A stretch of 26,183 bases of DNA from a virus: positions 1-26,183 of the IMG/VR virus record IMGVR_UViG_3300043436_001921; one strand, given 5' to 3'. The notes under the pieces were generated by a model that was not told the origin of the DNA, made no database searches, and saw nothing but the letters and a program-made list of their open reading frames with translations. Below, piece after piece: positions 1 to 26,183 of the stretch; the first letter of the stretch is position 1; each line of letters opens with the position of its first letter. A program made the position numbers and the translations under genes.

Positions 1-34
1 CACGAATTCGCAGAAAGCAAATAGTCGTAAGACG

Positions 35-59
35 GGGGGGGGCGAAAGCCCCCCTTTTT
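35..59 (+). terminator. Rho-independent terminator with GAAA loop
   Basis: A run of Gs pairs with GCCCCCC around a GAAA tetraloop (7 bp stem at 37-43/48-54), followed by five Ts at 55-59. It would end plus-strand transcription entering from the left of the window. The minus-strand gene that follows ends at 64. Confidence 0.85.
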
Positions 60-63
60 CTCG

Positions 64-678
64 TTAGCGGTAGTTCACCTCAAAGCCCAACTCAGTCAGC
101 CCGTTCGCCAACTCAAAATGAAGTGCATCCTCATCCACGCCCTCAGCCTCGTAAGGCAACTCCAAAGCACGATGCAACGACATCGGGTAGCGAGCCTCAC
201 GAACCACGCCAACCCCGTTGTGCGCCATGGGTCTGTAATACTCAACTTTGCGGGGAGGGAGAAAGCGGTACGGGACTACCACGAACAAGATGCCATCTTC
301 CTGCACATGCGTGAACGACAAGCACTCCTTCACGAAGTCGGTCGTCGGGGAAGCGAACAACTGAGCCATGTCTCTTCCCTTACTTTCTTCTAGATTTGTA
401 GAACAATACCCTTCGGCAACCATCGTAAAAGAAGTCGCACCCCAACCCTGACGCAAAACACAAGCCGCCTGAACAACCAAACCGTAACGCTCTTCGGAGT
501 CGCCCATCAGCGAATGCGACAACTGAGCGACAGCGACCAACTGAGAGTCCCGCCACACCATCAAGTTGAACGAAATGTCCTCCCCGATGCCCTCCTGTTG
601 GACAATCATGGATTTGGCAATCTTTGCGCTTTCAACAGCAAGCGCAATCTTGTCAAGGCTATCGGGGTAGTCATTCAT
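64..678 (-). CDS. Hypothetical protein, divergent from the histone-like gene
   Basis: An open frame of about 204 residues with no family I recognise. It is a soluble, mildly acidic protein; the frame is supported by its length and ordinary composition. The start is uncertain: the frame stays open to a GTG at 753 and has an ATG at 738, but the ATG at 678 leaves room for the divergent promoter of the gene at 754, so I prefer it although no clear Shine-Dalgarno sequence precedes it. The extra N-terminal stretch of the longer forms is strongly hydrophobic with several Phe and Leu, so if the longer start is real the protein would carry a membrane or signal segment. It lies alone at the left edge and is followed by a plus-strand terminator. 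Confidence 0.7.
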   Translation of the reverse strand: MNDYPDSLDKIALAVESAKIAKSMIVQQEGIGEDISFNLMVWRDSQLVAVAQLSHSLMGDSEERYGLVVQAACVLRQGWGATSFTMVAEGYCSTNLEESKGRDMAQLFASPTTDFVKECLSFTHVQEDGILFVVVPYRFLPPRKVEYYRPMAHNGVGVVREARYPMSLHRALELPYEAEGVDEDALHFELANGLTELGFEVNYR

Positions 679-735
679 GAACGAGAAGCATAACTCAAAA
701 AAATAGCCAAAAAGTACAACATCACGGGTATGTGA

Positions 736-741
736 CATACT
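736..741 (+). promoter_or_regulatory. Possible -10 for the histone-like gene
   Basis: CATACT at 736-741 inside TGTGACATACT, 12 bases before the ATG at 754, gives a predicted leader of only about 6 bases and no Shine-Dalgarno site. The -35 position (AGTACA) is weak. This is by-eye inference. Confidence 0.35.
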
Positions 742-753
742 AATGTTTTCCAC

Positions 754-1104
754 ATGAGCAATGAAAAGAAAAAACCAGCGAAAAAAGCCCCAGCAAAGAA
801 GGCAGTAGCAAAAAAGACTGCAACAGCGAAAAAGGCTTCATCGCAAAAAGCAACCGCAAAGAAAGCACCTGCCAAAAAGCAAGTCGCAAAGAAAGCACCA
901 GTAAAGCGTCAAACACCAACCGTCAATGTCGTCACCCGTCAAGCGACGAGTACAACGCCATCAGAAATCACGGTCAATGTGGTGCACAGCGACGGGACTG
1001 TGGAGAACACAAAGACAACCACTGGTGGCTCAGTCGTGCGTGCAAACGATGTTCAAAGTAAGCCATTGCGTAAGCGCATGCTTCAATGGTTCACACGCAA
1101 ATAA
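754..1104 (+). CDS. Lysine/alanine-rich histone H1-like DNA-binding protein
   Basis: 116 residues. Residues about 5-55 are built from irregular repeats of the PAKKA / VAKK type, like the lysine-rich tails of bacterial histone H1-like proteins (HctB/Hc2 and actinobacterial HupB tails). Such tails bind DNA or RNA non-specifically and can compact DNA. The C-terminal half (about 60-116) loses the repeats, contains a VNVV motif twice and ends in a basic patch. It has no HU-fold domain, so it resembles the tail alone. It is transcribed divergently from the gene to its left and converges with zero gap on the ParB-like gene at 1105, with no terminator between them. A role in organising the phage genome or altering the host nucleoid is inference. 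The start is the ATG at 754, apparently with a very short leader. Confidence 0.8.
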   Translation: MSNEKKKPAKKAPAKKAVAKKTATAKKASSQKATAKKAPAKKQVAKKAPVKRQTPTVNVVTRQATSTTPSEITVNVVHSDGTVENTKTTTGGSVVRANDVQSKPLRKRMLQWFTRK

Positions 1105-1911
1105 TCAAAAGTCGGCGTGCTGTTCCAAGAAGTCAATCAACTTCTCAGCAGTAGTTTCGCCATCAACACCAGCGTCTGACCTCATCCAACGCAAAAAGTC
1201 GTACCAACGGCGTTGCTGTTCGGGCGAATCAAACACAAGCGAATACTGAACCACGGCTTTTGACGAACCGCTCATCCCTCCCGATGTTGCACCTTGCGTT
1301 ACGAGAGCCTTCGTGTCGGAATCCTTCGGAGCCTCAAGGCGAACTTCGCCCTCAGAGTCCCGTGTAGATACAGGTGCAGAGTTTGACTGTGACGGAAGGG
1401 CGGGCGGAGCAACGGGTTCATCCGTATCAATCACTTGAATAATCGGTTGTTCGTACAGACCTGGGGTTGAAGTCACCTGTGTTTCGGTAGACAAGTCCAA
1501 CATCGCCAACTCAAACTCGTCCCACTCCAAGTCCTCCAACAAGTCGCCGTAGTCATCAATGATTTGACCCAACGCATCAGCGAGCAGGTCGTCGTCGGTG
1601 TGACCCAACTCGTTAGTGCGGTTATCAGCGATTGCAAACGCCATTGCACGGGCATCATCAACATACATTGGGACGACAGCGATGTGTGACCAACCAAGTC
1701 GTTGAACTGCTTGGAACTGGTGATTTCCAGCAATAACAGTCATTGTCCCATCATCGTTCGGGCGAACAACGATTGGCTTTACCTGACCGAACTCGTTGTA
1801 AGAAGCGCAGATGGCATCAATGTTCCCGACACGAGGGTTTCCGACGAGAGAACGCAAATTCTCTAGCGGGGCTGCTAGATGCTCAATGGACGGGTCAATC
1901 TTGTGAGTCAT
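1105..1911 (-). CDS. ParB/Srx-fold domain protein
   Basis: 268 residues. The N-terminal third looks like a ParB/Srx nuclease-like domain: NPR at 25-27, a VKPIVVR strand near 44-50 and the signature GNHQFQA at 62-68 (compare G-x-H/R-R in ParB and sulfiredoxin). An acidic stretch with DDD and EDLEWDEFE follows (about 105-135), then a low-complexity linker rich in Ser and Thr, and a C-terminal segment with FLRWMR near the end. I see no helix-turn-helix of true ParB and no ParA neighbour, so partition is unlikely. Phage ParB-like proteins are often nucleases, CTP-dependent DNA binders or parts of methyltransferase modules. It is the last gene of the minus-strand operon; its ATG overlaps the upstream stop as TAATG. 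Confidence 0.75.
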   Translation of the reverse strand: MTHKIDPSIEHLAAPLENLRSLVGNPRVGNIDAICASYNEFGQVKPIVVRPNDDGTMTVIAGNHQFQAVQRLGWSHIAVVPMYVDDARAMAFAIADNRTNELGHTDDDLLADALGQIIDDYGDLLEDLEWDEFELAMLDLSTETQVTSTPGLYEQPIIQVIDTDEPVAPPALPSQSNSAPVSTRDSEGEVRLEAPKDSDTKALVTQGATSGGMSGSSKAVVQYSLVFDSPEQQRRWYDFLRWMRSDAGVDGETTAEKLIDFLEQHADF

Positions 1912-2261
1912 TAGTGGCTTCCAATCTGTGTTCTGACATTCGCATTCAGGGTTCGTAACGCATCAATGGATGTGCGTAAAGAGATGAGTTTTTCTCGCTT
2001 GGCTTTGACGAGGGCTTCGGAAATTTTGTAATCATACGACTCGTCTGATAGTTTGTAGTCAGCCCACGCTTCTCGCTCACGGATAGACCCCTTGGCAGAC
2101 AAGTACTCTTTTGCCCAATTGGATTTATACAATGCTTCTTTCTTGGCGGAGTCTGTGGCAAGTTGCTCAAACGCCTCGGTGTGTTCCTCTAAAAGTTCCA
2201 TTAGACGCATGATTTCCGTTTCAACCTCAACTTGCGAGATTGGATTTGTTCTATTATTCAC
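1911..2261 (-). CDS. Coiled-coil protein of the recombination operon
   Basis: 116 residues, highly charged and almost entirely helical by composition, with heptad-like Leu, Ile and Ala spacing at about 10-45 and 75-110. I do not recognise a family. The start is GTG at 2261, preceded by CTAGAAAGG, an extended Shine-Dalgarno site that also resembles the leader motif used elsewhere in this genome. It sits between the RuvC-like gene (2 bases upstream) and the ParB-like gene (TAATG overlap), so it probably acts with one of them in DNA recombination or as a structural scaffold. That role is inferred from position only. Confidence 0.7.
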   Translation of the reverse strand: MNNRTNPISQVEVETEIMRLMELLEEHTEAFEQLATDSAKKEALYKSNWAKEYLSAKGSIREREAWADYKLSDESYDYKISEALVKAKREKLISLRTSIDALRTLNANVRTQIGSH

Positions 2262-2263
2262 GG

Positions 2264-2779
2264 CTACCTTTCTAGCGCAGACCAGTCCACTTTGTCAAGT
2301 GCGACAAGTTGTTCCTTAGTCCACGAGTATTGGGATGTGCCCATCCTTGTCAGAGCCATCTGTTCCAAAACCCACGCATCGCATTCGTCATTCCCACCTG
2401 CACCAGCGAACACAAGTCCCGTCTTTGCAGAAATAGCAGAAATCACTTCGCCTTTGGATGCATTCCCACGGCCAGTTGCAAACTTCGCACGGGATGTGGG
2501 TGGAACCTCAATGTAAGGTATGCCCAAGTCGTGGAGAAGCAGACGCACAACGCCTCCAAGTTCACCAATGCTGTGCGCTTGCGAGTTGCGTGATGCAAAC
2601 GAATAGCCCTCAATGACGGCGCAATCAACTTGACTTTCCTGACAAATCTGTATAAACTGTTGGCGTAGGTCGGACAACCGCTCAACACCTTTGTGTTTAG
2701 AGGAAACAACCCTCGTAGAACCGTCAATGGAAACGCCTGACGATGTAAGCGACAAATCAAGACCAACGATACGCATCAT
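2264..2779 (-). CDS. RuvC-like Holliday junction resolvase / RNase H-fold nuclease
   Basis: 171 residues from the ATG at 2779. The RNase H-like fold is shown by GLDLSLTSSG with Asp8 at the first acidic position, AVIEGYSF with Glu57 on the second strand, and a C-terminal NDECDA with Asp131 and Asp134 (the D-x2-D of RuvC). The middle contains VPPTSRAKFATGRGNASKGE, like the RuvC segment that contacts the junction. RuvC enzymes cut four-way junctions; phage versions resolve branched DNA before packaging. The start is chosen because ATG at 2779 overlaps the HNH stop as ATGA; an ATG directly after it at 2776 and an upstream start at 2788 are alternatives. The preceding HNH gene and the TerS-like gene in the same operon fit a link to packaging. 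Confidence 0.85.
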   Translation of the reverse strand: MMRIVGLDLSLTSSGVSIDGSTRVVSSKHKGVERLSDLRQQFIQICQESQVDCAVIEGYSFASRNSQAHSIGELGGVVRLLLHDLGIPYIEVPPTSRAKFATGRGNASKGEVISAISAKTGLVFAGAGGNDECDAWVLEQMALTRMGTSQYSWTKEQLVALDKVDWSALER

Positions 2780-3078
2780 TCGCCCCAAGCGTGTTTGGCT
2801 AAACCTAAATCAAAAGCCAACTGTGGGTAGTTCCCGATACGGCGATGGCAGTCACGACACACACACATCAGATTGTCCTCATCCAAGATAGAACCACCTT
2901 GAGACCTACGGACAAGTTCATGGACATCAATAGAGCGTTTACGAACATAAGTGACAAGCCCATCGTGTTCGGCAAAAACAGGGCACGCCTCGCAATAAGG
3001 TTTTTCACCCAAAAGTTTCTCAACAAGTGGACGACGAAGTTTGTACTCCGCCTCCTTCTTCTTAGACCGATGCCTCAC
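2776..3078 (-). CDS. HNH endonuclease
   Basis: 100 residues. This is a compact HNH domain: zinc pair C29/C32, the first His in DVHEL (H53), the QGG and L motif near 60-65, Asn69, and the closing C74-x2-C77-H78. HNH nucleases nick or cut DNA. Those lying next to terminase genes in tailed phages assist the terminase in packaging; others are homing enzymes. Here it lies three genes downstream of a TerS-like gene and directly before the RuvC-like nuclease, which favours a packaging or recombination role over homing. The start is GTG at 3078, overlapping the upstream TGA as GTGA. The short basic N-terminus is ordinary for the family. Confidence 0.85.
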   Translation of the reverse strand: MRHRSKKKEAEYKLRRPLVEKLLGEKPYCEACPVFAEHDGLVTYVRKRSIDVHELVRRSQGGSILDEDNLMCVCRDCHRRIGNYPQLAFDLGLAKHAWGE

Positions 3079-3434
3079 TTGTGGTTCTGACCACGGGGCT
3101 TCCGATGGTCACGAACTTCTTGCCATCCGCATTGCAGGCAGGTTGTTGCCCACGGGTAGTAACGCTTCATGTTGCTCGGATGGGGGCAGTCAAGAACTTC
3201 CTTGACGGACAAGTTCACCGCATCACGAATCAACTCAGCCATAGACACGCCTCTGATTTCGGCAGCATCTTTCCAACGGGCATGGTCTTCATCTGTTGCA
3301 CGGATAAGAACCTGCTTACCAGCAACCTCACCGTCTTTCGCCCCAGTCTTTGACTTGCGGGTTGGCTTGATTGAATCCGCAACAGCGTCCATCGCCATCT
3401 CCAGATTGTCGCTAATCATTTCTTCTTCGCTCAT
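3075..3434 (-). CDS. Ribbon-helix-helix protein with C-terminal zinc motif
   Basis: 119 residues. Residues about 40-80 fit a ribbon-helix-helix DNA-binding domain: a QVLIRAT strand, then two helices with the typical turn around RGVSMAELIRDAV. The C-terminus carries CPHPSN...CLQCGW (Cys, His, then a Cys-x2-Cys), likely a zinc-binding knuckle. RHH proteins usually dimerise and repress promoters, so this is one candidate for the regulator of the repeated promoter modules. It is translationally coupled on both sides (ATGA with the TerS-like gene, GTGA with HNH). The target is unknown. Confidence 0.75.
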   Translation of the reverse strand: MSEEEMISDNLEMAMDAVADSIKPTRKSKTGAKDGEVAGKQVLIRATDEDHARWKDAAEIRGVSMAELIRDAVNLSVKEVLDCPHPSNMKRYYPWATTCLQCGWQEVRDHRKPRGQNHK

Positions 3435-4063
3435 TTTTCCTCAACTACTTCCGCGTCTACTATGTCAGACTCTACACTAGATGCTTCCAGTTGCGGAGTA
3501 GTCCCGAGTAGTTGATGGATTGTCTCAGGAGGCAACACACCTGAGTTACCCATGATTTCCAGCAACTTCTTCACTTCGGTTTCAGGGTCAAACGCATGAA
3601 CACCAATCGCTTTGTTGTTCGCACCAGCAAGTGTCGCACGAATCGGCTCGTCGCTCATCCCCACATCCATTTGGACATTGATGTTGGTTTGCTCCATACC
3701 CAGCAACTTGGAACGCCTATCCATAATAGACAACGCAGTCTGAACTGCCTTCATGTCGGGCTCCACGGTCACCTCAGTGCCGTCATCCATACGGACTTTG
3801 CGATGCTGTGTAAGAGGCCAAATTGATTGTTGGAGAGCATCCAATCTTTCCAGTTCCATACGAAGAACTTCGGGGTAAGCCATCAATGCTTCCGAATTCA
3901 AACGCTGAAGTTGTCGTCGGACTGCCGTCCCAACTGCTGATGAAGTCATTCCGAAGCGACGGGCAATCTCGTTCATCGGGACTCCTGCTTGACGCATCTT
4001 GAAGATACGCAAGTCTCGGTCTGCGAGGAACTCACGGGTGAGTCCTTGATTTGAGTTGCTCAT
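3431..4063 (-). CDS. Terminase small subunit-like protein
   Basis: 210 residues. The N-terminus (about 15-52) is a helix-turn-helix with RDLRIFKMRQAGV...NEIARRFGMTSSAVG, like the DNA-binding part of phage small terminases. The middle has ERLDALQQSIWPL and an ALSIMDRRSKLLGM helix, a pattern common in TerS-type annotations that forms the oligomer core. The C-terminus is acidic. The small terminase recognises the genome's packaging site and loads the large subunit. No large terminase is visible here, which is odd because the two usually adjoin; the position between primase/helicase and RHH genes leaves open a role as a general HTH regulator. It is coupled by an ATGA overlap to the primase gene. 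Confidence 0.65.
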   Translation of the reverse strand: MSNSNQGLTREFLADRDLRIFKMRQAGVPMNEIARRFGMTSSAVGTAVRRQLQRLNSEALMAYPEVLRMELERLDALQQSIWPLTQHRKVRMDDGTEVTVEPDMKAVQTALSIMDRRSKLLGMEQTNINVQMDVGMSDEPIRATLAGANNKAIGVHAFDPETEVKKLLEIMGNSGVLPPETIHQLLGTTPQLEASSVESDIVDAEVVEEK

Positions 4064-5802
4064 TCGTCTACCTTCATGAACTCCAAAACCTCAAACGGGA
4101 AAACTTTTCCTCTCCGCATCTTTGTTGGGAACTTTCGCCTATCTCGTGCGCCACGGAAATGTGAAACATTGTAGACAAACCCCTCAGTTGCGGTTGGGTC
4201 TGGTGTCAATGATAGACCGAATTCAGGCCAGCGAGACCAAACTGCTGAACCGAACGGACGCAAATCTCGTGAACCCATTGAGGAACCCAGCGGCGCATGG
4301 TGCTCCAACCACATGGCGCAGCCGTAAGCGTCCCGCAACCCATCCAAGTACCGAGCAACCTCAATAGCCACAGATTCGGATGTTCTGCCGCCTGGGTCAA
4401 TGAATGCTTTATACAAAGGACCCATCACGAGCAACTGTGGTTGTGACTCCTCAATCGCTTTTTCCAAAACCGCACGGTCGGACTGTTTCAGTAAATCTAA
4501 ACCTGATGGCTTCACGAGTAGTTCAGCAAGATTGTGCTGCGTATGCCCAAGTGTCCGAGCGGCATTCATGATGTTGCGTGAAGTGCGACGGATGATGCGC
4601 TCAGGGTTCTCTAAGTCCACAGTCAATGTGCGAACAGGTTCCATTCGTGACATGGTAAATGGGTTGATACCAGCAGACGCACAAATCGCAACTTGTCGTG
4701 CAAGCATAGTCTTACCAACACCTTCGGCTGCAACAACAATAACACGCTCCTGTTTTTCAATCACACCTGGAATCACCCAGTCGTAAGAATCATCATCTTC
4801 TTCCAGTAAGAAATCTTCCCAGTGGACGAGCCGCCCGTAATCAACATTGGCTCCACGAGAGAAACTGTTCAACAAGATGCCAGCACGAGCCAAGCGGGAC
4901 TCTTCACTGATGTCGTCACGACGCAGAACGAGTTCCAGTCCGCCGAGCAACTCCTCCATTTCACTGCTTGTTTGTTCTTCTTCCTGAACGGTTTCATCAA
5001 CACCGAACGGAATCAAGTTCTTGACCGACTTGCCATCTTCGTATAAATCAGTAACATCTTTGTATCCTTCGGGTGGGATACCAATCTTTACCTTGCAACC
5101 AGCCTCTCGTAGAATGTCCGCTACATCAAGGGCGTGCTTTTGTCCAACCTCATCGTTGTCTGAGATAAGAAACACGGTTGCACCAGCCAAAGACTCAGTA
5201 TGAATGTCCAACCAAGTGCCAGCACCATTCGGCATTGTTGTTGCTTCGTAACCCGCTTCAACCAAAGTATCAGCATCTTTTTCTCCTTCAACAACCCAAA
5301 CAGATTTGCCGTTTGCAATCGCATTCGCAATCTGCGGAAGTCGGTACAGCACGCGCGGGACTTCGCCAAGTTGGTAAGACCAACCACCTTCGCCATCAGG
5401 TTTGCGTTGACGGAAAGTTTTCTTCCCATGTTCGTCTACAAATCTTTGCTTCTGAAACAATAGTTCGCCAAGCGCATCTCGGTAATCGTAAGTTGCAACA
5501 AGTGAAAGGTTTTTGCTTAGTTTTTCTGCTTTCACGGGTACTTTTACTTCAACTTCTTCTTCTTTGGGGAACAAATCATTGTGTGTTATTCCCATTGCTT
5601 TACAAATGTCATCAAGAGAACAAGGGTTTCCTCGGTGACAAGTCGCCAAAACACGACCATCACGACCTTCGCCAATGCTCAGCGACGGGTTCATGTCGTC
5701 GGCACGGCACGGGCATCGGGCGTACCAGTTAGTCCCGCTTTGCTTTACACCATTCAGTTTGCCAAGAAAGTTGGCGACAACTGGGGATGCAGAAGAACTC
5801 AC
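4060..5802 (-). CDS. DNA primase/helicase (zinc finger, TOPRIM, RecA-like ATPase)
   Basis: About 580 residues with three parts. Residues 30-65 hold a zinc site (CPC, then CH and C); about 168-220 form a TOPRIM domain with VVEGEKDAD carrying the catalytic Glu and SDNDE carrying the DxD-type pair; about 345-560 form a RecA/RepA-like ATPase with Walker A AEGVGKTM near 361-368 and a later LLVMGPLY strand for Walker B. This order is that of phage bifunctional primase-helicases and RepA-like replicative helicases, which prime and unwind at the fork. The frame stays open to a TTG at 5808, but the GTG at 5802 overlaps the ThyX stop as GTGA and has AAGG upstream, so I chose it. This is the core replication gene of the operon. 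Confidence 0.88.
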   Translation of the reverse strand: MSSSASPVVANFLGKLNGVKQSGTNWYARCPCRADDMNPSLSIGEGRDGRVLATCHRGNPCSLDDICKAMGITHNDLFPKEEEVEVKVPVKAEKLSKNLSLVATYDYRDALGELLFQKQRFVDEHGKKTFRQRKPDGEGGWSYQLGEVPRVLYRLPQIANAIANGKSVWVVEGEKDADTLVEAGYEATTMPNGAGTWLDIHTESLAGATVFLISDNDEVGQKHALDVADILREAGCKVKIGIPPEGYKDVTDLYEDGKSVKNLIPFGVDETVQEEEQTSSEMEELLGGLELVLRRDDISEESRLARAGILLNSFSRGANVDYGRLVHWEDFLLEEDDDSYDWVIPGVIEKQERVIVVAAEGVGKTMLARQVAICASAGINPFTMSRMEPVRTLTVDLENPERIIRRTSRNIMNAARTLGHTQHNLAELLVKPSGLDLLKQSDRAVLEKAIEESQPQLLVMGPLYKAFIDPGGRTSESVAIEVARYLDGLRDAYGCAMWLEHHAPLGSSMGSRDLRPFGSAVWSRWPEFGLSLTPDPTATEGFVYNVSHFRGARDRRKFPTKMRRGKVFPFEVLEFMKVDE

Positions 5803-6494
5803 GGACAAACCTTACCGCAATCAACCCATGCCGACCAAGTGGCTGGCATTTGCTCTTTGAAGAAAATCTCAACCGCATCAGCGAATTCACGGATTTCGTA
5901 TTGGGCGTTGACATCGGTGCGTAACGAAAGGAAGTTCATCAACGACCGTGCGTTTACAGTCCAGTAAAACTGGGTATACATAGACACGGGTAGAACCATG
6001 CGTGCAACTTCTTTTGCTACACCCAAATTTACAAGACAAGAGTAAATTTCGTAAGCCTTGGTGTTTACTGCCGAAATCATCTCAACAGCACTCGTAGCCA
6101 AAACATCATCAACAGGTTCAAATGTGTATGCGCCTGGCTTGCCCACCTGGGTGCGAATCGTAGACTCAGCGGGAAGAAAGAACTCATTCGGGACTTCTGA
6201 GTACCGTGCAGAGAATTCATTGAAAGAACCGATGCGATGTCGGAACCACTCACGGGCTACAAACACAGGACACTTGACATGAAAACGAAACGAGTTATGC
6301 TCAAAAGGAGTTCCATGTCGTTCTCGCATCAAAAAACCAATCAAACCTTTATCTTTTCCTGACAAATCCGCATGAATCTCGGATGACTGTTGGGCAAAAG
6401 AAACTCTCGCTGAGTTGACCACCGAATAATCATCAGCCATCACACCGTCAAGTCGGACAAACCCTTCGGAAATGGAAATTGTTGCGCCACTCAT
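5799..6494 (-). CDS. thyX: Flavin-dependent thymidylate synthase ThyX
   Basis: 231 residues, normal length for ThyX. The signature RHRxxSx4SxR is present as RHRIGSFNEFSAR at 85-97, and the upstream RHGTPFEHNSF (59-69) is the conserved FAD/substrate segment. ThyX makes dTMP from dUMP using methylenetetrahydrofolate, NADPH and FAD, and supplies thymidine for phage DNA synthesis. It is coupled to WhiB upstream (ATGA at 6494-6491) and to primase downstream (GTGA), so nucleotide supply and replication are co-expressed. The start is the ATG at 6494. Confidence 0.95.
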   Translation of the reverse strand: MSGATISISEGFVRLDGVMADDYSVVNSARVSFAQQSSEIHADLSGKDKGLIGFLMRERHGTPFEHNSFRFHVKCPVFVAREWFRHRIGSFNEFSARYSEVPNEFFLPAESTIRTQVGKPGAYTFEPVDDVLATSAVEMISAVNTKAYEIYSCLVNLGVAKEVARMVLPVSMYTQFYWTVNARSLMNFLSLRTDVNAQYEIREFADAVEIFFKEQMPATWSAWVDCGKVCP

Positions 6495-6823
6495 CTGTAA
6501 GCCTCTCGTGTTTTTTCTATGTTGTTTAGTCTGCGGGACATACGCACTGTTTGCTGACTCATCGTGTTGATGGCAAAGTCGCTGAGTTGTATTCCCAGCC
6601 GTCGTCGTTCTATTTCTCTTTCGGCTTCACGCATCCCTCCCCAAATTCCATGTGTTTCGTGGACAAGGGCATGACTCAAACACGGGGAACGCACGGGGCA
6701 CGCCCTGCAAATCAAAACCGCTTGGCGTGAAATCGCATAAGATTCCTTGCCTTTGAGCGGATACCACCACTCGGTTGGATGCTCTCGGCACGCACTCCTA
6801 GAAGTGTCAAAGAATTCAGTCAT
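6491..6823 (-). CDS. WhiB-like iron-sulfur transcription factor
   Basis: 110 residues from the ATG at 6823. It has the full WhiB cysteine set: C12, then C39-x2-C42-x5-C48, which would bind a [4Fe-4S] cluster, followed by the GIWGG turn at 59-63 and a basic C-terminal helix. WhiB proteins occur only in Actinobacteria and their phages and bind the primary sigma factor or DNA, which makes this the best host marker in the window. Phage WhiB proteins can block host WhiB2 and cell division. The start is set by GGGGAG five bases before the ATG; the longer frame to 6937 covers the promoter region. It is coupled to ThyX by ATGA. Confidence 0.93.
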   Translation of the reverse strand: MTEFFDTSRSACREHPTEWWYPLKGKESYAISRQAVLICRACPVRSPCLSHALVHETHGIWGGMREAEREIERRRLGIQLSDFAINTMSQQTVRMSRRLNNIEKTREAYR

Positions 6824-6848
6824 TGTGCTCCCCGTGTGTAACTGCTCG

Positions 6849-6877
6849 CAGGTTACACGGAGATTATGCGTAATGAC
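6849..6877 (-). promoter_or_regulatory. Possible promoter of whiB-thyX operon
   Basis: Upstream of WhiB on the minus strand there is a CATAAT -10 (inside ACGCATAATCTCC) with a T-rich -35 region about 16-17 bases away. It lacks the TGACACACCC box used elsewhere. Assignment by eye; the -35 is weak. Confidence 0.4.
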
Positions 6878-6890
6878 AAATCGTGAAAAA

Positions 6891-7283
6891 CTATTTGCGT
6901 CTGTCAGCCTGTGGGTCACGAAGTTCGTAGAGTCCACGCTTTATCTTGCGAAAGATGTCAGGTCGTTCTCCGATGAATTTGAGTGCTGTTGGATAGGAGA
7001 TGTCTCCCACTTCCATGACTTGCTGTGGTGTTACTTGCTCAAATAAGTGTTCTTGTGTCCAGTCAATAATTGACTGATATTTCTCTACTCGCTTGACAGA
7101 AATACGCCCAGCGTTGTCCATCATTTCTAATAGCGTTGGGTACGGTACTAATTTGCGTATACGACTGGGTACGACAGCAATCCACATTGGTCTGCCGTAC
7201 TCTGCAATTGCGTCAGCGATGATTTCCATCGCCTCCTCTTGCGTGATTTCTACTGCGTATTCAATTACTTGGGTGTCGCTCAC
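6891..7283 (-). CDS. Hypothetical protein with possible winged-helix C-terminus
   Basis: 130 residues with no family I can name. The N-terminus is acidic and helical; the C-terminal part (about 80-125) has TPQQVMEVGDISYPTALKFI then RKIKRGLYEL, the rhythm of a winged helix with a helix-turn-helix followed by a wing. A DNA-binding role is therefore plausible but unproven. It is coupled to the gene before it by an ATGA overlap at 7283-7280 and is separated from WhiB by 67 bases that hold the WhiB promoter. Confidence 0.7.
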   Translation of the reverse strand: MSDTQVIEYAVEITQEEAMEIIADAIAEYGRPMWIAVVPSRIRKLVPYPTLLEMMDNAGRISVKRVEKYQSIIDWTQEHLFEQVTPQQVMEVGDISYPTALKFIGERPDIFRKIKRGLYELRDPQADRRK

Positions 7284-7531
7284 TTGTTGTCTGCCTTCTC
7301 TTGATACATGGTTGCCTTGCTTGTATAAATCTCTGCGAGATACTTATTGCCCTCAACTTGGAAGAAACGAATGTTAGTCATTAGACGAGCGAACTCGCTG
7401 TCCATCATCAACTCTTCTAACTGGTTAGACGGAGCCTGCTTGCGCTGTATTTGTTCACCTAACTCAACAAGAAAGTCGTTGAGCAGTTTCAGGTCGCTTC
7501 GTGCATCCTTGATGTTGTATTGGTTTCTCAT
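7280..7531 (-). CDS. Small helical hypothetical protein, first gene of an operon
   Basis: 83 residues, charged and apparently all helical, with no family recognised. It is the first gene after a boxed promoter on the minus strand. Its leader holds GCAGGAGGGCTACTAGAC directly before the ATG, so a strong GGAGG Shine-Dalgarno lies upstream of a shifted version of the CTACTAGA leader motif. This is the only copy where the motif touches the start codon. It is coupled to the following gene by ATGA. Confidence 0.75.
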   Translation of the reverse strand: MRNQYNIKDARSDLKLLNDFLVELGEQIQRKQAPSNQLEELMMDSEFARLMTNIRFFQVEGNKYLAEIYTSKATMYQEKADNK

Positions 7532-7566
7532 GTCTAGTAGCCCTCCTGCGGGTTGTTGTTGGTCTA

Positions 7567-7595
7567 AGTATGCCTAAGGGGTGTATCACGGTTTC
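7567..7595 (-). promoter_or_regulatory. Boxed promoter module P1
   Basis: Minus strand: TGATACACCC box starting at 7588 with CATACT as -10 (7572-7567), exactly 16 bases from box start to -10. It drives the gene at 7531. A GATAACTTTATC inverted repeat lies further upstream at about 7620-7631. Confidence 0.75.
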
Positions 7596-7629
7596 CCGTG
7601 CCTCTGTGACAACCTTTCAGATAACTTTA

Positions 7630-8076
7630 TCAGACGGGTGTGTCGCTGTCAAATCGGGCAATCCTCCTGGCAGTAGACAAATCCATAAAGACAACCACAT
7701 ACCTCGCTTCTAACTCGCCGTCATCTCCAACTTCCGAAACAACCTCAACCGCTTCTGGAGCCAGACCCAGAGCCAGAACCAACCCAGCCCGCAACCGTCC
7801 CGCATCCACTTCATACTCGGCATCAGCGTCGTACCAGGGCTCTTCTGGCGGGACTTCCAGAGGCATCGGTTCCAGAGTAGCCAGACTTTCTAGTTCCTTC
7901 TGTTTCTCCTCCGCCACCACACACCATGAACAAGCGATTTTCGGAGCCACGCTCGGTCGCTTTCGCACTTCGGTATGTCCACACGCAAGGCGATGTCGGT
8001 ACTCAACTTTTCCCCATGAGCCTGTTCGGTCTATGGAAAGTATTTCTTTTTGTGGTGCTTTTTTTAGATTTGTCAT
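7630..8076 (-). CDS. Hypothetical protein with N-terminal zinc knuckle
   Basis: 148 residues. The N-terminal third has C32-x-H34 and C49-x2-C52, a likely zinc site. A Pro/Glu-rich linker (PMPLEVPPEEPW) follows, then an acidic domain with an Ala/Leu-rich helix and a closing beta-rich segment. Zinc knuckles of this kind are common in small actinophage proteins, but I cannot name this one. The ATG at 8076 is preferred because GGAG lies about eight bases upstream; a GTG at 8094 is the longer alternative and would run into the divergent promoter for the gene at 8147. Confidence 0.7.
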   Translation of the reverse strand: MTNLKKAPQKEILSIDRTGSWGKVEYRHRLACGHTEVRKRPSVAPKIACSWCVVAEEKQKELESLATLEPMPLEVPPEEPWYDADAEYEVDAGRLRAGLVLALGLAPEAVEVVSEVGDDGELEARYVVVFMDLSTARRIARFDSDTPV

Positions 8077-8079
8077 AAC

Positions 8080-8108
8080 TTTACTCCGATACACCCATGT
8101 TGTAAGAT
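8080..8108 (+). promoter_or_regulatory. Boxed promoter module P2
   Basis: TTTACT at the -35 position, CGATACACCC box from 8087 and TAAGAT as -10 (8103-8108). The leader motif ACCTACTAGA follows at 8118-8127. It drives the small gene at 8147. Confidence 0.75.
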
Positions 8109-8146
8109 GTAATTATTACCTACTAGAAATGAATTGAGGTGAAAAA

Positions 8147-8308
8147 ATGGAACATAGCGATTTCCCTGTGGAGTGCTGTAATGACGGTTTTAGTCCCTGT
8201 GAGGGAAAAATTGCCGTTCGTGCAATGCAGGTCGCATACGAAATCCCCGCTTTTTGCGAAAAGCATTGGGATGAAATCTGTGACTCCCGCTCCCGCCGTA
8301 GACGGTAA
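8147..8308 (+). CDS. Small cysteine-rich protein (53 aa)
   Basis: A 53-residue gene supported mainly by its upstream signals: a boxed promoter, the ACCTACTAGA leader and TTGAGGTGAAAAA before the ATG, nearly identical to the site before the gene at 18069. The protein has CC at 10-11 and C18, a later C-x3-H-W pair and a final Cys before a basic tail (SRSRRR), which suggests zinc binding. A GTG eight bases upstream opens another frame, but that frame would use the Shine-Dalgarno sequence as its start codon, so I reject it. A terminator follows directly. No function assigned. Confidence 0.75.
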   Translation: MEHSDFPVECCNDGFSPCEGKIAVRAMQVAYEIPAFCEKHWDEICDSRSRRRR

Positions 8309-8321
8309 ATCTGCACATTCT

Positions 8322-8353
8322 GACCCCTGCTCCTAGCGAGTGGGGGTCTTTTT
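8322..8353 (+). terminator. Rho-independent terminator after the 53-aa gene
   Basis: GACCCC (8322-8327) pairs with GGGGTC (8343-8348), with an inner CTC/GAG helix and CTAGC loop, followed by five Ts. The stop of the convergent gene lies inside the hairpin. Confidence 0.85.
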
Positions 8354-8737
8354 GCTTTGTAGGTACTCCCCCGCCTCAATAACCGCCCCTTCTAGGTCGG
8401 CTGACCAATCAAACAACATTGTCACAGCCCACGGGCGAACACACCACGCAGGCAAATTGCCCTTCACCGCCATCTCTTGGGTGAGCGGTTCCACATCCAT
8501 TAGCGCATGATGAGTCTTCGCCGCAGCATCCTGAACCTCGTGCTGACGAGCGCACCAGTCCCGAGCCAGTTGCATCTGAGCATCGCCAAGCGGGGCTTTT
8601 ACCTCTCGTTCGCCAAGTACTGCGTCAATCACATACTTTGGGGGGAGCATCTTGTTCATTTCTTTATCCGAGAAACCTTCGGAATAGGCGGAAATGATTA
8701 GGTTTTGTATGTCTGTCGGAATAATGTCGCAAATCAT
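8333..8737 (-). CDS. Hypothetical protein
   Basis: About 134 residues from the ATG at 8737; a TTG at 8773 would add 12. No family recognised. The centre (about 45-75) is helical, and the C-terminal half has WCVRPWAVTMLFDWSADLEGAVIEAGEYL, a mixed hydrophobic helix. No Shine-Dalgarno site is visible before either start, so the start is uncertain. The last codons overlap the terminator of the convergent small gene. The opposite-orientation repeat pair AGTCCCG (8557-8563) and CGGGGCT (8591-8597) lies inside this gene. Confidence 0.65.
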   Translation of the reverse strand: MICDIIPTDIQNLIISAYSEGFSDKEMNKMLPPKYVIDAVLGEREVKAPLGDAQMQLARDWCARQHEVQDAAAKTHHALMDVEPLTQEMAVKGNLPAWCVRPWAVTMLFDWSADLEGAVIEAGEYLQSKKTPTR

Positions 8738-8780
8738 AAGGCGAACACTAGTTCGGTCTAAATCCCCCGTCAAGCACGAT

Positions 8781-8809
8781 TTGACTTTGACACACCCCTT
8801 TGGTATGAT
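8781..8809 (+). promoter_or_regulatory. Boxed promoter module P3
   Basis: TTGACT -35 (8781-8786), 17-base spacer holding TGACACACCC from 8788, TATGAT -10 (8804-8809). The leader motif AACTACTAGA is at 8818-8827. It drives the phosphoesterase gene. Confidence 0.88.
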
Positions 8810-8849
8810 TTATCCATAACTACTAGACACACCTGAGGAGGTGAACTAA

Positions 8850-9554
8850 ATGAATACACGAGTAATGTTCGCAGGAGACATTCACGGCAATAAAAAGCAC
8901 GCACAATGGTTGTTCAACCATGCGAGCAAGAACGAGGTAGATGTCATCATCGCCTGTGGTGACTTTGGATACTGGACACACATGAAGCACGGACAGACAT
9001 TTGTCAAGTTCGTTGCAGACCGTGCTGAGAGGCTCGGTATCAAGTTCATGTGGGTAGATGGCAACCATGAGAACCACGACATTCTTGATGACCTTGTACG
9101 GGCTAACGGGCGCAACAACCCAATCCCTACACCTAACAAGTGGTTACAGTACATTCCTCGTGGATGTCGGTTCAACATCGGTTCCAAGACATTCATGGGT
9201 TACGGCGGTGCATGGTCTGTGGACTGGCAACATCGTGAACTTGGAGTATCGTGGTGGAAACAAGAACTAGTGAGTCCGTACCACATGGATGCGTATGTAA
9301 GCGACGAACCAGTTGATGTTCTCATTACACACGAAGCACCATACGGAAAAGAAATCTCTTACAAAGACGAACTTCCAATCTCTGTTGCTCAGCGTGAACT
9401 AATCCTTGAACTACAAAACAAAGTCAATCCAACTCTCCATGTTTGTGGTCATCACCACACACGAGAGAACTGGCAATCAGGAATAACTGATGTTCATGTT
9501 CTTGGCAGAGACACAATGGAAGATGAGTCCGTACTCATTATTGACATTGACTAA
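8850..9554 (+). CDS. Calcineurin-like metallophosphoesterase
   Basis: 234 residues with the complete two-metal phosphoesterase motif set: GDIHG (D10, H12), CGDFG (D38), GNHEN (N72, H73), THEAPYG (H161) and CGHHH (H201-203). Such enzymes hydrolyse phosphomonoesters or diesters using Mn or Fe; phage members remove protein phosphates, act on nucleotides or process RNA and DNA ends. The substrate cannot be read from sequence. The gene has its own boxed promoter, the leader motif and a near-perfect GAGGAGGTGA Shine-Dalgarno, so it is likely well expressed. It stands alone between terminators. Confidence 0.92.
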   Translation: MNTRVMFAGDIHGNKKHAQWLFNHASKNEVDVIIACGDFGYWTHMKHGQTFVKFVADRAERLGIKFMWVDGNHENHDILDDLVRANGRNNPIPTPNKWLQYIPRGCRFNIGSKTFMGYGGAWSVDWQHRELGVSWWKQELVSPYHMDAYVSDEPVDVLITHEAPYGKEISYKDELPISVAQRELILELQNKVNPTLHVCGHHHTRENWQSGITDVHVLGRDTMEDESVLIIDID

Positions 9555-9574
9555 TCCCCCCCACAAAAGGAAAA

Positions 9575-9611
9575 CCCCCGCACTAACCATTTGGTCGGTG
9601 TGGGGGTTTTT
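9575..9611. terminator. Bidirectional terminator
   Basis: CCCCCGCAC (9575-9583) pairs with GTGTGGGGG (9598-9606), followed by five Ts on the plus strand and by four Ts on the minus strand. It serves the converging phosphoesterase and SSB genes. Confidence 0.88.
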
Positions 9612-9632
9612 CTTGTTCTGACTAGATGATTA

Positions 9633-10067
9633 TCAGAACGGTTCGTCTTCTTCGGCAACCTTCTTAGGTGCTGGCTTGCCTGCTGGCTTCTTTGCGCCAC
9701 CATCTTCTGAACGCTTCTTGCGCTCAACAGATTCAAGCCCACCGACTCGTGCGCCGATGTTGTCTGCGAGAACCTGAACACGAGACCGCTTTGCGCCCGT
9801 CTCCTTGTCCTCCCAAGTCTGCTGTTCCATGCGACCAACGATGACTACACCCATCCCCTTTTCAAGAATGTTTGCGCCCTCTTCGGCAAGGTTTCGCCAT
9901 GCTACGACATCAAAGTATGAGGTCTTCTCTTGACGCTCGCCTTCTTTGTCTGTCCAATACTCATTACAAGCAATACTGAATTCCAGTTTTCCAGACCCGT
10001 TTGTCATGTATTTCAACTCTGGGTCGGAAGTCAAGTTTCCGATAAGTGTTACCTGCGTAGATGCCAT
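9633..10067 (-). CDS. ssb: Single-stranded DNA-binding protein SSB
   Basis: 144 residues. The OB fold at about 1-110 has the SSB pattern: TLIGNLTSDPELKY, FSIACNEYW, YFDVVAWRNLAE and VVIVGRMEQQTWEDKETG. A Lys/Ala/Pro-rich linker (GGAKKPAGKPAPKK) then leads to the acidic tip EEDEPF, which recruits replication and repair proteins. It coats single-stranded DNA at the fork. The start ATG at 10067 is preceded by GAGGAG. The leader has a small hairpin, CACGG...CCGTG, that contains the CGGGACT 7-mer; its promoter is the TTGACA near 10139. Confidence 0.95.
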   Translation of the reverse strand: MASTQVTLIGNLTSDPELKYMTNGSGKLEFSIACNEYWTDKEGERQEKTSYFDVVAWRNLAEEGANILEKGMGVVIVGRMEQQTWEDKETGAKRSRVQVLADNIGARVGGLESVERKKRSEDGGAKKPAGKPAPKKVAEEDEPF

Positions 10068-10109
10068 ACTAATGCTCCTCGTTTGCGAAGCACGGAAGTC
10101 CCGTGTTCA

Positions 10110-10143
10110 TGCTGAACCCTATCATCTTGTGATACAAATGTCA
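10110..10143 (-). promoter_or_regulatory. Promoter of ssb
   Basis: On the minus strand TTGACA lies near 10143, followed after 17 bases by TAGGGT (overlapping GATGATAG). There is no clear TGACACACCC box. It is back to back with the start of the gene at 10138. Confidence 0.5.
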
Positions 10144-10386
10144 ACCATGAACGCAAACGAAGCAAGATTACGGATTCACGGGACTATCACGGAAGTCTTG
10201 GTCACGATGGCCATGGACGACAATGCGACCGACGAAGAGATTGAGGCGCTTGAAGAAGAGATGGGCGAACTGGCTGATGTCATCATGGAAGACCTTGGTG
10301 TAGAAGTCAATTCCGTCAATGAAGACAAGTCCATGAATGTTACTTTGCGTCTTTTTTCAGACGAAGAAGACCATGAAACGGCGTGA
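10138..10386 (+). CDS. Small acidic hypothetical protein
   Basis: 82 residues from the ATG at 10138 (79 from the ATG at 10147). The protein is strongly acidic, with a helical stretch around ATDEEIEALEEEMGELADVIMEDLGVEV and a closing DEEDHE. It has no recognisable domain. No Shine-Dalgarno site precedes either start; a GATACA-like -10 sits directly upstream, so it may be read from a leaderless or nearly leaderless mRNA. It is transcribed divergently from ssb and overlaps the next gene by 14 bases. An acidic DNA-mimic role is possible but purely speculative. Confidence 0.65.
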   Translation: MSTMNANEARLRIHGTITEVLVTMAMDDNATDEEIEALEEEMGELADVIMEDLGVEVNSVNEDKSMNVTLRLFSDEEDHETA

Positions 10387-10534
10387 TTTTCTTGCTAAAT
10401 GTGACGAATGTGGCGCAATGTATGACCCTTCTCTCATTGAACACATCACAGTAGAGGGTCACCCACAACAGTCTTGTTTGGTCGTTCCCTCCCCAGTACC
10501 TCCTGAACAGCACGGCTTAGATAGGTTTGACTGA
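10373..10534 (+). CDS. Small zinc-knuckle protein, overlapping a convergent gene
   Basis: 53 residues starting at the ATG at 10373, inside the end of the preceding gene, with GAAGAAGA as a weak ribosome site. It has C10-x2-C13 near a short basic N-terminus and a Pro-rich C-terminus (VVPSPVPPEQ). Its last 89 bases overlap the end of the minus-strand gene 10446-10901, so at least one of the two must accept coding constraint from both strands. I judge it moderately likely to be real because of the Cys pair and coupling. Confidence 0.5.
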   Translation: MKRRDFLAKCDECGAMYDPSLIEHITVEGHPQQSCLVVPSPVPPEQHGLDRFD

Positions 10535-10901
10535 GAGAGAAGACTTCTCGCCGCAGGTCTGACATCGCAGTAGTCCCGAGAACTTTCTGCCAGATGTCGT
10601 CATCAAAAATGTTGTGGGCAGTCATCAAGTAATCCTCTACTTCATGCTTTTCCATGAGGATTTCTAAGTCCCAACCTTTTCGCTGAGAGATGTATCCCAT
10701 CACTGAAACAGCAGAGTAGTCATCTCCATGTCTGTCAAAGACTTTGTCAAGTGCCTTCATAACATCCCGATTCACATGCTTCTCTTTTCTGTTTGCCTCA
10801 ATGAAGAACTGACTTATGAGATAAGTGAATGTATCTTCGGGCGCTGGAAGGTCTATTGCAAATAGGTCTTCTTCTTCTTCGTCGTCATAGTCGTCGTACA
10901 T
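10446..10901 (-). CDS. Hypothetical protein with acidic N-terminus
   Basis: 151 residues from the ATG at 10901, with CACGGAG seven bases upstream as Shine-Dalgarno. The N-terminus is extremely acidic (MYDDYDDEEEEDLFAIDLP), then helical to the end. No family recognised; the spacing of hydrophobic residues suggests an all-helical bundle. The promoter is probably the TATCAT -10 just after the terminator of the DUF932 gene (about 10920). The longer open frame upstream covers that terminator, so it is not used. Confidence 0.72.
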   Translation of the reverse strand: MYDDYDDEEEEDLFAIDLPAPEDTFTYLISQFFIEANRKEKHVNRDVMKALDKVFDRHGDDYSAVSVMGYISQRKGWDLEILMEKHEVEDYLMTAHNIFDDDIWQKVLGTTAMSDLRREVFSLSQTYLSRAVQEVLGRERPNKTVVGDPLL

Positions 10902-10933
10902 TATTACTCCGTGCTCTTTCTCTATGATAAACG

Positions 10934-10970
10934 AAAAGGGTGCCACCCACAATAGGAGTGACACCCTTTC
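10934..10970 (-). terminator. Terminator of the DUF932 gene
   Basis: On the minus strand AAAGGGTG (10969-10962) pairs with CACCCTTT (10942-10935), followed by T-rich TTTTCGTTT. It lies 14 bases after the DUF932 stop. Confidence 0.8.
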
Positions 10971-10983
10971 GGTGATTTATTTT

Positions 10984-12006
10984 TTAGACGAGTGCGAGAA
11001 CTGCGTGCTGTGCTTCAATCTTTTTGCGTGTCACCCATGAGGTGTCGTCCATTGAAGCCTGAGCCATTGCGAGTTTGTCGTCATCACGGTAGTGGTCAAG
11101 GTATTCAACAATTGAATTGTAAATACTCCAGCCGTTGTACCCATAGTTCTTGCCGTTTCGTTCGTTGGTGTAAAGACCACGAACCATTTGGTTGATTTCT
11201 TCACGATTGCGACGCTGACGGTCTGTTTCGTCTTTCTTCGGTACGAACACACGGTCAACTACCTTGTCAACAGCGTTAGAGCCGAGAGGTACTGGGATTG
11301 CCAGCATGCGCTCCGCCATGTCCTTGAATGATTTTGCCCATTCCACGGAGATGCGAAGAGCCTCGTTAGCGTCCTGAATTGCTGTGTCCACATTGCGTGT
11401 GTGACGAGCAGTAAAGACACGCTCTGCGTCCTTGATACCCATGATGACAGTGTTCTGACATACAGCACGAATGTCGGTATTCGCATACCGAATCGGCCAA
11501 ATGCCGTCATGACCTGTACTCACTACCAAGAAGCGAGCAATACGGTCGTTCACACCCATAGGGTCAATAACAAGTGTCCCTAGGTCAATCGTGGAAAAGA
11601 AACGAGCGCCGTCTTTGAGAACGCCACAGGTGTCAATCACAGCGTCACCCTTGGTTGCTCCCACAACAGCGAGAGCACGCTCCATCACTTCACGGTTCTG
11701 TCGCACCTCGTAACGAGTACCAACAGTAGCGATGGAATCGTAGGTGCCGTCACCGTTGTCACGGACTGTTGCACGACTGTCGTCAATAAGGACGGGTTTG
11801 CCGTACTTGTCAACAATGAGGTTTCCTTCATCATCAACTGCTGCAACCTTTGTGAGAAGAACTTCATAATCCGCTTGTGCTGCTTCAAGCATTGCATCAA
11901 GGGTTTGAAGACCCTTCATGGGTTTACCAAGTCGGTGCCACGGAGCCTCACGGTCTGCGTATGCGAACCGAGCCGTTCCGTTAGTAATTTCTAAATTGTG
12001 AGCCAT
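10984..12006 (-). CDS. DUF932 phage/plasmid-like protein
   Basis: 340 residues, typical for the DUF932 (phage/plasmid-like, TIGR03299) family. The N-terminal signature is clear: MAHNLE near the start, then APWHRLG (the A-W-H-G-L-G motif of the family), followed by a conserved beta-rich core with VDKYGKPVL, the YEVRQNREVME segment and the RAVCQNTVIMG segment. The molecular role of the family is unknown; members are found in phages, plasmids and near defence or conjugation genes, and are often abundant transcripts. Own promoter, leader hairpin, TTAGAAAGG Shine-Dalgarno and strong terminator make it a stand-alone, probably highly expressed unit. Confidence 0.9.
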   Translation of the reverse strand: MAHNLEITNGTARFAYADREAPWHRLGKPMKGLQTLDAMLEAAQADYEVLLTKVAAVDDEGNLIVDKYGKPVLIDDSRATVRDNGDGTYDSIATVGTRYEVRQNREVMERALAVVGATKGDAVIDTCGVLKDGARFFSTIDLGTLVIDPMGVNDRIARFLVVSTGHDGIWPIRYANTDIRAVCQNTVIMGIKDAERVFTARHTRNVDTAIQDANEALRISVEWAKSFKDMAERMLAIPVPLGSNAVDKVVDRVFVPKKDETDRQRRNREEINQMVRGLYTNERNGKNYGYNGWSIYNSIVEYLDHYRDDDKLAMAQASMDDTSWVTRKKIEAQHAVLALV

Positions 12007-12031
12007 TGGCTGCCTTTCTAATAACTTTCCC

Positions 12032-12047
12032 TCAGTCGGGTGACTGA
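12032..12047 (-). promoter_or_regulatory. Leader hairpin of the DUF932 mRNA
   Basis: TCAGTC (12032-12037) and GACTGA (12042-12047) pair around a 4-base loop near the predicted 5' end of the transcript. The sequence TATTCAGTC before it recurs in the leader of the AAA+ gene at 25451. Confidence 0.6.
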
Positions 12048-12056
12048 ATACGGATA

Positions 12057-12085
12057 AGTTTATCGGATAGAAAAGCGTTTGTCAA
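12057..12085 (-). promoter_or_regulatory. Promoter of the DUF932 gene
   Basis: TTGACA (12085-12080), 17-base spacer, TAAACT (12062-12057). It lacks the TGACACACCC box. The -10 lies inside the inverted repeat GATAAACTTATC, a possible operator. Confidence 0.8.
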
Positions 12086-12093
12086 CTCCTAAT

Positions 12094-13089
12094 TTATTTA
12101 TTACTTCCCGATGTTGCTGACCAGTGATTAAGTCCGCCATCGTCAAGCAAGGCTTTGGCGACTTTTAGATTGCACTCCGTCTTCAACAAAGGGGTCATGT
12201 CGCCGTACCTAGTCCCGCAAACCCTTGCTGTTAAAGTCTTCCACGACGAATTTATTTGAAGCAACCCACTGTCGTATGACCTGACGGCTGGACACTTTTT
12301 GTAGATGTGTGCTGGTGCCAACTGACAATTCTTGTGACTCATGCCTTTGTGGTAATTCCAGCCAATAACTTTTATTTTGCATCGGCTTTCCCTCCACATG
12401 ATGTACGAAAACTTCTTTACAGGGACAAGACCATGTTCTTTGAGTTTCTTTTCCCATTGCGGGCATCTCTTCACCGTGCTGTTTGCGCTTTGAGCAGAAA
12501 CCGTTCCCGACCTCTTGGACGGGTTGCGGGACTCTTTCCACTCAGCCATACCTGATTCGGTATATCTCTCCCTGGATGGTTTACGGGTTTCCCAGTTCAC
12601 GCATCCTCGTCCCCAGTTCTTCATGCTTCTCCACCCGACGGCTGGTCTGAAAAACGGCTTATTGTTTTCTCTATCTTCCAGCGAACGAAAGGTGTTTTTG
12701 GTTTGAAAGCCAAAGAAAGCGACCCTGTTTGCAACAATTATCTGCTCGTGCTTGGTTGCCTTCTGTGGAGTAGAAGCGAACTGTTTCCCCCCGTAGTTTG
12801 CCCAAACGCTTTTTGCCATTCCGAGTCCACCAGCAAAGTACCCGTGGTCATCCCAGTCGTGGTTTGTTTCGCACCAAGCAACTGCTTCCCAGAACTTGAT
12901 TGAGCCCCCCTTGCGACTCTTTAGTTGTTGGACCAATTCGGGATGCATCGTCTCTGCTTGGAGTACGGGACTAACGCCGAAGTTGGATTTTGTAGGTTCA
13001 GTAGGTGTTGCGTAAGCCGTTGTTGGTATTAGAGCCGTGGCTGACATTACGGCTGAGACAATAAAAGTCCCTAATATTTTTGATTTCAT
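12094..13089 (-). CDS. Secreted muralytic protein: Rpf-like plus lysozyme/transglycosylase domains
   Basis: 331 residues. A signal peptide (basic MKSK, hydrophobic core, cleavage probable after TAYA, residue 27) exports it. Residues about 64-125 match the resuscitation-promoting-factor/transglycosylase fold: FWEAVAWCETNHDW with Glu74, then GGLGM and a KHEQIIVANRVA helix. Residues about 225-328 form a second lysozyme-like domain: YIMWRESRC with Glu234, SGLLQINSSW at 274-283, and a Cys-containing end closing with LNHWS. Each has a plausible catalytic Glu, so the protein could cut the glycan strands of host peptidoglycan with two active sites. Start ATG 13089 has AAGGAG upstream. It could be an endolysin with its own export signal or a host-type Rpf; I favour the former. 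Confidence 0.87.
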   Translation of the reverse strand: MKSKILGTFIVSAVMSATALIPTTAYATPTEPTKSNFGVSPVLQAETMHPELVQQLKSRKGGSIKFWEAVAWCETNHDWDDHGYFAGGLGMAKSVWANYGGKQFASTPQKATKHEQIIVANRVAFFGFQTKNTFRSLEDRENNKPFFRPAVGWRSMKNWGRGCVNWETRKPSRERYTESGMAEWKESRNPSKRSGTVSAQSANSTVKRCPQWEKKLKEHGLVPVKKFSYIMWRESRCKIKVIGWNYHKGMSHKNCQLAPAHIYKKCPAVRSYDSGLLQINSSWKTLTARVCGTRYGDMTPLLKTECNLKVAKALLDDGGLNHWSATSGSNK

Positions 13090-13179
13090 TGTTTTTCTCC
13101 TTCGCTGGGTGGATAAGGAACGCTGTTTGTCGGAAGGTAGTTAGGCGCAAACGGCGTTTTCTATGTCAAGTAGTCACGA

Positions 13180-13208
13180 GTTCCAGTTTACCCCCACAGC
13201 CCCGCCTG
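13180..13208 (-). promoter_or_regulatory. Promoter of the muralytic gene
   Basis: On the minus strand TTGACC is followed after 17 bases by TAAACT, about 95 bases before the start codon. A second TTGACA lies nearer the gene (about 13170). Neither carries the TGACACACCC box. The spacer is G-rich. Confidence 0.55.
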
Positions 13209-13251
13209 GTCAATACCATAGATACTCTTCGGTGTTAGATACACCATAAAA

Positions 13252-13272
13252 CCCTCAACTTGTAGGGTGTTT
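13252..13272 (-). terminator. Probable terminator of the 89-aa gene
   Basis: On the minus strand ACCCT and AGGGT pair around an 8-base loop, followed by TTTTATGG. The T-run is short, so efficiency is doubtful. The remaining intergenic sequence 13090-13340 holds this hairpin and the promoter of the muralytic gene; I see no other gene there. Confidence 0.5.
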
Positions 13273-13340
13273 AGGCTCTAAAAAATTGTTAGATAAATAG
13301 TGGTTTTGTTGGGGTTTTAGCCATCATTGGGTGCAGTAAT

Positions 13341-13610
13341 TCACCATTTGGAATCACCTTCGGAACTAACGAGACCACGCCCGCACTTTGGACATTCTCC
13401 GATGTATTTGACTTCCCACCAGCCTTGCCCTGATGATGATTCAGAGTAACAATCAACTTCGCCCTCAAAGTCACAATACGGAAGACCGTCTTCGTTATCT
13501 TCTTCCTCAGAGAGTTCGTTGACTTCTGCGCAACTGAAAGTGTGAGTTGTTTCGTTGTCGTACATATCTTGGTATGGCTTTTCCAACCAAGCGTCGTAAT
13601 CAAGTGCCAT
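13341..13610 (-). CDS. Acidic zinc-knuckle protein
   Basis: 89 residues, acidic, with Cys at about 27, 46 and 54 and a C-terminal CPKCGRG that completes a likely zinc ribbon. The frame is supported by the perfect upstream set: boxed promoter, ACCTACTAGA leader (13634-13625) and AAAGGAAA as ribosome site before ATG 13610. No function is suggested by sequence; small acidic zinc proteins are typical of early actinophage genes. It is a single-gene transcript with its own terminator. Confidence 0.8.
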   Translation of the reverse strand: MALDYDAWLEKPYQDMYDNETTHTFSCAEVNELSEEEDNEDGLPYCDFEGEVDCYSESSSGQGWWEVKYIGECPKCGRGLVSSEGDSKW

Positions 13611-13643
13611 TTCTATTTCCTTTGTCTAGTAGGTATGTAACAC

Positions 13644-13672
13644 ATCATACAACGGAGGTGTGTCAAAGTCAA
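13644..13672 (-). promoter_or_regulatory. Boxed promoter module P4
   Basis: Minus strand: TTGACT (13672-13667), TGACACACCT box from 13665, TATGAT -10 (13649-13644). The leader motif lies at 13634-13625. Full-consensus member of the family. Confidence 0.88.
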
Positions 13673-13674
13673 GG

Positions 13675-15588
13675 TTAGGACAAACCCCGTTGCGTAAACA
13701 AACTAACCAAGGCTGAACCAACACTCTCACCACTCGCCACACCGCCCTCGGTAGCCACATCAACAATCGCACGCTTGTCCTCAATCAAGTTGTACATATG
13801 TTCATCAATCGTGTCTTCGCACAACAAATAAGTAACAACCACACTTCCTTTTTGCCCAAGACGATGACACCGTGAATAAGTTTGGTCAAGGTCGGCAGGT
13901 GTCCAAGGAAGTTCAAGAAACAAAACATCTTGCGCCGCCGTCAAAGTATGACCCGTCTTGGCGGCTTGGATACTTAGCACCATCACGGGCGCAGTCCCGA
14001 CAGGTTCTTCTTGAAAGCGGGACTTACTTTCTTCAACATCTTCAATGTCCATACCGCCTTGAATTTTCAATCCTCCGAATCTTTCGCTGAGTTCGTTTAC
14101 TATTTCTCGGTGATGCGCCGCAATAACAACTTTGTGTCCTGATTCAATGTGTTGTTCCACGAGTTCAATAACCGCAGGCATCTTTGCTTTCGCTGCAAGT
14201 TTGCGCAACACAGACATTTCAACAAGTGCTTGGTTGTATTCGGCTTTGATGCGTGCAAGAACTTCCGCTGACTTTGGATTTTTTCCGAGTTCTTCCGCAA
14301 TTCGTCTGGCTTGCTCCGCCAGATACTCAACGATGTTGTCTTCGGCTTTCTTGTATTCCCGCATCGCCGCATCAGTCCCGCTAACAAATACGGGGTTGTG
14401 TCGCACGGGTGGTAAGTCAGGAAGAACTTGTTCTTTGGTTCGTCGGATGTAACAGTTTCCACGCAACTTTTCGTTGAGTTCATCCATGTGGCTGTTACCT
14501 GAAATGTTCCATTGACCGAATCTGTCACGAAAAGCGTTGCAATACCTTCGGTAAAAACCCCATAAACCTCCGAAATCATCAAGTTTTCCGAGAGCATCCA
14601 GTTGAGGTCCATACTCGGCTGGTCGGTTCGTGATGGGTGTTCCAGTCAAACAAAGAACAACGCCATCTTGCGGGGCTGATTTGGCAATCTTGATGGCGGA
14701 CTTTGTGCGTTGTGCCGTCGGTGATTTGATGTAGTGAGATTCGTCAAACACATAACCTGCGTGACCAAGCAGTTGCTTTTGCCAATGCTGAATGTTTGAA
14801 TAGCCGACAACAAGAACTTCGTACCCTTGTTCGGGGAAATCTTTTCGGTTGATGACAGTTGCGACCTTTCGGTTCGGCAACCACTTCTCGTATTCTTTTG
14901 CCCAGTTCAGTACTAGGTTCGGTGGACATACTATAACAGAGGGGTATGTCAGGGTTTCTTCCAGTGTTGCGATTGCTTGCAAAGTTTTTCCCAGGCCCAT
15001 GTCGTCTGCAATGAAACATCTCCTGGCCCTGGATGCGTACTCCACGCCAGCCTTCTGGTACGGAAGCAATGGAAGCCCCGCAACATCTATTGTTCCTTCG
15101 GTCGCACGGGACTTCTCTACCGACGCTTCGTGCTTCGTGCGCAACTCGCTACTCATCTCTACGAGGTCGGATGGGAGTTTCTCTCGGAAGGTGCTTGCCC
15201 AGTTGATTACTTCGTGGATGGAACTCAGGGGAGCACGCCATGCTTTGGTCTTTGCGTGCCAAGTTATGCTCGCTATTGTCTTGACGGCTTTTACTTTTAC
15301 TGGGTCATACGCAAAACTTAGGTAAATCCAGTCGTCTTCTTTACGGATGCCAAAAACATTGTTGTCTGGTTTTGGTAAATCAAACAGCAGAACTTCGGAG
15401 TCAATGTCAAACTCGTGCTTTGTTGCGAAGTCCCGCGCTTCATGAAGGCTTCCCATCGGGACTCGCCAGACTTTTGCTAGTTTGTCCCACTTTGCGCCAT
15501 GAACGAGTTTTACTTCGGCAACTTGCGAAGCGTCGTACGGAAAGTCAAGTATTAGATGGTCGTCATTGAGAAAAAGTCGTGATGTCAT
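13675..15588 (-). CDS. SNF2-family helicase with duplicated HARP-like domain
   Basis: 637 residues. Two copies of a HARP-like module open the protein (about 10-60 and 85-135): each runs hydrophobic strand, F-x-YD, VK, W-x-x-x-x-K-x-W-R-x-P, then a helix. The SNF2 ATPase follows: LLPYQKAGVEY, Walker A DDMGLGKT (195-202), DESH (282-285), LTGTPITNR, and the second lobe ending with LPWTPADLDQTYSRCHRLGQ (motif VI). This domain order is that of SMARCAL1/HARP-type annealing helicases, which rewind single-stranded bubbles and remodel stalled forks; phage members probably help replication or recombination. The start ATG at 15588 has no strong ribosome site. One complete AGCCCCG...CGGGACT repeat pair lies within the coding sequence (15074-15113). 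Confidence 0.9.
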   Translation of the reverse strand: MTSRLFLNDDHLILDFPYDASQVAEVKLVHGAKWDKLAKVWRVPMGSLHEARDFATKHEFDIDSEVLLFDLPKPDNNVFGIRKEDDWIYLSFAYDPVKVKAVKTIASITWHAKTKAWRAPLSSIHEVINWASTFREKLPSDLVEMSSELRTKHEASVEKSRATEGTIDVAGLPLLPYQKAGVEYASRARRCFIADDMGLGKTLQAIATLEETLTYPSVIVCPPNLVLNWAKEYEKWLPNRKVATVINRKDFPEQGYEVLVVGYSNIQHWQKQLLGHAGYVFDESHYIKSPTAQRTKSAIKIAKSAPQDGVVLCLTGTPITNRPAEYGPQLDALGKLDDFGGLWGFYRRYCNAFRDRFGQWNISGNSHMDELNEKLRGNCYIRRTKEQVLPDLPPVRHNPVFVSGTDAAMREYKKAEDNIVEYLAEQARRIAEELGKNPKSAEVLARIKAEYNQALVEMSVLRKLAAKAKMPAVIELVEQHIESGHKVVIAAHHREIVNELSERFGGLKIQGGMDIEDVEESKSRFQEEPVGTAPVMVLSIQAAKTGHTLTAAQDVLFLELPWTPADLDQTYSRCHRLGQKGSVVVTYLLCEDTIDEHMYNLIEDKRAIVDVATEGGVASGESVGSALVSLFTQRGLS

Positions 15589-15610
15589 TGCAGTTCTATC
15601 TTAGTCAAAT

Positions 15611-15645
15611 TGCGCTACTAATACTGACGGTGGCGGAAAGCCACG
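15611..15645 (+). repeat. GCGCTACTAAT/GACGGTGGCGG element, copy 1
   Basis: TGCGCTACTAATA followed by GACGGTGGCGGAAAGCCAC. GTGGC and GCCAC form a hairpin with loop GGAAA. It lies between the divergent helicase gene and the gene at 15728. Confidence 0.8.
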
Positions 15646-15649
15646 CCTG

Positions 15650-15678
15650 AACAACATGACACACCCTTCTGGGATAAT
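15650..15678 (+). promoter_or_regulatory. Boxed promoter module P5
   Basis: TGACACACCC box from 15657 and GATAAT -10 (15673-15678); the -35 position is weak. It lacks the ACCTACTAGA leader and has instead a leader hairpin at 15691-15714. Confidence 0.75.
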
Positions 15679-15690
15679 GGTTATACAAAT

Positions 15691-15714
15691 ACGAGGGAAC
15701 TTCAAGTACCTCGT
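15691..15714 (+). promoter_or_regulatory. Leader hairpin of the gene at 15728
   Basis: ACGAGG pairs with CCTCGT, with a further ACTT/AAGT helix inside. It ends 13 bases before the ATG, next to the AGAAGGGAAG ribosome site, so it could modulate initiation. Confidence 0.55.
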
Positions 15715-15727
15715 CAGAAGGGAAGTT

Positions 15728-15973
15728 ATGTACAAAGTAACTTTGTGGGACGGAAGCAACATGGTTGCCGACGAGATGCACACTCCGAATCTTTCAGAGG
15801 CTAACCGCCTTGCGAACGACTGGGTTTGTCTCTTAGGCAAAAAGTTGGGTACGGAACTTGCAGAAAGTCTCTACGGAGACGGCGCATGGGTTTGGACACT
15901 CCAAGTCCTTATCAACCAAATAACTGAAGATGGCGAATACATCGTCATCAAAGAAGTCAATCACAGCAATTAG
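15728..15973 (+). CDS. Hypothetical protein (81 aa)
   Basis: 81 residues from ATG 15728, chosen because AGAAGGGAAG lies just upstream and the earlier in-frame start would sit inside the promoter. It begins MYKVTLWDGS, an amphipathic strand, followed by a helix around LSEANRLANDWV and a second helical part; the end is EYIVIKEVNHSN, a beta strand. A small alpha/beta protein with no family recognised. A good terminator follows. Confidence 0.75.
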   Translation: MYKVTLWDGSNMVADEMHTPNLSEANRLANDWVCLLGKKLGTELAESLYGDGAWVWTLQVLINQITEDGEYIVIKEVNHSN

Positions 15974-15981
15974 TAAAGATG

Positions 15982-16006
15982 CCCTCACCGAAAGGTGGGG
16001 GTTTTT
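15982..16006 (+). terminator. Terminator with GAAA loop
   Basis: CCCTCACC and GGTGGGGG pair around GAAA, then five Ts. The same stem-loop recurs with small changes at 18417 and, with a different loop, at 16824. Confidence 0.9.
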
Positions 16007-16010
16007 CTTT

Positions 16011-16209
16011 GTCTTTGTTCAGTAGCCCCGCCGTAGCGCCTGGCCCTCGGGGCTTCTGCGTGTGTGCCGTGTTGTTTTCGGGGCGGGACTCCGCTCCCCG
16101 TGCGGGCGCAGGTGTGTGCGGGCGCAGGTGCGCCCCCGTGCGTGAGGCTGTGCGCTCTCACTCTGACCGTTCGCTTCGCTCACCCCGTCAAGGCTTCGGA
16201 TAAGTTTAT
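16011..16209 (+). repeat. GC-rich intergenic block with AGCCCCG...CGGGACT element 1
   Basis: This gene-free stretch is far richer in GC than its surroundings. AGCCCCG (16024-16030) is followed by CGGGGCT (16048-16054) and CGGGACT (16084-16090). A 16-base unit, GTGCGGGCGCAGGTGT-like, is repeated twice at about 16098-16130. Open frames here are compositional and I call no gene. Confidence 0.7.
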
Positions 16210-16238
16210 TTGACTTTGATACACCCATGTGTCAAACT
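16210..16238 (+). promoter_or_regulatory. Boxed promoter module P6
   Basis: TTGACT (16210-16215), TGATACACCC box from 16217, CAAACT -10 (16233-16238). The box and flank form the inverted pair TGATACA...TGTGTCA. It drives the DUF6011-like gene. Confidence 0.85.
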
Positions 16239-16247
16239 TGTTTTATC

Positions 16248-16266
16248 GCTTGACACCCCGTCAAGC
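16248..16266 (+). promoter_or_regulatory. 5'-terminal hairpin of the gene at 16290
   Basis: GCTTGAC (16248-16254) and GTCAAGC (16260-16266) make a perfect 7-bp stem with loop ACCCC, about 3-4 bases from the predicted transcript start. It replaces the ACCTACTAGA leader and may stabilise the mRNA. Confidence 0.65.
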
Positions 16267-16289
16267 CTTAGCCCCTGAAAGAGGTTCCC

Positions 16290-16787
16290 ATGTCCACACT
16301 CACCCCTATCCCCGTCGCAGAACTTGCGGCTTGGCTGTCCGAGCAAACTTGGTCAGGTTTCGCTCAGTCGCTTGCGACCTTTTATGCTCGCAACGGTCAC
16401 CTGTCCGACAAGCAGGAAGCGTCTGCTCGCTCAATGTACGAAAAGGCTCAGGCTCGTCAGGCTGGTCGTCAGGCTCAGGCTCCTGCAAACCCCGTCACCG
16501 AGGTCGGTATGTACCTCAACGCTGAGGGCGTGGCTTTCCGTGTCAAGCGTTCGCAGGCTGGTCGTCTCTACGCTTCACGCTTCGTTCCTGAGGCTCAGGC
16601 TCGTGCTGACCGCTTCGTGTACGAGGGCGGTGCGGTGTACCGCTTGGACGCTTCCATGCGCATGACCTTGGAGCAGGCTAAGGCTCTCGGTGCGCAGTAC
16701 TCGCAGTGCTGTGTGTGTGGGCGTGACCTCTCCGCTGAGCAGTCAGTTGAGGCTGGTATCGGACCCGTCTGCGCAGGGCGACTCTAA
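16290..16787 (+). CDS. DUF6011-like zinc protein
   Basis: 165 residues. The C-terminus holds the recognisable knuckle CCVCGRDLSAEQSVEAGIGP and a closing Cys161: C140-x2-C143 and the S-x3-GIGP-x-C pattern of DUF6011 proteins, known from actinobacteria and their phages. Before it lies a beta-rich part with VYRLDASMRM. The N-terminal half is an Ala/Gln/Arg-rich helix-linker (EKAQARQAGRQAQAPANP). Role unknown. Codon use is clearly richer in G and C than in neighbouring genes (many GCT, CAG, CGT and CTC), so the gene may be a recent arrival together with its GC-rich flank. AAAGAGG precedes the ATG at 16290; a strong terminator follows. Confidence 0.85.
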   Translation: MSTLTPIPVAELAAWLSEQTWSGFAQSLATFYARNGHLSDKQEASARSMYEKAQARQAGRQAQAPANPVTEVGMYLNAEGVAFRVKRSQAGRLYASRFVPEAQARADRFVYEGGAVYRLDASMRMTLEQAKALGAQYSQCCVCGRDLSAEQSVEAGIGPVCAGRL

Positions 16788-16823
16788 CCCCCTCTGCGCC
16801 CCTCACGGGGGCGTAGCCACTTA

Positions 16824-16855
16824 GACCCTCACCTCGCTACGGGGTGGGGGTCTTT
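16824..16855 (+). terminator. Terminator of the DUF6011-like gene
   Basis: GACCCTCACC pairs with GGTGGGGGTC (10 bp) around a 9-base loop, followed by TTTC. A second hairpin, CGCCCC...GGGGCG, lies just before it (about 16797-16813). The T-run is short. Confidence 0.75.
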
Positions 16856-16943
16856 CGGCGTTCTAGGGGCGTTCTGAGGGCAATGTCCGATTACGGCACT
16901 CAACACCCCTCTATGTGGTTGTAAGCAAATGAAAGGGCTCACC

Positions 16944-17114
16944 ATGACAACGACACACAACACCGCTATCTGTGCGTACTGCGCAGACGACTACAACCAA
17001 ATGCAACTCGTCCGTCTCTACGGAGAGGAGTTCAGCAACTACTTAGAGGAGAGTTCAGACTCCTCAGCAATCTGCGCTATCTGTGACCTTCCGTGCGAGA
17101 GAACTCGCTTCTGA
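16944..17114 (+). CDS. Small zinc-finger protein (56 aa)
   Basis: 56 residues from the ATG at 16944; AAAGGG eight bases upstream sets the start, and an ATG at 16929 is the alternative. It has two Cys-x2-Cys pairs, CAYC near residue 10 and CAIC near 45, followed by one more Cys in LPCERTRF, the layout of a treble-clef or two-knuckle zinc domain. The acidic centre (LYGEEFSNYLEESSDSS) separates them. Upstream there is only a degenerate box (CAACACCCCTC) and no leader motif, so the promoter is unclear. Function unknown. Confidence 0.7.
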   Translation: MTTTHNTAICAYCADDYNQMQLVRLYGEEFSNYLEESSDSSAICAICDLPCERTRF

Positions 17115-17146
17115 CATTCCCCCACGCAAGCCCCCTTCTAACGGGC

Positions 17147-17440
17147 ATGGCTCAACTAATACCGTCCCCGTCCGCATACCACTCCAAGTCCCCTGACGAG
17201 TGGACTCCACGAGACCTCTTTGAGCGTGAGGTGGACTGGTACTGTCAAGGTCACAGTCGTGTCCGCTATCGCTCCCGTGAGTGGATTGAGTTCACCGAAC
17301 GCTTCGTTCCTTACTGCGAGGATTGGAACGGCTGTTGGGTGGCTGAGGAAGCGTGGCGTGAGTTCACTTTGTATCTGACACTCCCTGAGGGTGAGTACTA
17401 CCCAGACGAGTATCCAGACGGCTGGCACTTTCGGCGTTAG
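17147..17440 (+). CDS. Hypothetical acidic/aromatic protein
   Basis: 97 residues from ATG 17147; the frame reaches back to a GTG at 17093 inside the preceding gene, so a longer coupled form cannot be excluded. The protein is rich in Trp, Tyr and Glu: WTPRDLFEREVDWYC, EWIEFTERFVPYC, NGCWVAEEAWREF, ending EYYPDEYPDGWHFRR. No family recognised. The codon choice is rich in C, as in its left neighbours. Repeat element 2 follows seven bases after the stop. Confidence 0.7.
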   Translation: MAQLIPSPSAYHSKSPDEWTPRDLFEREVDWYCQGHSRVRYRSREWIEFTERFVPYCEDWNGCWVAEEAWREFTLYLTLPEGEYYPDEYPDGWHFRR

Positions 17441-17446
17441 CCAAGC

Positions 17447-17478
17447 AGCCCCGCCCGAAACTTCGGAATCTCGGGACT
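17447..17478 (+). repeat. AGCCCCG...CGGGACT element 2
   Basis: AGCCCCG (17447-17453) and CGGGACT (17472-17478) enclose a perfect CCGAA/TTCGG hairpin. The outer arms pair except for the conserved C-A mismatch. Confidence 0.8.
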
Positions 17479-17500
17479 GCCACAACTATACTCAAACCAG

Positions 17501-17659
17501 ATGGAACCAATCTTTCACAATCTACTCGTCATGCTGTTCTCGGCTTTCCTGACCCTGATAGTCCCGTTCTGGATGCTGCCGATAACAATGGGGGCGGGGC
17601 TACTGATACTGATGCGGGTTCTGCGGGAAATGAAGGCACAAAAATACCCCCGCCCGTAA
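17501..17659 (+). CDS. Small membrane protein (52 aa), probably leaderless
   Basis: 52 residues. Two hydrophobic segments, LLVMLFSAFLTLIVPFWML (about 8-26) and ITMGAGLLILMRVL (about 28-41), are followed by a basic tail KAQKYPRP, so it is a hairpin membrane protein with a cytoplasmic C-terminus. Size and topology resemble a holin or a small phage membrane effector, but no family is recognised. TATACT (17487-17492) lies eight bases before the ATG, and there is no ribosome site, so the mRNA is probably leaderless. A terminator overlaps the stop. Confidence 0.65.
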   Translation: MEPIFHNLLVMLFSAFLTLIVPFWMLPITMGAGLLILMRVLREMKAQKYPRP

Positions 17660-17677
17660 TTAGGCGAGGGCGTTTTT
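17651..17677. terminator. Terminator between converging small genes
   Basis: CGCCC (17651-17655) pairs with GGGCG (17668-17672), followed by five Ts. On the minus strand the hairpin is followed by GGGGTATTTTT, so it may work both ways. Confidence 0.75.
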
Positions 17678-17682
17678 GACGC

Positions 17683-17844
17683 TTAGCGTATTACTTCTAC
17701 AACATCAATGAAGTAGAAAATCTTTTCACTTTTCTGTTCGGTTAGTTTGAGTGCTTCGCTGTATGTGTCGCACCAAATCTCCGAGAACGCATTTTTGACA
17801 AAATCAAAGATGCGCACCCGTGCCATTGTGGGGTAGCCCATCAT
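17683..17844 (-). CDS. Hypothetical protein (53 aa), coupled to a membrane peptide
   Basis: 53 residues: a short N-terminus then ARVRIFDFVKNAFSEIWCD, a helix with LKLTEQKSEK, and a closing strand FYFIDVVEVIR, a small alpha/beta fold. The start is the ATG at 17844, whose last two bases form part of the TGA of the upstream 28-aa gene (ATGA), with a run of Gs before it as ribosome site. A longer frame to 17892 merely reads through that upstream gene. No family recognised. Confidence 0.68.
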   Translation of the reverse strand: MMGYPTMARVRIFDFVKNAFSEIWCDTYSEALKLTEQKSEKIFYFIDVVEVIR

Positions 17845-17927
17845 GCCCCCCACTTCGCTGTGAGTGCGGTTTGGATTACGAAGGCAATCCACCCGAATGT
17901 TCCAATGTTTACGAGAACCTCAATCAT
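17841..17927 (-). CDS. 28-aa single-span membrane peptide
   Basis: 28 residues: an acidic start (MIEV) then one hydrophobic span with VNIGTFGWIAFVIQTALTA ending in a Lys/Trp interface. It is too short for length-based gene calling, but it is the first coding unit after a boxed promoter, the ACCTACTAGA leader and an AGGAG ribosome site 7-8 bases before the ATG, so I consider it real. Its stop overlaps the next start as ATGA. Possible roles are a small membrane effector or a leader peptide controlling the downstream gene. Confidence 0.62.
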   Translation of the reverse strand: MIEVLVNIGTFGWIAFVIQTALTAKWGA

Positions 17928-17941
17928 GGGGTTTTCTCCTG

Positions 17942-17988
17942 TCTAGTAGGTACACACACATAATACCGCAGGGGTGTATCACACTTAG
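17942..17988 (-). promoter_or_regulatory. Boxed promoter module P7 with leader motif
   Basis: Minus strand: TGATACACCC box from 17981, TATTAT -10 (17965-17960), leader ACCTACTAGA at 17951-17942. It is divergent from P8, with the TTAGATAAATCTAA inverted repeat in between. Confidence 0.82.
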
Positions 17989-18002
17989 ATAAATCTAAAC
18001 AC

Positions 18003-18031
18003 TTGACATTGACACACCCTCCTGTCATAAT
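18003..18031 (+). promoter_or_regulatory. Boxed promoter module P8
   Basis: TTGACA (18003-18008), TGACACACCC box from 18010, CATAAT -10 (18026-18031). Leader ACCTACTAGA is at 18038-18047. Full consensus. Confidence 0.9.
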
Positions 18032-18068
18032 GTAATCACCTACTAGATATAAGAGATGAGGTGAAAAA

Positions 18069-18395
18069 ATGAATACACGAATTCGTGAAGGACGCTACTG
18101 CGACCCCACCGTTATCCGTGACCAAATCGGTTTTATGACCGTGATGGCAATCTCGGGTGGCAAGTGGTCAAGTATCCGCACCAGTGACGGCAATGCAATC
18201 GGTATCTCACTACCATGTGGAACTAACCGCATTGTAGAGGTCACCCTTGCGTTCTCGGACACTTACACGGTACGCCGTTACCGTCAAGTGGTCAGAGGCG
18301 AGCGCAGAGGTGACGACATTATTGAGTATGAGGCTCAAGATGTTTACTGTGACCAATTGAGTGACATCGCTTATACAGCGTCATGCTGGAAGTAA
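18069..18395 (+). CDS. Hypothetical protein (108 aa)
   Basis: 108 residues, apparently beta-rich: alternating strands around FMTVMAISGGKW, RIVEVTLAFSDTYTVRRYRQVV and DIIEYEAQDVYC, with three or four Cys (about 11, 50, 94, 106) that could form a metal site or structural pair. It resembles small phage beta-barrel proteins but matches no family I know. It has the best consensus promoter, the leader motif and a GAGGTGAAAAA ribosome site. It ends in a good terminator followed by repeat element 3. Confidence 0.8.
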   Translation: MNTRIREGRYCDPTVIRDQIGFMTVMAISGGKWSSIRTSDGNAIGISLPCGTNRIVEVTLAFSDTYTVRRYRQVVRGERRGDDIIEYEAQDVYCDQLSDIAYTASCWK

Positions 18396-18416
18396 TAACC
18401 ACCTAACATAAAAGTG

Positions 18417-18443
18417 CCCCTGCCGAAAGGTGGGGGTATTTTT
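18417..18443 (+). terminator. Terminator with GAAA loop
   Basis: CCCCTGCC pairs with GGTGGGGG (two wobble pairs) around GAAA, then TATTTTT. It is a close relative of the terminator at 15982. Confidence 0.85.
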
Positions 18444-18458
18444 ATGTGCGCCCTCACA

Positions 18459-18497
18459 AGCCCCGCCCCATGCGAACAAATGTTCGTACACGGGACT
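18459..18497 (+). repeat. AGCCCCG...CGGGACT element 3
   Basis: AGCCCCG (18459-18465) and CGGGACT (18491-18497) enclose CGAAC/GTTCG with loop AAAT. The same C-A mismatch is kept. Confidence 0.8.
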
Positions 18498-18576
18498 GCT
18501 GTGTGTTATTCTTTGACACGGAACGGCGGCAGGGTGTTTTTCCTTTCTACCTGTCGTCGTTCCACCTTTCTTTTTA

Positions 18577-18610
18577 TGCGCTACTAATTATGACGGTGGC
18601 GGAAAGCGGG
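18577..18610 (+). repeat. GCGCTACTAAT/GACGGTGGCGG element, copy 2
   Basis: TGCGCTACTAATTA then GACGGTGGCGGAAAGCGG. The right arm differs (GCGG instead of GCCACC), so the hairpin seen in copies 1 and 4 is lost. The stretch 18396-18657 holds no gene, only these repeats and two terminators. Confidence 0.8.
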
Positions 18611-18614
18611 CATA

Positions 18615-18641
18615 GAAAAACCCCGCCATTGCTGACGGGGT
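18615..18641 (-). terminator. Terminator of the minus-strand gene at 18658
   Basis: On the minus strand ACCCCG pairs with CGGGGT around a 10-base loop, followed by TTTTTC. Confidence 0.85.
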
Positions 18642-18657
18642 AATTCGTTAGTTTTTT

Positions 18658-18849
18658 TTAGAGAACTTCTCGTATCTGAACTTCATGGAAGTACTTGCGG
18701 AAAGTTTCTGCCTTTCCTTCCGCTTGACGCTTGCCGTGAACTCCGTCAAAGATAATCCACTCTGTCGGGTGAAGTGCGAAGTCCCCCTTGAAGATAGGGT
18801 CTTTATGGTCTAGCGGTAAATGCGCTAGAACTATGTATTTAGTAGACAT
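18658..18849 (-). CDS. Hypothetical protein (63 aa)
   Basis: 63 residues. It begins with a beta strand (KYIVLAHLPL), followed by HPTEWIIFDGVHGKRQAEGK and a C-terminal helix and strand (ETFRKYFHEVQIREVL): a small alpha/beta protein, no family recognised. The start ATG at 18849 is set by AGAAAGGAAA and the leader motif directly before it; the longer open frame runs through the promoter and is not used. Single-gene unit with its own terminator. Confidence 0.78.
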   Translation of the reverse strand: MSTKYIVLAHLPLDHKDPIFKGDFALHPTEWIIFDGVHGKRQAEGKAETFRKYFHEVQIREVL

Positions 18850-18858
18850 AGTTTCCTT

Positions 18859-18905
18859 TCTAGTAGGTATGGCATAAGTATACCAAGGGGGTATGTCATA
18901 GTTGG
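18859..18905 (-). promoter_or_regulatory. Boxed promoter module P9 with leader motif
   Basis: Minus strand: TGACATACCC box from 18898, TATACT -10 (18882-18877), leader ACCTACTAGA at 18868-18859. It is divergent from P10 across TTGGATTTATCCAA. Confidence 0.85.
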
Positions 18906-18919
18906 ATTTATCCAAAGAC

Positions 18920-18948
18920 TTGACATTGATACACCCTTGTGTCATAAT
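18920..18948 (+). promoter_or_regulatory. Boxed promoter module P10, leaderless type
   Basis: TTGACA (18920-18925), TGATACACCC box from 18927, CATAAT -10 (18943-18948). The ATG of the next gene starts only six bases after the -10, so the transcript should begin at or next to the start codon. Confidence 0.85.
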
Positions 18949-18954
18949 CTATGT

Positions 18955-19167
18955 ATGAATTATCTACGACTAGACAGAGTGATACGCCACTTAGAGCGTC
19001 ACGCTTCGGGTAGCACCTATTACAAGGGGCTACTCCGTCAGTATGAACTACTAGGACGGCTCTCCGAGAAACAAATAGTAAGCGTGGAATTAGCAATGGC
19101 TACTGACGAGAGAATTGCGCAGGCTCAGGCTCGGCATGACATTCAGCAGTGGAATTACACCCACTAA
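18955..19167 (+). CDS. Hypothetical helical protein from a leaderless mRNA
   Basis: 70 residues, basic and helical: LDRVIRHLERHASGSTYYKGLLRQYELLGRLSEKQ in the first half, then ELAMATDERIAQAQARHDIQQW. No family recognised; the charge pattern suits nucleic acid or protein contacts. There is no Shine-Dalgarno site and the -10 lies six bases from the ATG, so translation is most likely leaderless, which is common in Actinobacteria. The promoter is shared back to back with P9. Confidence 0.78.
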   Translation: MNYLRLDRVIRHLERHASGSTYYKGLLRQYELLGRLSEKQIVSVELAMATDERIAQAQARHDIQQWNYTH

Positions 19168-19210
19168 CCCTGATACACCCCACTGGTAAAATAGTGGCAT
19201 ACCTACTAAA
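19164..19210 (+). promoter_or_regulatory. Boxed promoter module P11 with leader motif
   Basis: TGATACACCC box from 19171 (overlapping the end of the previous gene's region), TAAAAT -10 (19187-19192), leader variant ACCTACTAAA at 19201-19210 and AAAGGAG ribosome site. Confidence 0.85.
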
Positions 19211-19224
19211 CAAAGGAGAAATAA

Positions 19225-19335
19225 ATGCTTGCTGATGTAGTAATCACAACAGAAGTTATTGAAGTCACGACGGTTATCGTATTGAGTATCTTGCTCGGAT
19301 TCATCGTCGGAGTCGGAGTTATGTTTCGGAGATAA
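19225..19335 (+). CDS. 36-aa single-span membrane protein
   Basis: 36 residues: MLADVVITTEV, then a hydrophobic span of about 20 residues (VTTVIVLSILLGFIVGVGVM) and FRR, giving an N-out, C-in orientation by the positive-inside rule. Too short for usual gene calling but backed by promoter, leader motif, AAAGGAG seven bases before the ATG, and a terminator. The start M-x-A-(D/E)-VVI recurs in the membrane protein at 25092, so the two may be related. Possible function: membrane effector or regulator; unknown. Confidence 0.75.
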   Translation: MLADVVITTEVIEVTTVIVLSILLGFIVGVGVMFRR

Positions 19336-19352
19336 TCCGAGCCAGAGATTCA

Positions 19353-19380
19353 CCCCCACCTACCAAGGTCGGGGGTTTTT
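19353..19380 (+). terminator. Terminator of the 36-aa gene
   Basis: CCCCCACCT pairs with AGGT-GGGGG (one bulged base) around ACCA, then five Ts. Confidence 0.85.
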
Positions 19381-19395
19381 CTTTGTCCACGCACA

Positions 19396-19428
19396 AGCCC
19401 CGCCGCATCACTTTGCGGTTGCGGGACT
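19396..19428 (+). repeat. AGCCCCG...CGGGACT element 4
   Basis: AGCCCCG (19396-19402) and CGGGACT (19422-19428) enclose CCGCA/TGCGG with loop TCACTT. The right arm touches the stop codon of the minus-strand gene at 19427. Confidence 0.8.
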
Positions 19429-19621
19429 AGAACAGTGTGTCTTGTTGGCGGGACACCTCTGAGGTATCCAAACAGATACGGTGTGCATAGCCGAGTGGTT
19501 GCGAGGGGCGAAGGACATTGCCTGTTTGTTTGTTGTTTTTCACGACAACCCAGCCGAGAACTTTGTGAACAACTGACTGACCTTGGGCTATCTCATGCTG
19601 ACAGACTTCGCAAATAATCAT
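19427..19621 (-). CDS. Zinc-binding protein, probably leaderless
   Basis: 64 residues. The layout is CEVCQHEIAQGQSVV, a strand, and then GYAHRICLD: a Cys-x2-Cys knuckle and a distal His-x2-Cys, like small LIM- or treble-clef-type zinc proteins common in actinophages. A plus-strand frame of similar length covers the same bases but has no such motif. On the minus strand TAAACT lies six bases before the ATG (19621) with TTGCGT 17 bases further up, and no ribosome site, so a leaderless mRNA is likely. Role unknown. Confidence 0.7.
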   Translation of the reverse strand: MIICEVCQHEIAQGQSVVHKVLGWVVVKNNKQTGNVLRPSQPLGYAHRICLDTSEVSRQQDTLF

Positions 19622-19664
19622 GACAACAGTTTATCGGGTGAGTATTTTTCACGCAACGCTGTGG

Positions 19665-19693
19665 ATAACTCTGACACACCCGTTTGGCAAACT
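19665..19693 (+). promoter_or_regulatory. Boxed promoter module P12, leaderless type
   Basis: TGACACACCC box from 19672 and CAAACT -10 (19688-19693), six bases before the ATG at 19700. Confidence 0.75.
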
Positions 19694-19699
19694 ACACGC

Positions 19700-19777
19700 A
19701 TGACATTTATACATATCATCGGCATTATTGTATTACCTATCTACACGCTGTTTCAGTTATGGAATTGGAGACCGTAA
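19700..19777 (+). CDS. 25-aa membrane peptide, leaderless
   Basis: 25 residues, MTFIHIIGIIVLPIYTLF followed by QLWNWRP: one hydrophobic span with an aromatic interface. It is inside a longer open frame, but the boxed promoter ends six bases before this ATG, which defines the start. Length alone would not support it; the promoter does. Function unknown. Confidence 0.55.
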   Translation: MTFIHIIGIIVLPIYTLFQLWNWRP

Positions 19778-19785
19778 CTGCCGAC

Positions 19786-19833
19786 TTGACTTTGATACAC
19801 CCCTAGTGTAATATTTACTCCATACCTACTAGA
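19786..19833 (+). promoter_or_regulatory. Boxed promoter module P13 with leader motif
   Basis: TTGACT (19786-19791), TGATACACCC box from 19793, TAATAT -10 (19809-19814), leader ACCTACTAGA at 19824-19833. Confidence 0.88.
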
Positions 19834-19847
19834 CATAAGGAATTACA

Positions 19848-20321
19848 ATGCAAGTTTTACTTCGCAACCATATCTTCACCCAAGCCAACAAAAAGAAATT
19901 GTCAATACCAGCAATTCACGAACTCGCTAACAAGAAGTCGCCAGTATTTTTTATCCGTGAAGGCGGACTCGGCAAGTGCGACACTTGCGGAACCGCTAAG
20001 CACGGTTGGAACGGCATTGGCAACATCGGCGGAGTGCGCTACGCATTAGAGATGGTTGTATGCCCTACTTGTGGAGACGCACGCACCGTCTACTTGATGA
20101 ACAATGCAGGTTGCACACCTATCCGTCAAGACCAAGTAGCAAAAGGCGTGAAGCGTTATGAACGCAAGTGTGATGACTGTGGCAGGAAGTTTACGATTAC
20201 CGCACAGACTTGGGAGAAACTCTCCGAGCAAACAATGCACAAGTGCAAGAACGGCAAGACCGTAGACCTTATCGCTGATGAACACAGAAACATGAAGGGC
20301 AAGTATTACCCCAAAGCGTGA
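19848..20321 (+). CDS. Protein with two zinc ribbons
   Basis: 157 residues. Two ribbon-type metal sites can be read: C44-x2-C47 with C72-x2-C75, and C108-x2-C111 with H131 and C133. The N-terminus is a basic helix (IFTQANKKKLSIPAIHELANKK). The pattern VVCPTCGDARTVYL resembles zinc ribbons of transcription and translation factors, so nucleic acid binding is plausible; no family identified. Its stop overlaps the next promoter box (GCG-TGA-TACACCC), so the two transcription units are directly fused. AAGGAATTAC is the ribosome site. Confidence 0.82.
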   Translation: MQVLLRNHIFTQANKKKLSIPAIHELANKKSPVFFIREGGLGKCDTCGTAKHGWNGIGNIGGVRYALEMVVCPTCGDARTVYLMNNAGCTPIRQDQVAKGVKRYERKCDDCGRKFTITAQTWEKLSEQTMHKCKNGKTVDLIADEHRNMKGKYYPKA

Positions 20322-20360
20322 TACACCCTTCGTGTAAACTTATCCATAACACCTACTAGA
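20312..20360 (+). promoter_or_regulatory. Boxed promoter module P14 with leader motif
   Basis: TGATACACCC box from 20319, using the stop codon of the previous gene as its first bases. TAAACT -10 (20335-20340), leader ACCTACTAGA at 20351-20360. Confidence 0.85.
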
Positions 20361-20371
20361 AAGAAACAAAC

Positions 20372-20785
20372 ATGACCGACACACTCACACTCAAAGGAAC
20401 AATTACAAACACTTGTAGTTGCGTCTCATACAACGAAGAAACTGGCTATCTACAAGAAGCGACAGAGTGCGAAGGACTTTGTTGGGAATACTCAGTTGAG
20501 GACTTCGCTAATGTCACCGAGTCTCTCCGTGACAACAACCTTACCGACTACTGGAAGGTTGAGAATCTCCGTCTATGGAACGGCGAAGTCTCAGGACACT
20601 TTCAGGCTAAGACGGTTACAGACCTATTGCGTGGAATGACCGTCAATAGCGAGTGGACAATGCGCTACGAAGTCTTTACAGACCGCATTGAGTACTCACT
20701 GTCTCACCATGACGCACCAATGGGAAGCACAAGCGTCCTCCGTCCAGTAGACGAAGAAGAATACGAAGAAAAGTTCAGGTGGTAA
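20372..20785 (+). CDS. Hypothetical acidic protein (137 aa)
   Basis: 137 residues with Cys at 15, 17, 33 and 37 in the N-terminal part (NTCSCVSYNEETGYL, ATECEGLCWEY), probably a metal site, then a helical acidic region and a beta-rich part (WTMRYEVFTDRIEYSLSHHD), ending EEEYEEKFRW. No family recognised. Single gene behind its own boxed promoter and leader; AAAGAAAC is a weak ribosome site. The next promoter begins directly after the stop. Confidence 0.8.
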   Translation: MTDTLTLKGTITNTCSCVSYNEETGYLQEATECEGLCWEYSVEDFANVTESLRDNNLTDYWKVENLRLWNGEVSGHFQAKTVTDLLRGMTVNSEWTMRYEVFTDRIEYSLSHHDAPMGSTSVLRPVDEEEYEEKFRW

Positions 20786-20793
20786 GAGCAGGG

Positions 20794-20840
20794 GAAACCC
20801 TGCCACACCCTTTCGGTATAATTTACCCATACCTACTAGA
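20794..20840 (+). promoter_or_regulatory. Boxed promoter module P15 with leader motif
   Basis: GAAACC at the -35 position, TGCCACACCC box from 20801, TATAAT -10 (20817-20822), leader ACCTACTAGA at 20831-20840. Confidence 0.88.
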
Positions 20841-20853
20841 AAAGGAAACCACA

Positions 20854-21018
20854 ATGGCTAAGAAGCGCAGAAACATAAAGGCAGGGCATAAGCAACGCCC
20901 GCTCACACCTGAGCAGTTGCGTGAAGCAATGGAAGCAAAGTTGAGAGCGCAAACAATTCCTGACCTTCGCAAGGTCAAAGACAAAAGAGAGTGTCGTGAC
21001 TTCCGTTGGCAACGCTAA
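20854..21018 (+). CDS. Small basic protein (54 aa)
   Basis: 54 residues, very basic: MAKKRRNIKAGHKQRPLTPEQLREAM, then AKLRAQTIPDLRKVKDKRECRDFRWQR. The LTPEQLREAME helix flanked by Arg/Lys clusters suggests an RNA- or DNA-binding peptide. The start ATG at 20854 is set by AAAAGGAAACCACA; the longer open frame covers the promoter. No family recognised. It is the first gene of a three-gene unit with those at 21050 and 21256. Confidence 0.75.
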   Translation: MAKKRRNIKAGHKQRPLTPEQLREAMEAKLRAQTIPDLRKVKDKRECRDFRWQR

Positions 21019-21049
21019 CGGAATACACGCCTATCCACGAAAGGACAGC

Positions 21050-21259
21050 ATGAGGCTGACATACAACTACACAAAAGAAGATTACGCACTTCACCCTGAG
21101 GAACATACTGACAAGGTTGTTTCCGTTGTGAGGGAGATAAACGACTACATAGAAACATACGACATTACGCATTGGACATTTGATGATGTCCTCGCATTTG
21201 AGGCACTTGCGAGTGCTGACCGTGTTGGGCTGATGGAAGGCTTGACGAAAGTCGCATGA
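21050..21259 (+). CDS. Hypothetical acidic protein (69 aa)
   Basis: 69 residues from ATG 21050, with GAAAGGA six bases upstream. The sequence is acidic and aromatic: RLTYNYTKEDYALHPEEHTDK, a helix with VVREINDYIETYD, then a hydrophobic helix around VLAFEALASADRVGLMEGL. No family. Its final ATGA overlaps the next gene, so the two are translationally coupled. An upstream in-frame start at 20996 overlaps the previous gene and is not used. Confidence 0.75.
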   Translation: MRLTYNYTKEDYALHPEEHTDKVVSVVREINDYIETYDITHWTFDDVLAFEALASADRVGLMEGLTKVA

Positions 21260-21504
21260 AGGGCTTAGACAACTTTCTCACGAAGGCGTCGTTTGACTAC
21301 GACAACTTCACCCCTGTCACATCGGGGTCATTCTCTGAGTCGGTTGAGGGCAAGGACATTCCTATCCTCATTGACGAAGTGCAGTGCGCTAACTGTGAGT
21401 CTGGAATTGGTTGGTCATCGGACGGAACTTTCACAGAGTTCTGGACAAACCAAACCGAAACTCAATACCTTTGCGACGACTGTTGCGAGGATAACTGGAA
21501 ATAA
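21256..21504 (+). CDS. Zinc-ribbon protein with GLDNF start
   Basis: 82 residues. It opens MKGLDNFLTKASF, sharing GLDNF with the start of the protein at 22778. The C-terminal half has C44-x2-C47 (QCANCESG), then C73-x2-C76-C77 (LCDDCCED), a likely zinc site with an acidic surround. Overlaps the preceding gene as ATGA. No function assigned. Repeat element 5 begins nine bases after the stop, and no T-rich terminator is visible. Confidence 0.78.
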   Translation: MKGLDNFLTKASFDYDNFTPVTSGSFSESVEGKDIPILIDEVQCANCESGIGWSSDGTFTEFWTNQTETQYLCDDCCEDNWK

Positions 21505-21512
21505 CGCTCGCA

Positions 21513-21610
21513 AGCCCCGCCTCACAACCCAGTAACACGGAAACGACAGAAGCCCCGCGCTTCACTTCCGCTGCGACGGGACTGTTGTTCCAACAACGAC
21601 ACACGGGACT
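21513..21610 (+). repeat. AGCCCCG...CGGGACT element 5, nested double copy
   Basis: Left arms at 21513-21519 and 21551-21557, right arms at 21577-21583 and 21604-21610, giving one element nested in another. GTTGTTCCAACAAC lies between the two right arms. The stretch 21505-21941 contains no gene, only this element, copy 3 of the GACGGTGGCGG element and three promoter boxes. Confidence 0.75.
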
Positions 21611-21640
21611 CGTGCGGGCGCACGGGCGAGGGGGCGCAGT

Positions 21641-21672
21641 TGCGCTACTAATTAGCGACGGTGGCGGATAGC
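21641..21672 (+). repeat. GCGCTACTAAT/GACGGTGGCGG element, copy 3
   Basis: TGCGCTACTAATTA, then GACGGTGGCGGATAGCGGG. The hairpin arm is not preserved (GCGG), as in copy 2. Confidence 0.8.
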
Positions 21673-21762
21673 GGGTTGCTGAAAGCAACTTAGTGCTAAC
21701 AAAAGCAAGCACGATAGTTGCGCTCGCAATCATTTGGTGAGTTTTATTTACTCACCCGTCAG

Positions 21763-21791
21763 GAAACCCTGACACACCCCTCTGACATAAT
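21763..21791 (+). promoter_or_regulatory. Boxed promoter module P16, no leader motif
   Basis: GAAACC at -35, TGACACACCC from 21770, CATAAT -10 (21786-21791). No leader motif and no start codon follow before the next box. Confidence 0.75.
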
Positions 21792-21820
21792 GTTGGGACA
21801 CGGCGAGGTTTCAGATAAAC

Positions 21821-21849
21821 TAAACCGTGACACACCCACCTGATAAAGT
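21821..21849 (+). promoter_or_regulatory. Boxed promoter module P17, no leader motif
   Basis: TAAACC at -35, TGACACACCC from 21828, TAAAGT -10 (21844-21849). Second of three tandem boxes. Confidence 0.72.
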
Positions 21850-21879
21850 GGTGGTTATCAAGGCGAGGGCAACCCACCC

Positions 21880-21925
21880 GAAACCCTGATACACCCACCT
21901 AATAAGATGAGTGTTACCTACTAGA
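21880..21925 (+). promoter_or_regulatory. Boxed promoter module P18 with leader motif
   Basis: GAAACC at -35, TGATACACCC from 21887, TAAGAT -10 (21903-21908), leader ACCTACTAGA at 21916-21925. It serves the gene at 21942. Confidence 0.85.
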
Positions 21926-21941
21926 CAGAAAGCAGAACCAA

Positions 21942-22121
21942 ATGGAACTGGCAATCACTATCAACCTTACGAGCGCACAGGCACTCGCTCTCCACCGCAT
22001 TATGACCCCCGTAGCAATGGGCTTCATGGTCGGAGAGTTCGGTCAGACAAGCGATGACGCAATCATCGCAGAGAACCTCATCAACCGCTTGATGGGTGCG
22101 CTCAACGAAGTACAGGGCTAA
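21942..22121 (+). CDS. Small hypothetical protein (59 aa)
   Basis: 59 residues: a strand ELAITINLT, then a helix SAQALALHRIM, a hydrophobic PVAMGFMVGEF and a C-terminal helix with ENLINRLMGALNEVQG. It is amphipathic rather than clearly membrane-bound. No family recognised. Promoter P18, the leader motif and AGAAAGCAG support it. Three tandem boxed promoters precede it, so its expression may be tightly set. Confidence 0.75.
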   Translation: MELAITINLTSAQALALHRIMTPVAMGFMVGEFGQTSDDAIIAENLINRLMGALNEVQG

Positions 22122-22152
22122 TCACCCAGCAGGTCAGGGGAGTACCGAAAGG

Positions 22153-22181
22153 GAAACCCTGACACACCCCCTCGGTATAAT
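22153..22181 (+). promoter_or_regulatory. Boxed promoter module P19, no leader motif
   Basis: GAAACC at -35, TGACACACCC from 22160, TATAAT -10 (22176-22181). Followed by the next box, with no gene between. Confidence 0.78.
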
Positions 22182-22217
22182 GGGGGGGTAAGCAAATAGC
22201 ACAAGGACAAGCGCAGG

Positions 22218-22265
22218 AAAACCCTGAAACACCCTTCCGATACAATGTTCCCAACACCTACTAGA
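22218..22265 (+). promoter_or_regulatory. Boxed promoter module P20 with leader motif
   Basis: AAAACC at -35, TGAAACACCC from 22225, TACAAT -10 (22241-22246), leader ACCTACTAGA at 22256-22265. Confidence 0.85.
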
Positions 22266-22278
22266 AAGAGGAAATCAC

Positions 22279-22677
22279 ATGAACACCAAGACAGCAACAA
22301 AGGCTTACTTAGAGGCTCGCAAGGCATTGGAACTTGCTGAGGCAATCAAGAAGCAAGCAGAAGCAGAGATGAAAAAGGCTCTCGCTACCGAAGGCTTAGA
22401 CTTCGCAATCGTGGACGGTATCAAGGTCACCATAGTTCAGGGCGAGCGTCCTAACTACAACGCAGAAGCGTTGCGTGGTCTCGTCAGCGATGAAGTCTTT
22501 GAGACAGTCACCAAGGTCGCTGTGGACGGCTCAAAGGTCAAGTCGGCTATCAAAGTCGGCATGATTACTTCCGAGGTCGCAGAAGCGATTACAGAGGTCA
22601 CCTACTACGAGCAGGTGCGAGTAACCGAGTTGGCAGACGCTAAGGCAGACGCTCCAAAGGTCTCAAAGGTCGCATAA
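22279..22677 (+). CDS. Hypothetical protein with coiled-coil N-terminus
   Basis: 132 residues. Residues about 4-38 are a charged Ala/Lys/Glu helix likely to form a coiled coil (YLEARKALELAEAIKKQAEA). A compact beta segment (VDGIKVTIVQGERPNYNAEALRGLV) follows, then EVFETVTKVAVDGSKVKSAIKVGMI and a C-terminal helix with VTYYEQVRVTEL. No family name, though the helix-then-beta layout looks like a small DNA-associated phage protein. AGAGGAAATC is the ribosome site. A strong hairpin without a T-run follows at about 22691-22712. Confidence 0.8.
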   Translation: MNTKTATKAYLEARKALELAEAIKKQAEAEMKKALATEGLDFAIVDGIKVTIVQGERPNYNAEALRGLVSDEVFETVTKVAVDGSKVKSAIKVGMITSEVAEAITEVTYYEQVRVTELADAKADAPKVSKVA

Positions 22678-22716
22678 GGTCAGGGAACAGGGTGGGGGGT
22701 AAAACCCCCACTCGCC

Positions 22717-22763
22717 TTGACAATGACACACCCCTATGTTACAATAGGGTTATACCTACTAGA
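22717..22763 (+). promoter_or_regulatory. Boxed promoter module P21 with leader motif
   Basis: TTGACA (22717-22722), TGACACACCC from 22724, TACAAT -10 (22740-22745), leader ACCTACTAGA at 22754-22763. A GTGGGGG/CCCCCAC hairpin lies just upstream. Confidence 0.88.
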
Positions 22764-22777
22764 AAGAAAGAAAGATA

Positions 22778-23281
22778 ATGGGCTTAGATAACTTCCCAAA
22801 CAGATACCCCTGCAAGACACAGGGAACGGCTGTCATGGTTCAGCGAAAGAACCACGAAGGCACACTCCTCACCGAGGAGGACGGCTCACCGAGCATGGCG
22901 GTCTCTTGTGAGGCTACGCAGGCTTGCGGTGGCTGTCCCTACAAGAACGCATACGACAAGTCAGGGCTAAACAACGCTGGTGTTACTGGAATGTTTGGAA
23001 CAGACTGTTGGTACAGAGGCAAGTACGGCAACTTCCTACTGGAAGCAATCGGATACAGCGACTCATGGAGTTTCTACGGCGACAACGAGGACGGAACTAC
23101 CAAGTCAGCAGAGTCTTGTCTCACCCTTGCGCAAGTCATTGACGAAGCGATAGATGAGTGCGATGAAGATGACGGAGTATTCCGTATGGGTGGAGAGGAC
23201 ATTACTGATGACCTCAAATACGCATCGTGGTACTTGCGTTGGGCGAGCGAAGAATGTGACGGACTAGGGGCGTGGTACTAA
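22778..23281 (+). CDS. Cysteine-rich protein with GLDNF start
   Basis: 167 residues. MGLDNFPNRYPC opens the protein, then C44, C50-x2-C53 (SCEATQACGGCPYK) and C77 (TDCWYRGKYGN), five or more Cys that could hold zinc or an iron-sulfur cluster. The C-terminal half is acidic, helical and Trp/Tyr-rich (DEAIDECDEDDGVF, ASWYLRWASEEC). The first six residues are like those of the protein at 21256, so the two may share an interaction or origin. The next gene starts on the stop (TAATG). Weak ribosome site AAGAAAGAAAGATA. Confidence 0.82.
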   Translation: MGLDNFPNRYPCKTQGTAVMVQRKNHEGTLLTEEDGSPSMAVSCEATQACGGCPYKNAYDKSGLNNAGVTGMFGTDCWYRGKYGNFLLEAIGYSDSWSFYGDNEDGTTKSAESCLTLAQVIDEAIDECDEDDGVFRMGGEDITDDLKYASWYLRWASEECDGLGAWY

Positions 23282-23508
23282 TGGAAACAGAAGAACTACC
23301 AACACGAGTCAATGTCATGCGAGTCTTTACTTACGATGTAGCGCAAATCATTCAGGACTTGCGTGACGATAACCGTGACACCGAAGGCGAGATGGAAATC
23401 ACGCACGACGATGTAATGGAGCGTATTGAGCAATTAGCGGAAGCAGACTTTGCTTACTACGATGTTGGCGGTTTGATTTATCAAGACCAAGACGGCAACG
23501 ACCTATAA
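23281..23508 (+). CDS. Hypothetical acidic protein (75 aa)
   Basis: 75 residues, acidic: METEELPTRVNVMRVF, a helix with VAQIIQDLRDDNRDTEGE, then ITHDDVMERIEQLAEADF and a short strand LIYQDQDGND. The two-helix pattern with a DD pair could be a small helix-turn-helix or EF-hand-like fold, but it is not recognisable. The start ATG at 23281 overlaps the preceding stop as TAATG, so it is translationally coupled; an in-frame ATG nine bases earlier is the alternative. Confidence 0.75.
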   Translation: METEELPTRVNVMRVFTYDVAQIIQDLRDDNRDTEGEMEITHDDVMERIEQLAEADFAYYDVGGLIYQDQDGNDL

Positions 23509-23524
23509 GCACTTACAATGCTTT

Positions 23525-23544
23525 GACGGTGGCGGATAGCCACC
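23525..23544 (+). repeat. GACGGTGGCGG element, copy 4 (short)
   Basis: GACGGTGGCGGATAGCCACC without the GCGCTACTAAT half. GGTGGC and GCCACC make a perfect hairpin with loop GGATA. Confidence 0.75.
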
Positions 23545-23588
23545 AGCCAGCGTTAGAAATAACGCACAAGAACTACAACAAAGGTTCT

Positions 23589-23608
23589 CCTCACCCGCAA
23601 GGGTGGGG
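23589..23608 (+). promoter_or_regulatory. GCAA-loop hairpin before the gene at 23637
   Basis: CCTCACCC and GGGTGGGG pair around GCAA with no T-run after, so it is a leader structure or a degenerate terminator, not a clear terminator. It recalls the terminators at 15982 and 18417. Confidence 0.5.
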
Positions 23609-23636
23609 TAGAGCCACATCTACGGAAAGGACGAAG

Positions 23637-23870
23637 ATGAACACAAGAGAAAATAAAGTATGGGAAGGCGAAGGATTGCTTTGGCAAAACCTCGCTATCT
23701 ACGAGACATTGGAAGGAATGGTTGGAGTTTTATCTAACTCTAAATCATTTATGGAAGATAGAGAAATCAAGTTTCAGGAACCAATGATGTTTACAGACAT
23801 GATTGAACAAATCAAAAATGAAGATTGGTCTTACAACAACATCATTGAGGAATACGCAGAAGAGGGGTGA
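23637..23870 (+). CDS. Hypothetical protein (77 aa)
   Basis: 77 residues from ATG 23637, with GAAAGGACGAAG upstream. The sequence is helical and Glu/Met-rich (WEGEGLLWQNLAIYETLEGMVGVL, EDREIKFQEPMMFTDMIEQIKNEDW, IIEEYAEEG). No boxed promoter precedes it, so it is probably cotranscribed with the genes before it across a repeat element and hairpin. Its last bases belong to the next promoter box (GGGGTGACACACCCC). The longer frame to 23523 runs through the repeat and is not used. No family recognised. Confidence 0.72.
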   Translation: MNTRENKVWEGEGLLWQNLAIYETLEGMVGVLSNSKSFMEDREIKFQEPMMFTDMIEQIKNEDWSYNNIIEEYAEEG

Positions 23871-23907
23871 CACACCCCTCTGTCATAATGAAAGCACACC
23901 TACTAGA
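23861..23907 (+). promoter_or_regulatory. Boxed promoter module P22 with leader motif
   Basis: TGACACACCC from 23868, sharing the stop codon of the previous gene. CATAAT -10 (23884-23889), leader ACCTACTAGA at 23898-23907. The -35 position is poor. Confidence 0.85.
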
Positions 23908-23917
23908 AAGACTAGAA

Positions 23918-24058
23918 ATGAATAAACTAATCTGTGACCTTTGCGGTCAAGAAACCCACGACGACAATAGCGATGTATTTGACATGTTCTATGGCGACGG
24001 CATGACACAAGAGCGTCACTGCTTTGACTGTGACCCCGCAGATGAAGAGGTCATGTAA
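23918..24058 (+). CDS. Zinc-knuckle protein (46 aa)
   Basis: 46 residues: CDLCGQETHDD (C6, C9) and RHCFDCDPADEEVM (C37, C40), two Cys-x2-Cys pairs about 30 apart, which predicts a treble-clef-like zinc site in a very small protein. It is the first of four genes joined stop-to-start (23918, 24058, 24279, 24602). The start ATG at 23918 is set by the leader and ribosome site; the longer frame overlaps the promoter. Confidence 0.78.
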   Translation: MNKLICDLCGQETHDDNSDVFDMFYGDGMTQERHCFDCDPADEEVM

Positions 24059-24279
24059 TGGCTCGCTATGTCGTGCGCTGGGAAATGATTTATGAGGACG
24101 CAGAGAACGAGTTTGACGCAGTAGCGCAGGCATACGGACATCTCTGCGAACTCGCACAAGACCCCTCAGTTGGGGCGAACTATGTTCAGGTAATAAACCC
24201 TGACACACCTAACTGTCATACTTCTATCATGTTGGACGAGGCACTTCTCGTCCACGAACTAATGAAAGAGAACATCTAA
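24058..24279 (+). CDS. Hypothetical protein (73 aa) with internal promoter
   Basis: 73 residues: a strand ARYVVRWEMIYEDA, a helix around EFDAVAQAYGHLCELA, and later VNYVQVINPDTPNCH and a C-terminal helix DEALLVHELMKENI. It overlaps both neighbours as TAATG. A complete promoter box (TGACACACCT with CATACT) lies inside its coding sequence at 24194-24222 and ends eight bases before an in-frame ATG at 24230, so a 16-residue form or, more likely, a second transcript for the downstream genes may arise there. No family recognised. Confidence 0.76.
   Translation: MARYVVRWEMIYEDAENEFDAVAQAYGHLCELAQDPSVGANYVQVINPDTPNCHTSIMLDEALLVHELMKENI
24194..24222 (+). promoter_or_regulatory. Boxed promoter module P23, inside a coding sequence
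   Basis: TAAACC at -35, TGACACACCT from 24201, CATACT -10 (24217-24222). The only box that sits well inside a gene; it would supply transcripts for 24279 onwards. Confidence 0.68.
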
Positions 24280-24602
24280 TGCTAGACGAACTAAAAGAAC
24301 AACAAGTAGACAAGTGGCTCGCAGACTACAAACCGTTAGTAAACTACCTTAGCGAAACCTCAGGTTGGATTATCAACGAACAAGGCATCTTGTTTGAGAC
24401 ATACGGGGAGGAACTTGAATTGGTTCGTGGTATCCCTGACAACCATGTATGGACTTGGGTAGACGGAGACGAAGGCACGGCTATTGTTGCTGGAATGGCT
24501 TTCGTAAACCGCATTGGCTACTTTGTTACAGAAGTAGCATGGACAGACCCCAACACAATTGTTGAGGTGGACACATACAGCGACGACGAGGACGGCGAAT
24601 AA
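24279..24602 (+). CDS. Hypothetical acidic protein (107 aa)
   Basis: 107 residues, acidic, with a possible alpha/beta fold: LDELKEQQVDKWLADYKPLV helix, GWIINEQGILFETYGEELELV strands, then TWVDGDEGTAIVAGMAFVNRIGYFVTEVAW and an acidic tail TYSDDEDGE. No family recognised. TAATG overlaps on both sides link it tightly to 24058 and 24602. Confidence 0.77.
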   Translation: MLDELKEQQVDKWLADYKPLVNYLSETSGWIINEQGILFETYGEELELVRGIPDNHVWTWVDGDEGTAIVAGMAFVNRIGYFVTEVAWTDPNTIVEVDTYSDDEDGE

Positions 24603-24868
24603 TGAGCGAACTAAACCAACACATTCACGACATTGTGGACATTCTTGATGCGGAGTATTACTCCCTTGGGATTAGTTCAGGACACGAAGCACTAGGAAAC
24701 CTTCTTGAAGATTTCTTTGATGGACGCTTGGACGAATTCTTAGAAGAACAAGGAAGTTCTAAACACGAGTTTCACAAACTTATCTTTTATGTATTAGCAA
24801 AGAAGTTTGTTGTGGAAGGCAAGATGTGGAAATCACAGCAGGATTACTACGCTCAGAAAGGGGCGTAG
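24602..24868 (+). CDS. Hypothetical helical protein (88 aa)
   Basis: 88 residues, mainly helical: LNQHIHDIVDILDAEYYSL, EALGNLLEDFFDGRLDEFLEEQ, then KHEFHKLIFYVLAKKFVVEGKMW and QDYYAQKG. Last gene of the coupled four-gene unit. No family recognised. No T-rich terminator follows; a GGCGTAG/CTACGCC hairpin and repeat element 6 come next. Confidence 0.77.
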   Translation: MSELNQHIHDIVDILDAEYYSLGISSGHEALGNLLEDFFDGRLDEFLEEQGSSKHEFHKLIFYVLAKKFVVEGKMWKSQQDYYAQKGA

Positions 24869-24889
24869 TTCTTGCTAGTCCCGCTACGC
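24863..24889 (+). repeat. Hairpin with AGTCCCG loop after the four-gene unit
   Basis: GGCGTAG pairs with CTACGCC around about 14 bases that include AGTCCCG (24877-24883). No T-run, so this is not a standard terminator. Confidence 0.5.
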
Positions 24890-24914
24890 CTACACTGACA
24901 TCGTAAAGAGCAGA

Positions 24915-24945
24915 AGCCCCGCCTCCCCTTTTCAGGCTCGGGACT
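24915..24945 (+). repeat. AGCCCCG...CGGGACT element 6
   Basis: AGCCCCG (24915-24921) and CGGGACT (24939-24945) enclose GCCT/AGGC. Same C-A mismatch. The right arm is followed by GCTG, as in elements 3 and 5. Confidence 0.8.
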
Positions 24946-24975
24946 GCTGCCTTTGCGAAGCGGATTGTTAGTGTT

Positions 24976-25008
24976 TGCGCTAACTACTTACGACGGTGGC
25001 GGATAGCC
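24976..25008 (+). repeat. GCGCTACTAAT/GACGGTGGCGG element, copy 5
   Basis: TGCGCTAACTACTTA then GACGGTGGCGGATAGCCA. TGGC and GCCA form a partial hairpin. It stands 31 bases downstream of element 6, the same order as copies 2 and 3. Confidence 0.8.
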
Positions 25009-25026
25009 AGGGTGTTTTACATAAAT

Positions 25027-25074
25027 CAAACTGTGACACACCCCTTTGATAAACTTACCGACATATCTACTAGA
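25027..25074 (+). promoter_or_regulatory. Boxed promoter module P24 with leader motif
   Basis: TGACACACCC from 25034, TAAACT -10 (25050-25055), leader variant ATCTACTAGA at 25065-25074. Confidence 0.85.
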
Positions 25075-25091
25075 CAGAAAGAAGGATAAAA

Positions 25092-25226
25092 ATGTTCGCA
25101 GAAGTAGTAATACATCTCGGCTCCGAATGGCGAGACTTAGGTTTCGCTCTATTTGGTATGGTCTGTGGCGGTGGCTTAGGTTTCCTATACGGATGGGACT
25201 ACGGCTCAAAACCGAAAAAGAAATAA
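25092..25226 (+). CDS. 44-aa single-span membrane protein
   Basis: 44 residues: MFAEVVIHLGSEWRDL, then a Gly-rich hydrophobic span (GFALFGMVCGGGLGFLYGW) and a basic tail KPKKK, which predicts C-in topology. The start M-x-A-(D/E)-VVI matches the 36-aa protein at 19225, and both end in basic residues, so the two look like a small family. Backed by promoter, leader motif and AGAAGGATAAA ribosome site, but too short for length-based calling. Function unknown. Confidence 0.75.
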   Translation: MFAEVVIHLGSEWRDLGFALFGMVCGGGLGFLYGWDYGSKPKKK

Positions 25227-25251
25227 CCTTGACACACCCCCGTGTCATAAT
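25223..25251 (+). promoter_or_regulatory. Boxed promoter module P25, no leader motif
   Basis: TGACACACCC from 25230, CATAAT -10 (25246-25251). TGACAC...GTGTCA is a perfect inverted repeat here. No gene follows before the next box. Confidence 0.78.
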
Positions 25252-25308
25252 GTTCGTGTGTTGGGGAAGTACCAAACCAGTGATGGATTTATCCAGTAAT
25301 GGGAACGG

Positions 25309-25337
25309 GAAACCCCGACACACCCCCCATCTATACT
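25309..25337 (+). promoter_or_regulatory. Boxed promoter module P26, no leader motif
   Basis: GAAACC at -35, CGACACACCC from 25316, TATACT -10 (25332-25337). Followed by the final box of this group. Confidence 0.72.
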
Positions 25338-25374
25338 GATGGGACACAGAGCGAAACCTAAGTAACTCTGCGAT

Positions 25375-25437
25375 TTGACAGGACACAACAAACCTGTCAT
25401 ACTTATTCAGTCGGGCAACCGACACTTACCTACTAGA
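25375..25437 (+). promoter_or_regulatory. Promoter P27 with leader hairpin and leader motif
   Basis: TTGACA (25375-25380), 17-base spacer with a degenerate GGACACAACA box, CATACT (25398-25403). The leader has GTCGG/CCGAC with a GCAA loop (25410-25423), then ACCTACTAGA (25428-25437). It drives the AAA+ gene. Confidence 0.82.
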
Positions 25438-25450
25438 AAGAAGAAAGCAC

Positions 25451-26167
25451 ATGAATAACACCCCACTCCCACAATGCTGGCAGGATGTTGAGGACGCACT
25501 CAACGCAGGCATTGACCGACTTATTTTGTTCGGACCTCCAGGAACAGGCAAAACCTACGCAGGTCTCAACTTTGGTGACACCCAAGGTGGAGCATGGCGA
25601 TTGGTTTGCACCGACGACATGACCAACGCAGATGTGACAGGTCACTACATCCCATCGGGCAACGATTGGGCATGGAAAGACGGCATGGCTGTCAAAGCAT
25701 GGCAAGGCGACGGTCTCCGTGGCGGTCGTCTCGTAGTAGACGAAATTGACAAGGCAGGTGGCGATGTGTTCGCAACACTCCTCGCAATGACCGACACGCT
25801 TGACAGTGCAAAGTGGGAGCGTCCCTCAGATGGTCGTTCAATCCGTCCGATGGAAGGCTACTCAGTAGTCATGACCACGAACATTGAAGACATGAGAGAA
25901 CTCCCTGAGGCTCTGAAAGACCGCTTCCCTGTCGCTATCCGTATCAACCAACCGCACCCAAGCGCATTGGAGAAGTTGTCAGCAGACCTTCGTCCATACG
26001 CTCTGCGAATGGCTGACGCTGGCGAACGGCGAATCTCGCTCCGCACCTTCTTCGCATACGACAAGTTGCGTAAGTCGCTGGGTGAGGAAAAAGCAGCGAA
26101 TCTGGTCTTCCATAACCAAGCACAATCGTTTCTTGACGCAATCAAGATTGACAAAATCGCTATTTAG
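25451..26167 (+). CDS. MoxR-like AAA+ ATPase
   Basis: 238 residues, complete. Walker A GPPGTGKT (28-35), Walker B LVVDEID (94-100), sensor Asn in TTNIED (144) and the Arg finger in LKDRFP (about 158) identify an AAA+ ATPase of the MoxR/AAA_5 group. MoxR proteins act as chaperones that assemble or activate a partner, often a VWA protein; no such partner is visible before the window ends. Phage members occur near replication and virion genes. The protein is short for MoxR (usually about 300), lacking an extended C-terminal lid. Start ATG 25451 follows AGAAAGAAG and the leader motif. Three tandem promoters precede it, unusual for one gene, so its dose may be regulated. Confidence 0.88.
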   Translation: MNNTPLPQCWQDVEDALNAGIDRLILFGPPGTGKTYAGLNFGDTQGGAWRLVCTDDMTNADVTGHYIPSGNDWAWKDGMAVKAWQGDGLRGGRLVVDEIDKAGGDVFATLLAMTDTLDSAKWERPSDGRSIRPMEGYSVVMTTNIEDMRELPEALKDRFPVAIRINQPHPSALEKLSADLRPYALRMADAGERRISLRTFFAYDKLRKSLGEEKAANLVFHNQAQSFLDAIKIDKIAI

Positions 26168-26183
26168 TAGGTAGCAGGGAAAC

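Follow-up and report, generated by a model that had tools for sequence, protein, structure and literature searches.

Whether Rpf domains act through a special signal or by simple cutting of glycan is a question raised by a phage gene that joins an Rpf-like domain to a second, lysozyme-like domain. The gene lies on the minus strand at 12094..13089 of the window, the whole stretch of DNA analysed, which is an entire IMG/VR record of 26,183 bases that has no end repeats and is therefore probably a fragment. The open reading frame and its homologues mark a complete gene of 331 aa (signal peptide, Rpf-like domain, linker and lysozyme-like domain) that starts with an ATG at 13089 and stops at 12094, with a Shine-Dalgarno sequence, AGGAG (13097..13101, minus), 7 nt 5' of the ATG. 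An earlier note had placed two catalytic glutamates, Glu74 (CETNHDW) and Glu234 (RESRC), behind a signal peptide; both lie exactly where it put them, its coordinates are correct and the strand is minus. Residues 1-27 (13009..13089, minus), with a hydrophobic core and an AYA cleavage motif, read by eye as a classical Sec signal peptide with AXA at its end (MKSKILGTFIVSAVMSATALIPTTAYA|TP). Hydrophobic N-termini are seen in relatives too, and every form of the protein is predicted to be exported. As far as sequence can tell, the protein has the hallmark of exported endolysins of the Lys44 type: it is a putative wall hydrolase headed by a Sec signal peptide that can be cleaved off. The reading frame is not a product of chance: it has about 100 distinct homologues and invariant catalytic residues, and it is under purifying selection (dN/dS ~0.06-0.14 for pairs with unsaturated dS).

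The source is probably a phage of aquatic actinobacteria. A WhiB-like regulator (6491..6937, minus; PF02467, 1.9e-15), a marker of an actinobacterial host, is encoded in the window and in every other larger record with relatives (21/21, window counted), which makes an actinobacterial host almost certain, and the phage origin proposed earlier can be narrowed to an actinophage; among the relatives, habitat is documented only for phage DSL-LC01 (lake). The window further encodes ThyX, SSB, primase/AAA and ParB-like proteins, along with two markers of the slot: a DUF932 protein (10984..12006, minus), conserved beside the gene in many relatives, and an SNF2-type helicase (13675..15588, minus), recognized by domain search and conserved neighbourhood. 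Megablast of the window against phage records gave no match. The G+C content is 60% at 16001-17000, compared with 45-52% elsewhere in the window, and this stretch includes an ORF (16290-16787) with a Cys-rich end that is conserved in the sister contig G002.

Residues 65-167 (12589..12897, minus) form an Rpf-type transglycosylase-like domain as judged by Pfam (PF06737, 7.3e-15; 55.8 bits against a cut-off of 27), by a profile of the domain that retrieves RpfB at 7e-11, and by structural alignment of the model with RpfB 4emn (Z 12.2, rmsd 1.6 over 78 residues). The codon of the catalytic Glu74, equivalent to RpfB Glu292, lies at 12868..12870 (minus), and Glu74 and the preceding Cys73 are invariant in 58/58 relatives. 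The domain shares with RpfB and RpfC the fold, the catalytic Glu and preceding Cys, the Trp79 pocket and secretion (features from PMC11978375). Unlike these proteins, it has GGLG in place of GG(V/L)Q and ~30 additional residues before the last Cys, is phage-encoded, is joined to a second lysozyme domain and scores well short of the NCBIfam equivalog cut-offs for Rpf (36.3 against 200 bits and 22.7 against 180 bits). RpfB Gln310 and Asp312, which contact sugar (PMC11978375) and typify the mycobacterial enzyme rather than the whole Rpf family, are replaced by Gly in 58/58 relatives and by Ala in 52/58 (the other relatives have Ser or Glu), respectively. The Rpf domain here is a divergent subtype. 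A weak Pfam match to ribosomal L21e and NCBIfam matches to other families were rejected as noise.

The second half, residues 207-331 (12097..12471, minus), is a C-type-lysozyme/SLT-like domain, as indicated by matches of relatives to PF01464, PF18896 and PF00062, by profile and by structure. The window protein itself gave no Pfam match above cut-off in this domain; among relatives, SLT/SLT_3 was matched by 14/16 (best 5e-11) and C-type lysozyme PF00062 by 3/16 at E<=1 (best 3.4e-4), and the SLT match is barely over the cut-off in DSL-LC01 and in a three-part relative (L108). A profile of the domain retrieves lysozymes of bird eggs (5.5e-5), in which D52-YGILQINS lines up with D273-SGLLQINS, and structural alignment of the modelled residues with hen lysozyme gives Z ~10.3 and rmsd 2.6 over 95 residues. 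Glu234 (codon 12388..12390, minus) and Asp273 (codon 12271..12273, minus), the equivalents of lysozyme Glu35 and Asp52, are invariant in 83/83 relatives, as are Gln278 and Asn280; on the model, the combination of fold and Glu35/Asp52 pair that characterizes C-type lysozymes (GH22) is present. The cysteines at 209, 237, 291 and 306 are conserved as well. The fold, both acidic residues and the D-x-G-(L)-Q-I-N motif are shared with PF00062, PF01464 and PF18896; the differences are that the domain forms a subfamily of its own, with an extra loop (GWNYxxGxSHxxC) in many members, and that the window copy scores under the Pfam cut-offs. This loop distinguishes long from short forms of the domain (window residues ~241-267), both of which occur in fused and in single-domain proteins.

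AlphaFold, run on residues 45-331 with a 101-row alignment, yielded a model with mean pLDDT 91 and pTM 0.53, the low pTM being consistent with two domains joined by a flexible linker; a model built from 12 close relatives was discarded (pLDDT 39). Foldseek against the PDB returned a best E-value of 6e-3 at probability 1.00. By AlphaFold, Foldseek and structural alignment, a lysozyme fold was obtained for both halves, which bears out the pairing of an Rpf-like with a lysozyme-like domain first proposed from the letters alone. The linker between them (residues 168-206; 12472..12588, minus), delimited by pLDDT and alignment, is partly of low confidence (pLDDT down to 43). It is variable apart from a VS(S/A)QS motif at window residues 197-201 (~12487-12501, minus) that is conserved in most two- and three-part relatives and could be a processing site or a point of module recombination.

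The fusion is as unusual as had been suspected. No place in 50,697 phage records covers both domains, and the lysozyme-like domain was found there only in DSL-LC01, as a single-domain 'SLT domain 1' protein without an Rpf domain (42% identical over 115 aa). Close matches in BFVD are of single-domain length only: the uncultured Caudovirales proteins A0A6J5MEM6, A0A6J5NM16 and A0A6J5S6J1 (41-59% identical over the matched region) have one domain each by length, are unfused and are annotated as transglycosylase-like, SLT domain 1 or uncharacterized. IMG/VR holds dozens of two-domain relatives on uncultured WhiB-bearing phage contigs, together with Rpf-only, lysozyme-only and three-part forms (Rpf, PG-binding-like segment and lysozyme), the PG-binding-like segment being identified by eye, with none listed by Pfam in the sole member scanned (L108). 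The Rpf domain is absent from 44/102 loci scored, these loci being related and not independent, so that counts by form are not frequencies. Each record carries one gene of this kind (17-21 records checked). A scan of bacterial contigs for phage-derived patterns turned up four loci, in none of which the two domains occur together; scans at class and phylum level around G001 matched only G001, the contig of which is proteobacterial-looking, and plasmids carry single Rpf domains only, in Actinobacteria. A cellular source of the fusion in Actinobacteria is possible. The enzyme kinds are known and the architecture is new: a 2005 account distinguished ten Rpf subfamilies, which have various partner domains, and no second lysozyme was seen among these partners in the available part of that source (PMC1084345). 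The fusion was not found in the open-access literature searched, with subscription papers and preprints outside that search, and to our reading of that literature both the fusion and the exchange within a slot are apparently undescribed. The genes represent a largely unannotated family of predicted exported wall cutters in uncultured actinophages, of which phage reference collections have next to nothing: the 50,697 records include just one relative of the lysozyme half, a single-domain protein.

Domain content varies within three syntenic slots that have homologous flanks on both sides. Slot A holds an Rpf-only gene in L074 and lysozyme-only genes in L172/L177, and its flanks (WhiB and others upstream, a glycosyltransferase downstream) are 44-66% identical on both sides. 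In slot B, Rpf-only L085 and lysozyme-only L166 lie between flanks that are 43-59% identical, with tail-terminator and head-tail genes in common upstream and major tail and chaperone genes downstream; a further lysozyme-only locus, L134, has the downstream flank in common. The window-type slot is lysozyme-only in L025 and has both domains in L048/L015, which come from close relatives, and its main flanking genes (SSB, primase, DUF932 and SNF2) are 60-83% identical. Domains recombine among relatives: L011 and L168 are 96% identical in the lysozyme and 37% in the Rpf domain, L001 and L047 are 85% identical in the Rpf and 62% in the lysozyme domain, and the window protein is nearest to L011 in its Rpf domain (85%) and to L001 in its lysozyme domain (82%). 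Sequence trees of the two domains conflict, with many forks weakly supported, and the pairwise identities are independent of those forks. The replacement of Rpf by lysozyme domains at one genomic position speaks for a shared task, glycan cleavage, and against the need for a special Rpf signal; the Rpf half is therefore probably a wall cutter and not a wake-up signal. An Rpf domain and a plain muramidase in the same slot, plus the fusions, provide matched gene pairs that make the choice between signal and cutting directly testable.

We favour, at a probability of roughly 0.55, an enzyme that is exported by Sec and cuts glycan, either for lysis or to open or degrade the wall. After Sec export and removal of the signal peptide, two independent lysozyme-fold modules would settle in the wall, where the Rpf-type module (catalytic Glu74) and the C-lysozyme/SLT-type module (Glu234 and Asp273) would cut MurNAc-GlcNAc bonds. 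The modules may be functionally interchangeable cassettes that replace each other, or are joined, within a single slot of the genome, and the protein would degrade the wall for lysis and release, either as an exported endolysin or as a glycosidase helper whose partner, where present, would be an M15 D-Ala-D-Ala-type peptidase endolysin. Both folds, the conserved catalytic residues, the predicted export signal, the module exchange and the M15 genes near many lysozyme-only relatives support this reading; bond specificity, the activity of both modules, timing, and lysis rather than growth promotion as the purpose, we infer. Action from outside the cell, as suggested earlier, is possible.

Glycosidase and peptidase are a natural lysis pair. 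At seven loci, which are closely related to one another, the lysozyme-only gene is preceded at 0.06-0.1 kb by an M15/VanY gene, and such a gene lies within ~2 kb in most of ten further lysozyme-only loci (the exception being L125, ~4.6 kb); Pfam searches of three such M15 genes gave VanY at 3e-17, M15_4 at 5e-4 (below cut-off) and, for the third, no match. The M15 and lysozyme genes of DSL-LC01 are ~0.6 kb apart, and its VanY, like that of G010, has a PG-binding-like tail. Against simple lysis, the window gene sits among replication-type genes and neither a holin-like gene nor a peptidase adjoins it there; in G002, a holin-like gene is ~19 kb from the gene. A double muramidase that was made early and freely secreted could lyse the host prematurely, and some control would therefore be needed. 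As for alternative endolysins, 20-21 records gave no match to Amidase_2, M23 or NlpC/P60, and Peptidase_M15_4 matched once, below cut-off, with VanY in some records; because the records are fragments, the missing further endolysins prove little.

One of the roles raised in the earlier note was to keep slow or dormant hosts growing. As such a resuscitation or growth factor, the secreted Rpf module would remodel the walls of the host or its neighbours and keep slow or dormant actinobacteria growing, for a larger burst or new hosts. A true Rpf-type domain with its catalytic Glu, conserved export, purifying selection and the closeness of the window gene to replication genes would fit such a factor, as would the finding that host rpf genes are up during infection by Rhodococcus phage WC1 (PMC10986025), but in the three slots the Rpf module is variously present, lost or swapped for a plain lysozyme, many of the loci scored have none, and positions 310 and 312, at which RpfB contacts sugar, carry other residues here. 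A specific role in dormancy or resuscitation is neither supported nor needed for the explanation, and we consider it rather unlikely. That an early-secreted Rpf enzyme also wakes neighbouring slow or dormant cells as new hosts, with the lysozyme modules that replace it doing likewise, is very doubtful; if true, resuscitation would be mild glycan cutting and nothing more.

Export, and the early-type genes that adjoin the gene in many loci (SNF2 helicase, SSB, DUF932 and WhiB), would also suit an early change of the surface or wall (superinfection block, or passage of DNA or protein) or an attack on neighbours in place of final lysis, as would the separate VanY genes, non-secreted M15 endolysin candidates, of G010, G202 and G203. 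This is unlikely, given that slot B places the gene amid tail terminator, major tail, chaperone and tape measure genes, which suggests late expression, and that the M15 gene directly upstream in seven lysozyme-only relatives is arranged as in a lysis cassette. Slot B lies within the tail module, and mycobacteriophage tape measure (Tmp) proteins carry Rpf motifs (PMC1796659), which would be in keeping with a lysin that is part of the virion and breaches the wall at entry. Those motifs are likewise phage-borne Rpf-type domains, but they belong to a very large virion protein and not to a small secreted one, and a virion role is highly improbable for a protein that stands alone, bears a Sec signal peptide and is encoded in the window outside any structural module, the more so as a relative already has another protein, of the tail, in which VanY and SLT-like motifs occur (L203).

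For an exported glycan cutter serving lysis, the preferred reading, Lys44 of phage fOg44 offers a comparison, although its catalytic domains and architecture differ from those of the protein here. Lys44 is a precedent for signal-peptide endolysins (PMC6116005) and is, like the protein here as predicted from its sequence, a phage wall hydrolase with Sec export; the Lys44-type lysis cassette has an adjacent holin, unlike the window. Endolysins of the Lys44 type become active when the membrane potential is lost.

Two further kinds of protein were observed. The protein at L203:538-3324 (minus; record G014) is a 929-aa tail/tape-measure-like protein with VanY and a second SLT-like motif (HRESRF...YGLMQIN), so that this phage has a separate virion lysin alongside a secreted Rpf-only protein. 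In L103 (4162-6711), L104 (3997-6675) and L105, an OafA/SGNH-type acyltransferase ends C-terminally in a GGLG-subtype Rpf domain, accompanied by a PG-binding-like segment in L103 and L104. PMC1084345 describes Rpf as confined to actinobacteria; the neighbours on these three contigs are proteobacterial-looking (TonB receptor and transporter, with GlpK/GlpD in L104).
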